Program-made: the position numbers and the translations under genes
DNA from: Ruminiclostridium josui JCM 17888
Lineage (GTDB): Bacteria; Bacillota; Clostridia; Acetivibrionales; DSM-1351
Assembly: GCF_000526495.1 (NCBI RefSeq)
Contig: NZ_JAGE01000001.1
Span: forward strand, 1,362,001 to 1,426,000
DNA length: 64,000 nucleotides
Direction of reading: 5' to 3'
The notes under the pieces: generated by a model
Database searches by the model: none
The model's input: the letters and a program-made list of their open reading frames with translations, nothing else
What the model was told of the DNA's origin: nothing
Part shown: positions 1 to 64,000 of the stretch, piece by piece
How positions within the stretch are numbered: position 1 is the stretch's first letter
Layout of the letters: every line of letters begins with the position of its first letter

Positions 1-597
1 TATAAAATTTAACATTGCAATATCAACGTTGACAAGCCCTACTGGAAAAATCGCCCTAATTAATTGGACAGCTAATATGGAGGCGATGTAACATTTAATA
101 ATCAATGAATTATTAAAATATCTGTTAATTCCAAATGGTATTAGAGCACCTAGTGGAACAAATAATAAAATATAAAGAAACCAGAAAACATATGGAGAGT
201 TTCTTGTAAACATAAGAGGTAAGGTTTTAAAAGGTATCAGTTTAATAGAATGAGTGTATCCAAAAGACCGAATAGTCCTTGCAGCATCCCCTTCATTTGT
301 AGCAGGATTAAGAAAGCAAATAGCAATTAATGCTATACTTAAAAATAAAAGTATCACCATTATTTTTCTAAAAGTGTTATTAATACAAAAATTCTTTCTC
401 AAATTTTGCTCTATATTATTTCCAAATTGTGTAAATGCTTTTACTGAAGCATCATTTTGATTAAGTCCATTTTGTATATATTCATCTTGTAAATTATTCA
501 AATGGTCAACATATTGTGCTTTGAGTTCCTGTCTTGTCTTTCTGTCAAAGTCTAAATTACCTACTAATCTAGAGGCACGTTTTTCAATATTATTCAT
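1..597 (-). CDS. VanZ-like membrane protein (3' end outside window)
   Basis: Product begins MNNIEKRASRLVGNLDF and runs off the window edge after 199 codons. The first ~75 residues are a charged helical region like the prefix domain found on many PadR-linked permeases. A membrane segment follows (about residues 77-95), then LIPFKT and FVPLGALIPFG, which resemble the VanZ-family core. The ATG at 597 is chosen over one at 606 because the AGGGAG ribosome site sits 9 nt before it and directly abuts the other. It overlaps the end of the PadR gene by 8 nt, so the two are probably co-translated and the PadR protein probably controls it. The substrate or role is unknown; VanZ membership is inferred from motif shape only. 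Confidence 0.6.
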   Translation of the reverse strand, partial: MNNIEKRASRLVGNLDFDRKTRQELKAQYVDHLNNLQDEYIQNGLNQNDASVKAFTQFGNNIEQNLRKNFCINNTFRKIMVILLFLSIALIAICFLNPATNEGDAARTIRSFGYTHSIKLIPFKTLPLMFTRNSPYVFWFLYILLFVPLGALIPFGINRYFNNSLIIKCYIASILAVQLIRAIFPVGLVNVDIAMLNFI

Positions 598-934
598 TGT
601 ATCCATCTCCCTTTTTAGCTAAAAATTTATTTATTAAAATGTTGATTGCTTGCCAACTATCTAGCTTCGATTCGAGTTCAACCTGACCTTTATTAGTTAT
701 CTTATAATATTTTCTATTCATATTTTTCTGAAGTATTTTTTCCCAATATGAACTTATAAAACCTTTGTCTTCAAGTCTCTTGAGTGCTAGGTACATGGTA
801 CCTTCTCCAAGCTCATAATATTCCCCCGTAGTACTTTTTATCTCTTTTCCAAGTTCATATCCATACATCGGCTTATATGATATTAAAATAAGTAAAATGA
901 TATCTATATTACCTTTTAATAATTCTTTGTCCAT
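590..934 (-). CDS. PadR family transcriptional regulator
   Basis: 114 residues, typical of the short PadR class. The winged-helix signature is visible: ILLILISYKPMYGYELGKEI, then EGTMYLALKRLEDKGFISSYW, then RKYYKITNKGQVELE. These are the recognition-helix and wing segments of PadR proteins, which act as dimeric repressors, often of adjacent membrane-protein genes and often answering envelope stress or small ligands. It is first in a two-gene operon with the VanZ-like protein and overlaps it. The ligand cannot be inferred. A candidate promoter with AGTAT/ATACT half-sites lies just upstream and could be an autoregulatory operator. Confidence 0.85.
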   Translation of the reverse strand: MDKELLKGNIDIILLILISYKPMYGYELGKEIKSTTGEYYELGEGTMYLALKRLEDKGFISSYWEKILQKNMNRKYYKITNKGQVELESKLDSWQAINILINKFLAKKGDGYNE

Positions 935-970
935 AAAAATCTCTTTCTATAAATATTTTTTATACTAATA

Positions 971-999
971 GTATTACAGTATTATACTCTGTATTGCAA
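971..999 (-). promoter_or_regulatory. Candidate promoter of the padR operon
   Basis: On the minus strand TTGCAA (994-999) lies 17 bp from TAATAC (971-976), about 37 bp before the PadR start. AGTAT and ATACT half-sites (970-974 and 984-988) straddle it and may be an operator. Seen by eye only. Confidence 0.35.
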
Positions 1000-1062
1000 G
1001 GTGTTTTTGTTGAATTTTTTATAATTTGGAATAAATTGTAATGTAATTATAGAATCCGACGT

Positions 1063-1539
1063 TTAATATGTTACCCCGGAACAACTGCAAAATACAGGTA
1101 CATTATTATTCCAATCCTTTGGTCTAGAACTAATTACCTTTGTGATAGGTCTTACTGTTTCAATACTAAGGGGTAACGTCCTTGAAACTCCTGTTTTTGC
1201 CAATTCAGCAAGGATAGTTACACAATTATGTTTAATATCAAAATCAGATACCTTTAATGTAAGAGCTTCTTTGGGTCTTATACCGCAGTCCATCATGAGT
1301 AAAATGAGGCAATGGTCTACTAAACCTGTGAAACTAGTTTTATCTGGTAATGCTAAAAGTTGTTGAAGTACATCAATAGGAATATCAATTATTTTGTCTT
1401 GAGCCTTGCGTTTAGGTAACGTTGTAACTGGATTGCTTGATATTATATCTTCTTCCTTAAGATATTCAAAGAAACATTTAAGGTATGCTCTTCTAAGATT
1501 ATACGTTGCTGGCTTAATATTCTCTTCCATATATCCCAA
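1063..1539 (-). pseudogene. Tyrosine recombinase/integrase fragment
   Basis: About 158 codons matching the middle of a XerC/D-like recombinase: the end of the core-binding domain (TYNLRRAYLKCFFEYL) and the first half of the catalytic domain, with the first catalytic arginine in CGIRPKEAL and the beta-hairpin lysine region (AKTGVSRTLPL). The C-terminal HxxR box and the nucleophilic tyrosine are absent, and there is no convincing N-terminal arm-binding region. Reading in the other frame just upstream (about 1540-1570) suggests a frameshift or truncation there too. It lies next to tRNA-Arg, a usual target of such integrases, so it is best read as the scar of a lost integrated element. It is very unlikely to be active. 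Confidence 0.75.
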
Positions 1540-1671
1540 TCAGCCTTTTTGATTTGTTTGTTTTTCATACAAAATCTCCTCTGAAATATCAATTTCAAAA
1601 AGGTGAGTCCACTGTACTTTAAGCACATTTGTTACAGTCTAGTGGATTCGTTAATTTCAAAGCCACTATAT

Positions 1672-1720
1672 CAAAAAAATAAAAAGTGCCATAACCCTTA
1701 TGATTACTGACACTTTTTAC
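1672..1720 (-). terminator. Rho-independent terminator after tRNA-Arg
   Basis: On the minus strand AAAAAGTG pairs with CACTTTTT, with a second CATAA/TTATG stem inside, followed by ATTTTTTT. It sits directly 3' of tRNA-Arg. Confidence 0.7.
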
Positions 1721-1735
1721 TTATTCTTAAAAATT

Positions 1736-1810
1736 TGGCGTCCCGGACAGGAATCGAACCCGCATCAGTGGAACCGGAATCCACCGCTTTATCCATTAAA
1801 CTACCGAGAC
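1736..1810 (-). tRNA. tRNA-Arg (anticodon CCG)
   Basis: Cloverleaf visible: the acceptor GTCTCGG pairs with CCGGGAC (one T-G wobble), anticodon stem GTGGA/TCCAC with loop TTCCGGT, and T loop GGTTCGATTCC. The CCA end is encoded. It reads CGG arginine codons. The neighbouring recombinase fragment suggests it once served as an integration site. Confidence 0.92.
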
Positions 1811-1830
1811 ATATTAATAAATACACTGAT

Positions 1831-1859
1831 ATTATAGACTATTAAAGCTTACTTTACAA
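1831..1859 (-). promoter_or_regulatory. Promoter of tRNA-Arg
   Basis: Minus-strand TTGTAA (1854-1859), a 17-bp spacer, then perfect TATAAT (1831-1836), 20 bp before the mature tRNA. Confidence 0.65.
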
Positions 1860-2330
1860 CTAAGAAGATTGAATTCTTTTCATCATCAGGTACTCTGCTA
1901 TCCCTTTCTTATACAAATCAGGAATAACACAGACTTCTTGATACCCCATACTCTGGTATAATCGTTTAGCTCCCTTATTAAAATCTGCAACTACTAGAAA
2001 TAGTTTTGAATACTTCTTGGCGTTTGTGTCTTCAAAGTATTGTAATAACTTTTTCCCTATTCCATGATTTCGATACTCCTCTTTTACTGCTATTAAATGT
2101 AAGTAAGGAAAGCTGTGGAAAGCACCATTTTTAACAACCCAAATAAAACCAACACATAGGTCTTCATTAGTAACAGCTACAAAAATCTCTCCCTTTGAAA
2201 TCCCTTCATTTATTGCCTTAGCAGCCGAGTTTTCTTCAGAAAAGTGTAATCTTCCTAATTCTGATTTCTGCAAAGCAATAACACAATCAACGAAGTGTTT
2301 TTCCTCGGCTTTAATAATATTTACTTCCAT
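1860..2330 (-). CDS. GNAT family N-acetyltransferase
   Basis: 156 residues. The acetyl-CoA pyrophosphate loop is clear in LIAVKEEYRNHGIGKKLLQ (motif A, R/Q-x-x-G-x-G/A type), preceded by a beta strand (FHSFPYLHLIAV) and followed by motif B, NKGAKRLYQSMGYQEV. It would transfer an acetyl group to an amine of a small molecule or protein in the cytosol; the substrate cannot be inferred. The ATG is preceded by GGAGG at 7 nt. It overlaps the amj remnant by 10 nt, so it may once have been translationally linked to that gene. Confidence 0.85.
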   Translation of the reverse strand: MEVNIIKAEEKHFVDCVIALQKSELGRLHFSEENSAAKAINEGISKGEIFVAVTNEDLCVGFIWVVKNGAFHSFPYLHLIAVKEEYRNHGIGKKLLQYFEDTNAKKYSKLFLVVADFNKGAKRLYQSMGYQEVCVIPDLYKKGIAEYLMMKRIQSS

Positions 2331-2656
2331 TTAATTACCTCCATATATTTTCCCATACAAGTCACCCTTGCAATATTCGCAATAGCCATTGCCGCTGGCT
2401 TCAATAAAAGCAGTGCCAGCATAGTTCCTACAATAAGTCCACAGACAAAAAGTATTATGCAACGGCTGAAATCCAATTCTGTACATTCCCCTTTGATAAC
2501 ATCATCTGTCTTCATTGATATGTAAGGGTCAATAAACAAAAACATAAGTATAGTTGCAATGCCGTTTATAGCTGATGACAAGGTACTGCAGGTCGTCCTA
2601 AACTCAGGATACAGACATCCTGCATACAATGATGCAAGTATTCTACGCTCCTTTAT
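2321..2656 (-). pseudogene. amj: C-terminal fragment of lipid II flippase Amj
   Basis: The frame from 2656 encodes about 111 residues ending in the region I recognise as the C-terminus of Amj (DUF2837): ASLYAGCLYPEFRTTCSTLS, then INGIATILMFLFIDPYISM, then a final hydrophobic helix. Full Amj is roughly 260-270 residues with about six membrane helices; here only the last third remains and a TAG lies in frame just upstream at 2657-2659. Amj is an alternate flippase for the peptidoglycan precursor lipid II, usually redundant with MurJ. Upstream of the stop I see no more of the gene. A short ORF start is possible at a TTG after AAAGGAG, but a functional flippase is not. Confidence 0.72.
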
Positions 2657-2705
2657 CTAATACCTTCTATAAAAGTTAATATATTACATACACAAAACAT
2701 AAAAC

Positions 2706-2745
2706 CCCTCCATGCACTTATGCACAGACGGATTTTTCAAATAAA
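2706..2745 (-). terminator. Terminator after the 213-aa membrane protein gene
   Basis: Minus-strand stem TCTGTGCA/TGCATGGA with a 4-base loop, extended by GC pairs and followed by TTTTATGTTTT. Confidence 0.5.
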
Positions 2746-2754
2746 CGGTCTTGT

Positions 2755-3396
2755 CTATAATCTCAATATAACTTGTGAAAGCAAATATTGTATAGCAGAA
2801 CTGATGAGTGCATTCCAGAAAAATACAAGAACAAAGACCAGTCCTCTTACATTGTTAGATAACCTAAACAGCACACAAAGTCCTCTGGTAATTGCACCGT
2901 TAAACCAGAAATATGATAATATTGCCATAACTGTTGTTATAAACAATAAAATCAACGAGTCAGTGGAAAACGTCCACCTGCTGCTAAAGTAAATTAAAAT
3001 ATCCATAGGAGTTAATAGCATGTTAGCCAGGATACAAACCTTCATAACCTTTGTAATAAGACTAGAATATGTATTCACCACAGAAGCATTATATCCCTCA
3101 CTCCTCTTTTTGAAGTGCTTTATAACGTCAAAAACGGGGTATGAGAAGCAAATCACATCTACAAACCCTATTATTAACGCAGTTATAAATAAAACTGCTG
3201 TCGTTTTAAAATTAAAGTCTAAATTGCTTATAAAAAAGCCCTTTTTATTTTGGGGATTGAGTATATAAAAGATAACATCCCGCAATCCTACAAAAACTAT
3301 ACCGATATAAAGCCACATGCTTTTATCTGTAAGCCTTGAATAAAAGTCTTTTTGCAACAAAAATAGATCAATAATTGTATTGAATTTCGATTTCAT
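2755..3396 (-). CDS. Five-to-six-helix integral membrane protein (Yip1-like)
   Basis: 213 residues from MKSKFNTIIDLFLL; an upstream in-frame ATG at 3420 is rejected because TAGGAG lies 6 nt before the ATG at 3396. Hydrophobic segments occur near residues 27-45 (WLYIGIVFVGLRDVIFYIL), 60-90, 120-140, 150-170 and 180-205. The N-terminal amphipathic stretch followed by clustered helices resembles the Yip1/YIF1 superfamily, but I cannot confirm this. No catalytic motif is visible. It stands alone between the amj fragment and a small gene next to spoIIE. Confidence 0.6.
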   Translation of the reverse strand: MKSKFNTIIDLFLLQKDFYSRLTDKSMWLYIGIVFVGLRDVIFYILNPQNKKGFFISNLDFNFKTTAVLFITALIIGFVDVICFSYPVFDVIKHFKKRSEGYNASVVNTYSSLITKVMKVCILANMLLTPMDILIYFSSRWTFSTDSLILLFITTVMAILSYFWFNGAITRGLCVLFRLSNNVRGLVFVLVFFWNALISSAIQYLLSQVILRL

Positions 3397-3482
3397 TTCT
3401 GCTCCTATCACAAAACACATTTTTCATTTTTTTATATAATATATATTATTTAACAGAGTTCAATAAATATAGCAAGCTATTT

Positions 3483-3851
3483 TTAAAATATTTCTAATAA
3501 AATATATGCAATTGCTGCAATACTTCCGAGAAGAGCAGAATTTATTATAAGAATCTTCATAAATCGAGATTCGTTAAGCTTTCTTTTCAATTGTTTTTTA
3601 CAAGCTGGCTTTTGCCTTTCTTTTGGTACTGTTGCCAGGTTAACCTTGTTTTCCTTAACATAGTTATCTATTATTGCTTCTGCCTCCCTTAGAATAAATT
3701 TATTATTGTAAACTGAGCTTCCCTCCCTTTGCTGTTTTTTTTCATTATCGCCGCTCTGTGCATCTTGTTTCATTACCAGAATAGCCTCCTCAAACAGGTT
3801 TGAATGTATGTTTTTAAGCACAATTACCTTTTTTTCCTTACCATAAAACAT
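3483..3851 (-). CDS. Uncharacterised protein with C-terminal membrane anchor
   Basis: 122 residues from MFYGKEKKVIVLKNIHSNLF; this start has GGAGG 5 nt upstream, unlike an ATG 21 nt earlier. The N-terminal half (VIVLKNIHSNLFEEAILVMK) looks like a small alpha/beta unit, the middle is lysine/glutamine rich and low complexity, and residues ~100-120 (ILIINSALLGSIAAIAYILL) form one membrane helix near the C-terminus. The layout suggests a tail-anchored cytosolic protein. It lies 70 bp downstream of spoIIE on the same strand, so it could be read with it. I do not recognise the family. Confidence 0.6.
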   Translation of the reverse strand: MFYGKEKKVIVLKNIHSNLFEEAILVMKQDAQSGDNEKKQQREGSSVYNNKFILREAEAIIDNYVKENKVNLATVPKERQKPACKKQLKRKLNESRFMKILIINSALLGSIAAIAYILLEIF

Positions 3852-3920
3852 AGTATCCTCCATAAAGAACATTTATGGTTAGTTTGTGAATATTTAACAT
3901 AATTATTCAATGTTAATTCA

Positions 3921-6335
3921 TTATAATGGTTTCCAAATTTTAGAGACCATAACCATCATGTCGTCTACGGGTTCTTTGTCCTTGCAGCGGCTCAATGCTT
4001 CCGCCAAAATATCATCTGCAATTTTTTGAGGATTCTTGCTTGTCATTTGGGAAATAATATTTTGAACCTCTATTATGCTATCATCGCTGTTTTTAAAGGA
4101 ATCCACTATTCCATCAGACACCATTATTATATACTCTCCGCTATTTACATTTTTATGAATCAGCTCCAGTTCAACATTGCTCAATATTCCTGCCGGAAGA
4201 GAAGCAGCCCTTATTATTTCAACATAGTCATCACGTTTGATAAAGGTGGGAGCTGCCCCTACCTTCACAAATTCCACTTCTCCGTCATATAAATCCACAA
4301 CAGAAATATCAATAGTAGCAAAGGTTTCATCATTTGATTTAAGAACAAGAATTGAATTTATAAGTTTTACCGTTGTGTCCTTGTCAAATCCAGATTCCAT
4401 AAACTGCTCTATAAGATTAACCGTTGCCTTACTTTGGAGGTACGCTTTATGCCCTGTCCCCATTCCATCACTTAAAGCAGCAATATATTTACCGTCACCG
4501 CTATTTAGAAATGTATAATTATCTCCTGACACATGCTTTTCATCTTTTGCGACTCTGGCCACACCAGTTATTATCTTGAAGGTTTCTTCCTTTACAAGTT
4601 TTATGCTGCACATATCAGTTTTTGTATTAAGGCCACAGTCAGTTCCGTTCTTTACCATTTTGCAGCCTATGACATCGGACACAACTTTTTCTACACATCC
4701 AATGCAGCTTCTTTTTCCTCCGCAGCCTTTGTAGGATAATGATATTTCATAGTTTCCGTTTTTGTTTTCATATACAACTGCTTCTACATTTCGTAAACCT
4801 TTTTTTGTAAGGGCCAAAAGTATATTATATTCAATATCTTCTTTAAAAATAATATTGGTATTCAATTCAACTGCCAGATTAGATATAATCGTGGACATAC
4901 TTCTCATTTGCTGCGAAACCAGTCCTCTGCTTTCATTAATTCTGCTCCGCCAAACCATATCAACCTTAAATAACTCATATGTGTAATTTACAGCCTTTAC
5001 AAAGTCGTCTATGCGCTCACATCTGTCCAGAAAATACTGTGGAATATCCTGTTGATCTATCCAACCTTTGCAGTCGAGTTTTTCTACAATTTTAAAAAGA
5101 ATTTGGTATGTATTACAGAAATTCTGCTCCCAGCAATGGCTGCAAAGGCTGCAGTCCTTACAAACTCTATCTGCAACTCTGTCAAAAATGGCAGTTATAT
5201 CTTGCTTTTCGGTAATTGACCTTGTTTCGGATATTTCATCAAAGGTTTTAGCCATTTCCCTAAAAGCTTTTGAGAATTTGTTCAGCTTTTCCACGGTTAT
5301 CTCTTTAATTCGTATACTGTAGCCTTTTTTATCTCCTTTGGCTGCCAGAGCTTTATTAAATTTGTTTACCACTACATCTGTTACTTTATTCGGTATTACC
5401 ATAAACAAAATAATTGCCACAATTATTTCATACAGATATATAAGGACTTCCGTAGACCCGTTGGTATAAAACGTTAAAACTGCATTTCCCATCAAAACAC
5501 CCATACATGAGCCAACTTTCCCCATATTTCTCAAAATTCCCGAAAGTAATCCACAAAATGCATATGATGAAACCATAATGGGTGAAGAATTCGACGAAAT
5601 ACTTATTACCGTTCCTACAATTACACCTATGGCTGCTCCGTTTCCAGCACCGGTTCTGTAGCTGAATACCAAAATTGTAAGAATACACAGAACGTTTCTC
5701 AGACTGACCCCAAGTACAGACCATGTGCCCAGCCCCCCAATAGAAAGAGCACAGGCTATAGCTATACTTAAGACCTCTTCATTAGTAAGAATATATCTCT
5801 TAGTTGTGCTACCTATTATATCAAGAGCATTTTTAAATACAAATACAAGTGCAAAAATCAGGAATCCGTTCAGAAGAGATTTTAAAACATCATATAAAAG
5901 AAAGTCCTGTAGCCATGTAATAACCATTTCAGGTATAAGAACACCGACAAAAGCCGTTATAGCCGTTCGCATGGGCGAGCCTGCGCTTTTTTTAAATGGA
6001 ATATTCATGGCATTAAACAGCAACATGGACACTGCAGTAATATATATCTGGACTGTAGCTCCCGAAGTCAGCATACCTGCAATTATTGCGAGAGCAATTA
6101 AAACCCTGCTTAAGCTTAATCCAAGAGTAGCGGCATACAAAGCTATGCCAAATGGCATCAAACCTCCCATTAGGGATATCCTTCCCAGCAGAAATGCTGC
6201 CGGAATTACAATCAGATTTAATTTATTAGCTCTGGTCAAATAGTCAAGCAGTGCTGCCGCTTTTAAACCATCGTTTTTGTGAAATTTCTCTCTGAACTCA
6301 CCTAAATTACTGTATGGAAGTGTTTCTGTTTTCAT
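3921..6335 (-). CDS. spoIIE: Stage II sporulation protein E (SpoIIE phosphatase)
   Basis: 804 residues, about the length of B. subtilis SpoIIE. Residues ~40-310 hold about ten membrane helices; a central region carries a Cys cluster (CKDCSLCSHCWEQNFC); the C-terminal ~210 residues form a PPM/PP2C phosphatase, with metal-ligand motifs SDGMGTG at ~622 and SDGIVDS at ~740 and the terminal DDMMVMVSKIW strand. SpoIIE sits at the polar division septum, dephosphorylates the anti-anti-sigma factor SpoIIAA and so releases sigma F in the forespore. A Spo0A-type promoter with a 21-bp spacer is visible upstream. Unlike most clostridia, it is not beside divIC/yabR, which lie 55 kb away in this window, nor followed by tilS. 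Confidence 0.97.
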   Translation of the reverse strand: MKTETLPYSNLGEFREKFHKNDGLKAAALLDYLTRANKLNLIVIPAAFLLGRISLMGGLMPFGIALYAATLGLSLSRVLIALAIIAGMLTSGATVQIYITAVSMLLFNAMNIPFKKSAGSPMRTAITAFVGVLIPEMVITWLQDFLLYDVLKSLLNGFLIFALVFVFKNALDIIGSTTKRYILTNEEVLSIAIACALSIGGLGTWSVLGVSLRNVLCILTILVFSYRTGAGNGAAIGVIVGTVISISSNSSPIMVSSYAFCGLLSGILRNMGKVGSCMGVLMGNAVLTFYTNGSTEVLIYLYEIIVAIILFMVIPNKVTDVVVNKFNKALAAKGDKKGYSIRIKEITVEKLNKFSKAFREMAKTFDEISETRSITEKQDITAIFDRVADRVCKDCSLCSHCWEQNFCNTYQILFKIVEKLDCKGWIDQQDIPQYFLDRCERIDDFVKAVNYTYELFKVDMVWRSRINESRGLVSQQMRSMSTIISNLAVELNTNIIFKEDIEYNILLALTKKGLRNVEAVVYENKNGNYEISLSYKGCGGKRSCIGCVEKVVSDVIGCKMVKNGTDCGLNTKTDMCSIKLVKEETFKIITGVARVAKDEKHVSGDNYTFLNSGDGKYIAALSDGMGTGHKAYLQSKATVNLIEQFMESGFDKDTTVKLINSILVLKSNDETFATIDISVVDLYDGEVEFVKVGAAPTFIKRDDYVEIIRAASLPAGILSNVELELIHKNVNSGEYIIMVSDGIVDSFKNSDDSIIEVQNIISQMTSKNPQKIADDILAEALSRCKDKEPVDDMMVMVSKIWKPL

Positions 6336-6397
6336 ATATCTAGTGCCCCCCTGCCTTTTATCTTCTGTGTAATTGTCAACTACAGCACGCAGAATTG

Positions 6398-6430
6398 ATT
6401 ATACGGCAGGAGTATAAAAATATTTGTCAC
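6398..6430 (-). promoter_or_regulatory. Candidate Spo0A-activated promoter of spoIIE
   Basis: Minus strand: GTGACA (6425-6430), a 21-bp gap, then perfect TATAAT (6398-6403), 63 bp before the spoIIE start. A 21-bp gap is too long for ordinary sigma A use but is the known arrangement at B. subtilis spoIIE. TGACAAA over the -35 matches 6 of 7 positions of the 0A box TGNCGAA. A perfect TGTCGAA lies at 6564-6570, about 140 bp further upstream. Confidence 0.5.
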
Positions 6431-6447
6431 TTTTAGCGCTTAGGAAA

Positions 6448-6483
6448 TAAGATATTTTAGACAGCTATTTTCAAAATATCTTA
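6448..6483. terminator. Inverted repeat after pncB
   Basis: Perfect 11-bp arms TAAGATATTTT and AAAATATCTTA around a 14-nt loop, 93 bp past the pncB stop. The stem is AT-rich and followed by TTTCC on the minus strand, so termination would be weak. Confidence 0.4.
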
Positions 6484-6575
6484 CTTTTATAACATAAATT
6501 AAAGTATATTTTACTAAGAATAACTTTAAGTAAAATATAAATAATTTCCTTTTATGTCATTCATGTCGAAAACTT

Positions 6576-8015
6576 CTATCTGTTTTCTTTAATAAGTTTA
6601 TGTTTAATATCCCAAAGTTTTTGAGATAAGTCTACATAATATTCATGTGGAAACTCAAAACGCTTTACTTCATCCCAAAGAGAATCAATTTGCTCCATGC
6701 AGTATTTTCTGGTTTCCTGAATGGACGGAACATTATACACTTTCTTTCCGCCTATAAATATGGGCACTAAGAGTTCCTTTGCAGTAAAATCAGTAATAGT
6801 CTTGCGCTTCCATGTAGCATCAGGATCAAAAATCTCCAAATCCTTTTTTTGGTCTATTATTTCATCGTACACGCAAAGTTGGTCTGCAATAGCTTTTCCG
6901 GTTTTGTTTTCAAACAGGCGATATACTTTTTTAAAGTGTGGATTGGTTATCTTTGTTACATTTTCACTTAATTTAATTTTAGGAATAATTTTACCCTTAT
7001 CATCTTCAATGGCACACAGCTTGTATACACCGCCGAATACAGGTTCACTTTTCGAAGTAATCAGTCGTTCTCCTACTCCAAAAATATCAATACATGCCCC
7101 CTGTGAAATTAAGTCACTTATTATATATTCATCAAGGGCATTTGAAGCAACTATTTTACAATCTCTAAGGCCTGCATTGTCAAGCATTTCTCTGGCTTTC
7201 TTTGACAGATAGGTCATATCACCGCTATCCAGTCGTATTGCACATTTTGTAATTCCCCGAGGAATAAGAACTTCCTTAAATGCACGTATTGCATTTGGTA
7301 CTCCGCTTTTGAGTACATTATATGTGTCAACAAGAAGTGTGACATTATTTGGATACAGTTCACAATAGGTCTTAAAGGCCTCATATTCGCTATCAAACAT
7401 TTGAATCCATGAATGAGCCATGGTTCCGCCTGCGGGTACCCCGTAAATTTTGTCTGTCATAGCACACGCGGTACCTCCGCAGCCTGCAATGAAGGCAGCT
7501 CTTGCTCCAAGCACAGCACCATCTGTCCCGTGAGCCCTTCTGGAGCCAAACTCCAGAACTGTTCTGCCTCTGGCTGCCCTAACTATTCTGTTAGCCTTGG
7601 TGGCTATAAGGGATTGGTGATTAACGGAAAGGAGTGTAAAAGTCTCAATAAGCTGAGCTTCAATAACCGGCGCTTTAATAGTAATAATGGGCTCATTCGG
7701 GAAAACAGGGGTTCCTTCAGGAACCGCATATATATCTCCGGTAAACCTGAAATTTGACAGATATTCCAAAAAGTCATCTGAAAACATATTTAGATTTTTA
7801 AGATATTTTATATCATCTTTTGAAAAACGCAGATTTTTAATATATTCGATAACCTGCTCAAGACCGGCTGCAATAGCAAAACCGCCTCCATCAGGTACTT
7901 TTCGGAAGAAAACATCAAAGTATGCAACTTTGTCAATAAAGCCTTTGAGAAAATATCCGTTGCTCATAGTAAGCTCATAGAAATCGCATAAAAGAGCATA
8001 TGTTTCATCAGTCAT
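6576..8015 (-). CDS. pncB: Nicotinate phosphoribosyltransferase
   Basis: 479 residues, the usual length of the bacterial PncB family. It converts nicotinate plus PRPP (with ATP) to nicotinate mononucleotide in the Preiss-Handler salvage route to NAD. Visible signatures: N-terminal LLCDFYELTMSNGYFLKG; VLEFGSRRAHGTDGAVLGAR; GVPAGGTMAHSW, containing the histidine that is phosphorylated in this family; and AIRLDSGDM, a phosphate-binding strand. The ATG follows GGAGG. It is transcribed toward spoIIE but separated by 240 bp with an inverted repeat and a separate promoter, so the two are likely independent. No adjacent NAD-regulator gene is present. Confidence 0.96.
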   Translation of the reverse strand: MTDETYALLCDFYELTMSNGYFLKGFIDKVAYFDVFFRKVPDGGGFAIAAGLEQVIEYIKNLRFSKDDIKYLKNLNMFSDDFLEYLSNFRFTGDIYAVPEGTPVFPNEPIITIKAPVIEAQLIETFTLLSVNHQSLIATKANRIVRAARGRTVLEFGSRRAHGTDGAVLGARAAFIAGCGGTACAMTDKIYGVPAGGTMAHSWIQMFDSEYEAFKTYCELYPNNVTLLVDTYNVLKSGVPNAIRAFKEVLIPRGITKCAIRLDSGDMTYLSKKAREMLDNAGLRDCKIVASNALDEYIISDLISQGACIDIFGVGERLITSKSEPVFGGVYKLCAIEDDKGKIIPKIKLSENVTKITNPHFKKVYRLFENKTGKAIADQLCVYDEIIDQKKDLEIFDPDATWKRKTITDFTAKELLVPIFIGGKKVYNVPSIQETRKYCMEQIDSLWDEVKRFEFPHEYYVDLSQKLWDIKHKLIKENR

Positions 8016-8202
8016 GATTGATTAATCCTCCATATTAATGATGCAAATTAGTATTTTATATATAAAAGTCTCACTATATTCAAAAATATATACCAAATAT
8101 CAAAAAATTACAGGAAGACCTGAATGATTGGCTATTATTATTGTGAAAAATAGTATTATATAAATGGGTACAAAAAATCTGTTATAGGGATTGTGATATA
8201 TA

Positions 8203-9048
8203 ATGAAGAAACATATTATAGATTTCATTTTAATTAATGTAGGATTGATTCTGGTTGGTATAGGTATTTGTTTTTTCAAAGTACCAAACAATTTTGCTAC
8301 AGGTGGAGTAAGCGGCCTTGCAATAATAGCCAGCAGCTTTTTCAAAGGCATAGACGTAGGCCCCATGATGCTTATAATTAATATAGTCCTTATCATTGTA
8401 GGATTCATTTTTCAAGGCTTAGATTTCGGCTCAAAAACAATGTATTCCAGCTTTGCTCTTTCAGGAATCGTATGGGCTATACAAAAAATATATCCCTTAG
8501 AGCATTCTCTCACAGACGATATGATGCTCGAACTTATCTTTTCTATTGTTTTTCCTGCCATGGGCTCTGCCATTGTTTTCAATCTCAATGCTTCTACAGG
8601 AGGAACGGACATTGTAGCAAAGATACTCAGCAAACGTACAAACCTTAATATTGGAAAAACCTTGCTACTGACTGATTTTCTCATTGCAGCTGGGGCCGGA
8701 GCAGTTTTTGGAATAAAAATAGGAATGTATTCTATTTTGGGCCTTTCCCTTAAAGCTTTTGTTATTGACCTTGTTATGGAAAGCTTTAACGTAAGCAAGC
8801 AATTTGTTATTATTAGTACTAAATCAGAAGATATAAAGAAATACATCGTAACCCAGCTCAACCGAGGAGCTACCATATATAAAGCCGAAGGCGCATTCAG
8901 CCACAAAACTGAGGAAGTAATTTCTACAGTTCTAAGTAGAAGACAAGCTATAAAGCTCCGAACGTATATACGCAGTATAGATAGCTCTGCATTTATAACC
9001 ATAACCAATACTTCTGAAACCATAGGTAAAGGCTTTAGAAGTATATAA
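8203..9048 (+). CDS. YitT family membrane protein
   Basis: 281 residues: five membrane helices in the first ~170 (KHIIDFILINVGLILVGIGI, GLAIIASSFFKG, MLIINIVLIIVGFIF, and others) with the conserved TGGTDIVAKIL segment near residue 128, then a C-terminal DUF2179 domain (FVIISTKSEDIKKYI, GATIYKAEGAFS) and the ending AFITITNTSETIGKGF. Families of this shape are common in Firmicutes. A transporter role is often proposed, but no substrate is established. It is monocistronic and ends at a strong terminator shared with the oppositely oriented tRNA cluster. Confidence 0.9.
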   Translation: MKKHIIDFILINVGLILVGIGICFFKVPNNFATGGVSGLAIIASSFFKGIDVGPMMLIINIVLIIVGFIFQGLDFGSKTMYSSFALSGIVWAIQKIYPLEHSLTDDMMLELIFSIVFPAMGSAIVFNLNASTGGTDIVAKILSKRTNLNIGKTLLLTDFLIAAGAGAVFGIKIGMYSILGLSLKAFVIDLVMESFNVSKQFVIISTKSEDIKKYIVTQLNRGATIYKAEGAFSHKTEEVISTVLSRRQAIKLRTYIRSIDSSAFITITNTSETIGKGFRSI

Positions 9049-9081
9049 AAAGACTGCATTTTCAATAAATGCAGTCTTTTT
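9047..9081. terminator. Bidirectional terminator between yitT and the tRNA cluster
   Basis: AAAAAGACTGCATTT pairs with AAATGCAGTCTTTTT around a 5-nt loop. The flanking A and T runs let it work for both the yitT mRNA and the minus-strand tRNA transcript. Confidence 0.85.
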
Positions 9082-9156
9082 GGTGGGAACTATAGGGCTC
9101 GAACCTATGACCCTCTGCTTGTAAGGCAGATGCTCTCCCAGCTGAGCTAAGCTCCC
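9081..9156 (-). tRNA. tRNA-Val (anticodon TAC)
   Basis: Acceptor GGGAGCT/AGTTCCC, anticodon stem TCTGC/GCAGA with loop CTTACAA, T arm GGTTCGAGCC, and encoded CCA. Last gene of the three-tRNA transcript. Confidence 0.93.
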
Positions 9157-9158
9157 GA

Positions 9159-9233
9159 TGGTGACCCATAGGGGAATCGAACCCCTGTTATCGCCGTGAA
9201 AGGGCGGTGTCTTAACCGCTTGACCAATGGGCC
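9159..9233 (-). tRNA. tRNA-Glu (anticodon TTC)
   Basis: Acceptor GGCCCAT/ATGGGTC, anticodon loop CTTTCAC, T arm GGTTCGATTCC, encoded CCA. Two nucleotides separate it from tRNA-Val, so one precursor is cut into both. Confidence 0.93.
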
Positions 9234-9265
9234 ATAAAATAAGCGATAATGTATATCGCTTAAAA

Positions 9266-9342
9266 TGGTAGCGGCGGTGGGATTTGAACCTACGACCTGC
9301 CGGGTATGAACCGGATGCTCTGGCCAACTGAGCTACGCCGCC
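9266..9342 (-). tRNA. tRNA-Met or tRNA-Ile2 (anticodon CAT)
   Basis: Acceptor GGCGGCG matches CGCCGCT with one wobble; anticodon loop TTCATAC, T arm GGTTCAAATCC, encoded CCA. It lacks the initiator features seen in the other CAT tRNA of this window (52936-53011), so it is elongator Met, or Ile2 if C34 is modified to lysidine. The outermost anticodon-stem pair appears mismatched (T-C). Confidence 0.88.
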
Positions 9343-9378
9343 ATTTTTTATGTTGCCCGTTCGCTAACGTGCTTTTAC

Positions 9379-9408
9379 ATTATACATAAGAAATAGGACA
9401 TGTGTCAA
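9379..9408 (-). promoter_or_regulatory. Promoter of the tRNA-Met/Glu/Val cluster
   Basis: Minus-strand consensus TTGACA (9403-9408), an 18-bp spacer and TATAAT (9379-9384), 37 bp before tRNA-Met. Confidence 0.85.
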
Positions 9409-9662
9409 TAGGAAGATTATATTTTTTTAAAAAATTTAATACAATTTAGAATAACCGCAAAAGAGCAGTAAAAAACCCTTAAACCACAAGGTATAAGGGA
9501 TCTATTTTCAGGAGGAATATATTTTAAGACCGGCCGGCGGAATAATCCGCCGACCAGAATGGATTATTTTCAACAATACAAATTTTATAGAAAATAATCC
9601 TATTTGTAAATGTATAAATTATTTAAAAATTTTATTTAATCAATTAATTTTCTTGTACATTT
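9409..9662. other. Intergenic segment with three inverted repeats
   Basis: No gene is visible. Three hairpins occur in a row: CCCTTA/TAAGGG near 9476-9500; a GC-rich CGGCGGA/TCCGCCG stem with a 4-base loop at about 9535-9552; and a perfect 11-bp GGATTATTTTC/GAAAATAATCC repeat at 9561-9571 and 9590-9600. An AGGAGGAATAT ribosome-site-like sequence at 9510-9520 has no good start codon after it. The last two could terminate the FG-GAP gene, or the whole could be a structured RNA. Confidence 0.45.
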
Positions 9663-10394
9663 TTACCCTCGAGAACCAAAAATAGCTACATATTGACTTG
9701 AAAGTTCAAATTTCATATTTTTGAACTCCAGTATACTTTGTACAAACCCCAAGGAATCCGCATGATACCGTCCTGCTATTTTCTGATATCCCAAAAGCTC
9801 ATAAATTCCGTCACCGTCAAAATCAACAGGATATAATCCGCTTAGTGGATCAACCCAGCCTTCAATTGGTGCTTTGAGAATTCCCTCGTTAGTGTAAATT
9901 TCACTTAGATACTCTCCGCCTTTATATGTTATATCAAGTATGTATGTATATTTATCCGTCTGGTTTTGAACCGATACCTTGTAATAATTCAGATAGTTTA
10001 CTTTGTATTGATATTCATTATTAAAGTCTTCATAATTGAATATCATTGAAAGGCGATTATTCACATCTGAAAATACGTAATAAAACATTATGGCACCGCT
10101 ACCGCCAGAATTAATCCCAATCAATATATCGTTAATTCTATCTCCGGTGAAATCACCCAAAAATAACCCTGGAGAATAGCCTGCATTTGAAGGAAGTTTT
10201 GCGCTCTGCTTAATGCCCGTTCTTCCATCCTTTATAACTAGGGTAATATCCCTCAAATAATAACCGTCAGGTGCTTTGACAGCTGTGAGATATACATAAT
10301 CTGCAATCCCGTCTCCGTTTACATCACCGTAGGCACTGGCAACTATGTTTCCCATATCGTTAGGAAATGAACCTGAATTGTATGAATACAGCAT
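9663..10394 (-). CDS. FG-GAP/VCBS-repeat protein
   Basis: 243 residues with three calcium-loop motifs typical of beta-propeller FG-GAP repeats: DVNGDGIADYV (~24), DFTGDRINDIL (~97) and DFDGDGIYELL (~195). Such repeats bind Ca2+ and usually mediate surface interactions. No signal peptide is visible (start MLYSYNSGSFPNDMGN), so export is uncertain; the start could be further upstream only if a non-ATG codon is used. It is monocistronic. Similar short proteins are common in Bacillus and Clostridium without known function. Confidence 0.75.
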   Translation of the reverse strand: MLYSYNSGSFPNDMGNIVASAYGDVNGDGIADYVYLTAVKAPDGYYLRDITLVIKDGRTGIKQSAKLPSNAGYSPGLFLGDFTGDRINDILIGINSGGSGAIMFYYVFSDVNNRLSMIFNYEDFNNEYQYKVNYLNYYKVSVQNQTDKYTYILDITYKGGEYLSEIYTNEGILKAPIEGWVDPLSGLYPVDFDGDGIYELLGYQKIAGRYHADSLGFVQSILEFKNMKFELSSQYVAIFGSRG

Positions 10395-10642
10395 TTATCC
10401 TACCTCTTTTTCAATGTTTTGAACTGCTACTATATAATATGAAAAGCTTCTGTATTGGTGAATTTATATATTTCCCATTATCCAAAAATTGAATAAACAA
10501 TTCTCGCCAAGGGTATAAATATTAATGCCACTTTCGTACTTACTTGAAATTAACAAAATACAATATATATGTTCTTTAAATCAATTACATCTAATATTAT
10601 TATATGGAAGTGAGTAAATTTTGAATAAGGTCAGGTGACCAT

Positions 10643-10873
10643 ATGATAATTCAATGTGAAAGAAAAGAATTTATTCAGCAGGGTGACCAGTTGGCAATAA
10701 CCAGAGATGACAAGCTAATCGGCTACGGTAAGGTTATCGCCCTACTGGACGAAAACGTACTAGTGGATATTGATGATGAAGCCAGTAAATCATTATTTGA
10801 AATCTTCGCAGAAGCTATCCCTTGTGACTTTACATTCGTCAACGAAAAATATAATCCAAAGAACATCGAATAA
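10643..10873 (+). CDS. Small uncharacterised acidic protein
   Basis: 76 residues, MIIQCERKEFIQQGDQLAI onward; AGGTGACC precedes the ATG. The pattern of short beta strands (GDQLAITRD, LIGYGKVIALL, ENVLVDID) suggests a small beta-barrel, and the C-terminal half is acidic. Codon use and the clean ribosome site support a real gene. I do not recognise the family. It is followed by a strong inverted repeat and then htrA. Confidence 0.55.
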   Translation: MIIQCERKEFIQQGDQLAITRDDKLIGYGKVIALLDENVLVDIDDEASKSLFEIFAEAIPCDFTFVNEKYNPKNIE

Positions 10874-10913
10874 ACATCAATATCAGTTATCCCACGTTTA
10901 CCGGAGTAAAATC

Positions 10914-10954
10914 GTTTGCCGGAAAATACCCGGCTAACGATTAACCCGGCAAAC
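10914..10954. repeat. Inverted repeat downstream of the 76-aa gene
   Basis: Arms GTTTGCCGG (10914-10922) and CCGGCAAAC (10946-10954) with a second CCGG half-site inside. No T-run follows, so it is not a standard terminator; it may be an operator or RNA structure. Confidence 0.45.
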
Positions 10955-11109
10955 ATGAATTGCTCTAGTGTTTATATGAAATGTTAACATTTTGTTTTAA
11001 AAATTATAACAGTTTATTAACTTTTTCTTCGTAAAAAATACATAATTTACAGCTATTATATAATCATAAGATAACTTAATGAATTTTCTAAAGATAGGAG
11101 GACTAGATT

Positions 11110-12399
11110 ATGTATAATAATAATGATTGGAACAATGGATACTATAATAATTCAAATTTTGATAACAACCAAATTATAACAATAACCCCTAAAAGAAAAA
11201 AGCATAAGTTTACTACCTATTTATCACTTGTGCTTATAACTTCAATAATTACCGGAGCAGCAGTAGGCGGCGGAATGTACTACAAGTTTTCAAAGGAGCT
11301 TGACAGACAAATAGGAGATTTACAGAAGTCAGTTGCTCTTTCAGCAAAAAGCAACACAGACTCCGTTGTAGGCACACTTACTTCATCAGCAGCCGAATCA
11401 TTGAAAGCAGCTACTCTTTTAAAGACCTCTGCCGGAGACTTGACTATACCTGAAATAGCAAAGAAAGTGGGACCCTCAATTGTTGGTGTAACAATGAACG
11501 TTCAAAACAGTCGTTCTTCGGGATTCTACGGTTTTGGAACACCATCTAGTTCCAGCTCTGAAGGGTCAGGTATAATATTTACTGCTGACGGATATATAAT
11601 GACAAATTACCATGTTGTATCATATGCAGACCCTAAGAAGGGAGCAAAAAATACTACACTTACAGTGTATTTACCTGATAAAAGACAAGCAAAAGCTACA
11701 TTTATAGGTGGTGATGAGGATAACGATCTTGCTGTTATAAAGATAAATCTCACTAACCTTCCTGTTGCAGAACTTGGCAACTCTTCCCAAGTAGAAGTCG
11801 GTGATACTGCCGTAGCAATTGGAAACCCACTTGGAATGGAGTTTGCAGGCTCTGTAACTGTCGGTGTAATAAGTGCACTAAATAGACAGGTTGATACTGG
11901 TAATGGACCTATGGATCTTTTCCAGACAGATGCTGCAATAAATCCCGGTAATAGCGGTGGTGCCCTTGTAAATTCCAAAGGACAAGTAATAGGCATTAAT
12001 TCAGCAAAGATATCCGAAAGCGGTGTTGAAGGCCTTGGTTTTGCAATACCAATGGACACAGCTAAACCTATAATTGAACAGCTAAAAACCTATGGATATG
12101 TTAAAGGAAAGCCTTTAATGGGAATTTCAACTCAGGAGGTTCCTGAACAATATTCTAAAATGTATGGAATACCGGTAGGATTATACGTTGTTGAAGTAAC
12201 TCCTGGAGGAGCCGCAGCAAATGCAGGTATAAAAGCAAAAGACATAATTATTATGTTAGACGGTAAAAAAGTAAAAACAAATTCAGACATTGATGCAATC
12301 AAGAAACTGCACAAAGCCGGTGATACTGTTAACGTAGTAGTTTCCAGAAACGGTCAGCAAATAACTCTAAAGCTTACATTTATGGAAGCTAATCAGTAG
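11110..12399 (+). CDS. HtrA/DegP-type trypsin-like serine protease
   Basis: 429 residues. Residues 1-33 are a cytosolic N/D-rich tail, ~36-58 a membrane anchor (TTYLSLVLITSIITGAAVGG), then a coiled linker, a protease domain (~115-320) and a C-terminal PDZ domain (~325-425, LYVVEVTPGGAAANAGI). The catalytic triad is intact: His in YIMTNYHVV, Asp in DEDNDLAVIKI and Ser in INPGNSGGAL. HtrA proteases act outside the membrane to degrade or refold damaged envelope and secreted proteins. Strong AGGAGG ribosome site. It is monocistronic and ends at a long GC-rich terminator. Confidence 0.95.
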   Translation: MYNNNDWNNGYYNNSNFDNNQIITITPKRKKHKFTTYLSLVLITSIITGAAVGGGMYYKFSKELDRQIGDLQKSVALSAKSNTDSVVGTLTSSAAESLKAATLLKTSAGDLTIPEIAKKVGPSIVGVTMNVQNSRSSGFYGFGTPSSSSSEGSGIIFTADGYIMTNYHVVSYADPKKGAKNTTLTVYLPDKRQAKATFIGGDEDNDLAVIKINLTNLPVAELGNSSQVEVGDTAVAIGNPLGMEFAGSVTVGVISALNRQVDTGNGPMDLFQTDAAINPGNSGGALVNSKGQVIGINSAKISESGVEGLGFAIPMDTAKPIIEQLKTYGYVKGKPLMGISTQEVPEQYSKMYGIPVGLYVVEVTPGGAAANAGIKAKDIIIMLDGKKVKTNSDIDAIKKLHKAGDTVNVVVSRNGQQITLKLTFMEANQ

Positions 12400-12415
12400 T
12401 AATCAATTATAAGCG

Positions 12416-12464
12416 ACAAGTCAGGGCTTTATATGCCCCCTTAAAGCCCTGACTTGTTTTTTAT
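12416..12464. terminator. Bidirectional terminator after htrA
   Basis: Near-perfect 15-bp stem ACAAGTCAGGGCTTT/AAAGCCCTGACTTGT followed by TTTTTTA. It overlaps the 3' end of the convergent GNAT gene. Confidence 0.88.
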
Positions 12465-13055
12465 TTTTAATTCCATCTTATGAAAGAATTTTTTACCCAG
12501 AAGTTTAAGATAAATATCACCCATAGCCTTCCCAACTGTTTCATTTAAACTGCTAATAGAATTTGCGTCAATCTGTAAAGTTTCATTGGGTAAAATCATC
12601 AAATACATGGGAATATCCCATATAGCGTAATCAATATCAGGCAACAGTATGAAGCCTGCTTTTTCATAGAATTTAATCCTTTTTTCCCTAATATCGCGTT
12701 CTTTCTGCTCTAAAGCATCCTCAGGCTTTTCAACCTCTACAATAATACTTCGCTTGTCGCAATATCTGTTTTTTAATATTTCTATAAACTTTGTTCCAAA
12801 GCCTTTTCCCCTATATTTCGTATAAACTGCCAATAAGCTTATAAGAACAAAAGAGTCTGTGCTGTCCACGGTACAAATTGAGTATGCAACATCTTTTTGG
12901 TCATTTACAAGCACAAATCCCTTTTGAATACCTTTTTCAAGCTGTTTGTATAAATCTTCATAGGGCGGATATTCCCCCTGTGCAAAGTCATTTACTATGT
13001 TTATGTATAAATCTCTGACCTCATGGAGATTAACAGGCCTTACATCGTATGCCAT
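12441..13055 (-). CDS. GNAT family N-acetyltransferase
   Basis: 204 residues. The acetyl-CoA loop is in LLAVYTKYRGKGFGTKFIEI (~94-113), followed by the strand SIIVEVEKPED and motif B in RIKFYEKAGFILLPDIDYAI. The C-terminal ~55 residues extend past the core GNAT fold. Substrate unknown. It starts 4 bp after the msrA stop, in what looks like a msrA-GNAT operon, and its stop lies inside the htrA terminator. Confidence 0.83.
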   Translation of the reverse strand: MAYDVRPVNLHEVRDLYINIVNDFAQGEYPPYEDLYKQLEKGIQKGFVLVNDQKDVAYSICTVDSTDSFVLISLLAVYTKYRGKGFGTKFIEILKNRYCDKRSIIVEVEKPEDALEQKERDIREKRIKFYEKAGFILLPDIDYAIWDIPMYLMILPNETLQIDANSISSLNETVGKAMGDIYLKLLGKKFFHKMELKIKNKSGL

Positions 13056-13058
13056 GGT

Positions 13059-13577
13059 TTATTCCTTCCCAATTTCATTCAATATAGATAAATCAATGTG
13101 ACAGTAGCCATTAGGATTTTTCTCCAGATACTCCTGATGGTAATCCTCAGCTTTATAAAAATTATCAAGAGGAAGAACCTCCGTTAATATTTTCCTTTTG
13201 TATAACTCCTGTTTGTTGTTAATATAGCTTTTTATAATTTCTTCGTCTTCGAAATTCTTATAGTAAATACCTGTACGGTACTGTGTACCTATATCGTTTC
13301 CTTGTCTGTTCAGTGATGTAGGGTCTATAATTCTGAAAAAGTAGTCCAGAAGCTTTTCCATAGAAATCTTAGTCCTATCATACTTTACATAAACAGTTTC
13401 CGCGTGACCTGTTGACCTTCTGCAAACATCCTCATACGTAGGGTTTTCAGTGTTTCCGTTTGCATATCCAACCTCAGTATGGATTACTCCCGGAAGTCTA
13501 GACAAAAAAGCCTGCACTCCCCAGAAACATCCTCCTGCAAGCCAAATCTCCGAAATACTATTATTTGCTTCAGTCAT
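13059..13577 (-). CDS. msrA: Peptide methionine-(S)-S-oxide reductase
   Basis: 172 residues from MTEANNSISEIW; this ATG has AAAGGAGTG upstream, while an in-frame ATG at 13613 does not. The catalytic Cys is in AGGCFWGVQAF (motif GCFWG), with EVGYANG, TGHAETV and QYRTGIYY also conserved. It reduces the S-epimer of methionine sulfoxide in proteins using thioredoxin. Resolving-cysteine positions are less clear; one Cys occurs near the C-terminus (NGYCHIDLS). It has no fused MsrB domain. Confidence 0.95.
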   Translation of the reverse strand: MTEANNSISEIWLAGGCFWGVQAFLSRLPGVIHTEVGYANGNTENPTYEDVCRRSTGHAETVYVKYDRTKISMEKLLDYFFRIIDPTSLNRQGNDIGTQYRTGIYYKNFEDEEIIKSYINNKQELYKRKILTEVLPLDNFYKAEDYHQEYLEKNPNGYCHIDLSILNEIGKE

Positions 13578-13599
13578 TGTCGTCACTCCTTTTTTATAT

Positions 13600-13881
13600 T
13601 TATCTGTCCTCAAATAAAATATCAGTTATTTCTGCTTCTGTGTTTTCCTCTATAAATTTCATGACTTCATTCAGAACAGCATTTGCCTGTGCTCTGCTCG
13701 TAGACACACAGGCTGCACCTATTACAATAGTCTGATATAAATCCTGCTCCTCTATCTCAGCTATGGATATATTAAATTTGTTTCTGGCCCTTTGCACGAT
13801 ACTTTTAACTATCATACGTTTATCCTTGAGCGAATGGCACATGGGCGCATAAAGCTTTATTCTCAAAGTTGATACAATCAT
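13600..13881 (-). CDS. DUF503 (YlxP-like) protein
   Basis: 93 residues matching the DUF503 pattern: MIVSTLRIKLYAPMCHSLKDKRMIVKS at the N-terminus, split by a variable loop, then NISIAEIEEQDLYQ and IVIGAACVSTSRAQANAVL. The fold is a small ferredoxin-like alpha/beta unit. YlxP is often encoded near infB and rbfA, suggesting a ribosome-linked role, but the gene is detached from them here. It lies 22 bp upstream of msrA on the same strand. Confidence 0.85.
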   Translation of the reverse strand: MIVSTLRIKLYAPMCHSLKDKRMIVKSIVQRARNKFNISIAEIEEQDLYQTIVIGAACVSTSRAQANAVLNEVMKFIEENTEAEITDILFEDR

Positions 13882-13908
13882 AAAGTCTCCCTCTACAGTT
13901 GAAACCTA

Positions 13909-14583
13909 TTAATATCCCAGTTCCTCTCCAACTATTATTACCTTAATTCTGTCTTTTTGGTTCTGATATGCACTGACAACATAATTACAGCATATTCTGT
14001 TTTGACCACGACAGCCATTTGTCATTGAAGAATTCCCTGATGTAAGTCCCATGCACTCTCCTTTTTCGGTACAATAAGAAGTACAATTAAGTCGAGTAGC
14101 ATTTGCGGGAGCTGCCATGGTTTTTACCCTTTTAATTGCCTCATCCAGATTTCCTACTATTTTATTTATACCCACCACAATTATTACTGATTCCGGGCCG
14201 TAACATATAGCAGCAACCCTATTGGAATAGCCGTCTACATTGTATAGTTCCCCATTTTCCGTAATAGCATTCGAACTGCTGATATACACATCTGCCAAAA
14301 AGGATTTCCGGAAAATTTGATGAATCTGTTCCTTTGATAACCCCTCTTCATATCGGTCCAGGAAAGTATATTTACCCGAGCGCAGCAAATCTATAATTCC
14401 TGCCTCAAACAAGCTCATAGAACCACCTACAGCAACGGTATCTCCTTCTTTTAGTAATTCAGCTACTTTCCCTGCAACATCCTTTACAGTTTCAACATAA
14501 TAAGGCTGCATATTATTGGCTCTGAGATTTTCCATAGTTTTTTTAATTCTTTTGTCTAAAATCGCCTTTACATTGTTATCCAT
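13909..14583 (-). CDS. LUD-domain (lactate-utilisation type) protein
   Basis: 224 residues from MDNNVKAILDKRIKK, with GGAGGGG before this ATG. LUD/DUF162 hallmarks: EGDTVAVGGSMSLFEAG (~40-56), ADVYISSSNAITENGELYN, and VVGINKIVGNLDEAIKRVK. A Cys-rich C-terminal part (CTSYCTEKGEC and CRGQNRICC) could bind a metal or cluster. Proteins of this class occur alone in clostridia; LutC-like members join L-lactate oxidation complexes, but no lutA or lutB is nearby, so the role is open. Confidence 0.85.
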   Translation of the reverse strand: MDNNVKAILDKRIKKTMENLRANNMQPYYVETVKDVAGKVAELLKEGDTVAVGGSMSLFEAGIIDLLRSGKYTFLDRYEEGLSKEQIHQIFRKSFLADVYISSSNAITENGELYNVDGYSNRVAAICYGPESVIIVVGINKIVGNLDEAIKRVKTMAAPANATRLNCTSYCTEKGECMGLTSGNSSMTNGCRGQNRICCNYVVSAYQNQKDRIKVIIVGEELGY

Positions 14584-14616
14584 TTTAATCCCCTCCATTT
14601 TCTATATAATCAAATC

Positions 14617-15063
14617 CTATATGTTTTCAAATTCTGATTTTATAAGCATCAGGAGTGCTTTTTCAAAGGCTCCATCGTTCTCCTTTGACCTTTTTCTTAT
14701 AGTGCCAGTTCTTCCTCCCGACCTCCTGATTTTTTGTCCCAAATGCCTTTCAAATAGCAATCTGTCAATATTGTTATCAGAGTATATTAATCCATTCTGA
14801 TTTAAAACCTTTGCACCTTTAGTCAGTCCCATAGCAGCTACACCATAGTCCTGAGTAACCACAATATCGTTCTTTTTGAGCATATTTATAAGCTTTATGT
14901 CAACACTGTCATTGGCTTTGTCTACAGTAATTACTGTGCTATATCCATCATTTAATTGGTGACTGGTATCAATAATCATTGTGACTGGAATACTATATTC
15001 CTTTGCAATTCTTATGATTATATTTTTTACCGGGCATGCATCAGCATCAACAAGTATTTGCAT
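14617..15063 (-). CDS. UPF0178 (YaiI/YqxD) family protein
   Basis: 148 residues. The family signature is clear: MQILVDADACPVKNII, SVDIKLINMLKKNDIVVTQD, YGVAAMGLTKGAKVLNQNG, and HLGQKIRRSGGRTG. The D-rich N-terminus and the DIVVTQDYGVA segment are PIN/NYN-nuclease-like, so it may be a nuclease, but this is not established. The LUD gene follows 33 bp downstream on the same strand. Confidence 0.9.
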   Translation of the reverse strand: MQILVDADACPVKNIIIRIAKEYSIPVTMIIDTSHQLNDGYSTVITVDKANDSVDIKLINMLKKNDIVVTQDYGVAAMGLTKGAKVLNQNGLIYSDNNIDRLLFERHLGQKIRRSGGRTGTIRKRSKENDGAFEKALLMLIKSEFENI

Positions 15064-15169
15064 ATAAATTCCTTCCAGCTTTTATTTTATTTATTATTCT
15101 ATACCAAATAATTTAATTAAATCAACTATCCGTAGGTTTTGCAGACATATTAGTGAAAATGTACCGATG

Positions 15170-15179
15170 TTAACGTTAA
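15170..15179. promoter_or_regulatory. Perfect palindrome TTAACGTTAA
   Basis: A 10-bp palindrome with a central CG, as in LacI-family operators, between the lacI-type gene and the UPF0178 gene. It could be an operator for that regulator or chance. Confidence 0.25.
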
Positions 15180-15200
15180 TTTCTGCGGCTTAGAATAAAT

Positions 15201-15234
15201 AAAAAATCACATGGAATGTCCATGCAATTTTTAT
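15201..15234 (-). terminator. Terminator after the LacI-type regulator
   Basis: Minus-strand stem GCATGGA/TCCATGT with loop CAT, followed by GATTTTTTATT. Confidence 0.7.
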
Positions 15235-15243
15235 TTTTGTAAA

Positions 15244-16248
15244 TTATATTTTTTTAACTGAGTTTCTGTAAACAATTCTTCCCTTTATACTAGACCTGCC
15301 ATGACTTTTGTTCTCATTCTTTATCTTATCAAGGATGGACTTAACTGCTGTTGCCGCCATTTCTTCTACATCAACCTCTACTGTAGTAATTTGCGGTTCA
15401 GATATTGTAGCATATATATCGTTATCAAAACTTACTACAGAAAAATCCTCCGGTACACAATAGCCCATTTCTTTAAGCTTTAAAATGAGGTTATATGCTA
15501 TACCATCACAGTTGCACACAAAAGCAGTAGGCATATCTTTGGGAAATTTGAGCTCAATATACTTTCCATGCTTGTCCCTATCGCATATCACATAATCTTC
15601 TCTCAATTTTATACCATGTTCCAAAAGAGATTTGCACATACCCAAATATCTATCCTGAATACTGCTGGTTGCATATATATCCCCAATAAATGCTATGTTA
15701 ACATGTCCGTTCTTTATTAGATAATTTGTTAATTCATAAGCTCCCCAATAATTGTCCACCGTTATTGAATCAACATTTGTACTGTCATCATAAAAATCCA
15801 GAAAAACCACGGGTATTTCTATATTCTGCAAAATCTTTATATAGGCTTTACTTACCTGTCCCAGAACAATAAGTCCATCTACCTTTTTGTCATAATAAAA
15901 CTTAGGTAGTATAACTTTGCTCTCATCCTCTGAGTTTAATACCTGAAGGATTGCGCAATACTGATACTTTTCCATTATTTGAGACAGGTGTTTAAAAACA
16001 CTGAAATAATATGACTTGTCGTCCCCCAGAAAATGTTCAGGGATAATTACTCCAATATTATACGACAAACCATCTCGCATGGATTTTGACATCATATTGT
16101 ACCTGTACCCCATTTTATCAGCTAAATCTTTTATCTTTAGCTTTAATTCTTTACTGACGCCGTCTTTATCATTCAGTGCTTTAGAAACTGTGACAATGCT
16201 GACATTTAATTCTTTGGCGATATTTTTCATGGATATGCTGCTTTTCAT
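15244..16248 (-). CDS. LacI family transcriptional regulator
   Basis: 334 residues from MKSSISMKNIAKELNVSIVT; the AGAGG site favours this ATG over one 15 bp upstream. N-terminal HTH: ISMKNIAKELNVSIVTVSKALNDKDGVS, in two parts, plus hinge. The periplasmic-binding-protein-like ligand domain follows: YNIGVIIPEHF, VDGLIVLGQVS, VVFLDFYDDSTNVDSITVDN, and the C-terminal SVVSFDNDIYATISEPQITTVEV. Such regulators usually bind a sugar. No sugar genes flank it, so the target is probably elsewhere. Confidence 0.93.
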   Translation of the reverse strand: MKSSISMKNIAKELNVSIVTVSKALNDKDGVSKELKLKIKDLADKMGYRYNMMSKSMRDGLSYNIGVIIPEHFLGDDKSYYFSVFKHLSQIMEKYQYCAILQVLNSEDESKVILPKFYYDKKVDGLIVLGQVSKAYIKILQNIEIPVVFLDFYDDSTNVDSITVDNYWGAYELTNYLIKNGHVNIAFIGDIYATSSIQDRYLGMCKSLLEHGIKLREDYVICDRDKHGKYIELKFPKDMPTAFVCNCDGIAYNLILKLKEMGYCVPEDFSVVSFDNDIYATISEPQITTVEVDVEEMAATAVKSILDKIKNENKSHGRSSIKGRIVYRNSVKKI

Positions 16249-16335
16249 AATCTTACCTCTCATAAAAACTGTCAGTACTAGTTAGCTTTTGCGGGTTGAT
16301 TACTATTTTACTATAATTTACTGAGTTTTTCCAGT

Positions 16336-17445
16336 TCAGGTTGCAGCAGTACTAAAGTACTTTGTTAACATAATATGCATATTGGACTCCAATTCAATTA
16401 AATCCTTAATAAGTGCAGCAGTTTTGCTATTAAGATTATTTACTTTGGACTGAAGTATTTTATTCATGTGCTTTCCCAAAATGGTCCATCTAGTAATGGA
16501 CTCTTGGAGTGTAGCCAGAAGTTCTTTATATTCGCCTGAATTATCATCCTTTTCCTGCTTTAGGCATTCTAGAAGGAGTATTCTTGCACCGTGAATCATC
16601 CAGAAATCGAAGGTAAGCCTGTCTCTTTGCTCCCAGCCCACTGTCTTAAAATAGTTTTTCAGATTGTACCCCTCATGAGATAATTGAATAAATTTATTTA
16701 AAGCATCTATTCCATAATAAATTGTATAACCGTACAAATCCTCATAGCTTCCTTTAAAATAATTTTCCGCCATAGCATTTATAAAGTCTTTTAATTCATG
16801 TTTCATTGTATTGTACTTATGCAGTTCAGTTTCATTGATTTTCAGCGTATAACATCTCAAAAAGTGGCTACAAGCCTCAGCAAGTTCACTTATTGGTGCC
16901 ACTCCAATCTGGCTATTCAAATCATATGTAACATAATTATCCTTATTTACTGAATATGGAGCCTTCTCTGCAAAATATATTTTGTCATCCTCGTAGTGGA
17001 GTAAAATATTAACATGGTTCTGTGGTCCCTGATAATATGTATTTAAATCAAAGTTGGGATCATATTTGTGATAGAATTTCATTTTTTCAAATACAGTTTG
17101 AACTATAACCATATGGCCTTCATCCAAAAGCCACTTAAGAAGGTCTATGGAATCCTTTTCTTGAATTTTTACATACTCATTAAGCTTTATATATTTGCTC
17201 CAAAGGGGAGTTAAATTTTTGCTCTCATTATTTATCCTTAAAGTATTATCTGTGTTGTGAAGCCACAAAGAAGGGTTTATATCTCTGATGAAAAGAGATG
17301 CAATTACGTTTTTGTCAATGTTGATACTGTTTTTAAGTATGTTATAAATTGAAGATTCCAAGCAGTTGAGCTGCAGTGAAACAGTATCCTCTTCTCCGTC
17401 ACTAAGCAGAAAGAAATTAAGATCTTTTAAATCACATTTTTTCAT
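16336..17445 (-). CDS. BtrH-like papain-fold protein of unknown role
   Basis: 369 residues. The N-terminal half resembles BtrH/C39-like cysteine-peptidase folds: a Cys in LQLNCLESSIYNILK (~27), a cradle segment LLKWLLDEGHMVIVQ (~105-120) and HVNILLHYEDDKIYFAEKAPYS (~143-164), where H and the acidic/amide position could complete a triad. The C-terminal half is helical. BtrH itself transfers an acyl chain in butirosin biosynthesis; homologues often sit near NRPS or RiPP genes, but none is seen here. A second protein of the same overall design is at 54039-55637. It begins after GAGGTGG. Function not established. Confidence 0.5.
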   Translation of the reverse strand: MKKCDLKDLNFFLLSDGEEDTVSLQLNCLESSIYNILKNSINIDKNVIASLFIRDINPSLWLHNTDNTLRINNESKNLTPLWSKYIKLNEYVKIQEKDSIDLLKWLLDEGHMVIVQTVFEKMKFYHKYDPNFDLNTYYQGPQNHVNILLHYEDDKIYFAEKAPYSVNKDNYVTYDLNSQIGVAPISELAEACSHFLRCYTLKINETELHKYNTMKHELKDFINAMAENYFKGSYEDLYGYTIYYGIDALNKFIQLSHEGYNLKNYFKTVGWEQRDRLTFDFWMIHGARILLLECLKQEKDDNSGEYKELLATLQESITRWTILGKHMNKILQSKVNNLNSKTAALIKDLIELESNMHIMLTKYFSTAAT

Positions 17446-17617
17446 AATTCCACCTCATATTCGGAAACATTTATGTCTAGGCAGCCTTACAATAAAAGAT
17501 ATATTTGATACTTATTTCCATAATATAATGTTTGATTTGTTTTGTCAATTTAAAAGTATTTTTTGTATAAATATGTAATATTTTGGTGTTTATTGCAAAT
17601 GATTTGATATTAATGAA

Positions 17618-18319
17618 TTAGTAGGGATAAATCAGCTCGTTTTCCGGTTTCTGTGCAGGAGTAACTGATATTCCGTAAAGTATCGGCATTTCCTTTTTCA
17701 TATGAGGCTCGTACTCTACTTTTATTTTAGCTGTAACGTAAACCCACTCACCATTTCTAAATTTTTCTGCATCCTTATATCTGCATAGGAATCCATATGG
17801 AACAAGATCTGCGGCGCAGCAAACCATTGACATACGAGCAGGAATAAACTCATTGCTGCTAAACCCGTCCATTCTGAAAACAGTACCTTTGATTCTCACA
17901 GTTTTATTATCATATTTATTCGGGTTTTTATAAGCATCAGTGTACCAATTTAAATATTCATCATCGCTTATATTAACTATACCAGACAAATTACTGTCTT
18001 GTTCATGTTGTATTTGTCCTGTATTAGACTTTATATCCGCGCCATCAACAGGTGCTGTGACATTTATAGCTCCTGCAAGTACGGGGATAGCCAAAATAGC
18101 ACAAGGAAGTATGTTATTTCTGCGCTTAGGCCTAAACAAGCTCGGCAGCAGGGATAATGCAATAGCCATAACTCCTGCTATAGAAAACCATAGATATTTT
18201 ACTATATGTATGTTAACATAATGTTTGATTTTCCCTGTTATAATAGCCTGGGTAAGTAAAGAAGCAATTAATAATAAAATTGTTATCTGTGCCAAAATCT
18301 CTTTGTTTACTTTTTTCAT
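17618..18319 (-). CDS. TIGR03943 (YcgQ-like) membrane protein
   Basis: 233 residues. Two or three N-terminal membrane helices (EILAQITILLLIASLLTQAI, LWFSIAGVMAIALSLLP, ILPCAILAIPVLAGAI), then an extracytoplasmic or cytosolic beta domain with the conserved KYDNKTVRIKGTVFRMD and MSMVCCAADLVPYGFLC. The double Cys may bind metal. Genes of this family almost always pair with a DUF318 permease, as here, where the permease gene ends 23 bp upstream. It is part of the CobW metal cluster. Confidence 0.85.
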   Translation of the reverse strand: MKKVNKEILAQITILLLIASLLTQAIITGKIKHYVNIHIVKYLWFSIAGVMAIALSLLPSLFRPKRRNNILPCAILAIPVLAGAINVTAPVDGADIKSNTGQIQHEQDSNLSGIVNISDDEYLNWYTDAYKNPNKYDNKTVRIKGTVFRMDGFSSNEFIPARMSMVCCAADLVPYGFLCRYKDAEKFRNGEWVYVTAKIKVEYEPHMKKEMPILYGISVTPAQKPENELIYPY

Positions 18320-18342
18320 AATACTATCAATCCCACTTCCCG

Positions 18343-19875
18343 TCAGCTAAAAAAAGTTGCTGCTATTGAGAAAATAAATACCGCAATAACTATGAGCATT
18401 ACAAACAGTTCTATTAAAAATTTCTTTTTGAAACTTGCCGAAAGCATTAATATATTTTTCAAATCAAGCATGGGCCCCATTACCATATAACATACTATCC
18501 CATGGGTTGGAAAGCTGTAAGAAAAGCCCCTTGCGATAAATGCATTAGATGTTGAACATACCGACATAAATACAGCAGCCCCTAACATTATCAGCAATTC
18601 TAAGTGTCCACCAATGCCCGCTGCAGAAAACAATTCTCTTGACAAAAATGTTTGTAAAAGAGAGGTTATAAATGCTCCTACTACTATGTAACTGCCCACA
18701 TTGAAAAATTCCATTCCTGCATGTCTTATAAGCATCCACAGTTTCCCTATAAATCCTTCTTGGGATAAATTTTCAATATACCCGCCTGAGCATGGCGTTT
18801 CCAAAACCCTCTCATTTATGGCATATTCTTTTGTAACTCCTGCAAATTTCAATATAAGTCCTACCATCAGTGCTATTACAATACCTAATCCTACCCTCAT
18901 AAAAACAACTTCTGGTTTATCGTGAAAGGCATAGTATGTAGACATAATTACAACAGGATTTACAACTGGGGCGCTTAACAAAAATGTCAGCACATAGTAC
19001 ACTGGAACTCCCTTTCCGGCAAGTCTTGAACATATTGGAGCCATTGCACAATCGCATACAGGAAAGAAAATTCCCATAATCACAGCTGCCGGAAAACCAA
19101 CCCATTTAAAACGGCTAAACACTTTAGCAATTTTTTCGTCGGAAGCAAATACCTGCAGAAAGGATGAAATAAATATGCCTAATAATATAAATGGAAGGGC
19201 TTGTATGAGAATGCCAAGAAAAATACTTATAAAGGCAGAGCCTGTATTTTTAACTGACGTAAAAAACAGGTATAGCATAAGTAATAACGCCGCAAATATA
19301 AAACCACTGATATCTTTATTATTACCTTGAAGCATTTGATAATCTTTTATATGGTAAATAACTTTAGTCTGCCTGTTAACAGCCTTTATGGCTCTTTTGA
19401 TATTTGCTTTCTCCACCGAATCCAAGGATTTGTCCCGGTTTAAAATAACAATGTCGCTGTTTGAAATCTGCTCTGTCATTATTGACTTCATATTGCTCAT
19501 ATACAATGCAAAATTAGAAGCATCTGCAATAAAATATATATTGCTTATGCAGCATCCTGAAGGTAATCTTATCTTTAAAAATTCCCCTATGGGCCAGGTT
19601 CCGTTATATTCTATCAAAATCCGGTCCGGGTCATGTTCTTCAATAACGGAACATATAAAGCTTCTGTCAAGCACACGTATATCATTTATATTAATCAATA
19701 CAGTATTATATCTTTTTAATGTGCTTTCCCGGTATTCTTCAAATCCCTGTTCACAGCATATCAATACAGTCTTTTTACTGCTATATCTGTCATTGCCGCC
19801 TTTTAATAGGTTTTGTATGAATGTGGTCTTGCCAGCTTCAAGAAATCCCCCAATTATACTAAGTTGTATACTCAC
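18343..19875 (-). CDS. Fusion: CobW-like GTPase domain + DUF318 permease
   Basis: 510 residues in one uninterrupted frame. Residues 1-~190 form a CobW/G3E-like P-loop GTPase domain: Walker A GGFLEAGKTTFIQ (the A replaces the usual G), an Asp/Glu-rich switch, and NRDKS in place of NKxD. Residues ~195-510 are a DUF318/YcgR-type permease of about eight helices with PVCDCAMAPICSRL and SAPVVNPVVIMSTYYAF signatures and VCSTSNAFIA near the end. The CxCC metal motif of true CobW proteins is absent. The gene starts 2 bp after the CobW stop, so it is read as an operon with it. GTP-driven metal delivery to, or gating of, the permease is a guess. No frameshift at the join is visible. Confidence 0.8.
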   Translation of the reverse strand: MSIQLSIIGGFLEAGKTTFIQNLLKGGNDRYSSKKTVLICCEQGFEEYRESTLKRYNTVLININDIRVLDRSFICSVIEEHDPDRILIEYNGTWPIGEFLKIRLPSGCCISNIYFIADASNFALYMSNMKSIMTEQISNSDIVILNRDKSLDSVEKANIKRAIKAVNRQTKVIYHIKDYQMLQGNNKDISGFIFAALLLMLYLFFTSVKNTGSAFISIFLGILIQALPFILLGIFISSFLQVFASDEKIAKVFSRFKWVGFPAAVIMGIFFPVCDCAMAPICSRLAGKGVPVYYVLTFLLSAPVVNPVVIMSTYYAFHDKPEVVFMRVGLGIVIALMVGLILKFAGVTKEYAINERVLETPCSGGYIENLSQEGFIGKLWMLIRHAGMEFFNVGSYIVVGAFITSLLQTFLSRELFSAAGIGGHLELLIMLGAAVFMSVCSTSNAFIARGFSYSFPTHGIVCYMVMGPMLDLKNILMLSASFKKKFLIELFVMLIVIAVFIFSIAATFFS

Positions 19876-19877
19876 AT

Positions 19878-20810
19878 TTATACTCCCGTAAAAAGTTTTT
19901 TCAATTCTACAGTATTGAGCTTTTCACCGATAACACAAATCCGTCCCGTATAGTCCGGCAAACACGGCTTGATATTAATTTCTCCCGGTACAAAATCAAA
20001 CTGTACCCAGTTGCTTTTCTCTAATGGAATTATTCCTTTTGACCTTAGTATATTGCCATACAAGGACTTATTTGAAAGTGATTTTAGTATACTGCGTATG
20101 CTTTCATTGGTATAAAGTTTAGGAGTTTCAATACCCCAGTTTTGAAACATTTTATCAACCTCTGTGTGACTATGCAGCCTCTTCTCTGGAGGATTTTCTA
20201 TATTTAAATCTCCGCCCCGTTCTGCAAGAGAGATGATATCCGCCCCTTTTAATGCCCACCAATCGGTGGTTACAATATTGGCTTTCGGGTTGCGTTTCTG
20301 AATATCATTTACAACTTTAGAAAGCTTATTTTGCTCCATCATTTGTGTCCGACTTAAAATCACAGTCTTTGCATTGTTTATCTGGTCTTGAAAAAACTCC
20401 CCAAAATTGTTTACATAAATTATGTACTTCATTGAATCCACAACTGCTATACACATATTTACTGCTGCATCTGCATACTTTTGAATTTTGCCGCAAGCCT
20501 CTAGAACCCCTGAAAGCTTTCCTACACCGGAGGGTTCAATAATAACCCTATCAGGCGTATACTTCCTTAGGACCTCTTTAAGAGCCGTAGAAAAATCTCC
20601 AACCAATGAACAGCAAATACAGCCTGAATTAATTTCTTTTATCTCTATCCCTGAGTCCCTTAAAATTCCGCCATCAATTCCTATCTCACCAAACTCATTT
20701 TCTATAATTACTACTTTTTCTGAGCCTAATTTTTCTTTCAGAAGCTTTTTTATTAACGTTGTCTTTCCTGCTCCAAGAAAGCCTGAAACAATGTCTATTT
20801 TAACCGCCAT
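19878..20810 (-). CDS. CobW/G3E family GTPase, metallochaperone type
   Basis: 310 residues. Walker A SGFLGAGKTTLIKK at the N-terminus, the diagnostic metal-binding NSGCICCSL (~65), Walker B region RVIIEPSGVGKL (~95) and a C-terminal CobW_C-like beta domain (WVQFDFVPGEINIK, RICVIGEKL). These GTPases insert Zn2+, Co2+ or Ni2+ into target proteins or work under zinc shortage. It heads a three-gene operon with the fusion permease and the TIGR03943 protein and is divergent from a Fur-family regulator, which makes zinc the most likely metal. No histidine-rich tail is visible. Confidence 0.9.
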   Translation of the reverse strand: MAVKIDIVSGFLGAGKTTLIKKLLKEKLGSEKVVIIENEFGEIGIDGGILRDSGIEIKEINSGCICCSLVGDFSTALKEVLRKYTPDRVIIEPSGVGKLSGVLEACGKIQKYADAAVNMCIAVVDSMKYIIYVNNFGEFFQDQINNAKTVILSRTQMMEQNKLSKVVNDIQKRNPKANIVTTDWWALKGADIISLAERGGDLNIENPPEKRLHSHTEVDKMFQNWGIETPKLYTNESIRSILKSLSNKSLYGNILRSKGIIPLEKSNWVQFDFVPGEINIKPCLPDYTGRICVIGEKLNTVELKKLFTGV

Positions 20811-20875
20811 GTACTATGTCCCCCTTTACTTAATTATATTCAGTCACTTCTAATTAATGATTATCCGGCCGGTCA

Positions 20876-20905
20876 TTGACATATATTCTTACTGTGAGCT
20901 ATATT
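20876..20905 (+). promoter_or_regulatory. Promoter of the Fur-family gene
   Basis: TTGACA (20876-20881), an 18-bp spacer, TATATT (20900-20905). The adjacent TAATTAATGATTATC is AT-rich and partly dyad-like, and could be a metalloregulator site shared with the divergent CobW operon, but it does not match a Zur box well. Confidence 0.6.
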
Positions 20906-20938
20906 ATATTTGAAAAAGCATTAACAGGAGCAGCTATT

Positions 20939-21349
20939 ATGGATAAAAATGTTCTAAAATCCTCAGATTTGAAAACCACTAAGCGCCGTATGGCTATACT
21001 TGCTGTACTGGAAAATTCAGCTATACCATTGACTGCAGAAGAAATATATTCCATAGTTATAAAAAATGTTCCTATGAGCCTGTCAACTGCTTACAGAACC
21101 TTGGGGACTCTTTCTGATAAAGGTATTCTTTTAAAAAACCTTAGTCAGGACGGCAAAACATATTACCAGATAAATAGTCATCAGCACAAGCATCAGCTAG
21201 TATGCACCTTGTGTAATGAAACTGTACCAATTGATGATTGCCCCTTATCAAATGTTGAAAAAAGTCTCATTAAGCAAACCGGATTCACAATAACTGGACA
21301 TAGTCTAGAATTTTCAGGCATATGCCCTAAATGTGCTAAGCATAATTAA
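20939..21349 (+). CDS. Fur family metalloregulator, Zur/PerR-like
   Basis: 136 residues from MDKNVLKSSDLKTTKRR; the ATG follows CAGGAGC, whereas an upstream in-frame start would include an implausible 21-residue extension. N-terminal winged helix: TKRRMAILAVLENSAIPLTA, then MSLSTAYRTLGTLSDKGIL. The C-terminal dimerisation domain has HKHQLVCTLCNETVPIDDC and a closing CPKCAKH, i.e. the two CxxC pairs that bind the structural zinc. It is divergent from the CobW-permease operon, so it probably regulates it; Zur function is the best guess from the neighbours. Confidence 0.9.
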   Translation: MDKNVLKSSDLKTTKRRMAILAVLENSAIPLTAEEIYSIVIKNVPMSLSTAYRTLGTLSDKGILLKNLSQDGKTYYQINSHQHKHQLVCTLCNETVPIDDCPLSNVEKSLIKQTGFTITGHSLEFSGICPKCAKHN

Positions 21350-21358
21350 CATGATTTC

Positions 21359-21916
21359 TTAATGGTTAGCTGCTTTCCATTCTTCTAAAAGGATTCCGTA
21401 GTTTTTTTCATCGTCCCACTTTCCATATTTGAACCTTACCTTGCGCAGCTCTCCTTCAAATGTCATACCAACCTTTTTCATAATTCCTTCTGATTTAAGG
21501 TTGTTTGAATTGCATCTGGCAGATACCTTGTGAAGTCCAAGCCTAGTAAAGCAAAATTCTATCAATGTATTTGCAATCTCTGTTGCAAAGCCTTTGCCCC
21601 AATATTCCGGCAACAAAAAATATCCTATCTCTCCGCAGCCTCCTGAACTATTTCTGCTATGAACCAGTACGTCTGCAAAGCCTATAAATTCATTTCCGTT
21701 TTTTGAAAAAACTGCAAAGGCATAGGAATCATCGCTATTAATATTCTCATCTGTATTTATATATCCCTCAAAAAAAGCACGAGCATCTTCTTCGTTGTCT
21801 ATTTTATCTATCCATGCATATCTCATTACAATTTCATTTGAAAATATAGAATAGAATAACGGAAAATCTTCATGGGTAAAGAATCTGAAACTGAGACGTT
21901 CACTTGCTATTTTCAT
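21359..21916 (-). CDS. GNAT acetyltransferase, RimJ/RimL type
   Basis: 185 residues: ERLSFRFFTHEDFPLFYSIF at the N-terminus, the acetyl-CoA site IGYFLLPEYWGKGFATEI (~93-110), LGLHKVSARCNSNNLKSEGI, and MKKVGMTFEGELRK. This is the RimJ/RimL subclass, whose members acetylate ribosomal protein N-termini, antibiotics or other amines. It converges on the Fur-family gene with a 9-bp gap. The actual substrate is unknown. Confidence 0.87.
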   Translation of the reverse strand: MKIASERLSFRFFTHEDFPLFYSIFSNEIVMRYAWIDKIDNEEDARAFFEGYINTDENINSDDSYAFAVFSKNGNEFIGFADVLVHSRNSSGGCGEIGYFLLPEYWGKGFATEIANTLIEFCFTRLGLHKVSARCNSNNLKSEGIMKKVGMTFEGELRKVRFKYGKWDDEKNYGILLEEWKAANH

Positions 21917-22140
21917 ATTAACCTCCCAAAGTTGTATACTTGACTAATATATTTTATTACACAATTATATATTCATTTTGTCTAATAGTAACCTTAATAT
22001 TAAAATTTTTTCAAAAACCACATTTCTGTGCCATTTTTGAAAGCATAATCAGGTATACTTAATTGCGAAATGCAATTAAATCAAGTTTGGGAAGTATCTT
22101 GATTACGGCTAATATAGAACTTGGTCAATGGCGAGTAAAT

Positions 22141-25130
22141 AAAACCGTTCCACTCTGTTTATATTAAAACGCATTGTATAAAACCCGCTATCATCAGATT
22201 CGCTTTGATTTACATTCCACTCTGTTTATATTAAAACTGCGACTTCACACTCAACAGTAACGTCAATAGTTTATTTACATTCCACTCTGTTTATATTAAA
22301 ACTTGTGCCGTATATACTGCTTACATCAAAGCTTATATTAATTTACATTCCACTCTGTTTATATTAAAACTATCAACCATACCTTTAACTGCTATTGTTT
22401 GCGGATATTTACATTCCACTCTGTTTATATTAAAACACCGTGCATTTTGTTATGTCGAGCTCGACAACCTGAATTTACATTCCACTCTGTTTATATTAAA
22501 ACGTAATACCCACAAGGTCGCTGAAGGTCACATTAAAATTTACATTCCACTCTGTTTATATTAAAACAAATAAGCCTATACCTACAAAAAAAGAGAACCT
22601 TGTATTTACATTCCACTCTGTTTATATTAAAACGTACAGTAAAAACAGACGCTTTGGCGGCTCTTGCGGCATTTACATTCCACTCTGTTTATATTAAAAC
22701 GCTCGTACAGACGGGCAATATGTTTATTATGATGTATTTACATTCCACTCTGTTTATATTAAAACTTAAGCTGACGGAGGTTGTTATGATTTATTTGTAT
22801 AGATTTACATTCCACTCTGTTTATATTAAAACTTGATTATCCCAAAATGTCTATACCACCTAAATTATTTACATTCCACTCTGTTTATATTAAAACTCAG
22901 GCTCTCCAATAATCAAATAAAAGTTATATTATTTACATTCCACTCTGTTTATATTAAAACGAGGCCGTTTTGGCCCCAGTCGTTTTACGCTTTCAGCATT
23001 TACATTCCACTCTGTTTATATTAAAACTTAATATGTTCAATATTCTTAGTTATTTCGTTCGTATTTACATTCCACTCTGTTTATATTAAAACATAGTTTC
23101 ATCAATATCTTCTATAGATAATTCAGTATTTACATTCCACTCTGTTTATATTAAAACGTGCATTTTTTGCAGCAGTAGCAGCGGTTTGTACTTTATTTAC
23201 ATTCCACTCTGTTTATATTAAAACTCCAGTCTTTTTGACAATTCTAATATTGCTATTTCATTTACATTCCACTCTGTTTATATTAAAACCAACGTATTTA
23301 AAAACGGGACTAAGATACATACAGAAATTTACATTCCACTCTGTTTATATTAAAACAATGATAGACAGATAATATATTCTTGTTGTTATAGTATTTACAT
23401 TCCACTCTGTTTATATTAAAACCTAAATGCGGACCCATTCATCTTAAATTGTAAAAAATTTACATTCCACTCTGTTTATATTAAAACCGCTGACTATCTT
23501 ACTGAATTTATTGTTAAACCTGATTTACATTCCACTCTGTTTATATTAAAACTCAATATTACAGGCGTTAGTCCTGTATTTTTGTATGATTTACATTCCA
23601 CTCTGTTTATATTAAAACGTTTCATAGTATCAATAATAGTCTTTTCAACCTTCATTTACATTCCACTCTGTTTATATTAAAACTTACACCACCATAACTT
23701 GTAGTTACTTGTCTTGTGGATTTACATTCCACTCTGTTTATATTAAAACAGCGTTATTCCCATTATTTACCCATTCACTTATTACATTTACATTCCACTC
23801 TGTTTATATTAAAACTTACCATCCTCCATTCCAAAGTTAGTGACTTCGATATTTACATTCCACTCTGTTTATATTAAAACCAACCGAAAACTTTTTCTTA
23901 GTCGCCCTAGTCGGCAAATTTACATTCCACTCTGTTTATATTAAAACTCAAATTAAGGGTGGCTTATTGCTATCCTTTTTTTGTATTTACATTCCACTCT
24001 GTTTATATTAAAACTCCGTCTTAATTATCTCATCGAAGAATTACTTAACAATTTACATTCCACTCTGTTTATATTAAAACATAATGCAACAGCACCACCA
24101 AGAGCACCCGCACCCAATTTACATTCCACTCTGTTTATATTAAAACACAATGATTTTATACAATATTTTCTGTCTGTGAGCATTTACATTCCACTCTGTT
24201 TATATTAAAACTCAAGAAACATGAATTATATATCGAATCAGCTAAAAATTTACATTCCACTCTGTTTATATTAAAACAATATATAAGCATAGTAATTAAT
24301 AAAATAATTTAGATTTACATTCCACTCTGTTTATATTAAAACGTAAATGCTTCATGATTTATATCTGTTTGTAATTCATTTACATTCCACTCTGTTTATA
24401 TTAAAACTTGAGGCTTTACGCTTAGTTTATGAACAAAATAAATTTACATTCCACTCTGTTTATATTAAAACGAAGTGTGATATCTTATGAGAGTACATAA
24501 CTATTCCAATTTACATTCCACTCTGTTTATATTAAAACTTGTCCCCTAATTCACCAGATACGAACCAATTCGCATTTACATTCCACTCTGTTTATATTAA
24601 AACGAGGGACATATAGATTTACCAGCTTCAGCTGGTGTAATTTACATTCCACTCTGTTTATATTAAAACATTATGCAAGACAGAATCATAAGCTCGGTAA
24701 AGAATTTACATTCCACTCTGTTTATATTAAAACGATGGAATATTATTTTAAATGAGATAAATTTTAGGATTTACATTCCACTCTGTTTATATTAAAACTT
24801 ATTTCCCGTGTGAAAGCCCCTCTTATTCATTAAGTATTTACATTCCACTCTGTTTATATTAAAACGTACTTATATTCATATTGATTATAGGATTCAGCAT
24901 TATTTACATTCCACTCTGTTTATATTAAAACATAAAACTCCACGTAACAGCAACTATAATTTAGTTCAATTTACATTCCACTCTGTTTATATTAAAACTA
25001 ATATATAAGAATTTTTATTATTTATTTGTATTTTATTTACATTCCACTCTGTTTATATTAAAACACATAGACAACGAGAGCGACGGACACAAAAAGGTGT
25101 ATTTACATTCCACTCTGTTTATATTAAAAC
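22141..25130 (-). CRISPR. CRISPR array, leader-distal part (46 repeats)
   Basis: Forty-six 30-bp repeats counted individually, starting GTTTTAATATAAACAGAG and ending GGAATGTAAAT in the transcribed (minus) sense, with 34-38-nt spacers. The repeat at 22141-22170 has a degraded 3' end (transcribed sense), as expected of the oldest, trailer-end copy. That, the cas2-proximal leader at the other end, and the ATGTAAAT 5' handle all indicate transcription from right to left. The final 9 nt (25131-25139) are a truncated spacer cut by an insertion sequence. Same array as 29091-32953. Confidence 0.98.
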
Positions 25131-25207
25131 TTTACGCATTGAAGTTCCCCCGATTTGATGGACACACAGAATGGCTGGTATAATAAAACCAGTTGGAGGT
25201 GTCCATC

Positions 25208-25492
25208 ATGAAACGCTATGATAAAAATTTTAAAGAACAAGCAGTCCGTCTTGTGCTGGAGCAAGGCCGTAGTGTACCAAGTGTAGCTAGGGATATCGGC
25301 ATCCATGATAATACTATGTATAAGTGGTTAAATGAGTACAAAAAGCATAAAGAGAATGCATTCCCTGGCAGCGGTAATCTTAGGCCTGAAGATGAAGAAC
25401 TCAGGAGTCTTAGAAAACGCGTTGCAGACCTTGAAATGGAGAATGAAATCCTAAAAAAAGTAACGGCCATCTTCGCGAAAGACCGGAAGTAA
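25208..25492 (+). CDS. IS3-family transposase OrfA
   Basis: 94 residues from MKRYDKNFKEQAVRLVLEQ, preceded by GGAGGTG. N-terminal HTH (SVPSVARDIGIHDNTMYKWL) binds the element ends; the C-terminal leucine zipper (LRSLRKRVADLEMENEIL) mediates multimerisation. An A7 run at 25453-25459 (CTAAAAAAAG) is placed to give the programmed -1 frameshift that joins OrfA to OrfB, as usual in this family. Confidence 0.94.
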   Translation: MKRYDKNFKEQAVRLVLEQGRSVPSVARDIGIHDNTMYKWLNEYKKHKENAFPGSGNLRPEDEELRSLRKRVADLEMENEILKKVTAIFAKDRK

Positions 25493-25779
25493 AATATTCT
25501 ATCATTCATAAATACCGCTTCATATTTCCTGTTGAGAAGATGTGCCAAATACTTGATGTATCAAGAAGCGGTTATTATGCCTGGACTACAAGACCGAAAA
25601 GCCATCGTAAGCAATTAAACTGTGAGCTACTTGAAAGAATTAAGGAAATCCATAAGGTATCTCGTGAAACTTACGGAAGTCCCAGAGTAACAAAAGCCTT
25701 AAACAATGGTGGAATAAAAGTAAGCGGTAAACCATGAGTACCTATACAAAAATGCCGCCTTTCGGCGGCTATAATTTTG

Positions 25780-27396
25780 CTAACTTTGAGTTGCTTTTCT
25801 GCATTCTTCAGGCAAATCTTCTGACCAAGGAAGCAGCTTGTCTATAAAGGATGTATCCTTATCATTCATATGTTGGGGTATCTGTTGCAGTAAATACTTG
25901 AAGTAATGGTATGGTTTTAAGTTATTAGCCTTAGCTGTTTCTGCAATACTGTAAATTATTGCGCTTGCCTGGGCTCCTTGAACTGTGTCTATCAAATGCC
26001 AGTTGTTTTTTCCTATGCAGAAGCCCCTTATAGCTCCCTCTGTAGCATTATTATCCAGAGGTACGTAACCATTTTCAAGAAATGTTCTCAGATATTTTTC
26101 TTGATTTAGGCAATAGGTAAAGCCTTTGCCTGTTTCTGATTGTGATGGAACATCACTTCTATGCTCTTTTACCCATGCAAAGAAAGCTTCTACTTCAGGC
26201 CTTACAAGAAGCTTGCGTTTAGCGACTCTCTCTTGTGGAGATAACCCCAAAAGATCATTATCTATTTTATATATCAAAGCTATTTGTTTTAATGCTGCAT
26301 ATGCCAATGTATCTTTAGCGGCTTCTTTGTCCATTGTCTTGACAACAGCTGCAAACCTACGACGGGCATGACTCCAGCAACCTGCTATTGTGATATCCGC
26401 TTGTTCTTTCTCAAGCTTGTGGTAAACTTCATATCCATCGGTTACAATAGTCCCTTTATACCCCTTGAGAAATTCTCTTGGATGATCAGCCTTACGTGTT
26501 TTCTGATAATCATACAGGATAATGGGCGGAGCCTCGTACATTTTTCCTGTTCGATATACCCACATGTAGCTTTTAGAACCGGCAGATCGTCCATCTTTTG
26601 AAACAATCACCGGTGTCTCATCAGCCTGTGATACGCTGCACTGATAGAGTTCCTGATGCATTCTATCATACAATAGTGACAGGTACCTCTCGGCACATTG
26701 TATTGTCCAGTTTGCCATTACCTGTCTGGATATATGTATGTCATTTCTCTTAAACTCCTGTTCCAACCTGTATAGAGGAAGAGCATTTATATATTTTCCA
26801 TTTAGTATACCAGCTGCCAGAGTTGGCGTTACAATACTGTTGCGCAATAGATCAACAGGGCGGTTTGCCTTTACAATGGTTTGATTGTCCTTTCCTGCAT
26901 ATACTGCAACATGATGCTCTTCCACCTCAAATGTAGCAGGGTGAAATTGAAGGCGCTTGTACACTTCATCAGGCAGTCGTTTCCATGTGTCTCCGAAAAT
27001 AGATCTTAGCTCATCGTCATTAAGAGTATGTTCAATGATACTGACAGGCAAATCCTTTAAGTCCTCATTACGTTTTCCTTTTGCTTTTTTTCGCTTATAT
27101 GGCTTAGGACATACTTCATCAAATTCAGGTTCTTCAATAAGCTTTCCGGCAGCAGTTACTTCTGCTTCGTTAAAGCACAGTTCCATCTGCTCATCATATA
27201 CCATCTTTTCAGATGAACGTCCAAATCTTTTCTGCTTTCCAATTTTATTTGCTTCAATCAGAAGAGTGATGTTTTTATTCATTTCTTCTAATTGAGTGCT
27301 TTGTTTTTCAAGTATGGCCTGCTGCTTCAGAAAAAGCTGAACAATATCTTTTTTACTATATTTAGTTAATTCCAGTTCTGTAAATGTTTTATCCAT
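25780..27396 (-). CDS. tnpC: IS66 transposase TnpC
   Basis: 538 residues. An N-terminal leucine-zipper coiled coil (~15-50, VQLFLKQQAILEKQSTQLEE), a zinc-ribbon-like and HTH middle, then the DDE domain: SQADETPVIV (first D), IVTDGYEVYH (second D) and NNATEGAIRGFCIGKNNW (E), with a C-terminal helical tail (PYHYFKYLLQQIP). It catalyses IS66 movement. Length and motifs are complete, so it is probably active. It follows tnpB after a 116-bp gap. Confidence 0.96.
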   Translation of the reverse strand: MDKTFTELELTKYSKKDIVQLFLKQQAILEKQSTQLEEMNKNITLLIEANKIGKQKRFGRSSEKMVYDEQMELCFNEAEVTAAGKLIEEPEFDEVCPKPYKRKKAKGKRNEDLKDLPVSIIEHTLNDDELRSIFGDTWKRLPDEVYKRLQFHPATFEVEEHHVAVYAGKDNQTIVKANRPVDLLRNSIVTPTLAAGILNGKYINALPLYRLEQEFKRNDIHISRQVMANWTIQCAERYLSLLYDRMHQELYQCSVSQADETPVIVSKDGRSAGSKSYMWVYRTGKMYEAPPIILYDYQKTRKADHPREFLKGYKGTIVTDGYEVYHKLEKEQADITIAGCWSHARRRFAAVVKTMDKEAAKDTLAYAALKQIALIYKIDNDLLGLSPQERVAKRKLLVRPEVEAFFAWVKEHRSDVPSQSETGKGFTYCLNQEKYLRTFLENGYVPLDNNATEGAIRGFCIGKNNWHLIDTVQGAQASAIIYSIAETAKANNLKPYHYFKYLLQQIPQHMNDKDTSFIDKLLPWSEDLPEECRKATQS

Positions 27397-27512
27397 GAAT
27401 CTACAATATCATGAAAAAAGACACAATGGAATAGAAAAGTCTCAAGTTTTAAAAGTCGTGGATAATTACGGAAAATATGTGAGGTTTTGCACAATTTCAA
27501 AAGAGTTATCCA

Positions 27513-27869
27513 CTAGATAATACGGCTGGGAGACACTTTCTTAACAGCTTTTGCTTGCTCAATGGCAAGACCTTCTGTTAGCCATCGGAATTGTTTAGGT
27601 GTGATTTCTTTCATTTCTGCTTCACTGCGAGGCCATTGAAATCTTCCGCCTTCTAAACGCTTGTATAGTAATACAAAACCATCACCTTCCCAAAGAAGAC
27701 CTTTTATCCTTGTTGTTTTTCTTCCGCAGAAAAGAAACAGGATATTTTGAAAAGGATTTAAATGAAATTGATTTTGAACCATCCCAGCAAGGCCATCAAT
27801 TCCTTGGCGCAAATCGGTATAACCACATGCAATGTAAATCTGGTCAAAACCAGTAGCATTATTAAACAT
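27513..27869 (-). CDS. tnpB: IS66 accessory protein TnpB
   Basis: 118 residues with the diagnostic ACGYTDLRQGIDGLAGMVQ, LFLFCGRKTTRIKGLLWEGD and FVLLYKRLEGGRFQWP. TnpB is needed for IS66 transposition but has no known enzymatic activity. It overlaps the end of tnpA by 8 bp, indicating coupled translation. Confidence 0.96.
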   Translation of the reverse strand: MFNNATGFDQIYIACGYTDLRQGIDGLAGMVQNQFHLNPFQNILFLFCGRKTTRIKGLLWEGDGFVLLYKRLEGGRFQWPRSEAEMKEITPKQFRWLTEGLAIEQAKAVKKVSPSRII

Positions 27870-28227
27870 TTTGGAGTACCTTCAGTACTGTCTCTAGCAG
27901 CTTAGGGCTAGTATCATTATTAATTTGTAATTGGCAGCCTCCAACGTTAACAATCATCTCTGTGCTAAAAGATACTTCTTGCAAGGACTTATTACGGGAA
28001 CTCGTGAGTTGAACGGGTGCGAAAGTGATTGACGAATCCTTTGCTGAATTATCTACCGATGAACAGAGTTGCTTACGTATTTTACGCTGCCAATAAAAAA
28101 ATTGAGCCATATTCACATTGTTTTCCAAGCACCAATCCTTCACAGACATTCCGGTAGCACGGCATTCCTGAATAGTAGCAGCCCATTTTGAAAGAAGGTA
28201 CTGTTGTTGTACTTTTTTAGTCTCCAT
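27862..28227 (-). CDS. tnpA: IS66 TnpA (HTH-type accessory protein)
   Basis: 121 residues: an N-terminal segment (KWAATIQECRATGMSVKDWC, ENNVNMAQFFYWQRKIRKQ) that forms the HTH of IS66 OrfA, followed by a variable tail. First gene of the tnpABC operon; AGGAGG lies before the ATG. It binds the ends in related elements. Confidence 0.92.
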   Translation of the reverse strand: METKKVQQQYLLSKWAATIQECRATGMSVKDWCLENNVNMAQFFYWQRKIRKQLCSSVDNSAKDSSITFAPVQLTSSRNKSLQEVSFSTEMIVNVGGCQLQINNDTSPKLLETVLKVLQNV

Positions 28228-29090
28228 TGATAAAACCTCCTTGAAAAACTTTATTAAAGTTTTTCAAGCTAACTTTAAAAAGTTGTACAATTTTTTAAAG
28301 TAGCTTGTGAAAACATGGAAGAATTATCTCATATTAAAGAGAGTCTATCGAGGTACTCATGGTTTACCGCTTACGAATAAAATGCGGCAAAAACCGTGTA
28401 GCTAAGCTAATGAGAGAAAACAATATTGCAGCTAAAACCAAAAGGAAATTCAAGGCTACTACAAACTCCAAGCACAGCTATCCTGTAGCTCCAAATATAC
28501 TAAATCAGGACTTTACGGCAACAAAACCTAACCAGATATGGGTTGCTGACATCACTTACATACCTACAGACGAAGGCTGGCTCTACCTGGCTGCTATTGT
28601 TGATCTATTTCAGCGAAAGGTTGTCGGCTGGGCCATGGACAGCACTATGACAAAGCAACTTTGCATAGATGCCTTAAAGCAGGCCATAGGCCGCAGTAAA
28701 CCAGCTAGAGGCCTGATTCATCATTCTGATCGTGGTGTCCAGTATGCAAGTAATGAATACAAGAATGTACTCAAAAACAATGGCATTACACAAAGTATGA
28801 GCCGAAGAGGTAATTGCTATGATAATGCATGTATGGAATCATTTTTTGGTACACTTAAAACGGAGCTTATTTACTTAACAAGGTTCAAGACTAGGGCCGA
28901 GGCTCAGTTAGCTATCTTTGAATATATTGAAGCCTTCTATAATCGTATACGTCTGCATTCAAAGCTTGGCTATAGATCGCCTGTTGACTTTGAAAAGTTA
29001 AGTAAGACAGCTTAATTAAATTTTATGTGATACAAAGAAAATCGGAGAAATCCCGCCATTCTTTGTGTCTAATTTTTCGGGGTAAGGTCA

Positions 29091-32000
29091 GTTTATATTA
29101 AAACTTACATTCATCACTGTAATTATAGATTTTTATTAGCTTATTTACATTCCACTCTGTTTATATTAAAACTAGGTTCTAAGTCATATTCAATTTCACA
29201 TACTGCATTTACATTCCACTCTGTTTATATTAAAACACTAGGTTCTAAGTCATATTCAATTTCACATACTGCATTTACATTCCACTCTGTTTATATTAAA
29301 ACGGTGGACATATATTTTTTATGTCAGGATTCAATTTCATTTACATTCCACTCTGTTTATATTAAAACATGAGCAGATTTCAAGTTATTGTAGGGCTGTA
29401 TTATTATTTACATTCCACTCTGTTTATATTAAAACTCAATCAAATTTAGCAAAAAAAGTCGGTGTAACCCGATTTACATTCCACTCTGTTTATATTAAAA
29501 CACTATCCGTTCCCGGGTTAACCTCAACAAATATGTATTTACATTCCACTCTGTTTATATTAAAACCTACGGCACAGGTCAAAGGCAATTATCAATAAAA
29601 TAATTTACATTCCACTCTGTTTATATTAAAACGATTTAACTTTAGATAAATGTTTTGTTGTTAAAAAATTTACATTCCACTCTGTTTATATTAAAACCCT
29701 TTCTTACCGACCATTTTCCAACGTTCGTTTTCTTATTTACATTCCACTCTGTTTATATTAAAACTTAAGTACACTGTCCCTGATTGCTTCCTTTTGTTCT
29801 ATTTACATTCCACTCTGTTTATATTAAAACACACCCTCTTTCAATGTCTGCAATAGCCTTTAATATATTTACATTCCACTCTGTTTATATTAAAACGCTG
29901 TTGGAGTTTGGATTGAGTAGACCACCGCAAAGTATTTACATTCCACTCTGTTTATATTAAAACTTCCTCCTTAAATAATAATTATAATATTTGCTTAAAT
30001 ATTTACATTCCACTCTGTTTATATTAAAACAATACTGATGTACAAAGTTTCATGGGTACTTTAAATATTTACATTCCACTCTGTTTATATTAAAACGAAC
30101 CCCCTTGTCCCACTTGTTACCAAATATTATATGAATTTACATTCCACTCTGTTTATATTAAAACGTAAAATAACAATAGATTTTGATAAATTTGAGACGA
30201 TTTACATTCCACTCTGTTTATATTAAAACAGAATATCAATGTGAGGCACGCAGACGAATGAAAGCAATTTACATTCCACTCTGTTTATATTAAAACGAAG
30301 AATTGATACGTAAAAAGCCTTTTAGGTTATTTAATTTACATTCCACTCTGTTTATATTAAAACTAATTACACCAACCTTAATACTTGAAAATTCTTTCAT
30401 ATTTACATTCCACTCTGTTTATATTAAAACAGCAATGTTTGATATGTCTATTATCCCGTCATGGTCTATTTACATTCCACTCTGTTTATATTAAAACATC
30501 TTCTTTTTCATCCATAATTATCAAGTCCCTTCTGGATTTACATTCCACTCTGTTTATATTAAAACATTTGTCAATTGTACTGCTCATTGCATTTATTGTT
30601 TTAATTTACATTCCACTCTGTTTATATTAAAACGTAGAGGAAGGTGTAAAATTATGATTTATTTATATTGATTTACATTCCACTCTGTTTATATTAAAAC
30701 ATTTACAGCGAAAACAGCCTTTCAAATTTTAAATTTATTTACATTCCACTCTGTTTATATTAAAACTCTGCTAATTATTCATTTGAAGAATTTTGTTCAG
30801 AGTTATTTACATTCCACTCTGTTTATATTAAAACGATTCTGGTGATATTTGCGAATGTCAAGAAGATGATAATTTACATTCCACTCTGTTTATATTAAAA
30901 CTTAATATGTTCATACATTTATAGTTGTCAGGCATGGGGATTTACATTCCACTCTGTTTATATTAAAACTGGTGTTTATGTCGCAAGTGAGAATGATGCA
31001 TGTAGAAATTTACATTCCACTCTGTTTATATTAAAACTGATTACGGTCCAAATTATTATAATGCAAAATTGCATTTACATTCCACTCTGTTTATATTAAA
31101 ACGCAGGTAAACAATGCAGATGTTCAGACATTTATGGGTATTTACATTCCACTCTGTTTATATTAAAACCGCCGGTGACAGAGTAATCGCTATACCTGAC
31201 GTATATTTACATTCCACTCTGTTTATATTAAAACTTATGTACTTTAAGACGTACATAACTGCTTTTATTATTTACATTCCACTCTGTTTATATTAAAACC
31301 ATATCATCCGCATTTTCATTGTATAGTATTTAGTATTTACATTCCACTCTGTTTATATTAAAACCTATGCTATATGGCATAAAATGGGGTTTTGTAACAT
31401 TTACATTCCACTCTGTTTATATTAAAACTTTTTCTCGTGATGATTATGAAGAATTTGCAAGGAGAAAATTTACATTCCACTCTGTTTATATTAAAACGAT
31501 GAAATGAAGCGTTTTGCATATTATGCAAAGAAATAATTTACATTCCACTCTGTTTATATTAAAACTTAATATTTTGAGTTATGCAAGGTCTTTTGGTATA
31601 TTTACATTCCACTCTGTTTATATTAAAACCCAAAAGATTCTCATAAGCTAGTGTTGTCTTTGAAGTATTTACATTCCACTCTGTTTATATTAAAACAACT
31701 GTATTAACTCAGAACATTATGAGCATATGTCAAAAATTTACATTCCACTCTGTTTATATTAAAACTTCATAATTATTAAAATCAAAGCCACTCGTAAGAG
31801 ATTTACATTCCACTCTGTTTATATTAAAACGAAATACTCAAGACTGTAACTGTTGACGGTGTTGCTCTATTTACATTCCACTCTGTTTATATTAAAACCG
31901 TAAAAAATGGTACGGACGTAATTAATTTATAAGGATTTACATTCCACTCTGTTTATATTAAAACCCCACGAATCCCTATCTGACCTTTTAAAATCTCGAT

Positions 32001-32953
32001 TTACATTCCACTCTGTTTATATTAAAACAGGGACAAAAGTCTGATGATGTATCTCAAAAAGATATTTACATTCCACTCTGTTTATATTAAAACAAATTTT
32101 AGGAGTTGAGACTAAAGGTAAACAGGATAATTTACATTCCACTCTGTTTATATTAAAACTTGTGGATGGTGCAGCCTTGGGAGCAGGTGCAATCGGATTT
32201 ACATTCCACTCTGTTTATATTAAAACTGAAGCGCAAGAATTTGTTGATGAGATTTATAGTGTATTTACATTCCACTCTGTTTATATTAAAACTTAGGTCT
32301 TACAAGGAAGTTTCCTTTTTCTATACCAATTTACATTCCACTCTGTTTATATTAAAACGTCATACATCGTAAAGTAAATAATTACAAAATTGGAATTTAC
32401 ATTCCACTCTGTTTATATTAAAACTGAGATGGATTCGTGCAATAGATTAAGTGTAAGGGATTTACATTCCACTCTGTTTATATTAAAACTGTTTCGCGTA
32501 GGCTTGTTTGTTGCGGTAATACAAATTTACATTCCACTCTGTTTATATTAAAACGACTTGCAGGCGGGTCCCCTGCCTTTTGCAACTAATATTTACATTC
32601 CACTCTGTTTATATTAAAACTCTTGGAGATTCCTGCTCCGCCACTAAAGCAGTAACCGATTTACATTCCACTCTGTTTATATTAAAACCTAGAAAAGAAC
32701 TAGCAAAAGAGTTCTCAAAAGCTAGATTTACATTCCACTCTGTTTATATTAAAACAGATACAACTGTCATTTTTGCCTGACCACCGAAACTATTTACATT
32801 CCACTCTGTTTATATTAAAACATACCCTAAGATATCTGTACCCCTGTATTACTATACAATTTACATTCCACTCTGTTTATATTAAAACTCAAAATATTTA
32901 ATTAACTCATCTCTTTGTTCTTTATTTACATTCCACTCTGTTTATATTAAAAC
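29091..32953 (-). CRISPR. CRISPR array, leader-proximal part (58 repeats + 1 partial)
   Basis: Begins with the last 14 bases of a repeat (29091-29104), cut by the IS3 element, then 58 complete 30-bp repeats identical to the other part. Spacers are 34-39 nt. Leader-adjacent repeat is 32924-32953, so the newest spacers are near 32.9 kb. Two neighbouring spacers (29173-29206, 29237-29272) are the same sequence apart from one AC. One spacer (29765-29800) matches the endolysin gene in this window. The whole array has 104 complete repeats and about 103 complete spacers. Confidence 0.98.
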
Positions 32954-33138
32954 GCTGACGCCGAAAACATTCAATTTTCAAGGATCACATTTACTGTTTC
33001 TGTCGATGTTATAAATTAATTATTAAATATACGACAGATTTTCTTTTAGAAATTATTTACATCTTAATTTTACACGCATCAGAGGTTCTGTCAATCCCCA
33101 TGGAATTTTACAGTATCAGAGGTCGACAGAAAAAATAT
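32954..33138 (-). promoter_or_regulatory. CRISPR leader with array promoter
   Basis: AT-rich 185-bp segment between cas2 and the first repeat. On the minus strand TTGACA (33089-33094), 16 bp and TAAAAT (33067-33072) give a promoter for pre-crRNA. The CCTCTGAT..TGTAAAATT motif occurs twice in tandem, the copy nearer cas2 lying within an inverted repeat with 9-bp arms TTCTGTCGA/TTGACAGAA (33086-33094, 33123-33131). The motif is typical of clostridial I-B leaders; its role in integration is inferred. Confidence 0.75.
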
Positions 33139-33417
33139 TTAAAAGAAGTTTGATGTTTTGTCATCTTCCTTTCCCCAAAATTCTTTCTGCATCCATCTTT
33201 CCTCTCTACTTTTGAAAATAATTACAGAATCTCTTTCTTTTCTTATATGCTTTTTAAGTTCCAGCTTTAGCTGTTGTAACAAAGCTGGAGTGATATCTCC
33301 TTCAAACACAGATTTCTGCACATGTGTCAGGTATTTTTTGCATATTTTGAAAATATTCCGTGATGCTTTTGCTCCGTTTTCATCCACTTCTACGTCATAT
33401 ATCAGAACTATATACAT
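33139..33417 (-). CDS. cas2: CRISPR integration protein Cas2
   Basis: 92 residues from MYIVLIYDVEVDENGAKASR; GGTGGTG precedes this ATG, and the upstream in-frame start inside the cas1 end is less likely. Ferredoxin-like fold: the first strand with the conserved Asp (VLIYDV), RNIFKICKKYLTHVQKSVFEG, and SVIIFKSRE. Cas2 forms the central dimer of the Cas1-Cas2 integrase that inserts new spacers at the leader. Last gene of the operon, directly followed by the leader. Confidence 0.96.
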   Translation of the reverse strand: MYIVLIYDVEVDENGAKASRNIFKICKKYLTHVQKSVFEGDITPALLQQLKLELKKHIRKERDSVIIFKSREERWMQKEFWGKEDDKTSNFF

Positions 33418-33419
33418 AA

Positions 33420-34412
33420 TCACCACCAAATTTTAAACCCTTCATATTCCTTATCACCCATTAGATGTTTTATAAGCTTATAACATTCCAAACGAATTAA
33501 GTGTCTGTATGAGACATTTCTTCCTAACTCCTTATGTTTTATGGTTCTGTTCATACTTTCATCGTATTCCATCAATATTTTCTTTCTTCCAGTATCTTTA
33601 AGATAAAAGTAATTGGAATCCTTCTCAAAATCCTTTTCCGTTATCATATTTCTATTCAGTAAGGAAAATATCAGCCTGTCTCCTATTAATGGCTTAAAAA
33701 TTTCAGAAATATCAAGGCAGAGAGAAAATCTTCGCTCACCAGGACTGTGTAAATAGCTAACTGTAGGATTTAACTGGGTCACATATATTTCAGATAAACA
33801 ACTTGTATATATCAACGAATTTACAAATGAAATAAGCGTATTAACCATATTGTCAGGCGGTCTTTTAACCCTTTTTTCAAAATCAACTTCCTGCTTAATA
33901 ATACTTGTCCAACATTCATAATACACTTTTCGTATACTGCCTTCCACACCCATTAAAGACTTAATATCCCCGGCACTTTCTATTCCATTTCTTAAATTCT
34001 TAATTTCATTTATAGTGTTTTCTAAATCACGATTCCTTTCATTATAATATCTAATATTTCTTAAAATATTATAGCTGGCAGCCTCAATAAATGCTTTCGC
34101 AATTTTAAGACGTTTGCTGTCTTCTGAATAATGCATTACCTGTTCCACTAAGAGTTTCCCTGAAACACTTGTCTCCTTCGGGAAAAAGCTACCCGTATAA
34201 AAGCCATAGAAATTAAAAATATGTATAGGAATAGACAACTGCCCGGCATAATTCAAAGCTTTGGTATTCAAAGAGACTTCCCCAAAAAGATAGATATCCC
34301 TAGTCATATTTACTTTTATATCCTTGAAGTTGCCGTCAGGTGCAGTCATTCTTAGAACATTATCCTTCCGCTTTAATTCCCCGTCGGAAAATAAATAAAA
34401 ACTTTCTGACAT
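33420..34412 (-). CDS. cas1: CRISPR integrase Cas1 (type I-B)
   Basis: 330 residues from MSESFYLFSDGELKRKDN; GGAGGGG precedes this ATG, and the one 24 bp upstream lacks a site. N-terminal beta domain followed by the all-helical catalytic domain. The metal-binding residues are expected as E in the GVEGSIRKVYYE region (~154), H in YLHSPGERRFSLCLDISEIF (~220) and D/E following it. Motif SGKLLVEQVMHYSEDSKRL is typical of the Cas1b group. It starts 11 bp after cas4. Confidence 0.97.
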   Translation of the reverse strand: MSESFYLFSDGELKRKDNVLRMTAPDGNFKDIKVNMTRDIYLFGEVSLNTKALNYAGQLSIPIHIFNFYGFYTGSFFPKETSVSGKLLVEQVMHYSEDSKRLKIAKAFIEAASYNILRNIRYYNERNRDLENTINEIKNLRNGIESAGDIKSLMGVEGSIRKVYYECWTSIIKQEVDFEKRVKRPPDNMVNTLISFVNSLIYTSCLSEIYVTQLNPTVSYLHSPGERRFSLCLDISEIFKPLIGDRLIFSLLNRNMITEKDFEKDSNYFYLKDTGRKKILMEYDESMNRTIKHKELGRNVSYRHLIRLECYKLIKHLMGDKEYEGFKIWW

Positions 34413-34423
34413 CTTTCCCCTCC

Positions 34424-34912
34424 TTAAATGTAGCAAAATTCATAGTATGCACAAGCTCTGCATATCTTCGAATCAATAACTTCAGGGCTTTTTTCTTGAA
34501 TAACAATTTTCTCAATACTATGGAGGATTTCCTCTATTTCCTTCTCATCCTGTTTTGTGAGCAAAACTTCTTTTCTTTGCTTTATTTTTGGATAATCGAG
34601 GACGCCTTTTTCAATTTTTATTCCCCTTTGTCTAAGAAAGTATATATAATACTTTACCTGCCACATGGAAGCCTCTTCTATGCTTTTACTTTTTTTGACC
34701 TCATGCAGAACCTTCCAGTCCTTTATAAAGTCAACATTAACCGTTTCATCTATTAGAACCTGCTTGTCCTCCCTTCCATAGCTACTTTCATCAATGAGCT
34801 TTCCCAGAAGCACATTTTCATTTTCCTGCTCCAGAGTAATGTTATTGACAAAGTACCACAGCTTTCTTTGGCAAACAAAATAGTAATAAAACATAGTTCC
34901 TGTAATTCTCAA
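34424..34912 (-). CDS. cas4: CRISPR-associated exonuclease Cas4
   Basis: 162 residues. The likely start is TTG at 34912, 8 nt after GGAGG, giving (M)RITGTMFYYYFVCQRK; a GTG nine bases earlier is less well placed. The RecB-like nuclease and Fe-S features are visible: FVCQRKLWYFVNN with the first Cys, GVLDYPKIKQRKEVLLT, the QVKYYIYFL helix and a C-terminal cluster CRACAYYEFC. Cas4 trims prespacers and fixes PAM-dependent orientation. It lies between cas3 and cas1, as usual for I-B. Confidence 0.95.
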   Translation of the reverse strand: MRITGTMFYYYFVCQRKLWYFVNNITLEQENENVLLGKLIDESSYGREDKQVLIDETVNVDFIKDWKVLHEVKKSKSIEEASMWQVKYYIYFLRQRGIKIEKGVLDYPKIKQRKEVLLTKQDEKEIEEILHSIEKIVIQEKSPEVIDSKICRACAYYEFCYI

Positions 34913-34930
34913 ACATATCACCTCCCTATA

Positions 34931-37177
34931 TCAGAACATTCTGCTTTCAGCATCCCGGAATTCCTGTTTCTGTGTATTTTCAAAGCTGATTCCCAATTCA
35001 TCAGTATAATCTGCATCCACAATCACAATTTCCTCTGCTCTGCTAATTTTCAGTTTAAAGCTTTTGGTTTGTTCAGCAAGTCTGCTGTTTACAGGCACCA
35101 TTAAATCACGCAATCTATCTCGTGCCTTTATCTTTGTATTAATAATCTGTGATTTATCATTAAGAATTTCTATTTCTGTTTGTATACTTTCTTCATTTTC
35201 CTTGTAAATCCTCAAAGGAATAACTAAAACCTGGTCTATATCTCTGAACATTTCATTTACATCCTGCTTGTTAAGCTCATATTCAGAAATTGATTTAATG
35301 TACTCTATAGTTCTTTTTATTTCAGAATAATAATTTTCCAGTTTTTCAGAAGTGTATGTATTTTCAATCATTTTTATTTTATCGTCTTCTGAAAGAACTC
35401 CATCCTTGGTAAGAGCCTCTTTAGACAAATTATGAACCTGTGGGTCTATAACCGAATTTATTCCTACCCCGCTGCATTTTCTACTTCCTCCTGTAAATAC
35501 AAAACAGTTATAGTCCACATCAAGAAGTCTGTGACGATAGCACCTCCCCATTCTCTGGAATAGTCCGTTCAAATCTGATAATTCTGTGAAAAGCAAATCA
35601 AAATCTATATCCAGTGAGGCTTCTACCAACTGTGTGGTAACCCATATTCCTGATTCATTGCTTCCTTTACTTCCGGTCTTCAATATGCAATTTTCTTTTT
35701 CTGTTCGATGACAGCGTATAAATCCGCTATGGAGTAAGTGTATATCATTCTTGCAATCTTCCGGTAAAATTCCTTTAAGCTTTGCATAAACCTCTTTTGC
35801 CATTTTTATTGTGTTGCATATTACAAGCACTTTGTTTTTGTTATATGCCTTTGATATTTGCTCAATACTTTCATTGTCGTTTATAGAGGCTTCTATTCTT
35901 TTCAGGCTGTGGCGTATTAAACTATTGGTAAATACCCGGGGTATTTCAAACTCTATACCCTCTTCTTCAAGAAGATTAAGTATCAGTTGGGGAAGAGTGG
36001 CAGTCATAATTGCAAACTTCCCACCCATTTTAGTAATATATTTTAGTCCCAAAACAAGATATGCAACAAGTTCATGAGAATACATCTGTATTTCATCAAT
36101 GATTACTTTGGAATATGACAAAGTAGCAAGCTTTGGTTCAAAACCTTTATATCTGAAAACAAAGTCAAAAATCTGATCTAACGTACACACAGTCAGGGGA
36201 AGTGATAATTGCCTTGTTCTGGTGTAATATGTTTCAAAATCAATTTCTTTTTCACCTTCAGCCTGTTCGGAATAAATCTTCAATGTGTCTGAATGAAGCA
36301 AGGCAACCCTCTCGTCAAATTTTTCAGGTACAATATTTTCTATAATACGTTTGTAAATAGCATTAATAGCACTTTTTAGAGGTAATGTAAAAAATCCTTT
36401 GCTGTTACCCAACCATAACAAACCTGCTTCTGTTTTTCCCATTCCTGTCTGTGCAATAACTATAACATTTTTATCTTGTTGTTTTATCATATACTTCTGT
36501 AAATCATTCCATTGAGTTTCTAAATTTTTTGTTTGCCATTTTTTTAAGAGATCATTCATTGATTCTATCAAAAAATCGTTAGGATTTTCTACTATTATTT
36601 CCGCACTAGCGGCATAATCCAGTCTATTCAGAAGTCCCTTCAACATTATATATTTAAAGAAGTAATCACCGTCTTTTGATTCGTAAAATCTCTGTCCTTT
36701 GTCGAAAAAATCAATATCAAATCTAGGTTTAAAGTATCTTGTTGGAAGTGCCAAATAGTTGTATTTGGGGAAAACACTTTTAAGAGTTTCGATTTCATTG
36801 TAAATCTCATCCATTTCAAAATCCATATCTCTTTCATGGTGATATGCAACTGCATGAAATAGCAAGCCAATATCTTTATCCGAATATCCCTTATCTTCCA
36901 AATAATCTACATCAATAAAACCAAGACTGAGAACCCCGTGTGGTAATCCTGTAGTGCTCCCTTTCCCGTGGACTCTATTCTGAAATCGAAAATTCATTTT
37001 CCCCATATCATGGTATATACATGCCAGACGAAGAAGTTCCCAATCTGTTTTCAGATTGGGATACATCTTTTTAAGAATATCAAGGTTAACTAACAAATCA
37101 TCTGTATGCCATTGAATATCTTTACGTCTAGGTCTTGTCTTTGCGATAAATTTTTCGTCTAATGTCCTGCTGTCCAT
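34931..37177 (-). CDS. cas3: CRISPR helicase-nuclease Cas3 (HD-DExH)
   Basis: 748 residues. N-terminal HD nuclease: WHTDDLLVNL and LACIYHDMGKMNFRFQNRV, then LLFHAVAYHHERD. SF2 helicase: Walker A IAQTGMGKTEAGLLWL (~245), KVIIDEIQMYSHEL (DExH, ~365), MTATLPQLIL (motif III), VLVICNTIKMAKEVY and the motif VI region GLFQRMGRCYRHR (~535). Cas3 is recruited by target-bound Cascade to unwind and degrade DNA 3' to 5'. No residue loss is evident, so interference should be functional. Confidence 0.97.
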   Translation of the reverse strand: MDSRTLDEKFIAKTRPRRKDIQWHTDDLLVNLDILKKMYPNLKTDWELLRLACIYHDMGKMNFRFQNRVHGKGSTTGLPHGVLSLGFIDVDYLEDKGYSDKDIGLLFHAVAYHHERDMDFEMDEIYNEIETLKSVFPKYNYLALPTRYFKPRFDIDFFDKGQRFYESKDGDYFFKYIMLKGLLNRLDYAASAEIIVENPNDFLIESMNDLLKKWQTKNLETQWNDLQKYMIKQQDKNVIVIAQTGMGKTEAGLLWLGNSKGFFTLPLKSAINAIYKRIIENIVPEKFDERVALLHSDTLKIYSEQAEGEKEIDFETYYTRTRQLSLPLTVCTLDQIFDFVFRYKGFEPKLATLSYSKVIIDEIQMYSHELVAYLVLGLKYITKMGGKFAIMTATLPQLILNLLEEEGIEFEIPRVFTNSLIRHSLKRIEASINDNESIEQISKAYNKNKVLVICNTIKMAKEVYAKLKGILPEDCKNDIHLLHSGFIRCHRTEKENCILKTGSKGSNESGIWVTTQLVEASLDIDFDLLFTELSDLNGLFQRMGRCYRHRLLDVDYNCFVFTGGSRKCSGVGINSVIDPQVHNLSKEALTKDGVLSEDDKIKMIENTYTSEKLENYYSEIKRTIEYIKSISEYELNKQDVNEMFRDIDQVLVIPLRIYKENEESIQTEIEILNDKSQIINTKIKARDRLRDLMVPVNSRLAEQTKSFKLKISRAEEIVIVDADYTDELGISFENTQKQEFRDAESRMF

Positions 37178-37204
37178 ATTAGTCTCCTTTATGCAAAATA
37201 TAGT

Positions 37205-38817
<1,613 letters not shown>

Positions 38818-38825
<8 letters not shown>

Positions 38826-40545
38826 TTTCATTCTCCTCCTTGTTGTCTGTTTTATTATCTATATCCTGTCTTGTACCGTTTAATCCAGAAACAAATGCAT
38901 ATCCGATTGTTTCAAAAACACCGTCTTCCTCCCTAAGTGCTTCTGTAATTATGTTTGGTACCTCCTTGCCAACATACAAATAGCAGTTAATTACAACGTC
39001 CATGAACATGTTACAGTTACCAGTTTTAAGAGCATTAAGGAGCCTATAGCTTATACCCGGGATTTTACCTGTTTTAGGGTCTTTTTCAAGATAAGCATTT
39101 CTTAGCTTTTCTCCCGCTTCTTTTGCACTATTTATATAATAAAAGCCCTTTCCCATTTTCTCCATCCCTCCTAAATTTTGAATTAATCTGAAATTTATTT
39201 TTAGAATATCAATTATGTTTCCCATATGATAAAAACCGTCTTTGGGAGATGCTGTTTTATAGTGAAGAAGTTTGAATATTAAAAGAAACTGGTTTCTATT
39301 GTTGAAAATATTCTCCAGCACCTGTTCGTATATGCTGTAGCTGTCTTTTCCTTCCTTGTACCGTGTGTTTATAAGTTTTCCAATTTCCTTTTCAAACTCT
39401 TTTATAAGTTCTATTGTTGCTTCAGGCAGCAAATTGAACTTATAACTTTCGTTTTCCCATCGTACTACCTGAACATCCGCCAACTCATATTTCTGTCTTG
39501 AGAGGTGTTGCTTTTTCATAGCCTCTAAAAGTGCCCAATAGATTTTGCGTGAGTTCTGCTCTTTGCCAATTCCGGTTACATTAGCCCGAACATTACTATT
39601 AACCTTTAGATTATTTTCCATATTCATATTTGCATTTATATACAAACCTGTATCTCCAACATATGAAAATCCTGCCGGCAGACATGAATATATCAGTTTA
39701 CATACAGGACATAATGCTATGTCATTAACAAAGTTCCATACATGAGATGGTTTCCTTGCCACATCAAACCCGGACTGGTTTATAAAACCCATATCATTGT
39801 TGAAATCCTTAATTGGGGAGCCGCAGGTAAAGCACTGATATTTGAATTTGTTTTTGTCTGATTTCAAATAATCAATAGCACAGTTGACAAAATATGTTCT
39901 GTAGTCCTCATAAACATCCTTTATCTTTGTCTGCTTATTTAAAAAACTCACTCCATTCCAACCATTTCTTATGATTGTATAAATTACATTCTTTGCTCCG
40001 ATAATACGTCTTCCTTCATTACTTCCGCAATACCCTATAATTTCTTCAAGAATATCAAATTGCTTTTTTATGCTTTCAATAATATTAGGTTTTTCTTTTT
40101 CAAAAGCATTTTCATCTTTGGGTTCTTTTATCTTTTGTAGTCGTTTTTCCAATTCCTCAATACGCTGAGCAGTTCCCATCAACTCAAAAGCTGACGTTAT
40201 ACTTTTACTGGTCAAATACCTTTTTGCTATATCTCCTATATATGCATTAATACCTTTAAGACCCTGAAGATTGAGATTTTTGAAATCATTTTCTCTGTAA
40301 TGCTCTATTGTTTCTTTAAAGGAAATTATTCTATACCATGGCAAAGTTTTTTCATATGTATCTATGAAGTATTTAAAATACTTTTCTTCAAAATTCTCAA
40401 GACAATGTACAGGAATTTCCGCAGTACACCCGTAAAACTTGACATTTTCTTTTCCTACAATATTTATAAACCCGGTAATTGACGCATTCCACATCCAATC
40501 TCCTAGTGTCAGTCTTATGACTTCATTATCATAGATATCTTCCAA
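38818..40545 (-). CDS. cas8: Cascade large subunit Cas8 (Cst1/Cas8b1 type)
   Basis: 575 residues with a TTG start 8-9 nt after GGAGGTG. The N-terminal LTLGDWMWNASITGFINI segment and the zinc-finger region CFTCGSPI...CPVCKLIYSCLP (~240-292) identify the Cst1 class. Cas8 recognises the PAM and helps recruit Cas3. Residues ~330-575 are mostly helical. Two genes of this operon (cas8 and cas4) begin with TTG. Confidence 0.93.
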
Positions 40546-40570
40546 TACTTTTCACCTCCATTTCCGAATA

Positions 40571-41302
40571 TCATATTAACTCAAGCATTCCGAAGCAAAG
40601 TCCCCTCTTTGAACCTAATCCCCGCTGATAAAGATATTGAAGAAGATATTGTTCACCTTCCATAGACAGTACGCCAAGTGAGGCTTGAATTTTCAACTCA
40701 TATGACTTTACGATTACCTTTTTCATTTTAATAAAATCAATTTTAAGCATTTTGATATCATGACTTATGTCTCTTGAAAATTTGCCTTCCAACTCGGTTT
40801 GTAGATTCCTTTTGAGTATTTCGCCAGCATTTTCATCCTCAAAGGTGCAAAACCAGTCCTTCCCCGTCTCCTTATCATGATCACGTATAACAATAGGAGA
40901 TAATGTATTGAAAACAGCTTTGCCTTGAGTAATAATTTTTTCTTTTTCATTTGTGATTTTAACTACTCTCAAAGAATTATCCTTTGACAGCTTGTACCAC
41001 TTAAACTTCTGGGAAGATAGTGCATTATATAATTGAATTCCTGTGTATACATCTGGAGTTGATAAATTAATTATTATTTTCTTACTATTAACCCAAATGT
41101 TATCTCTATCAATGATTGTTTCAGGTACAAAGTATACCGACATGGTAAATTCCTTATTTGAATTCTTTCCTTTGCCGTACAGCTCTTCAAAAAAATCTTT
41201 ATTGCTTTTCTCAATACAGGACTTTAAATAACTAACAATCTTTCGTCTGTAATCAATATTGAGTCTATTATTCTCCAATTCGCATGTAAAATGAAATCTC
41301 AT
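40571..41302 (-). CDS. cas6: crRNA-processing endoribonuclease Cas6
   Basis: 243 residues, tandem ferredoxin-like folds. The C-terminal glycine-rich loop of Cas6 is plain: YLYQRGLGSKRGLCFGMLEL. Other conserved regions: MRFHFTCELENNRLNIDYR and FNTLSPIVIRD. It cuts each repeat to leave an 8-nt 5' handle (here AUGUAAAU). First gene of the operon, 124 nt after the predicted transcription start; that leader contains a repeat-like sequence that Cas6 itself could cut. Confidence 0.95.
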   Translation of the reverse strand: MRFHFTCELENNRLNIDYRRKIVSYLKSCIEKSNKDFFEELYGKGKNSNKEFTMSVYFVPETIIDRDNIWVNSKKIIINLSTPDVYTGIQLYNALSSQKFKWYKLSKDNSLRVVKITNEKEKIITQGKAVFNTLSPIVIRDHDKETGKDWFCTFEDENAGEILKRNLQTELEGKFSRDISHDIKMLKIDFIKMKKVIVKSYELKIQASLGVLSMEGEQYLLQYLYQRGLGSKRGLCFGMLELI

Positions 41303-41342
41303 AAATTCACCTCCTTTGTATATTCATTTATTCCATTATGGA

Positions 41343-41407
41343 TATATTAAATAAGACTTAATTTTGGTTAGTAATAAATTTTACATTCCATAGTGTTATA
41401 TTAATTA
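41343..41407 (-). ncRNA. Candidate crRNA-like autorepressor (CreR/CreA type) in the cas leader
   Basis: On the minus strand 41407-41379 aligns to the array repeat at 22 of 30 positions with one gap, keeping AATATAA, TGGAATGTAAA and the handle as ATGTAAAA. Next comes a spacer-like stretch (41378-41343) beginning TTTATTACTAACCAA. Its first 11 bases match exactly a plus-strand site at 41414-41424 that is flanked by CCA and overlaps the cas promoter. Position 12 mismatches, 13-15 match, and the rest does not. Known CreR/CreA RNAs have this form: a degenerate repeat plus a short seed that directs Cascade to bind without cleavage. No RNA evidence is available. The same bases also form a perfect 12-bp inverted repeat (TTAGTAATAAAT/ATTTATTACTAA), so a plain leader hairpin is the rival explanation. 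Confidence 0.5.
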
Positions 41408-41410
41408 TTT

Positions 41411-41449
41411 CCATTTATTACTAATCAAGTACCATATTAACATATATGT
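41411..41449 (+). promoter_or_regulatory. PAM-flanked partial target of the crRNA-like element
   Basis: CCA at 41411-41413 followed by TTTATTACTAA (41414-41424) then TCAAG. A 36-bp protospacer here covers the cas transcription start and the -10 box (41434-41439). CCA fits the PAMs known for related clostridial I-B systems. Confidence 0.5.
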
Positions 41450-41462
41450 GATTTAATGTCAA
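41434..41462 (-). promoter_or_regulatory. Promoter of the cas operon
   Basis: Minus-strand TTGACA (41457-41462), a 17-bp spacer and TAATAT (41434-41439). Predicted start near 41427, giving a 124-nt leader before cas6. Confidence 0.8.
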
Positions 41463-41476
41463 TCTTTTCCATAAAT

Positions 41477-41505
41477 AAAGCCCCGTTTATCAAAACGGGG
41501 CTTTA
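41477..41505. terminator. GC-rich hairpin upstream of the cas promoter
   Basis: Perfect 12-bp stem AAAGCCCCGTTT/AAACGGGGCTTT. On the minus strand it is followed by ATTTATGG, a weak U-tract. It may shield the cas operon from upstream transcription. The 147 bases from 41506 to 41652 hold no convincing gene. Confidence 0.6.
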
Positions 41506-41652
41506 CAAAAAATAATATAATTAAGAGGAAAAAACAAAATGAAAAAAAGTTTACGTATTTATATTAACAGCACAATATTAATAAATAATTTATAAACGAT
41601 GAACATTTTGTAAACTTAATAATTTTATCTTTGTGAACTAATATGGATGTTA

Positions 41653-41690
41653 AAAAATCTTCCAAAGTTAAACCTTGGAAGATTTCTATT
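41653..41690 (-). terminator. Terminator after the PQ-loop gene
   Basis: Minus-strand stem AAATCTTCCAA/TTGGAAGATTT followed by TTTAAC. Confidence 0.8.
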
Positions 41691-41714
41691 TATAGCAAAA
41701 TTTTATATAATTAC

Positions 41715-41999
41715 TTATTTATTTGCTCCAGCTTCAATCCTTTTATTTCTAAAATATAAGCCAATATCTGTACTAACCATAATGACATTTGGGATGTAGA
41801 ACCAGAATGCCAGATTCAAATTGTTTGATATTAGCTTTGATGCTATACCGCAAACATATCCAAATGCTATAAAGAATAAGAATAAAATGCTCTTGCCTTT
41901 TGTTGAGCGTGATTTATATGAGCGCACAATCGACAGCGGCCATGACACACCAAACCCAATAATCATCATAGTTTCTAATACTTCAGCTAACAATTCCAT
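41715..41999 (-). CDS. Small PQ-loop (SemiSWEET-like) membrane protein
   Basis: 94 residues, three membrane helices (MMIIGFGVSWPLSIVRS, ILFLFFIAFGYVCGIAS, LAFWFYIPNVIMVSTDIGL). The WPLSIVRSYKSRSTKGKS segment resembles the PQ-loop of half-transporters that dimerise to move sugars or other small solutes. It is 49 bp downstream of fumB-type gene on the same strand, so it may be the last gene of that operon; a link to dicarboxylate or sugar export is only a guess. SemiSWEETs are usually 85-95 residues, which fits. Confidence 0.65.
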   Translation of the reverse strand: MELLAEVLETMMIIGFGVSWPLSIVRSYKSRSTKGKSILFLFFIAFGYVCGIASKLISNNLNLAFWFYIPNVIMVSTDIGLYFRNKRIEAGANK

Positions 42000-42048
42000 T
42001 TTGTATTCCCCTTTTTATTTATAAAGTTTACTACTGGCAAATACCTTC

Positions 42049-42615
42049 TCATTTTTGGGAAGCTTTTGCAGCAAGGTAGGCCTTTCGCCCTTCTTCATAT
42101 AGGTTTTTGCCTTCACTGTCAATAATTACAACCAAAGGCATTTCTTCCACATAGAGCTTTCTCAACGCTTCTGGGCCTAAGTCTTCATATGCAATCAGTT
42201 CTGAGCTTTTGATACATTTAGCAAGTAACGCTCCTGCCCCACCAATAGCTCCAAAATAAACTCCGCTGTACTTTTTCATAGCATCCACTACTTCTGGCAG
42301 TCTGTCACCTTTTCCAATCATTCCTCTAGCTCCCACTGACATCATAGTAGGTGCATATGCATCCATACGCCCACTAGTTGTTGGCCCAGCAGAACCTATT
42401 ATCTGACCAGGTTTTGCTGGAGTTGGACCTACATAATATAATGTAGCATCTTTCGGATCAAATGGCAAATCCTGCCCATTTGCAAGGGCTTCACACATTC
42501 TCTTATGGCCAGCATCCCTGGAAGTATATATTTCACCAGTCAAATAGACTGTATCACCCGCATGTAAGGTTTTTGCGAGTTCTTCTGTTAATGGGAGTTG
42601 AATTTTACGTTCCAT
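42049..42615 (-). CDS. Class I fumarate hydratase, beta (C-terminal) subunit
   Basis: 188 residues: LHAGDTVYLTGEIYTSRDAGHKR split over the N-terminus, YVGPTPAKPGQIIGSAGPTT, SGRMDAYAPTMMS, MIGKGD, GAIGGAGALLAKCI and the C-terminal VVIIDSEGKNLYEEG. This is the beta-half of the oxygen-sensitive [4Fe-4S] fumarase/tartrate dehydratase class, which interconverts malate and fumarate. It begins 1 bp after the alpha subunit. Tartrate specificity cannot be excluded, but the adjacent fumarate reductase favours fumarate. Confidence 0.93.
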   Translation of the reverse strand: MERKIQLPLTEELAKTLHAGDTVYLTGEIYTSRDAGHKRMCEALANGQDLPFDPKDATLYYVGPTPAKPGQIIGSAGPTTSGRMDAYAPTMMSVGARGMIGKGDRLPEVVDAMKKYSGVYFGAIGGAGALLAKCIKSSELIAYEDLGPEALRKLYVEEMPLVVIIDSEGKNLYEEGRKAYLAAKASQK

Positions 42616-42616
42616 G

Positions 42617-43459
42617 TCAGATTACCTCCGTTTTATGTCGTGTGACATGACAATTAATATTAATTGCGCATGGCATACCGGCAATATGGGTTGGCATTGT
42701 TTCTATCATTACTGCTAAAGCTGTGGTTTTTCCACCAAAGCCCTGTGGCCCAATCCCCAGATTATTGATTTTTTCTAGCATTTCAGATTCCAACTCTGCA
42801 TAATATGGGTCTTTATTTGGAATATCTACATTTCTCATCAATGCCTTCTTAGCTAATAAGGCTGCTTTATCAAAGGTTCCACCTATTCCAACACCCACTA
42901 CCATAGGGGGACATGGATTCGGGCCTGCATTTTCTACAGTTTCAAGAATGAAATCTTTAATTCCTTGAATTCCTGCTGATGGCTTAAACATACGAATAGC
43001 ACTCATATTTTCACTACCAAAGCCCTTAGGCCCAACAGTAATCTTAATCTTATCACCATCAACTATCTCTGTATATAACATAGCAGGTGTATTGTCTCCA
43101 GTGTTGCCGCGTCTTACAGGATCTTTTACTACTGATTTTCGCAGATAGCCCTCAGCATAGCCTTGGCGCACCCCTTCATTCACAGCATCTGCAAGACTTT
43201 GGCCTGTAATATGTACATCCTGACCTATTTCCATGAAAACACATGCCATTCCAGTATCTTGGCAAATAGGCACATTTTCTGACTCTGCAATTTCATAGTT
43301 AGTAATAATTTTGTCTAGGATATCCTGAGCAATCTCACCATCTTCACTTTCTCTGCATTTTTTAATACATGCTTTTATATCACTAGGTAGGTTTTGATTA
43401 GCCTCAATACACAAACGCCTAACAACGTCAATAATCTGGTCTGTAGATATTTCGCGCAT
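42617..43459 (-). CDS. Class I fumarate hydratase, alpha (N-terminal) subunit
   Basis: 280 residues. The three cluster cysteines are in [13 protein letters not shown] (~62), [15 protein letters not shown] (~190) and [13 protein letters not shown] (~267). Also [16 protein letters not shown] and [16 protein letters not shown]. Together with the beta subunit it dehydrates malate to fumarate in the cytosol, feeding the flavoprotein encoded just upstream in the same direction. The separation from that gene is 86 bp, with no terminator. Confidence 0.94.
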
Positions 43460-43545
43460 TCTTAGTTTCCTTCCTTAATTATAGGTTTTAGTAGGATTCA
43501 TATATTAATTGATTGTAGAAGTATAAATAGCTCCATCCTAAAAAT

Positions 43546-45141
43546 CTATCTAGTATACTTTGGAAGTAGCATTGGAGATACAGTATCTGTTTCAATCCCC
43601 GCAGCTTCCAATTTCTTTGCATAGCTATTTATATGTTCTAGAGATAACTCACTTAAAGAAACAGTTTTGCTCTTTTTAGCTGCTGCCTTTCCTGCATTTC
43701 TTCCGAATACAATGATGTCTAATAATGAATTTCCCATTAGACGGTTTCTTCCATGGATTCCTCCAACTGCTTCACCTGCAACAAGAAGATTATCAATGGC
43801 CTTTGTGAAACCTTCTCCGTTTATTTCAAGCCCACCATTTTGATAATGTAGAGTAGGATATATTAGAATAGGTTGTTTTCTCATATCTATGTTGTAGTTT
43901 AGATACATACGAAGCATAGCAGGTATACGTCTTTCAATTGTACCTTCTCCGTGAATCATCTCAATCATAGGTGTATCAAGCCATACTCCCATACCTCCTG
44001 TTGGGGTAGGAATACCTTTCCCTCTATCACTACATTCACGAATTATAGAAGCCGCACATACATCACGTGTTTCCAAAGGATGCATAAATGCTTCTCCATC
44101 TATATTTACAAGCATAGCACCTAATGAACGTACTTTTTCTGTTACTAGTGCTCCAAAAATCTGTATAGGGTAAGCAACTCCTGTTGGATGGTACTGAATA
44201 GTGTCCTGATAAAGAAGCGGTGCTCCTGCACGGTACCCCATAATTAGACCGTCAGCTGTAGCTCCATAATGGTTTGAGGTAGGAAAGTTCTGATAATGAA
44301 GTCTTCCTGCACCACCAGTAGCAATTATAACCGTCTTAGCTCTTGCTACTAGATACTCTCCTGTCTCCATATTCTGAAGTACAGCACCGGCAGCTTGTCC
44401 ATTCTTATCCAAAATTAGTTCAACTGCTGCTGTAAAATCTATAACAGGAATTTCACGGTTAATTACTTCATCACGAAGTACTCGCATTATTTCTGCCCCA
44501 GAATAATCCTTACATGCGTGCATTCTTTTTCTGGAGGTACCGCCTCCATGGGTAGTTATCATTGTTCCATCTTCATTTTTATCAAACATTACCCCTAAGT
44601 TATTAAGCCATGCAATGGCATCTGGAGCTTCCATTACCAATCTCCTTAGAAGCTCTGGTCTAGCAGCAAAGTGTCCGCCTCCAAAAGCGTCCAAATAATG
44701 CTGTTGTGGAGAGTCATTTTCTTTGTCTGCAGCCTGAATTCCACCTTCGGCCATCATAGTATTGGCATCACCAATACGAAGCTTTGTAACTATCATAACA
44801 TTTGCTCCGTTCTCATTAGCTTCAATAGCTGCTGATGAGCCAGCACCACCGCCACCAATAACTAATACATCCACATCATAATCTATTTTAGATAGATCAA
44901 TATTTTCATCCTTTATTCTACTATTGGAGTGGAGTAAGGTACAAAGCTCTACTGGTGCTTTTTCCCCCTTGTTGGGACCAATTTGGATAATTGAAAATCC
45001 ATCCTCTCTAAAGTCCGGATGATATTGGCGAAGAAGAGTATCTTTTTCCTCAGCGGTCATTCTTCTTGGTTCATAACCTATTCTTTCGGCTCTAGTTGCT
45101 TCTACTTTCTTTATAGACTCTAACATTTCTGCTGTAAACAT
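43546..45141 (-). CDS. Fumarate reductase-type flavoprotein (TfrA/FrdA-like)
   Basis: 531 residues. Dinucleotide fold VLVIGGGGAGSSAAIEA (~92), then IGDANTMMAEGGIQAA (~122). In FrdA/SdhA the equivalent position carries a His for covalent FAD; here it is Asn-Thr, as in L-aspartate oxidase and TfrA, so FAD is probably non-covalent. Catalytic-domain features include ATADGLIMGYRAGAPLL, THGGGTSRKRMH, LYQDTIQYHPTG and GRNRLMGNSLLDIIVFGR. No membrane anchor subunits are near, so a soluble enzyme. Located between the Fe-S subunit and fumarase: likely reduces fumarate to succinate. Confidence 0.9.
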   Translation of the reverse strand: MFTAEMLESIKKVEATRAERIGYEPRRMTAEEKDTLLRQYHPDFREDGFSIIQIGPNKGEKAPVELCTLLHSNSRIKDENIDLSKIDYDVDVLVIGGGGAGSSAAIEANENGANVMIVTKLRIGDANTMMAEGGIQAADKENDSPQQHYLDAFGGGHFAARPELLRRLVMEAPDAIAWLNNLGVMFDKNEDGTMITTHGGGTSRKRMHACKDYSGAEIMRVLRDEVINREIPVIDFTAAVELILDKNGQAAGAVLQNMETGEYLVARAKTVIIATGGAGRLHYQNFPTSNHYGATADGLIMGYRAGAPLLYQDTIQYHPTGVAYPIQIFGALVTEKVRSLGAMLVNIDGEAFMHPLETRDVCAASIIRECSDRGKGIPTPTGGMGVWLDTPMIEMIHGEGTIERRIPAMLRMYLNYNIDMRKQPILIYPTLHYQNGGLEINGEGFTKAIDNLLVAGEAVGGIHGRNRLMGNSLLDIIVFGRNAGKAAAKKSKTVSLSELSLEHINSYAKKLEAAGIETDTVSPMLLPKYTR

Positions 45142-45153
45142 ACTTTTCCCCTC

Positions 45154-45828
45154 CTACTCCTCAATATCTCTTTTGTTATATAGTTCTTTCATTTCTTCGA
45201 TTGGCTTTTCCATAATCTTTGCAATCAGGTCATCAAAGGCACCTTTATTAATCTCTTCCACACGTTTCTTGAGATGCTCACTCTTTGGCGCAATGTATTT
45301 TCCAGTCAGTCTACGCGCTAGTAAACCCACCATTGGATGTGAAATGCCGGCTGGACATCTAGAAGTACAAATGCCACAGTTTACGCAGTCAAAAGACTCT
45401 TCTGCACATTTTTCAAACTCACCTCTTTGAGCGTAAGCAATATATTGCATTACATTTAAGCTCTGAGAGCATCCCTTTGTACAAGCATTACATCCTATAC
45501 AACTATATATCTCAGGATATAACTCCATCATAATCTTTTGTTCCGGTCTTATTTCTTCTATATCATAGCTTCTCTTATCTGTTGGAAAGAATGGGAGACT
45601 AGCCACATACATACCATCCACTACCTGTGTCTGACAAGCCAAACAAGTCTTTAATTCATTATTTCCTTTTATTCTATAAATTGTTGCACATGCACCGCAA
45701 AACCCATGACGACATCCACATCCTCTTACAAGTTTATAACCTGCATATTCCATAGCTGTCATTATGGTGAGGTCTGCTGGTACTGTGTATTTTTTTCCAT
45801 ATAAAAATACATTGACCATTTCCTGCAT
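45154..45828 (-). CDS. Fumarate reductase-type iron-sulfur subunit (TfrB/SdhB-like, short)
   Basis: 224 residues. N-terminal [2Fe-2S] domain CGCRHGFCGACATIYR with CLAC (~36-65), then two [4Fe-4S] motifs CIGCNACTKGCSQS (~112) and CVNCGICTSRCPAG (~146). Methanogen TfrB is about twice as long because it carries an HdrB-like CCG domain; here that domain is absent and a separate HdrB is encoded in the same operon. It would pass electrons to the flavoprotein, whose gene starts 13 bp downstream. Confidence 0.88.
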   Translation of the reverse strand: MQEMVNVFLYGKKYTVPADLTIMTAMEYAGYKLVRGCGCRHGFCGACATIYRIKGNNELKTCLACQTQVVDGMYVASLPFFPTDKRSYDIEEIRPEQKIMMELYPEIYSCIGCNACTKGCSQSLNVMQYIAYAQRGEFEKCAEESFDCVNCGICTSRCPAGISHPMVGLLARRLTGKYIAPKSEHLKKRVEEINKGAFDDLIAKIMEKPIEEMKELYNKRDIEE

Positions 45829-45895
45829 CTTCTTTATCCTCCTAATATATATTTATTGGGGCTTTTCAAATTGCTCCATAACACATTCCACTAAT

Positions 45896-46744
45896 TTAAT
45901 ACTCCGGTGGCAGCTCGTCAATTTCGTCGCATCTAAATACCGGTCCATCTTTACATACATATTTTGATCCGATATTACAGCGCCCACATTTGCCTATACC
46001 ACATTTCATTCTAAGTTCCAAGGTTGTATATACCTGTGTTTTATTGAAGCCCATTTCTTCCAGTGCAGCTAAAACAAATTTAATCATAATTGGCGGTCCG
46101 CAAACCAAAACTGTCTTATCTGTTGCTAATTCCAACTCTTTTAGATAGCTAGGGACAAATCCCACATGGCCATTCCATCCCTCTTGCTCTCTATCTATAG
46201 TTAAATAAACATTTACACCTTCCGTTTTACACCAAACCTCTTGTATTTCTTTTAATTGAACCAAGTCATCTGCTGAACGTGATCCATATAAAATGTCAAC
46301 ACTTCCATAGTTCTCTCTATTGTCTAATACATAATTAATAACTGATCTAAGTGGTGCAAGGCCTATTCCACCGGCGATAAAAAGAAGATTTTCTCCTTTT
46401 AATGCAGTTTCAACAGGAAATGCATTTCCATAAGGTCCGCGAACTGTAACTTCCTCTCCAACCTCCATATTGTGAAGATAATCTGTTAATGCTCCGCAGC
46501 GTTTAATGCTAAATTCCTGATACTCTTTATTTGTTGGTGATGAAGTAATGGAAAACATCGCTTCTCCCACGCCCGGAACAGAAACCATTGCACATTGACC
46601 AGGTAAATGCTCAAATAACTTTTTACCTTCTCTATTCACAACTCGAAAAGTCTTAACATCTGGAGTTTCAGTTCGAATATCGGTAATTACACCAATTAGT
46701 GGAACCAGCGAATCAGTTTTGTGATTTCCTCCACAATTACACAT
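45896..46744 (-). CDS. flxA: FlxA-like FAD/NAD(P)-binding oxidoreductase subunit
   Basis: 282 residues of the ferredoxin-NADP reductase fold: FAD site FSITSSPTNKEYQEFSIKRC and VTVRGPYGNAFPV, NAD site LLFIAGGIGLAPLRSVI and TVLVCGPPIMIKFVL, and a C-terminal [2Fe-2S] binding motif CGIGKCGRCNIG...C. It matches FlxA, the NADH-oxidising entry point of FlxABCD-HdrABC complexes, and is also close to anaerobic sulfite reductase subunit B. It overlaps flxB by 1 bp. Confidence 0.88.
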   Translation of the reverse strand: MCNCGGNHKTDSLVPLIGVITDIRTETPDVKTFRVVNREGKKLFEHLPGQCAMVSVPGVGEAMFSITSSPTNKEYQEFSIKRCGALTDYLHNMEVGEEVTVRGPYGNAFPVETALKGENLLFIAGGIGLAPLRSVINYVLDNRENYGSVDILYGSRSADDLVQLKEIQEVWCKTEGVNVYLTIDREQEGWNGHVGFVPSYLKELELATDKTVLVCGPPIMIKFVLAALEEMGFNKTQVYTTLELRMKCGIGKCGRCNIGSKYVCKDGPVFRCDEIDELPPEY

Positions 46745-47769
46745 TAACTTTCACCTCCAAAACTTTTTATAACCTTAACAATGTTTTGTGATGCTGGACA
46801 TTTGCTTACACAACGTCCACAGCCTACACATGAGTACACGCCATCGTTGTTTGCTGGAAAGTATATCAACTTGTGCATAAAGCGTTGGCGGAACCTCTGC
46901 AACTGGCTGGTACGGGGATTTCCATGAGCCATCATTGTAAAATCAGAATACATGCACGAATCCCAGCAACGGAATCTTTGTACACCGTTTCCGGTATTAT
47001 AGTCTTTAATGTCATAGCATTGGCAGGTAGGACATACAAAAGTGCATGTACCACATCCAAGACAAGCCTTAAATAGCTGTTCCCACTTTGGAGAATTAAA
47101 CATTTCGTCCAAAGCATCTGGAGTAAATTTGCTCATATCCAAATGGCTATAAGGCAGTTTCTCAATAATTCCCTTAATAGCAGCTTGTTCTTTTTCTACT
47201 GCTGATGTATCTGATACTATTTCTAAAAGACTGTCAACTTCTTTTGTAAGTGACTCACCCTTCTCAGTAAGCGCCTTCCAGTATATTGAATCTTCAACCT
47301 GCCATATAACAACATCTCCTGCAGGAGTACTTGCATCTATACCAAACACATTACAGAAGCAGGTTTCTTCTGGTTCATGACATGCCATAGCCACTATTAT
47401 TCCATGCTCTCTACGAGCTGCATAATATGTATCAATGGGTTCACTTAGAAATACTTTGTCAAGTATTTCTATTGCTTTAATATCACATGCTTTCACTCCA
47501 AAAATCACAAAAGGTTGATTTATTAACTCAGTTGGAGTTATTACTATTTTCCCGTTTTCCTTATGGCAGTTATATAGGGTTTCGCTTTGTGGGAAAAAGA
47601 AGTCTTTTGGAGATTTAACGGTCTTTAAGGTATCCAAATCCACTTCTGCATCCTTTGTCCAAAGTCCATAATTTACTTGGTCAGACTTTTTTACTGGCAA
47701 ATACAAGTTTTTAGTATTTGCAATAGCAGTAAATAACGTTTGCAATTGATTTTTCGCTATCTTATACAT
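46744..47769 (-). CDS. flxB: FlxB-like 4Fe-4S protein
   Basis: 341 residues. N-terminal region with VFGVKACDIKAIEILDKVF is typical of the FlxB/AsrA-like class; two [4Fe-4S] motifs lie at the C-terminus, CLGCGTCTFVCPTCQCYD (~240) and CVGCGRCVSKCPAS (~320). It is expected to relay electrons from FlxA to FlxC/FlxD and HdrA. It starts 3 bp after flxC and is followed by flxA with overlap. Confidence 0.86.
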   Translation of the reverse strand: MYKIAKNQLQTLFTAIANTKNLYLPVKKSDQVNYGLWTKDAEVDLDTLKTVKSPKDFFFPQSETLYNCHKENGKIVITPTELINQPFVIFGVKACDIKAIEILDKVFLSEPIDTYYAARREHGIIVAMACHEPEETCFCNVFGIDASTPAGDVVIWQVEDSIYWKALTEKGESLTKEVDSLLEIVSDTSAVEKEQAAIKGIIEKLPYSHLDMSKFTPDALDEMFNSPKWEQLFKACLGCGTCTFVCPTCQCYDIKDYNTGNGVQRFRCWDSCMYSDFTMMAHGNPRTSQLQRFRQRFMHKLIYFPANNDGVYSCVGCGRCVSKCPASQNIVKVIKSFGGES

Positions 47770-47772
47770 ACC

Positions 47773-48741
47773 CTATTTCCTTTCTCCAACAATACTTGGT
47801 TCTACATCCTCAAGTGTAAAGCTGGTCAATGGCCCTTTGCTTTGTGCATCTTCACCCGCCTGAAATTCTCCATAAAACTCATTAATATCCTTGATAAACT
47901 TTCTGTTCAGTAAGTGCAGTGGTATGCCTTGTGGACATACTCTGCTACATTCACCGCAATCTGTGCAGCGACCAGCTACGTGAAATGCACGTATTATGTG
48001 AAACATCTTTTCTTCAAAGCTATCAACATTAGCCTTCTGTGCAGAATCAAAGTTATTACTATCAAAGACACATTTTCTACAGCTACAAGCCGGACATGCA
48101 TTTCTACAAGCATTACATCTAATGCACTTTGACAACTCGTTCTGCCAGAATATAAAACGCTCTTCTGATGTCATAGCCTCAAGCTTCTCTACCATATCAA
48201 AACGGCTGGTAACATCTTCGTTTTGATATGCAGTATTTATTTCTATTAATTCATCAAATATCTTGTGCTCTTTGCCTTTACAAACTGTACACCTTTCCAT
48301 AAGTGCATCCTTAGCTGCCATAGTCTTTTGACCATAGATTGTCTGCACCTTTAGGTTTTCACCATCTATTTCAATGCTTTCTATACCTTTTATACCGGCT
48401 TTATTTATCTTTTCAACACTATAGTTTCCAGAGCAACTAACACCAATAATGTATGCTTTTTCTCTATCAACTCTGTGCTCTTTTATTAATTGATTAAAGC
48501 TATATGTGTCACATGGTTTTAAGAATACCAATGTCTTTCCATCTAGCTTACTGGCTTCTATCATATATTTACTCAGGTTTGCCCCGCAAAAACCGTTGTA
48601 TGTAAAGGAAGTCAATTCGTCTGTGCAATTAAAAAATGCTGGTTCAGGATTGTACGCCAAATCGCCCTTCTTCCATCCTAGAACCCGAGCCACTTCACCC
48701 TTTGAAAGAAGTTCTTTCGCCCGCTCAATTATCTTTTGCAT
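47773..48741 (-). CDS. flxC: FlxC-like 4Fe-4S protein
   Basis: 322 residues. Hydrophilic N-terminal domain (LSKGEVARVLGWKKGDLAY, FLKPCDTYSFNQLIKE) with CTVCKGKEHK, then CIRCNACRNACPACSCRKC (~207) and CTDCGECSRVCPQG (~254). Related to coenzyme F420 hydrogenase beta-like and FlxC proteins. It begins within the last 13 bp of flxD. Partner of FlxB in electron transfer. Confidence 0.85.
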   Translation of the reverse strand: MQKIIERAKELLSKGEVARVLGWKKGDLAYNPEPAFFNCTDELTSFTYNGFCGANLSKYMIEASKLDGKTLVFLKPCDTYSFNQLIKEHRVDREKAYIIGVSCSGNYSVEKINKAGIKGIESIEIDGENLKVQTIYGQKTMAAKDALMERCTVCKGKEHKIFDELIEINTAYQNEDVTSRFDMVEKLEAMTSEERFIFWQNELSKCIRCNACRNACPACSCRKCVFDSNNFDSAQKANVDSFEEKMFHIIRAFHVAGRCTDCGECSRVCPQGIPLHLLNRKFIKDINEFYGEFQAGEDAQSKGPLTSFTLEDVEPSIVGERK

Positions 48742-49169
48742 CGTAAATCCCCCAATCTCACATTTTCACCTAATGAATGAATCTTTTCTACAAATTCGTT
48801 CATAACTGTGGAGAATTTAACACCTTCTGCTGCTGATACCCACTCAACTCGAGTACGTCCATTTTCTATTCCCAAATAATTAAGCATTGAGAATAGCAGT
48901 GTCATTCTTCTTCTTGTGTAATAGTTACCAGTACTGTAGTGACAGTCCCCTGGGTGACATCCGCATAGAATAACCCCATCTGCTCCTTTTTCAAAGGCTC
49001 TCAGAATGAACATAGGATTCACACGGCAAGAGCAAGGTACTTTTATAATCTTTACATCAGCAGGGTAAGAAAGTCGGCTTGTTCCTGCAAGGTCTGCACC
49101 TGCATAGCTACACCAGTTGCAGCAAAATGCAACTATATTGGGCTTGAATTCTTTATTATCTATCTGCAT
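48729..49169 (-). CDS. flxD: FlxD / MvhD-type iron-sulfur subunit
   Basis: 146 residues from MQIDNKEFKPNIVAFCCNWC, with GGAGGTAG before this ATG; a longer frame back to 49268 overlaps hdrA and is rejected. The [2Fe-2S]-type MvhD signature is CCNWCSYAGADLAGTSRLSY, followed by PCSCRVNPMFILRAFEKGADGV and CGCHPGDCHYSTGNYYT. In methanogens MvhD links hydrogenase to HdrA; in Flx systems it links FlxA-C to HdrA. It starts 9 bp after hdrA. Confidence 0.92.
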   Translation of the reverse strand: MQIDNKEFKPNIVAFCCNWCSYAGADLAGTSRLSYPADVKIIKVPCSCRVNPMFILRAFEKGADGVILCGCHPGDCHYSTGNYYTRRRMTLLFSMLNYLGIENGRTRVEWVSAAEGVKFSTVMNEFVEKIHSLGENVRLGDLRCKR

Positions 49170-51127
49170 ATTGCATCTACCTCCGCAAGAATTTGTCGGT
49201 TTGAGAAGCCTTGAAGATCCATTGCTCCAGATGGGCATACAACGGTACATGCTCCGCACCCTTGACAAATAGCACTATTTACAAATGCTACTCTCCTTGT
49301 TTCTCGTACACCATGATCATTAACTTCTTTATCCTGATAGGATATAGCCCCATATGGACATACGTGCTCACAATTTGAACAACCATTGCAGAAAAGCTCG
49401 TTAGCTTTTGCAACGCATGGATTTGTTACTAACTTATCTTTAGCTAATAATCCTATTGCTTTAACAGCCGCCGCTCCAGCCTGTGCTACAGTTTCTGGGA
49501 TATCCTTTGGTCCTTGACATACTCCTGACAAAAATACCCCTGCTGTTGGTGACTCAACTGGTCTTAACTTTGGATGAGCCTCTGTCAAGAAATTATTGGT
49601 ATCTATACTAGCAGTAAGCATTGTAGCTATTTCTCTAACTGAAGGGTCAGGTTCAATGGCAGTTGCAAGAACTACCATATCAACATTGAGCATAATTCTC
49701 TTATTATCTAGCATATCAACAGCCTGTACCAGCAAGTGACCATCTACTTCTGCCACCTTACCAACCTGGCCCTTGATATAATTCACTCCGTATTCCTCTA
49801 CTGCTCTTCTGTAGAATTCATCAAAATTCTTACCTGGAGTACGTACATCAATATAAAATACATGTACATCAATATCAGGATATTTGTCTTTTATAAGCAT
49901 TGCATGCTTTGCAGTATACATACAGCAAATCTTTGAGCAATAGCTCTTTCCTCTGCAGGTTACATCACGTGAACCAACACACTGAATAAAAGCTACAGAC
50001 TTTGGCTTTTCATGATTTGAGAGACGAACTAATTTACCCTTTGTAGGGCCCGCTGCATTTGTCAGACGTTCAAATTCTAAAGATGTAATAACGTCCGGAC
50101 TTTGGTTATATGAATATTCATCAAACTTATCTAAGCTGATGGTATCAAAGCCTGTTGCAACTACTATAGCTCCATAGTTTCCTGTAATAATCTCATCTTT
50201 TTGCTCATAATCAATAGCTCCTGCCGCACAAACCTTTGCACATACTCCGCATTTGCCAGTTTTGAATTTTGTACACTGTTCCCTATCGATAACAGGCACA
50301 TTAGGAACTGCTTGTGCAAAGGGTGTGTATATAGCACTTCGGTTGCTTAAACCTCTATTAAATTCGCTCTTTCCTTTTTTGGAAGGACATTTCTCTGTAC
50401 AAACTCCACATCCTGTACATTTACTCATGTCAACACTACGTGCTTTTTTACGTATATCTACAAAGAAATCTCCTACAAAGCCGCTTACCTTTTCTACTTC
50501 ACTGTATGTATAGGAAGCTGCTTCCACCATTTTTGGTGTCAGTATACAGGCAGAACAGTCTAGAGTTGGGAAGGTTTTATCCAACTGAGACATTCTACCA
50601 CCGATACTTGGAGTTTTCTCAACTATATCTACTTCATATCCCGCATCTGCGATATCAATTGCCGTCTGAATACCAGCAATTCCACCACCGATAACCAGCG
50701 CTCTTTTTACTACTTTACTTTCGCCTGCCTGAAGAGGCGTGTTTAAATTTACTTTTGCAATTGCTGCTCTGGCAAGAATAACTGCTTTTTCTGTTGCTTC
50801 TTCTCTATCTTTATGAATCCATGAACAATGCTCACGAATATTGGCTATTTCAACCAAAAAAGGATTTAAGCCAGCTTTTTCAGCTGCCTTTCTAAATGTA
50901 TTCTCATGCATACGAGGAGAACAGGAACAAACTACTACTCCCGTCAACTGCTTTTCTTTAATTGCTTCACGTATCTTACTCTGACCTGCTTCTGAACACA
51001 TGTATTGATATTCTTCGGCGTGAACCACACCTTGTTCTTTTTTAACCATCTCAACAACTTTTTCAACATCTACAGTTGCTGCTATATTTGTGCCACAATG
51101 GCAAACAAATACTCCTATTCTTTGCAA
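49160..51127 (-). CDS. hdrA: Heterodisulfide reductase-like subunit A
   Basis: 655 residues. N-terminal GVFVCHCGTNIAATVDVEK, thioredoxin-reductase-like FAD fold ALVIGGGIAGIQTAIDIAD (~143), the HdrA cluster cysteine region FPTLDCSACILTPKM (~190), CTGCGVCTEKCPS (~238), CGVCAKVCAAG and two C-terminal [4Fe-4S] motifs CNGCSNCEHVCPYG (~590) and CQGCGACTVVCPSG (~635). HdrA carries the FAD that splits electron pairs between a high- and a low-potential path, here presumably ferredoxin. Full length, single copy. Confidence 0.95.
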   Translation of the reverse strand: MQRIGVFVCHCGTNIAATVDVEKVVEMVKKEQGVVHAEEYQYMCSEAGQSKIREAIKEKQLTGVVVCSCSPRMHENTFRKAAEKAGLNPFLVEIANIREHCSWIHKDREEATEKAVILARAAIAKVNLNTPLQAGESKVVKRALVIGGGIAGIQTAIDIADAGYEVDIVEKTPSIGGRMSQLDKTFPTLDCSACILTPKMVEAASYTYSEVEKVSGFVGDFFVDIRKKARSVDMSKCTGCGVCTEKCPSKKGKSEFNRGLSNRSAIYTPFAQAVPNVPVIDREQCTKFKTGKCGVCAKVCAAGAIDYEQKDEIITGNYGAIVVATGFDTISLDKFDEYSYNQSPDVITSLEFERLTNAAGPTKGKLVRLSNHEKPKSVAFIQCVGSRDVTCRGKSYCSKICCMYTAKHAMLIKDKYPDIDVHVFYIDVRTPGKNFDEFYRRAVEEYGVNYIKGQVGKVAEVDGHLLVQAVDMLDNKRIMLNVDMVVLATAIEPDPSVREIATMLTASIDTNNFLTEAHPKLRPVESPTAGVFLSGVCQGPKDIPETVAQAGAAAVKAIGLLAKDKLVTNPCVAKANELFCNGCSNCEHVCPYGAISYQDKEVNDHGVRETRRVAFVNSAICQGCGACTVVCPSGAMDLQGFSNRQILAEVDAICR

Positions 51128-51149
51128 TTAATTCACCTCCAAACCTTTT

Positions 51150-51563
51150 TTACTTACTATACTTACGAAATGCACTTGCCAATAACTGCTGTGGAACCTC
51201 TTCATCCAAGAGTTCTGGTACCTCATCCGGTAATAGATAATTCTGTCCTTTTTGACGAATAACCATTAATCGAACTGCTTCTATCAGCCTTGCTGGCTTT
51301 ACATCTCTTGGGCAACGTTCTACACAAGCAAAACAGGAAAGACATTTCCAAAGGCTTGTGGATTCCATTAATTCATTTACTTTGTTGTTTTGTACATATG
51401 ATACAAACTGATGTGGCCTTATATCCATTTCTTCGTAAGAGGGACATGAGGCAGAGCATTTTCCACACTTCATACATTTTCTTGTATCTACATTGCTAAT
51501 CTCTTTTACCAGTTGTGCTTGTTCCGTATTTGCTTTCTGCACTTTACACACCCCCTTATTCAT
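51150..51563 (-). CDS. hdrC: Heterodisulfide reductase-like subunit C
   Basis: 137 residues with two [4Fe-4S] motifs, CMKCGKCSASCPSYE (~35) and CLSCFACVERCPRD (~75), each with a fourth Cys, plus the HdrC-typical DIRPHQFVSYVQNNKVNEL. HdrC wires HdrA to the catalytic HdrB. It overlaps the hdrB stop by 8 bp, indicating translational coupling. Confidence 0.94.
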   Translation of the reverse strand: MNKGVCKVQKANTEQAQLVKEISNVDTRKCMKCGKCSASCPSYEEMDIRPHQFVSYVQNNKVNELMESTSLWKCLSCFACVERCPRDVKPARLIEAVRLMVIRQKGQNYLLPDEVPELLDEEVPQQLLASAFRKYSK

Positions 51564-52356
51564 CCTTTAAACCTAATGCCTCTGCCAGTATTTCAGTAAA
51601 ATAATGTACTTTGAGCTTATTCGCTTCGCCACTTTTTTTCAAATTATATAAACATAGAGGACAGGCTGTTATAATCTCTTCTGCACCTTTATATGTAGCG
51701 GAATCCATAATTTTATCTACCATTGTTCCTGCTAATTCTTTTTCTTTTAAGGAAATATATCCACCGCAGCATTCATTTCTATATGGATAAATAATTGCTT
51801 CTGCACCAAGAGCACGAATGAAGTCTTCGATAATTGTTGGATTTTCAGCATCATCAAATTGAATTACACTGCTTGGCCTAAGAAGCATACAGCCATAATA
51901 TGCGCCAATCTTTCTTCCAGTTAGTGGATTCTTTACTTTTTCTTTTAGAGTGTCAAATCCAACTTTATCCCGTAGTAATTCAAGATAATGAAATACTTGT
52001 GTTTCCCCAGTATATGGTTCTTCTAATTGAAGATAATTGTTAGCCCTTGTTCTAATATCCTCATTTTGCCTCATATCATCATTTACACGCTTTATAACGT
52101 GGTGACAGGCTGAACATACAGTTACTAAATCCTGTCCTTTTCCTTTAGCACTATTTAATACACGAACAGAGGCAAGTTTTGTAGCAATCTCGTCTGTTGC
52201 TTGTGGATACACAGCACCACAGCATTGCCATTCCTCTATTTCTTCCAACTCAAACCCCAACGCTTGGGCTGAAATTCTGGCATACTTGTCAAGAACTTTG
52301 GCTTTATTCTTTAATGTACATCCTGGATAATAACTATAAATCATTTTAGCCTCCAT
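51556..52356 (-). CDS. hdrB: Heterodisulfide reductase-like subunit B
   Basis: 266 residues with two CCG domains: CCGAVYPQATDEIATKL (~47) with CSACHHVIKR, and CCGGYISLKEKELAGTM (~194) with CPLCLYNLKK. These ligate the two noncubane [4Fe-4S] clusters that reduce the disulfide substrate in methanogens. The disulfide or acceptor in this organism is unknown. First gene of the operon, preceded by a long regulatory region with a Rex site. Confidence 0.95.
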   Translation of the reverse strand: MEAKMIYSYYPGCTLKNKAKVLDKYARISAQALGFELEEIEEWQCCGAVYPQATDEIATKLASVRVLNSAKGKGQDLVTVCSACHHVIKRVNDDMRQNEDIRTRANNYLQLEEPYTGETQVFHYLELLRDKVGFDTLKEKVKNPLTGRKIGAYYGCMLLRPSSVIQFDDAENPTIIEDFIRALGAEAIIYPYRNECCGGYISLKEKELAGTMVDKIMDSATYKGAEEIITACPLCLYNLKKSGEANKLKVHYFTEILAEALGLKDE

Positions 52357-52588
52357 GAGCCGTATACCGGCTACAAAATATTAGTGAAATTTGCTACCCA
52401 TGTGTATTTGGGTTTATCTCCATTGATTACTCAATGAAAAAAATTTACACGTTATTGATAAAAATTTAACATTCTTATCCGCATTATTTACCTCATAATC
52501 TTTCTTGCCCGCGTTTTTTTAGAACTATTCCACCTTTTACCTGGCAAAATGTTCTGATGAACTATCAATTCATGCGCTTTATTTTGTA

Positions 52589-52606
52589 TTGTTAATTATT
52601 TAACAA
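52589..52606. promoter_or_regulatory. Rex operator
   Basis: TTGTTAATTATTTAACAA is a perfect match to the Rex consensus TTGTTAA-N4-TTAACAA. Rex senses NADH/NAD+ and represses redox genes when NADH is low. It lies 232 bp before hdrB and about 85 bp downstream of the best promoter, so it would act as a roadblock or overlap an unseen second promoter. Confidence 0.85.
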
Positions 52607-52695
52607 TACGTTTTACAACCTATGACAAAAAAATGATAAACACCTATTTTGGCTTCTCATTTTATTAATAATATGTTTTAACAACATACTTATTA

Positions 52696-52723
52696 ATAAT
52701 ATACTTTAATATTAGTTTGTCAA
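52696..52723 (-). promoter_or_regulatory. Candidate promoter of the hdr-flx-fumarate operon
   Basis: Minus-strand TTGACA (52718-52723), 16-bp spacer, TATTAT (52696-52701). Confidence 0.55.
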
Positions 52724-52895
52724 GCTTAGGATTTTGTAGAATTTTTGCAGGATTATTATTTTTAGATAAATTGGCGTATTATAGATACGGAGTTTTGAAA
52801 TTAAAACTTAACATAGAATACTTTACTTATACCTTTTTCAATAACAGTAGTCACATAGTAGTCAGTCTGTAAATTTATCATTATACTAATAAAAA

Positions 52896-52930
52896 TATAA
52901 AAAAACCGCTAGTCTAAAAAACTAACGGCT
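52896..52930 (-). terminator. Terminator after tRNA-fMet
   Basis: Minus-strand stem CCGTTAGT/ACTAGCGG (one wobble) with a T/A loop, then TTTTTTT. Confidence 0.8.
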
Positions 52931-52935
52931 CTTCT

Positions 52936-53011
<76 letters not shown>

Positions 53012-53248
53012 ATGACTATATTTAAAGTATGTTCAGTAGTTAATGATTTTATTCATTACCGCTGACAACTATTATAATTTAACACATAATTTTAAAAATT
53101 GCAAGTGTTTTTTAATAGAATTTTATGCTTGTAAATTAAGACAGTATTTTAAATAAATTTACAAAAAGTATACATATTTTTCACAAAATTATTATTAAAT
53201 TATATATGATTATGCTTTTTTAAGTTATCAAATATAGGAGGAATTAAA

Positions 53249-53871
53249 ATGATTAAAAACTCTATAAGAAAACAGCTTTTCTCATAATTACCGGTCTAAT
53301 ATTCAGCGTTATATTATCCGGTTGTGGTAAACCTGGTTCGCAGGGAAGCTCAGACCAGCCTTCCGGTCATCCGAAAATTCAGTTTGAAATGGAAAATGGA
53401 GATAAGATGACTTTTGAGCTATATCCGGAATATGCCCCCGAAACAGTAAGTAACTTTGTATCATTAGCCGAATCCGGTTTTTATGACGGCCTTACCTTTC
53501 ACAGAATAATAAAGGGATTTATGGTTCAGGGCGGAGATCCCAAAGGTGACGGTACAGGAGGTTCAGACAAGAACATAAAAGGAGAATTCAGCTCAAATGG
53601 CTTTGCACAGAACACCCTGAAGCATACAAAAGGAATAATATCTATGGCAAGAAGCGCTGATCCTGATTCTGCATCAAGTCAATTCTTTATAATGGATGGA
53701 ACAGCAGCAAACCTTGACGGTAACTATGCTGCATTCGGTAAGCTGACAAGCGGTGAAGAAACCTTGGACAAAATAGCAAATACTCCTGTAGAATTAAATC
53801 CAAATTCAGGTGAAGTTTCACACCCCACGGAAAAAGTAATTATTAAAACAGTAACAGTCCTTGAAAAATAA
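53249..53871 (+). CDS. Cyclophilin-type peptidyl-prolyl isomerase lipoprotein, frameshifted
   Basis: Domain from 53389 on is intact: ELYPEYAPETVSNFVSLAES, TFHRIIKGFMVQGGDPKGDG, SMARSADPDSASSQFFI, and FGKLTSGEE. A good AGGAGG plus ATG at 53249 starts MIKNSIRKQLFS and stops at TAA. Shifting by one base at the A4 run (near 53269-53272) reads KTAFLIITGLIFSVILSGCG, a textbook lipobox (LSGC) continuing straight into the isomerase. So one A appears missing (A4 rather than A5). Either a real mutation, slippage or a sequencing error. If real, only a cytosolic or no product is made from 53389, whose ATG has weak ribosome-site context. Confidence 0.85.
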
Positions 53872-53876
53872 TTATA

Positions 53877-53932
53877 AAAGCATATTAGCCGGGGAACATA
53901 TAATATTTTTTCGGCTTAATATGCTTTTTTAT
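53877..53932 (+). terminator. Terminator after the isomerase gene
   Basis: AAAGCATATTAGCCG pairs with CGGCTTAATATGCTTT (one bulge) around a 20-nt loop, followed by TTTTATTT. Confidence 0.8.
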
Positions 53933-54038
53933 TTCTTTAACAATTAATCTTGTATTTATGGATTTATTTCTATAAAATAACATTAAATGTTTTAGTTTCT
54001 AAATCTGGTAATAGCAGTAGATTGTAAGTGGGGTTAAC

Positions 54039-55637
54039 ATGAATATTTTCAAACGGCTTGATATCGAACCATTTCACAGCGACTTTTCAAATTGCTTCGA
54101 AGAATGTATGATTTCTGTATCAAATTTCTATCAACGAAATTATATTTTGATGTATTCTCATGCATGGGGATTTGGGTTTGATATTGATAATTATAAAATA
54201 AATGGTACAGGAAATTCTATAAAAGATGACAGAGGTAGAGTATATGATCTTTATCATCTCTATCACGGCATTAAAATCTCCTTTCATGATATCAATAATC
54301 CTGAAAATGTAATCAAGATTATAATCAACCATATTGTTAATGGTAATCCTGCCGGAATCCTTATGGATACATTTTATTATTCCTGGGACCCCAATAAAAA
54401 CCAACATGGAAAGCACTGGTTCCTAATATCAGGCGTTGATACGGAAAAAGAAGTTTTTTACTGCACCGATCCCTACTTTTTGCAAAAAGATGCCCTACTT
54501 AGTTTTAATGATTTTATAAGTGGGTATCTTGGAGTATTGTTTACTTTTGAAATAACAAATAATGAAGTATCGGACTACAATTGGAAAGATCTTATATTCG
54601 CCATTTCAAAAAAGCTCAAAGGTGAAAACGGTGTAAAGAATATTTTCAGCAGTATGGAAGATTTTGCAGCTAGTGTTGAAAAAGGTTTTTGTATAGAAAA
54701 AGAAACCGAATCAACCAAGAGGGTCATTGACATGCCTTACTACGTTAACCTACAATCCGTGAATCGTGGAAGGCGACAGTACGCAAAATTTCTTGAGCAT
54801 ACAGCAGCAAGATACCATATCCCAGAACTACTCTCTATTTCTGAAAAGCTTAAACAGGTAAGCTATAAATGGGATGTATTGAGGGGAATTTTAACAAAGG
54901 CTATTCTGAGTAAAAATGAAGAAATTATTAAGTCTAAAATTCCACCTAGTATCAGAGAAATATCTGAGATTGAAAAGAAAATCCTCAATCATTTGATTAA
55001 AACCGCATCAGATAATTCACTGCTTAATTCCAATGTCTTTAACAACACAGAAAGCGTTTCTTATATACCTGAAAAAATTAATTATAGCAGCTATACATAT
55101 TTGGATTTGTCAAATTATTTCAACAATAAGGGTTTTGGAGCCTTATTGGACAAGAATGCAAAATCAAACCTAAATGGTACAGGAATGTTCTTTGTTTCTG
55201 ATGATATCCCTTCTAGTGAAATATGGGAAGTTGATAGCATGAAGTTTAGATTTCCAAATGTACTTGAAAGCCAATTTGACAATATTTCATGTTCTGGTCA
55301 AGACCTGGAGTTTTCTCCCATTGATTGCAGCAGTATTATGTTGCTCGGAACGGCAGACTTCGGGAGCTTTAAGGAATCAATAATTCTCAGGTTTATGGAC
55401 GGTAGTACAGAAGAAGTTATTATAGATTTTACAGAATTAATTTTTGAGCCACTGTTTGGTGAATCTGTCGCATGGGAAGGTAGAGCCTGTGAACTTCTTG
55501 ACGGCAAAATACAGGTTCGTAATTCCAAAGTAAAAATATTTTCAAAAACCTATAAATTGAGCAAACCAGGTAGGGTAAAAAGTCTTTCCCTTCCCTACCT
55601 TCCCAATATACATATATTCGCTATTACAATGGTATAA
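54039..55637 (+). CDS. BtrH-like papain-fold protein with C-terminal beta domain
   Basis: 532 residues. Residues 1-~165 resemble BtrH/C39-like folds: Cys pair in FSNCFEECMISV (~19-23), the cradle GNPAGILMDTFYYSWDP, then GKHWFLISGVDTEKEVFYCTDPYF, giving candidate Cys-His-Asp catalytic residues. Residues ~180-400 are helical; the last ~130 (CSGQDLEF through KSLSLPYLP) are a beta sandwich like carbohydrate- or NRPS-linked accessory domains. It is the second protein of this design in the window (see 16336-17445). Monocistronic, start after TGGGG. Role unknown; acyl or peptidyl transfer is conceivable. Confidence 0.55.
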   Translation: MNIFKRLDIEPFHSDFSNCFEECMISVSNFYQRNYILMYSHAWGFGFDIDNYKINGTGNSIKDDRGRVYDLYHLYHGIKISFHDINNPENVIKIIINHIVNGNPAGILMDTFYYSWDPNKNQHGKHWFLISGVDTEKEVFYCTDPYFLQKDALLSFNDFISGYLGVLFTFEITNNEVSDYNWKDLIFAISKKLKGENGVKNIFSSMEDFAASVEKGFCIEKETESTKRVIDMPYYVNLQSVNRGRRQYAKFLEHTAARYHIPELLSISEKLKQVSYKWDVLRGILTKAILSKNEEIIKSKIPPSIREISEIEKKILNHLIKTASDNSLLNSNVFNNTESVSYIPEKINYSSYTYLDLSNYFNNKGFGALLDKNAKSNLNGTGMFFVSDDIPSSEIWEVDSMKFRFPNVLESQFDNISCSGQDLEFSPIDCSSIMLLGTADFGSFKESIILRFMDGSTEEVIIDFTELIFEPLFGESVAWEGRACELLDGKIQVRNSKVKIFSKTYKLSKPGRVKSLSLPYLPNIHIFAITMV

Positions 55638-55648
55638 AGGGCTTAATG

Positions 55649-55906
55649 TTAGCTATTTCCATCTTTGTACCCTTCTATGTATAAAGCCTTGAATACTAAT
55701 TCGGATAAATCGTTGTTCAATTTATCGTATACTTCCAGAAGTTTTAGCTTGTCGTCACGTAAGTCATTGGCTATCCGCTTTCTGGTTTCAATTAATTGAT
55801 TCTGAAGTTCCATATAACTTATATTCAGACATTCTCTATTGCATACGGAAGCGATTTTGCCTTCTATTATATTATCAATTAATTTACCTCTGCTTTGGTC
55901 TCCCAT
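55649..55906 (-). CDS. Small helical protein under an SOS-type box
   Basis: 85 residues: a long amphipathic helix (ISYMELQNQLIETRKRIAND) and a second (LLEVYDKLNNDLSELVFKAL) ending in a YIEGYKDG motif; the length and ending resemble the DUF6809 group, but I cannot confirm it. A GAACATATGTTC LexA-type box and promoter lie about 55 bp upstream. This suggests induction by DNA damage. It adjoins the prophage lysis cassette and could be part of it or a host gene. Function unknown. Confidence 0.5.
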   Translation of the reverse strand: MGDQSRGKLIDNIIEGKIASVCNRECLNISYMELQNQLIETRKRIANDLRDDKLKLLEVYDKLNNDLSELVFKALYIEGYKDGNS

Positions 55907-55960
55907 CAGCCTTTTACCTCCAATTTAATTAGTACTCGCACTTATTCCTTGTCACAAAAA

Positions 55961-56009
55961 GAACATATGTTCTTTTATATAGTATAATACTGTTCTTAAT
56001 TTGATTCAA
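55961..56009 (-). promoter_or_regulatory. Promoter with LexA/SOS box
   Basis: Minus-strand TTGAAT (56004-56009), 17-bp spacer, TATACT (55981-55986); the LexA-type box GAACATATGTTC (55961-55972), within a perfect 20-bp palindrome (55957-55976), sits over the transcription start. Gram-positive LexA boxes have the GAAC-N4-GTTC core. Confidence 0.65.
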
Positions 56010-56055
56010 CCCCTTTTCCATTGTTTATTTTTAAATACAATTATGGTAAACTCTG

Positions 56056-56226
56056 CTATGACTTGTTAAGCTTTACCGCAAAGAAAAATGAAACTGCCAT
56101 TGTAGTCAAAGGTACTATTTCCTTGGCCTCCAGCCTTTCTGTAACAATAAACCCGATTAATGCCCCTGTCAAAACAAATGTAACTATTGTTTTTACATCA
56201 ATTAGCTTTGCTATTTTTTCTTTCAT
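56056..56226 (-). CDS. Small phage holin-like protein
   Basis: 56 residues: MKEKIAKLIDVKTIVTFVLT opening, one membrane helix (VTFVLTGALIGFIV) and a second (MAVSFFFAV) before KLNKS. Size, charge pattern and position right after the endolysin (overlap ATGA, 4 bp) fit a holin of clostridial prophages. Too short to appear in typical length-filtered gene lists. Confidence 0.7.
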   Translation of the reverse strand: MKEKIAKLIDVKTIVTFVLTGALIGFIVTERLEAKEIVPLTTMAVSFFFAVKLNKS

Positions 56227-56921
56227 GGCCTTTCTCCTTTCATTCTCTCAACTATATTCATCACAAAATCGGGGAAATATTCTTCTGTTTTAAGCTTTTT
56301 CAACCATATTTCAGGATTCTTCTGGGTAACTCGAACAGTTTCCTCTGCTGATTCAAAGTAATTGCCAAGTATCTTCTGACATATTTGAACCATTTCCCGT
56401 GCTTTTTCTTTTGTTTTGGGGCCTACAATCCCATCTACAGTAAGTCCTGTCACTGCTTGAAACTCTTTTATAGTCATGTCTTTTTTCTCTCCTTTTAAAA
56501 CACTGTCCCTTATTGCTTCCTTTTGAGAAAGGCTTAATCCGTTGTGCTCTAGAAGCTGAACATGCCAGGGTTCATAACTAATTGGTTTAATAAGTCCGTC
56601 TTTTATCAGTTCCTCATTCATAAGTTCTTTAAACCAACTGTCGCTGATATCCATGGCAATACAATAGCAATGATTGCTTTTTCCGTATGCAGCAGCAAGG
56701 CATTCCCCTTTTTTGCTGTACACAAAGCCATCTTCTCTCTGCCAGCTGCCAGGATTACTTGCTAAAACTTCTTTTGCTATTGTCTTTTGTTTATCAATAC
56801 TTCTATAGCCCGAGGTACAGAAGCAGTCCTTACCTTTTGCTATACATAGCACATTTACAGCGTTTATTAGTTTTGGGTATACACAGGCTTCATCCTTATA
56901 TTTAAACTTTACAGAAGGCAT
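56223..56921 (-). CDS. Prophage endolysin: M15 peptidase + peptidoglycan-binding domain
   Basis: 232 residues. The VanY/M15 Zn-peptidase signature is present: TSGYRSIDKQ (~39), YGKSNHCYCIAMDIS (~84, zinc His and Asp) and YEPWHVQLLEH (~120, EPWH). Residues ~150-180 carry a peptidoglycan-binding motif (FQAVTGLTVDGIVGPKTKEK). It cleaves stem peptides during phage lysis. The region QKEAIRDSVLKG is encoded by DNA (56500-56525) that matches a CRISPR spacer of this genome at 25 of 26 positions. Confidence 0.88.
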   Translation of the reverse strand: MPSVKFKYKDEACVYPKLINAVNVLCIAKGKDCFCTSGYRSIDKQKTIAKEVLASNPGSWQREDGFVYSKKGECLAAAYGKSNHCYCIAMDISDSWFKELMNEELIKDGLIKPISYEPWHVQLLEHNGLSLSQKEAIRDSVLKGEKKDMTIKEFQAVTGLTVDGIVGPKTKEKAREMVQICQKILGNYFESAEETVRVTQKNPEIWLKKLKTEEYFPDFVMNIVERMKGERP

Positions 56922-56932
56922 ATTATCTCATC

Positions 56933-57187
56933 TCACTTTCCTGAAAATTTCAAAGTCCCTACTATAGCCCCGATTACTGTTATTGCTGTAGTGAGTGCTT
57001 TAATAAGCTCCAGTACAATCGGAGACCATGTTTTGTTTTCTCCTTCGTTCCTCTTTTTGATATCTGTTTTTATTTCTGTTAAATCCTCTTTTATTTCCTT
57101 TACGTACACTTTTGCCTCGGTGTGGTTTTGCTCCAGAGTTCTGATTCTTTCTTCATTTATACAACGATATCCACACTCTCCCGTCAT
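56933..57187 (-). CDS. XhlA-like phage lysis protein
   Basis: 84 residues from MTGECGYRCINEERIRTLEQ; the true start follows AAAGGGGG. A coiled coil (VKEIKEDLTEIKTDIKKRN) is followed by one membrane helix (ALTTAITVIGAIVGTL), the XhlA layout of PBSX-type lysis cassettes, where it works with holin and endolysin. It begins the lysis cassette. Confidence 0.8.
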   Translation of the reverse strand: MTGECGYRCINEERIRTLEQNHTEAKVYVKEIKEDLTEIKTDIKKRNEGENKTWSPIVLELIKALTTAITVIGAIVGTLKFSGK

Positions 57188-57211
57188 TGACAAACCCCCT
57201 TTTTACATGGC

Positions 57212-57261
57212 AAAAGCCAAAAAAAGGATTACCCGTTTTGTTGGTAATCCTTTTTGGCTTT
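57212..57261. terminator. Bidirectional terminator in the prophage remnant
   Basis: AAAGCCAAAAAAAGGATTACC pairs with GGTAATCCTTTTTGGCTTT around a 9-nt loop; T and A runs on both sides. Confidence 0.8.
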
Positions 57262-57299
57262 GGTACTATTTAAACGTAATTCAATTATATATTCCTTCC

Positions 57300-58051
57300 T
57301 TATACATTAGTAAATAATGGTGTATCAGTAACTATTCTAAAATAGGTATTATCTGATGAACCTATTCCAAAACTAGTAATTGTCCCTAAATTACTATCGC
57401 CTGAATGTGTCATCCTAAGTTTGTAATTTCGTTTCTGTAATAAGACATTGTTTACATAACTTCCGCAATTTATAAGTTTATTTGCTTCATCTGATGCAAA
57501 ACATAAATCTTTCCATATATACAAAGGTGCTTCTGTAACAGGGTCTATAAGTTCAGCTTTAAAGTTGCGTTGATATATTTGGGAACCCGTCCGACTTGCT
57601 CTAAATGATAGGGTTGTAAAAAATATAGTCGCATTACATCTAAATGTAGGACTTGTCCAAACTCTATTTGACTCACTTATGGAAAAAGTCCATGATGGCA
57701 TAAATTGAGTTACACCGCTAGAAATACTAGTGTTATAAAATATGTTTGTTGCTATGCCCGTATCTGTTAGAGATTCGGATGGACAAAAAAAACTTCACGT
57801 GCTGTTCCTGTAACTAATCCATTTTCAGTCCCAATAGTATAAGGTGCAATTACCTTATCCGCAGTTGCATTACCATATTCCCCCCCTTCACCCAATAACT
57901 GAAAATTTTCTCCATCGCTTATAAATGAATAAATGCCTGCTTTTGGCTTAAAATCTTCACCATTAGGTTTTTTTAAACGCCTTGCTGTTCCATCAGATGA
58001 AATATTCAAAGTAGCTAGTCCTGTGGTTGGTTTTTTCAACCTTTGCTTCAA
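57300..58051 (-). pseudogene. Phage tail-fibre/appendage gene with a poly-T frameshift
   Basis: Two frames joined: LKKPTTGLATLNISSDGTAR through NATADKVIAPYTIGTENGLV to GTAREVFF, then, after a T8 run at about 57786-57793, CPSESLTDTGIATNIFYNTS onward to the stop at 57300. Adding one T (or removing two) restores a single reading frame. A slippery tract in a receptor-binding gene could allow phase variation; decay or sequencing error are alternatives. The 5' end (58051) lies inside a truncated tail-tube gene, so the fibre's own N-terminus is missing. I infer it is a remnant. Confidence 0.7.
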
Positions 58052-58151
58052 GATTTATAGCCTGCATAAAATTATATCTTTTATCCTCTATAGTAACGTA
58101 ACATTCTGCTAAAGATGCACTTACAGCATCCTTTCCATTCATTGTCTGCAT
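57993..58151 (-). pseudogene. Truncated tail-tube gene (XkdM-like N-terminus)
   Basis: 52 residues from MQTMNGKDAVSASLAECYVT then NFMQAINLEAKVEK, which I recognise as the N-terminus of XkdM-type tail-tube proteins (normally ~140-150 residues, next to the sheath). After EAKVEK the sequence becomes a tail-fibre gene in another frame. RBS AAGGAG lies 8-9 nt before this ATG. A deletion thus removed most of the tail module between tube and fibre. Confidence 0.7.
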
Positions 58152-58172
58152 ATTCATCCGCTCCTTTTTTTA

Positions 58173-59474
58173 TTATTGTACAACCGTTGTCATATAAAGC
58201 TGTTCCATAGAATTCATAATGGTAACAGCATCCTGAATTACTATAGCCCTTTTGCTGTCTCCCTTTGCAACAACGACATCTTCAGGCTTAAAATTTTCAA
58301 TAGCCCTTATGCTTTGAAGCTCCTGATGATGTTTTACAACATCATTCCAGAAGGAGATTCTCCCCGCTGCATCATTTGGAACATTGCCGTTGTATTTAGT
58401 GTTAAACAGAACAGCAATATCGTTTGCAATCTGATCAAGAACCCTGATTGTCTGATTTCTTCCGAAATCGCTGTTCTTGTCATCGGTGTAAGATACATAG
58501 CTGTTGATATCCTCTAATACACGAATATCATCCCCAACCCTGTGAAGAATAAATTTCCCTTCTGAAACAGCAGATTCGAGCTCGCTTTGTCTAAAATCTG
58601 CATTAACAGTAAACTCACCGTCATATACTTTGTTTGTGTTGCTCTTATTTACCGGACATCCTGCTGACATGCCTGTTACCCAGTAAACCAATGCTGACGG
58701 AGTAGTTTCATCTGCAACATCGTTTTGAACATTAATAATACCTTCATAATCTGCCGGTGTTTTGTAAAGAACCGTCTGGAACTTAACTCCCGCTTCATCC
58801 CTCATTCTCTTTGTAAACTCAACAAACAAGTCTGTTATCTCTGGGGATGTTTCCAGACATCCAAGAGTATTAAAGGAATAGGACTCTATCTTGTCCAAGA
58901 AATTCTGATAATCCTCACCAGCAATATCTTCGCCGTTAGTCCCCCCAACCAGCTGTATTCCGCTTGTTAATTCAATTTCACTAACAATAAAATCAACAAA
59001 ATTATTAGGAACAAGTTCCTCCATACTTGAAACCGTTTGAGAATCTACTCTAGTTAATCCCAAGAATGTCTGAACATCAAATTTGCTCGTATTATTAACA
59101 TTCTGTGCAATAACAATTTTGAGATCATTTCCTTTTGTTCCTGAATATTTTGCAGTAGCATATTTACATGCGGCCTTCTGCCCTTTATTGAGCTTGTAAA
59201 AATATCCGGCTCTTATATGCCTGAATAAGTCTCTGAGCCCTTTTAATTTCTCATCCTTTAAGTCGTAACCGAAAAGTTTTAGGGAATCCTTACGAAAGCT
59301 GTCTGCATCTACTTTAAAAATCTCTCCGTCAACACCCCAATCAAGAATCAGCGGCATTGCCACATATCCCCTTTCACTTAATGCTGCCGTTGCTCTGGAT
59401 GTGCTTACAAAATTAATGTAGCTTCCAGGTAAAACCTTGTTTTGCTTAAAAAAAGTTCCTCCTCCAAGTGCCAT
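58173..59474 (-). CDS. Contractile tail sheath protein (XkdK-like)
   Basis: 433 residues, complete. Sheath features: MALGGGTFFKQNKVLPGSYI at the N-terminus, GYVAMPLILDWG, VTGMSAGCPVNKSNTNKVYD, LESAVSEGKFILHRVGDDIRVLEDINS and the C-terminal NSMEQLYMTTVVQ. In PBSX and related phages this protein forms the contractile tail. It is intact although the tube gene downstream is truncated, so functional tails are unlikely. Confidence 0.92.
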   Translation of the reverse strand: MALGGGTFFKQNKVLPGSYINFVSTSRATAALSERGYVAMPLILDWGVDGEIFKVDADSFRKDSLKLFGYDLKDEKLKGLRDLFRHIRAGYFYKLNKGQKAACKYATAKYSGTKGNDLKIVIAQNVNNTSKFDVQTFLGLTRVDSQTVSSMEELVPNNFVDFIVSEIELTSGIQLVGGTNGEDIAGEDYQNFLDKIESYSFNTLGCLETSPEITDLFVEFTKRMRDEAGVKFQTVLYKTPADYEGIINVQNDVADETTPSALVYWVTGMSAGCPVNKSNTNKVYDGEFTVNADFRQSELESAVSEGKFILHRVGDDIRVLEDINSYVSYTDDKNSDFGRNQTIRVLDQIANDIAVLFNTKYNGNVPNDAAGRISFWNDVVKHHQELQSIRAIENFKPEDVVVAKGDSKRAIVIQDAVTIMNSMEQLYMTTVVQ

Positions 59475-59475
59475 A

Positions 59476-59676
59476 TTAATTCACCTTTCCTTTCAAAAAA
59501 TTGTTTATTGAATTATCAACCTCATCAAAGCTGTACATTTTATTACTCTCAAGCAGCACATTTAACAAGTCCTTTCGGCCTGCGTACCGTTTGCAGGAAA
59601 TAATCTGTTCCTTTGAAAAGATTGGTACTTCTGAAGCTTTTGCGTTATTATTCGATTTACTTTTCTTTAAATTCAT
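59476..59676 (-). CDS. Small phage protein upstream of the sheath gene
   Basis: 66 residues: EVPIFSKEQIISCKRYAGRK, then DLLNVLLESNKMYSFDEVDN and INNFLKGKVN. This conserved pattern is found just before sheath genes in PBSX-like clostridial prophages. It overlaps the upstream gene by 4 bp (ATGA) and ends 1 bp before the sheath gene. Role unknown, perhaps tail assembly. Confidence 0.7.
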   Translation of the reverse strand: MNLKKSKSNNNAKASEVPIFSKEQIISCKRYAGRKDLLNVLLESNKMYSFDEVDNSINNFLKGKVN

Positions 59677-60113
59677 ACGAGATAATCACTCCTTTTTAGA
59701 CCGCATTCCATAGCAATACTTTCCATAGTCTCTTCTGGCGGTGTTTCTTTATAAACATAGAAATTGTAATTAACGTAAAAATGCAACACACCCTCAACAA
59801 CCTCGCAGCTCATTTTGGAGCCTCTGTACAAATCAGATTCTATTAAAATGGATTCCAATGTGTCATAGAGCCTATCTGCCGCCTGACAAATCTCTGTATT
59901 TTTGTTTGTTGTTCCAGGAACATATTTGATTGTGAATCGCTGTTCTCTGTAATACCTCCTACTTGTTATTTGCTTTTGACTGAAATTGTTAAGGGCAATA
60001 AAAAAGCAAGGTGTAACAATCCCCTGCTCCGTCTCTTCCTTATATACCGCAACTGAGCTACCAAAATTCTGGTTAAGCTTAGCTGCAATTGCATCAATAA
60101 CTTCAATTAAAAT
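59673..60113 (-). CDS. Phage tail-completion protein (DUF6838-like), start unclear
   Basis: 146 residues read from an ATT at 60113: IDAIAAKLNQNFGSSVAVYK, PCFFIALNNFSQKQITSRRY, TIKYVPGTTNKNTEICQAAD, and VYKETPPEETMESI. It fits the tail-terminator-like DUF6838 group. No ATG, GTG or TTG exists in frame upstream before a stop; GGGAGGGG is 6 nt before the ATT. Either ATT is used, or the 5' end was damaged when the head-gene region upstream was lost. A TTG at 59858 would give only 61 residues. Confidence 0.65.
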   Translation of the reverse strand: MLIEVIDAIAAKLNQNFGSSVAVYKEETEQGIVTPCFFIALNNFSQKQITSRRYYREQRFTIKYVPGTTNKNTEICQAADRLYDTLESILIESDLYRGSKMSCEVVEGVLHFYVNYNFYVYKETPPEETMESIAMECGLKRSDYLV

Positions 60114-60175
60114 ACAAACCCCTCCCTGTTGTTTGAAATGTAATTAGCATGTAACTAACCTCCTCACTGACTTTT

Positions 60176-60250
60176 AGACAACAAAAAAGGAACCGGAATA
60201 TTTATCCGCTCCCCATTTCAAGTTCCTTTTGCAATATTTTGTTGTCTCTT
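60176..60250 (-). terminator. Terminator after the phage sigma-like gene
   Basis: Minus-strand nested stems AGACAACAAAA/TTTTTTGTTGTCT and AAAAGGAAC/GTTCCTTTT enclosing a loop, followed by AAAAG; a T-run lies within the right arm. Confidence 0.5.
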
Positions 60251-60260
60251 TTTACAAATA

Positions 60261-60716
60261 CTATTTTACATCATATATGCTGGTATTTTTTGGTATTGTT
60301 TTTAGAAATTTATCATGTTTTTTTCTTACGGTCTCCCATGAGAAACTCATACATTCCCCAGTCTGCTCCCAAGTCAATCCGTCTATGTAGCGATAAACCA
60401 TTATCTGTCTTATGGTACTGTCTTCAATACTTTCTATAAATTCATAGGCCTTGTTGACCTTTTCCATTAGACTTTGTGTTTTTAATCTTATTCGTATTCC
60501 AATTTCATTCCTCTCCTTAATACACTCCTCAGACATTTCCTCACGACCTATGATGGTAAAGGATCTTGGCAGATAGGGGAACTGTGCCATACTTCCTCTT
60601 ACTTTGTCTGTAACAATGGTTTCCTGGTCTCCATAGCATAATTCCTGAAGCTTCTGAGTCAACTGCTTGATTTCTTTTTTTAACTTAATTATCTGACTTA
60701 ATTCTTCTTTTATCAT
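60261..60716 (-). CDS. Phage late-gene regulator, DUF1492/ArpU-like sigma-type HTH
   Basis: 151 residues from MIKEELSQIIKLKKEIKQLT, with AAAGGAG before this ATG. A coiled N-terminal half and a C-terminal HTH resembling sigma-70 region 4: RQIMVYRYIDGLTWEQTGECMS and SWETVRKKHDKFL. Such proteins activate late operons in Gram-positive phages. It lies just before where head genes would be expected; these are absent. Confidence 0.8.
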   Translation of the reverse strand: MIKEELSQIIKLKKEIKQLTQKLQELCYGDQETIVTDKVRGSMAQFPYLPRSFTIIGREEMSEECIKERNEIGIRIRLKTQSLMEKVNKAYEFIESIEDSTIRQIMVYRYIDGLTWEQTGECMSFSWETVRKKHDKFLKTIPKNTSIYDVK

Positions 60717-60750
60717 ATTTGTCTCCTTTTTATAACCTGTGTCTGTTTTA

Positions 60751-60938
60751 TTCCCATTTGGGAACATAGGGTTTATAGAACTTTTCTGATTAATTTATAC
60801 ATAGTATCCACAAGGGGATAAATCAACTTTCAAATGTAATAATGTCTCATATTGGGAACAATAAAATAATAACATCCTGACTATTCAATGTCAATGAAAA
60901 ATTCTCCGTTTGGAAAATAAAATTTGCATTTGGGAACA
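60751..60938. promoter_or_regulatory. Divergent operator region with repeated TTGGGAACA sites
   Basis: CATTTGGGAACA occurs exactly at 60755-60766 and 60927-60938, with a variant ATTGGGAACA at 60851-60860; the first is part of the palindrome TTCCCATTTGGGAA (60751-60764). These lie between the sigma-type gene (minus) and the XRE repressor (plus), as expected of prophage operators. Confidence 0.55.
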
Positions 60939-60984
60939 AAAGATGTATAATATAATTGTTACGACTTACGCAGGAGGGTTTAAA

Positions 60985-61311
60985 ATGGCATCTATTAATG
61001 AAAGAATAAAAGAGCTGAGAACCTCTAGAGGTTTTTCAGTTGATGAATTTGCAAAAATACTTGGCATTCATAGAAGTTCTGTTTATAGATATGAAGGAGA
61101 AAACGAAAAAGAGACTAGAGATGTCCCTATGAGTCTGGCTATATTAATTTCTAAAAAATTCAACGTAAGCCTTGATTGGCTTGGAGGCTTAACTGATACA
61201 AAGCAGCCGGAATTAAGTGCAAAAGAACTTACAGAAGTGTATTTCTCCCTAAATGAGGAAGCAAAAAAAGAGTTATTTAACTACGCAAATTATTTAAAAA
61301 GTAAAGTGTAA
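60985..61311 (+). CDS. XRE-family (CI-like) phage repressor
   Basis: 108 residues from MASINERIKELRTSRGFSVD; AGGAGGG precedes this ATG. HTH region: SVDEFAKILGIHRSSVYRYE, then MSLAILISKKFNVSLDWLGG, typical of HTH_3 repressors; the C-terminal part (KELTEVYFSLNEEAKKEL) is a dimerisation helix region, without a self-cleavage domain. It is divergent from the DUF1492 gene and probably controls the prophage remnant. Confidence 0.85.
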   Translation: MASINERIKELRTSRGFSVDEFAKILGIHRSSVYRYEGENEKETRDVPMSLAILISKKFNVSLDWLGGLTDTKQPELSAKELTEVYFSLNEEAKKELFNYANYLKSKV

Positions 61312-61371
61312 AAGGACGACATTTTAAAATAATTTAAATCAAAACCAAATGTATTATATAAGTCTCATAAA

Positions 61372-61409
61372 ATAAATAAAGGACTGAGATTATATCTCAA
61401 TCCTTTATT
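61372..61409. terminator. Terminator between tRNA-Leu and the XRE gene
   Basis: AATAAAGGATTGAGAT pairs with ATCTCAGTCCTTTATT (one wobble) around ATA, with T and A runs. Serves the minus-strand tRNA and possibly the repressor gene. Confidence 0.8.
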
Positions 61410-61498
61410 TGGTGCCGAAGACCGGAATCGAACCGGTACGGGGTGTTAGCCCCGCAGGATTTTAAGTCCTGTGCGTCTGCCAGTTCCGCCACTTCGGC
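61410..61498 (-). tRNA. tRNA-Leu (anticodon TAA)
   Basis: Acceptor GCCGAAG/CTTCGGC, anticodon loop CTTAAAA, a long class II variable arm (CGGGGCTAACACCCCG region), T arm GGTTCGATTCC and encoded CCA. Adjacent to the prophage remnant, which might have used it, but I found no duplicated tRNA end. Confidence 0.94.
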
Positions 61499-61525
61499 AT
61501 ATCAAAATCAACCGGCGACTAGCTT

Positions 61526-61555
61526 ATTATAATACTATATCATGCCAGATGTCAA
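61526..61555 (-). promoter_or_regulatory. Promoter of tRNA-Leu
   Basis: Minus-strand TTGACA (61550-61555), 18-bp spacer, TATAAT (61526-61531). Confidence 0.8.
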
Positions 61556-61591
61556 CACCTATTTGTCCAATTTTTTTATAAGTCATACAAT

Positions 61592-62023
61592 TTAGTATTG
61601 TGCAGACTTTCTATATCCACTACTGCCACGTTTGGATTCGACACTTTTTTTCAGGTCATGCAATTTTTCATCGCTATCCTTCAGAAATTTTGCCAAACGG
61701 TCTTCAAAGGAAGCATTAGAGGAATTATTTTTCCCTGCATTCCAATCAAGCTCTACCGGCGGTCTGGATTTAACTATGGTGGGGTTTTCTTCAATAGCTT
61801 TTTTAATTGATAGACTTACCTTACCATTCGTATCAATAGATAAAACCTTAACTTTTACTATCTGATTTTCTTTTAGATGAGCACTAACATCTTTAACGTA
61901 TTCTTGAGCTACTTCAGAAATGTGAACAAGTCCTGTTTTTCCTTCGGGTAGTTGGACGAATGCCCCAAATGCTGTAATACCAGTCACTTTACCCTCAACA
62001 ATCTTACCTACTTCAAGTGGCAT
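61592..62023 (-). CDS. S1 RNA-binding domain protein (YabR-like)
   Basis: 143 residues from MPLEVGKIVEGKVTGITAFG. S1 domain at residues 1-~72 (AFGAFVQLPEGKTGLVHISE, VKVKVLSIDTNGKVSLSIKK), then a charged, low-complexity tail. The YabR class binds RNA and may act in translation or RNA decay. GAGGAGG lies 12 nt before the ATG. It sits in the conserved hup-rqcP-yabP-yabQ-divIC-yabR order. Confidence 0.9.
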   Translation of the reverse strand: MPLEVGKIVEGKVTGITAFGAFVQLPEGKTGLVHISEVAQEYVKDVSAHLKENQIVKVKVLSIDTNGKVSLSIKKAIEENPTIVKSRPPVELDWNAGKNNSSNASFEDRLAKFLKDSDEKLHDLKKSVESKRGSSGYRKSAQY

Positions 62024-62142
62024 AAAATAAGAAATCCTCCTCAACAACAGCCATAGATAAGCAATCATAATGTACAAAATATTGTACATTGCTTAAAAGC
62101 AATTCGATTATATATCATATAATATAATCCGTCAAGCAATTG

Positions 62143-62421
62143 TTACTTATTGGTGTCTATATAAATTTTCTCACCATCTTTAACATATCCAAGCTTATCT
62201 CTTGCAATCTTTTCAGCAAATTCCTCTGTATTTATCAGAGACTTTTGTTTCTCCAACTGCTGTTTTTTTACTTCCTCAGAATGAATATTTGCTTTCAAAG
62301 CAGATAACTTTGAATTACCTGCCTCCAGCAACGACTGTTGATGGTAAACGGTATATACAAAGTAGCAAAATGCAGCAATTAAAATAAACGTCCATACAGT
62401 GAATTTCTTTCGTTTTTTCAT
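62143..62421 (-). CDS. divIC: Septum formation initiator (DivIC/FtsB family)
   Basis: 92 residues: a basic N-terminus (KKRKKFTVW), one membrane helix (TFILIAAFCYFVYTVY), a coiled coil (LEAGNSKLSALKANIHSEEV) and the family C-terminal ARDKLGYVKDGEKIYI. It links FtsL and DivIB in the division complex at the membrane. Confidence 0.9.
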   Translation of the reverse strand: MKKRKKFTVWTFILIAAFCYFVYTVYHQQSLLEAGNSKLSALKANIHSEEVKKQQLEKQKSLINTEEFAEKIARDKLGYVKDGEKIYIDTNK

Positions 62422-62496
62422 TGTTTTTCCTCGTAAGATATTATCTTTGATATGTTATTTCTTATATTCTATATGTCGGCTAAAACTCCTTCTACA

Positions 62497-63036
62497 TTAA
62501 GTCTTTTTTCGAACTTTTCTTATAAATCTATCCCAAAGCTTTGCCTTTTTAATTCTGGTCTGCGCTGCCCCTTTTGCCTTATGCACCGCTTTTCCAAATA
62601 CCCGGAATAACAATCTGCCCAATTTCCCAAAACATCTCCCCATAAACCTTAAGGGTACTGATATAATTTTATAAATTAATTTGAAAGGATAAGTTACCAC
62701 CCTCCAAATAAATAATACTATTCTTTTGATAAAATTAATAACCATCATTGAAGAAGCAATTACAAATTTGCTAAAAAGAGATAAATATAAAATAACTCCA
62801 AGGATATTTCCTATAAAAATAAAACCTCTCATCTGTCCATCATTACTGTTATATACAGTTAAAAACACAATAATTGCAGACAGCAGCCAGAAAATTATAT
62901 CTTCCACGCTGAGAATTATTACATTTGTCTTAATTGCTCTTCTTTTTATTCTTAAAATATCATATAAAAAAGCTAAAACTCCACCCGCCAAAACAGCATA
63001 AAAAAATATGTATACCTGTTCAACAATTAAATTCAT
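62497..63036 (-). CDS. yabQ: Spore cortex protein YabQ
   Basis: 179 residues. About four membrane helices in the first half (VEQVYIFFYAVLAGGVLAFLY in parts, DIIFWLLSAIIVFLTVY, GFIFIGNILGVILYLSLF), the YabQ motif FLYDILRIKRRAI, and a basic C-terminal tail (KAKGAAQTRIKKAKLWDRF). YabQ is needed for cortex formation. It directly follows yabP by 23 bp, as in most spore formers. Confidence 0.92.
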   Translation of the reverse strand: MNLIVEQVYIFFYAVLAGGVLAFLYDILRIKRRAIKTNVIILSVEDIIFWLLSAIIVFLTVYNSNDGQMRGFIFIGNILGVILYLSLFSKFVIASSMMVINFIKRIVLFIWRVVTYPFKLIYKIISVPLRFMGRCFGKLGRLLFRVFGKAVHKAKGAAQTRIKKAKLWDRFIRKVRKKT

Positions 63037-63059
63037 TAGCTACCACAAGCCCTTATATT

Positions 63060-63344
63060 TTATTTAAACATTTTACCGAAAAAAGACTTAGACTTGCCGG
63101 TTTCTCCATCACTGTATTCAAGTGAGAAAATATCTCCATCCACAACAAGCTCATTAGAATCAAGGTTCAGTTTGCTAATGTGCAGTTCTGCTCCCCTAAT
63201 AATAAGAACACCTAATTCAGTTACTGCTATAATACTTTCTTCATTAAAACTCTCTACGTCAATTACCCCTGTTACACGTAACTTCTCCCTGTTATCAAGG
63301 GTAATGGTTTGATTCATAGGTTTTACAGTCTTTTTATCTTCCAT
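63060..63344 (-). CDS. yabP: Sporulation protein YabP
   Basis: 94 residues with MNQTITLDNREKLRVTGVID, then FNEESIIAVTELGVLIIRG and DGDIFSLEYSD, the YabP/YqfC family pattern. Required for spore coat or cortex assembly in B. subtilis under sigma E. First gene of the yabPQ pair. Confidence 0.93.
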   Translation of the reverse strand: MEDKKTVKPMNQTITLDNREKLRVTGVIDVESFNEESIIAVTELGVLIIRGAELHISKLNLDSNELVVDGDIFSLEYSDGETGKSKSFFGKMFK

Positions 63345-63420
63345 AAATCCAGCCTCCCTATTGTATCCATCATAAATCCCATTAATTATATATGCCTGTA
63401 CAATATGAAAAAGAACATTA

Positions 63421-63466
63421 AAAAAGGATTTAATCTACCTCTTACGGTTGATTAAACCCTTTATTT
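63421..63466 (-). terminator. Terminator after rqcP
   Basis: Minus-strand stem AAAGGGTTTAATC/GATTAAATCCTTT followed by TTTAATG. Confidence 0.7.
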
Positions 63467-63474
63467 ATTAATGC

Positions 63475-63714
63475 TTATATTAGCATGTACATTTCTTTTG
63501 CATCATCTTTTGCAACATGCTCTGTTATACGTGTTATTTCAATTTTAGTTGTGTTGTTTCCAAATTGAATTTCAACTATGTCTCCAACTTTTACTTCTGA
63601 GCCGGGTTTGGCTACTCTATCATTTATTTTAACTCTTCCTTGCTCACAAACCTCATTGGCTACTGTCCGTCGTTTGATTAGTCTGCTAACTTTTAAGTAC
63701 TTGTCTATTCTCAT
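63475..63714 (-). CDS. rqcP: S4-domain ribosome quality-control protein RqcP
   Basis: 79 residues from MRIDKYLKVSRLIKRRTVAN (GGAGG 5 nt before the ATG). A single S4 RNA-binding domain: EQGRVKINDRVAKPGSEVK, then VGDIVEIQFGN. RqcP assists RqcH in adding alanine tails to stalled nascent chains on 50S subunits. Downstream of hup, in its usual place. Confidence 0.92.
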   Translation of the reverse strand: MRIDKYLKVSRLIKRRTVANEVCEQGRVKINDRVAKPGSEVKVGDIVEIQFGNNTTKIEITRITEHVAKDDAKEMYMLI

Positions 63715-63792
63715 TTTAACCTCCACATTCTGATATGTATCATATTAGCTGATACACCAAAACCAATTGTCCCGTAATTAATTAAAAGGATT

Positions 63793-63840
63793 ACAAGTTC
63801 AACCAGGGAAGCGTAACTTTTTGCTCCCCTTGCTGAAACT
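63793..63840 (-). other. Long hairpin between hup and rqcP
   Basis: Minus-strand arms CAAGTTTCA/TGAACTTG with inner CAAGGG-AGC/GCT-CCCTGG segments form an interrupted stem just after the hup stop. No clear T-run follows, so it may be a partial terminator or mRNA stabiliser. Confidence 0.45.
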
Positions 63841-63849
63841 TGCCAGGTA

Positions 63850-64000
63850 CTATTTGTTAATCATTTCCTTTAAGTCTTTTCCGGCCTTAAATACAGGAGC
63901 TTTACTCTCCGGAATACTAATTTCCTCCATTGTTTGTGGGTTTCTGCCTTTTCTGGCTGCTCTCTGTTTTACTTCAAATGATCCAAAGCCAATAAGCTGA
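63850..64000 (-). CDS. hup: DNA-binding protein HU (5' end outside window)
   Basis: The last 49 residues are present: [20 protein letters not shown], then [20 protein letters not shown] and the end DLKEMINK. The RxxRxGRNPQT arm that grips the DNA minor groove is clear. HU is the major nucleoid protein. The N-terminal half lies beyond base 64000. Confidence 0.94.

Follow-up and report, generated by a model that had tools for sequence, protein, structure and literature searches.

Could the leader of a type I-B cas operon hold a guide that directs the operon's own effector to the operon's own promoter? The cas locus of Ruminiclostridium josui JCM 17888 raises this question: the original prediction had read a degenerate CRISPR repeat in its cas leader, and a short match beside a CCA over the cas promoter, as parts of a crRNA-like guide. 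We analysed the window (the whole stretch of 64,000 nt that contains this locus) together with the regions upstream of cas6 in related bacteria. We conclude, with a probability of about 0.88, that the leader encodes a CreR-type autorepressor guide for the type I-B cas operon in which it is embedded. Below, the josui locus is that of the window, and G- and L-numbers denote comparison genomes and loci, G001 being L019 and G010 being L020.

A mini-array in the cas leader

The operon lies on the minus strand. Its first gene, cas6 (40571..41302, starting at 41302), was identified by a TIGR01877 match and is followed by cas8b1, cas7, cas5, cas3, cas4, cas1 and cas2 (33139..40545, minus strand). The type I-B (Cas8b1/Cst1) gene set is therefore complete, with cas8b1/cst1 and cas7/cst2 in their places; Cas8b1 was confirmed also in G001 (L019), L022, L259, L260 and L261. 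A CRISPR array with the repeat GTTTTAATATAAACAGAGTGGAATGTAAAT adjoins the operon (29143..32953, minus strand), and a second array (22141..25130, minus strand) has the same repeat, its end copy at 22141 carrying 5 changes. Together the two arrays contain 103 perfect 30-nt repeats, and the nearer one holds 57 spacers of 34-39 nt each. An Rfam search of 40500-42300 returned four weak matches, none at the gathering score.

Ahead of cas6, the leader holds a pair of pseudo-repeats, numbered 1 and 2 in the direction of transcription, with a 25-nt spacer between them. Pseudo-repeat 1 (41379..41407, minus strand) is the degenerate repeat of the original prediction, with 22/30 matches to the array repeat and one gap. 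Its last 8 nt (41386-41379, minus strand) form the 5′ handle ATGTAAAA, the counterpart of ATGTAAAT in the array repeat; this handle ends in A, not T, so that one extra base beside the PAM is able to pair, as in a hairpin. The guide spacer (41354..41378, minus strand) begins TTTATTACTAACCAA. Pseudo-repeat 2 (41324..41353, minus strand) has 22 matches and a 2-nt gap and carries TCCA-TAA-TGGA. This second repeat and the shortness of the spacer were absent from the original prediction. With lengths counted to the GGA cut sites, and assuming that Cas6 cuts after GGA in both pseudo-repeats, the predicted mature CreR RNA would comprise 8 + 25 + 22 = 55 nt (41332..41386, minus strand), and the mini-arrays of relatives have a spacing similar to this plan. 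By eye, the cas6 Shine-Dalgarno sequence lies at about 41317-41308 (minus strand), downstream of the expected cut in pseudo-repeat 2. An 18-codon frame with two ATA codons and no visible ribosome site (41414-41358) overlaps the mini-array.

The likeness of both elements to the array repeat stood out when both strands of the window were scanned with the whole repeat, gaps allowed. Pseudo-repeat 1 was the top match outside the arrays (score 13) and pseudo-repeat 2 the second best (score 12); the latter was matched from 41353 to 41326, ending 53 nt downstream of pseudo-repeat 1, and the third-best site scored 11. When the leader was dinucleotide-shuffled 3,000 times, the first score was reached in 0.5% of shuffles, the second-best score in 0.03%, and both jointly in none. 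Across the whole josui genome the mini-array pattern was found at a single site, the cas leader. Ectopic degenerate repeats flanking a spacer-like guide, as in CreR loci, are present in this leader.

A CCN-flanked target over the cas promoter

The cas operon promoter, TTGACA-17-TAATAT (41434..41462, minus strand), matches at 10/12 positions and has a TG before the second hexamer; its spacing places the predicted start site near 41427 (minus strand). A promoter scan of the region called 6 promoter-like sites against 5.4 expected from shuffling, and the site at 41462-41434 was the sole one at 10/12, the other five being 9/12 matches. Weaker promoter-like sites lie upstream at 41614-41585 and could be additional sources of the guide. 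Immediately upstream of the cas promoter lies a hairpin rich in GC with TTTATTT after it (41477-41504), which the terminator scan did not call; at the equivalent place in L232 a terminator was called.

The guide's seed, TTTATTACTAA, recurs on the plus strand at 41414-41424, immediately after the PAM CCA (41411..41413, plus strand). From 41414 the promoter strand reads TTTATTACTAATCAA, and alignment bore out the predicted pattern of 11 matches to the guide, a mismatch at base 12 and matches at 13-15. Unlike the usual pair, in which base 6 mismatches, the josui pair is matched at base 6. The protospacer had been said to cover the start site and the -10 box; its 25 nt (41414..41438, plus strand) take in the predicted start site and most, not all, of the -10 box.

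When the 515 nt upstream were shuffled 2,000 times, a run of 13, ignoring bases 6 and 12, never occurred, and the weaker event of a run of at least 8 beside CC occurred in 8/2,000. Against the same 515 nt, the best of 101 array spacers reached a run of 10. When all sense-strand 17-mers near the leader were compared with 1 kb of sequence, with neither handle nor PAM required, the josui pair ranked first, as did the equivalent pair of G001.

To derive the PAM, spacers of the nearer array, the only one used as query, were matched to stretches of same-genus genomes, and 12 spacers had matches of at least 78%. A CCN lay upstream of the protospacer for 8/11 spacers (CCA five times, CCT twice, CCC once), the other three having TCG, CGG and ATT, the ATT one with a poor seed. 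The spacer at 29765-29800 was set aside from these 11 because it matches repeated sequences, with CCN at 5/7 distinct sites. In collections of phages and plasmids, no protospacer matched the array convincingly. Judged from the matches in same-genus genomes, the array spacers of this system use CCN as their PAM. Related requirements are published for other type I-B systems, with CCA and CCT, broadened to YCN, in C. difficile (PMC8406132) and an essential double C in A. woodii (PMC10328091). In sequence terms, seed-type partial complementarity to the cognate cas promoter and a PAM beside the target, both hallmarks of CreR, are found at the josui locus.

Two features of the arrays were noted on the way. 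Spacer 29765-29800 resembles a sequence repeated across several same-genus genomes and also the josui sites G000:C1:1418500, 3291268 and 458542; site 3291268 has a CCA flank and two mismatches to the spacer in the first 8 bases, and the spacer is possibly a tolerated self-match. Eight different spacers from the window arrays match a filamentous-phage-like element in a same-genus genome (L074, G002:C1:1915500-1935400), whose copies lie about 7.3 kb apart and whose content includes a Zot-like protein, a replication initiator, an RstB-like protein and an IS transposase.

Guide-target pairs in related cas loci

Related loci were collected by searching for Cas6 at four levels, from the genus through order and class to the phylum, taking upstream regions of up to 1.5 kb, four of them shorter. 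The first set comprised 36 regions: the josui locus, G001 and G010 (counted as L019 and L020), 7 from the order and 26 from the class. The order search had given 17 non-josui Cas6 loci (L002-L018), among which L012-L018 and the truncated L004 stand outside the counts. All 26 class loci and all 27 phylum loci were counted, and weaker matches without a locus were left outside. Each 17-mer following a TGTAAAN handle was compared with all sites of the region it came from, leaving bases 6 and 12 out of account.

The 36 regions contained 96 handles, which gave 10 runs of at least 13, all 10 flanked by CC. As a control, 59 permutations of the handle, with 4,378 occurrences in the same regions, also gave 10 such runs, none of them CC-flanked. 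Pairing handles with other loci (1,260 pairings) yielded 21 runs of at least 13, 4 of them beside CC, equivalent to 0.11 per 36 loci. L005, L037, L039 and L040 look homologous by eye, so that about seven of the ten loci are independent. The 27 phylum regions, with 74 handles, added 2 runs of at least 13, of which that of L235 is CC-flanked and that of L241 is not; permuted handles in these regions gave 253 runs, 1 with CC. The L241 match (run 15) lies 1.5 kb from cas6 and was counted as a miss.

With L232 (run 9), L032 (run 10), L233 and L234 added, a pair was present at 15/63 loci; in the upstream regions of the remaining 48/63, no such pair was found by the handle, run and PAM tests. An L238 match (run 9, CCT) proved to be an ordinary array spacer and was excluded from the 15. 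Bases 1-5 and 7-10 match in all 15 loci, as forced by the selection of pairs, and the matches at base 6 and base 12 are at chance level, these positions being neither required nor excluded. From relative to relative the seeds differ and the targets differ correspondingly, while the handle and the CCN PAM are kept. Seed-target pairs thus recur in related cas loci, as CreR would require.

The creR layout varies among these loci. L005, L037, L039 and L040 have a same-strand guide upstream of the cas promoter, and L030, L032 and L044 a further layout with opposite-strand guides. G010, whose Cas6 is 68% identical, keeps a pseudo-repeat 2 but has neither the promoter nor the pseudo-repeat 1 of G001, which indicates that the device is dispensable; the array repeats of G010 (L020) vary. 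G002 (L021) retains only a C-terminal remnant of Cas6 and stray repeats.

A Cas6 scan of the genome contig collection found no relatives. A pattern search of the same contigs returned at least 116 sites, with a run of at least 14 beside CC in at least 4 (L120, L163, L170 and L208); L177, among the matches listed, has a run of 15 without CC inside a tandem repeat. A wider mini-array pattern matched in 14/391 genomes, and 8 gave matches away from Cas6. None of these 8 had a target run of at least 9; one, L088, lies inside a 145-aa frame and has a run of 8 beside CCA.

At seven loci (josui, G001, L041, L232, L233, L234 and L235) the mini-array lies directly ahead of cas6, and each has its own distinct guide and a CCN-flanked target. 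Their Cas6 proteins are respectively 100, 69, 33, 45, 43, 40 and 33% identical to that of the window. A forward promoter was called before the mini-array in L232 (10/12), L234 (9), L235 (11), L041 (11) and G001 (11); the promoter scan called none in the right direction in L233. L232 copies the josui order: the promoter comes first, its start site overlain by the target, then the two pseudo-repeats with the spacer between them, the Shine-Dalgarno sequence and cas6; guide and target stand at -74/-111 against -76/-112 in josui. The place of the target varies: in josui, L232 and L234 it lies over the start site, G001 and L235 have it a short way downstream of that site, and in L041 it is next to the -35 box on the upstream side. 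Pseudo-repeat 2 shares 23 identical nucleotides with the same genome's array repeat in L041 and 14 in L235, confirming these elements as repeats. In G001 the target promoter is about 0.65 kb upstream of cas6, and a 110-aa frame lies between promoter and guide. This frame (L019:5897-6229) has a weak, sub-threshold helix-turn-helix match and is possibly a regulator or a guide-controlled cargo gene.

We then scanned these loci blind to the handle but conditioned on the PAM. The expected pair came first in 7/7 (with a tie in L232), and a handle-like octamer preceded each. Its score was reached by 1/150 shuffles for josui, 0/60 for G001, 0/150 for both L041 and L235, 2/150 for L233 and 1/150 for L234; L233 and L234 had been spotted by eye before testing. 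L232 alone was non-significant (31/150), because base 11 also mismatches. Ten comparison loci, a non-random sample chosen as lacking a CC-flanked pair in the earlier scans, showed no run above 8.

These data bear on three other explanations. The leader could be a dead remnant, a mini-array of ectopic repeats whose processing has been lost. Both pseudo-repeats are degenerate and G010 lacks part of the device, as this explanation would have it, but in josui nothing seems broken in the seed, PAM, handle or spacer length, and distantly related species share the layout with seeds of their own and targets to fit, which drift would erase. We regard a dead remnant as improbable.

Slightly less probable still is a simple 5′ mRNA hairpin, formed by the identical bases, that stabilises the cas message or controls its translation, the repeat likeness being incidental. 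This rival was raised with the original prediction, and its 12-bp stem, around pseudo-repeat 1, is indeed able to form; yet shuffled versions of the leader fold just as well (z 0.05). In relatives it is the handle and the CCN PAM that are kept, not hairpin pairing. A hairpin or plain duplication would match bases 6 and 12, which are matched in only 4/15 and 3/15 loci, respectively. Moreover, guide and target lie on the same strand in 6/15 loci (L030, L032, L041, L044, L052 and L235), where a hairpin is impossible. The proposed comparison of related cas loci for seed-target pairs, PAM and repeat likeness has thus come out for a guide and against the hairpin.

Least probable of all, and very much so, is a CreTA- or CrePA-type module whose guide silences a toxin and not the cas genes: the 110-aa frame of G001 between target promoter and cas6, with its weak helix-turn-helix match, and the 18-codon frame with two ATA codons from 41414 in josui could be read in its favour, but no ribosome site is visible for the latter, the josui target promoter leads straight into cas6 with no toxin gene under it, and in L232 and L235 the promoter-to-cas6 gaps of about 140 and 205 nt hold the mini-array.

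A CreR-type guide for the cas operon remains the preferred reading. Against it weigh the final A of the josui handle, the match at base 6, the weaker promoter-like sites at 41614-41585, the result for L232, the varying target position, the incomplete device of G010 and the 48/63 regions in which no pair was found. That a seed match, a PAM and promoter overlap mark a CreR/CreA-like guide, as originally proposed, is supported by the shuffles, the CCN PAM and the relatives.

Proposed autorepression and known systems

For the window, transcription, Cas6 processing, Cascade binding and repression are projected from the sequence as follows. Transcription from near 41427 would produce a message with the mini-array before cas6. 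Cas6 would cut both pseudo-repeats, freeing a crRNA-like RNA of about 55 nt, and its cut at pseudo-repeat 2 would leave the message about 30 nt of leader with the Shine-Dalgarno sequence intact. Guide-loaded Cascade would then occupy 41414-41438 through the CCA-flanked seed, covering the start site and the -10 box and blocking initiation. With pairing that gives out at about base 15 and a spacer of just 25 nt, the guide would not be expected to let Cas3 cut the chromosome. Repression should limit itself, since no promoter stronger than the repressed one was seen for the guide, and it would relax once ordinary crRNAs or anti-CRISPRs occupy Cascade. Because the guide would be cut from the cas message, the loop would need no extra promoter or protein.

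The josui locus may well exemplify a class of cas operons whose leader doubles as a mini CRISPR array: Cas6 would cleave the message that encodes it, and the guide set free would silence the promoter of that message, the arrangement being kept across several families with species-specific seed and target. We lean towards such a class, with a confidence lowered because L233 has no called promoter and the L041 target lies beside the promoter.

If autorepression operates as proposed, a single promoter governs the levels of Cas protein and repressor alike, and the strength of repression reports how much Cascade ordinary crRNAs leave over. This amounts to a base-by-base prediction of how a bacterial type I-B system sets its level, with occupied Cascade freeing the promoter and idle Cascade shutting it. 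On the seven leader-embedded examples, which differ in seed, the rules for seed, PAM and handle can be tested in parallel, and where native I-B systems of this group are used for editing or silencing, cas levels would be expected to respond to added crRNAs.

Several known systems resemble the proposed one. The original CreR report, on cas-regulating RNAs of type I-B, I-E and V-A, is said to be that of Liu et al. 2023. Shmakov et al. 2023 reportedly surveyed stand-alone two-repeat mini-arrays partly complementary to cas promoters, with emphasis on cas8 promoters and a type I-F test case; these share with the josui device a two-repeat mini-array near cas genes that is aimed at a cas promoter. 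Workman et al. 2021 reportedly described tracr-L autoregulation of type II-A Cas9. There too an effector represses its own promoter through a short natural guide, but Cas9 is a single effector that works without Cas6, and its guide comes from a long tracrRNA, not from a pseudo-array in the cas message.

Short guides behave as the proposed mechanism would have it. In Haloarcula I-B a 24-nt spacer represses while interference and priming vanish (PMC10989794), and in Parageobacillus I-B repression without cutting is seen with guides no longer than 26 nt (PMC10551041). CreA of the CreTA modules shares two divergent pseudo-repeats, 8-nt and 22-nt handles, pairing at 1-5 and 7-11, a PAM and a promoter target; in H. 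hubeiense the creTA operon is transcribed from the targeted promoter (PMC8501985), a precedent for a guide made from its own target promoter. Unlike the josui device, at which no toxin was found, CreA is haloarchaeal and controls a toxin RNA.

The closest likeness is to CreR itself, and repression of type I-B, I-E and V-A cas genes by CreR RNAs is already in print: a crRNA-like RNA with limited complementarity to the cas promoter is described, through which the effector represses its own operon, and type I-B is named (PMC13131331, PMC12737573). CreR-type autorepression in type I-B is therefore known, and the mechanism is not new. Titles and abstract openings in the open literature, a set that does not extend to Liu et al. 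2023 and Shmakov et al. 2023, mentioned no operon repressed by a guide from within its own leader. What differs from CreR in the josui locus is that the guide sits in the 5′ leader of the targeted operon, where one promoter would make both message and guide; this leader-embedded layout is the unusual part and may be new.
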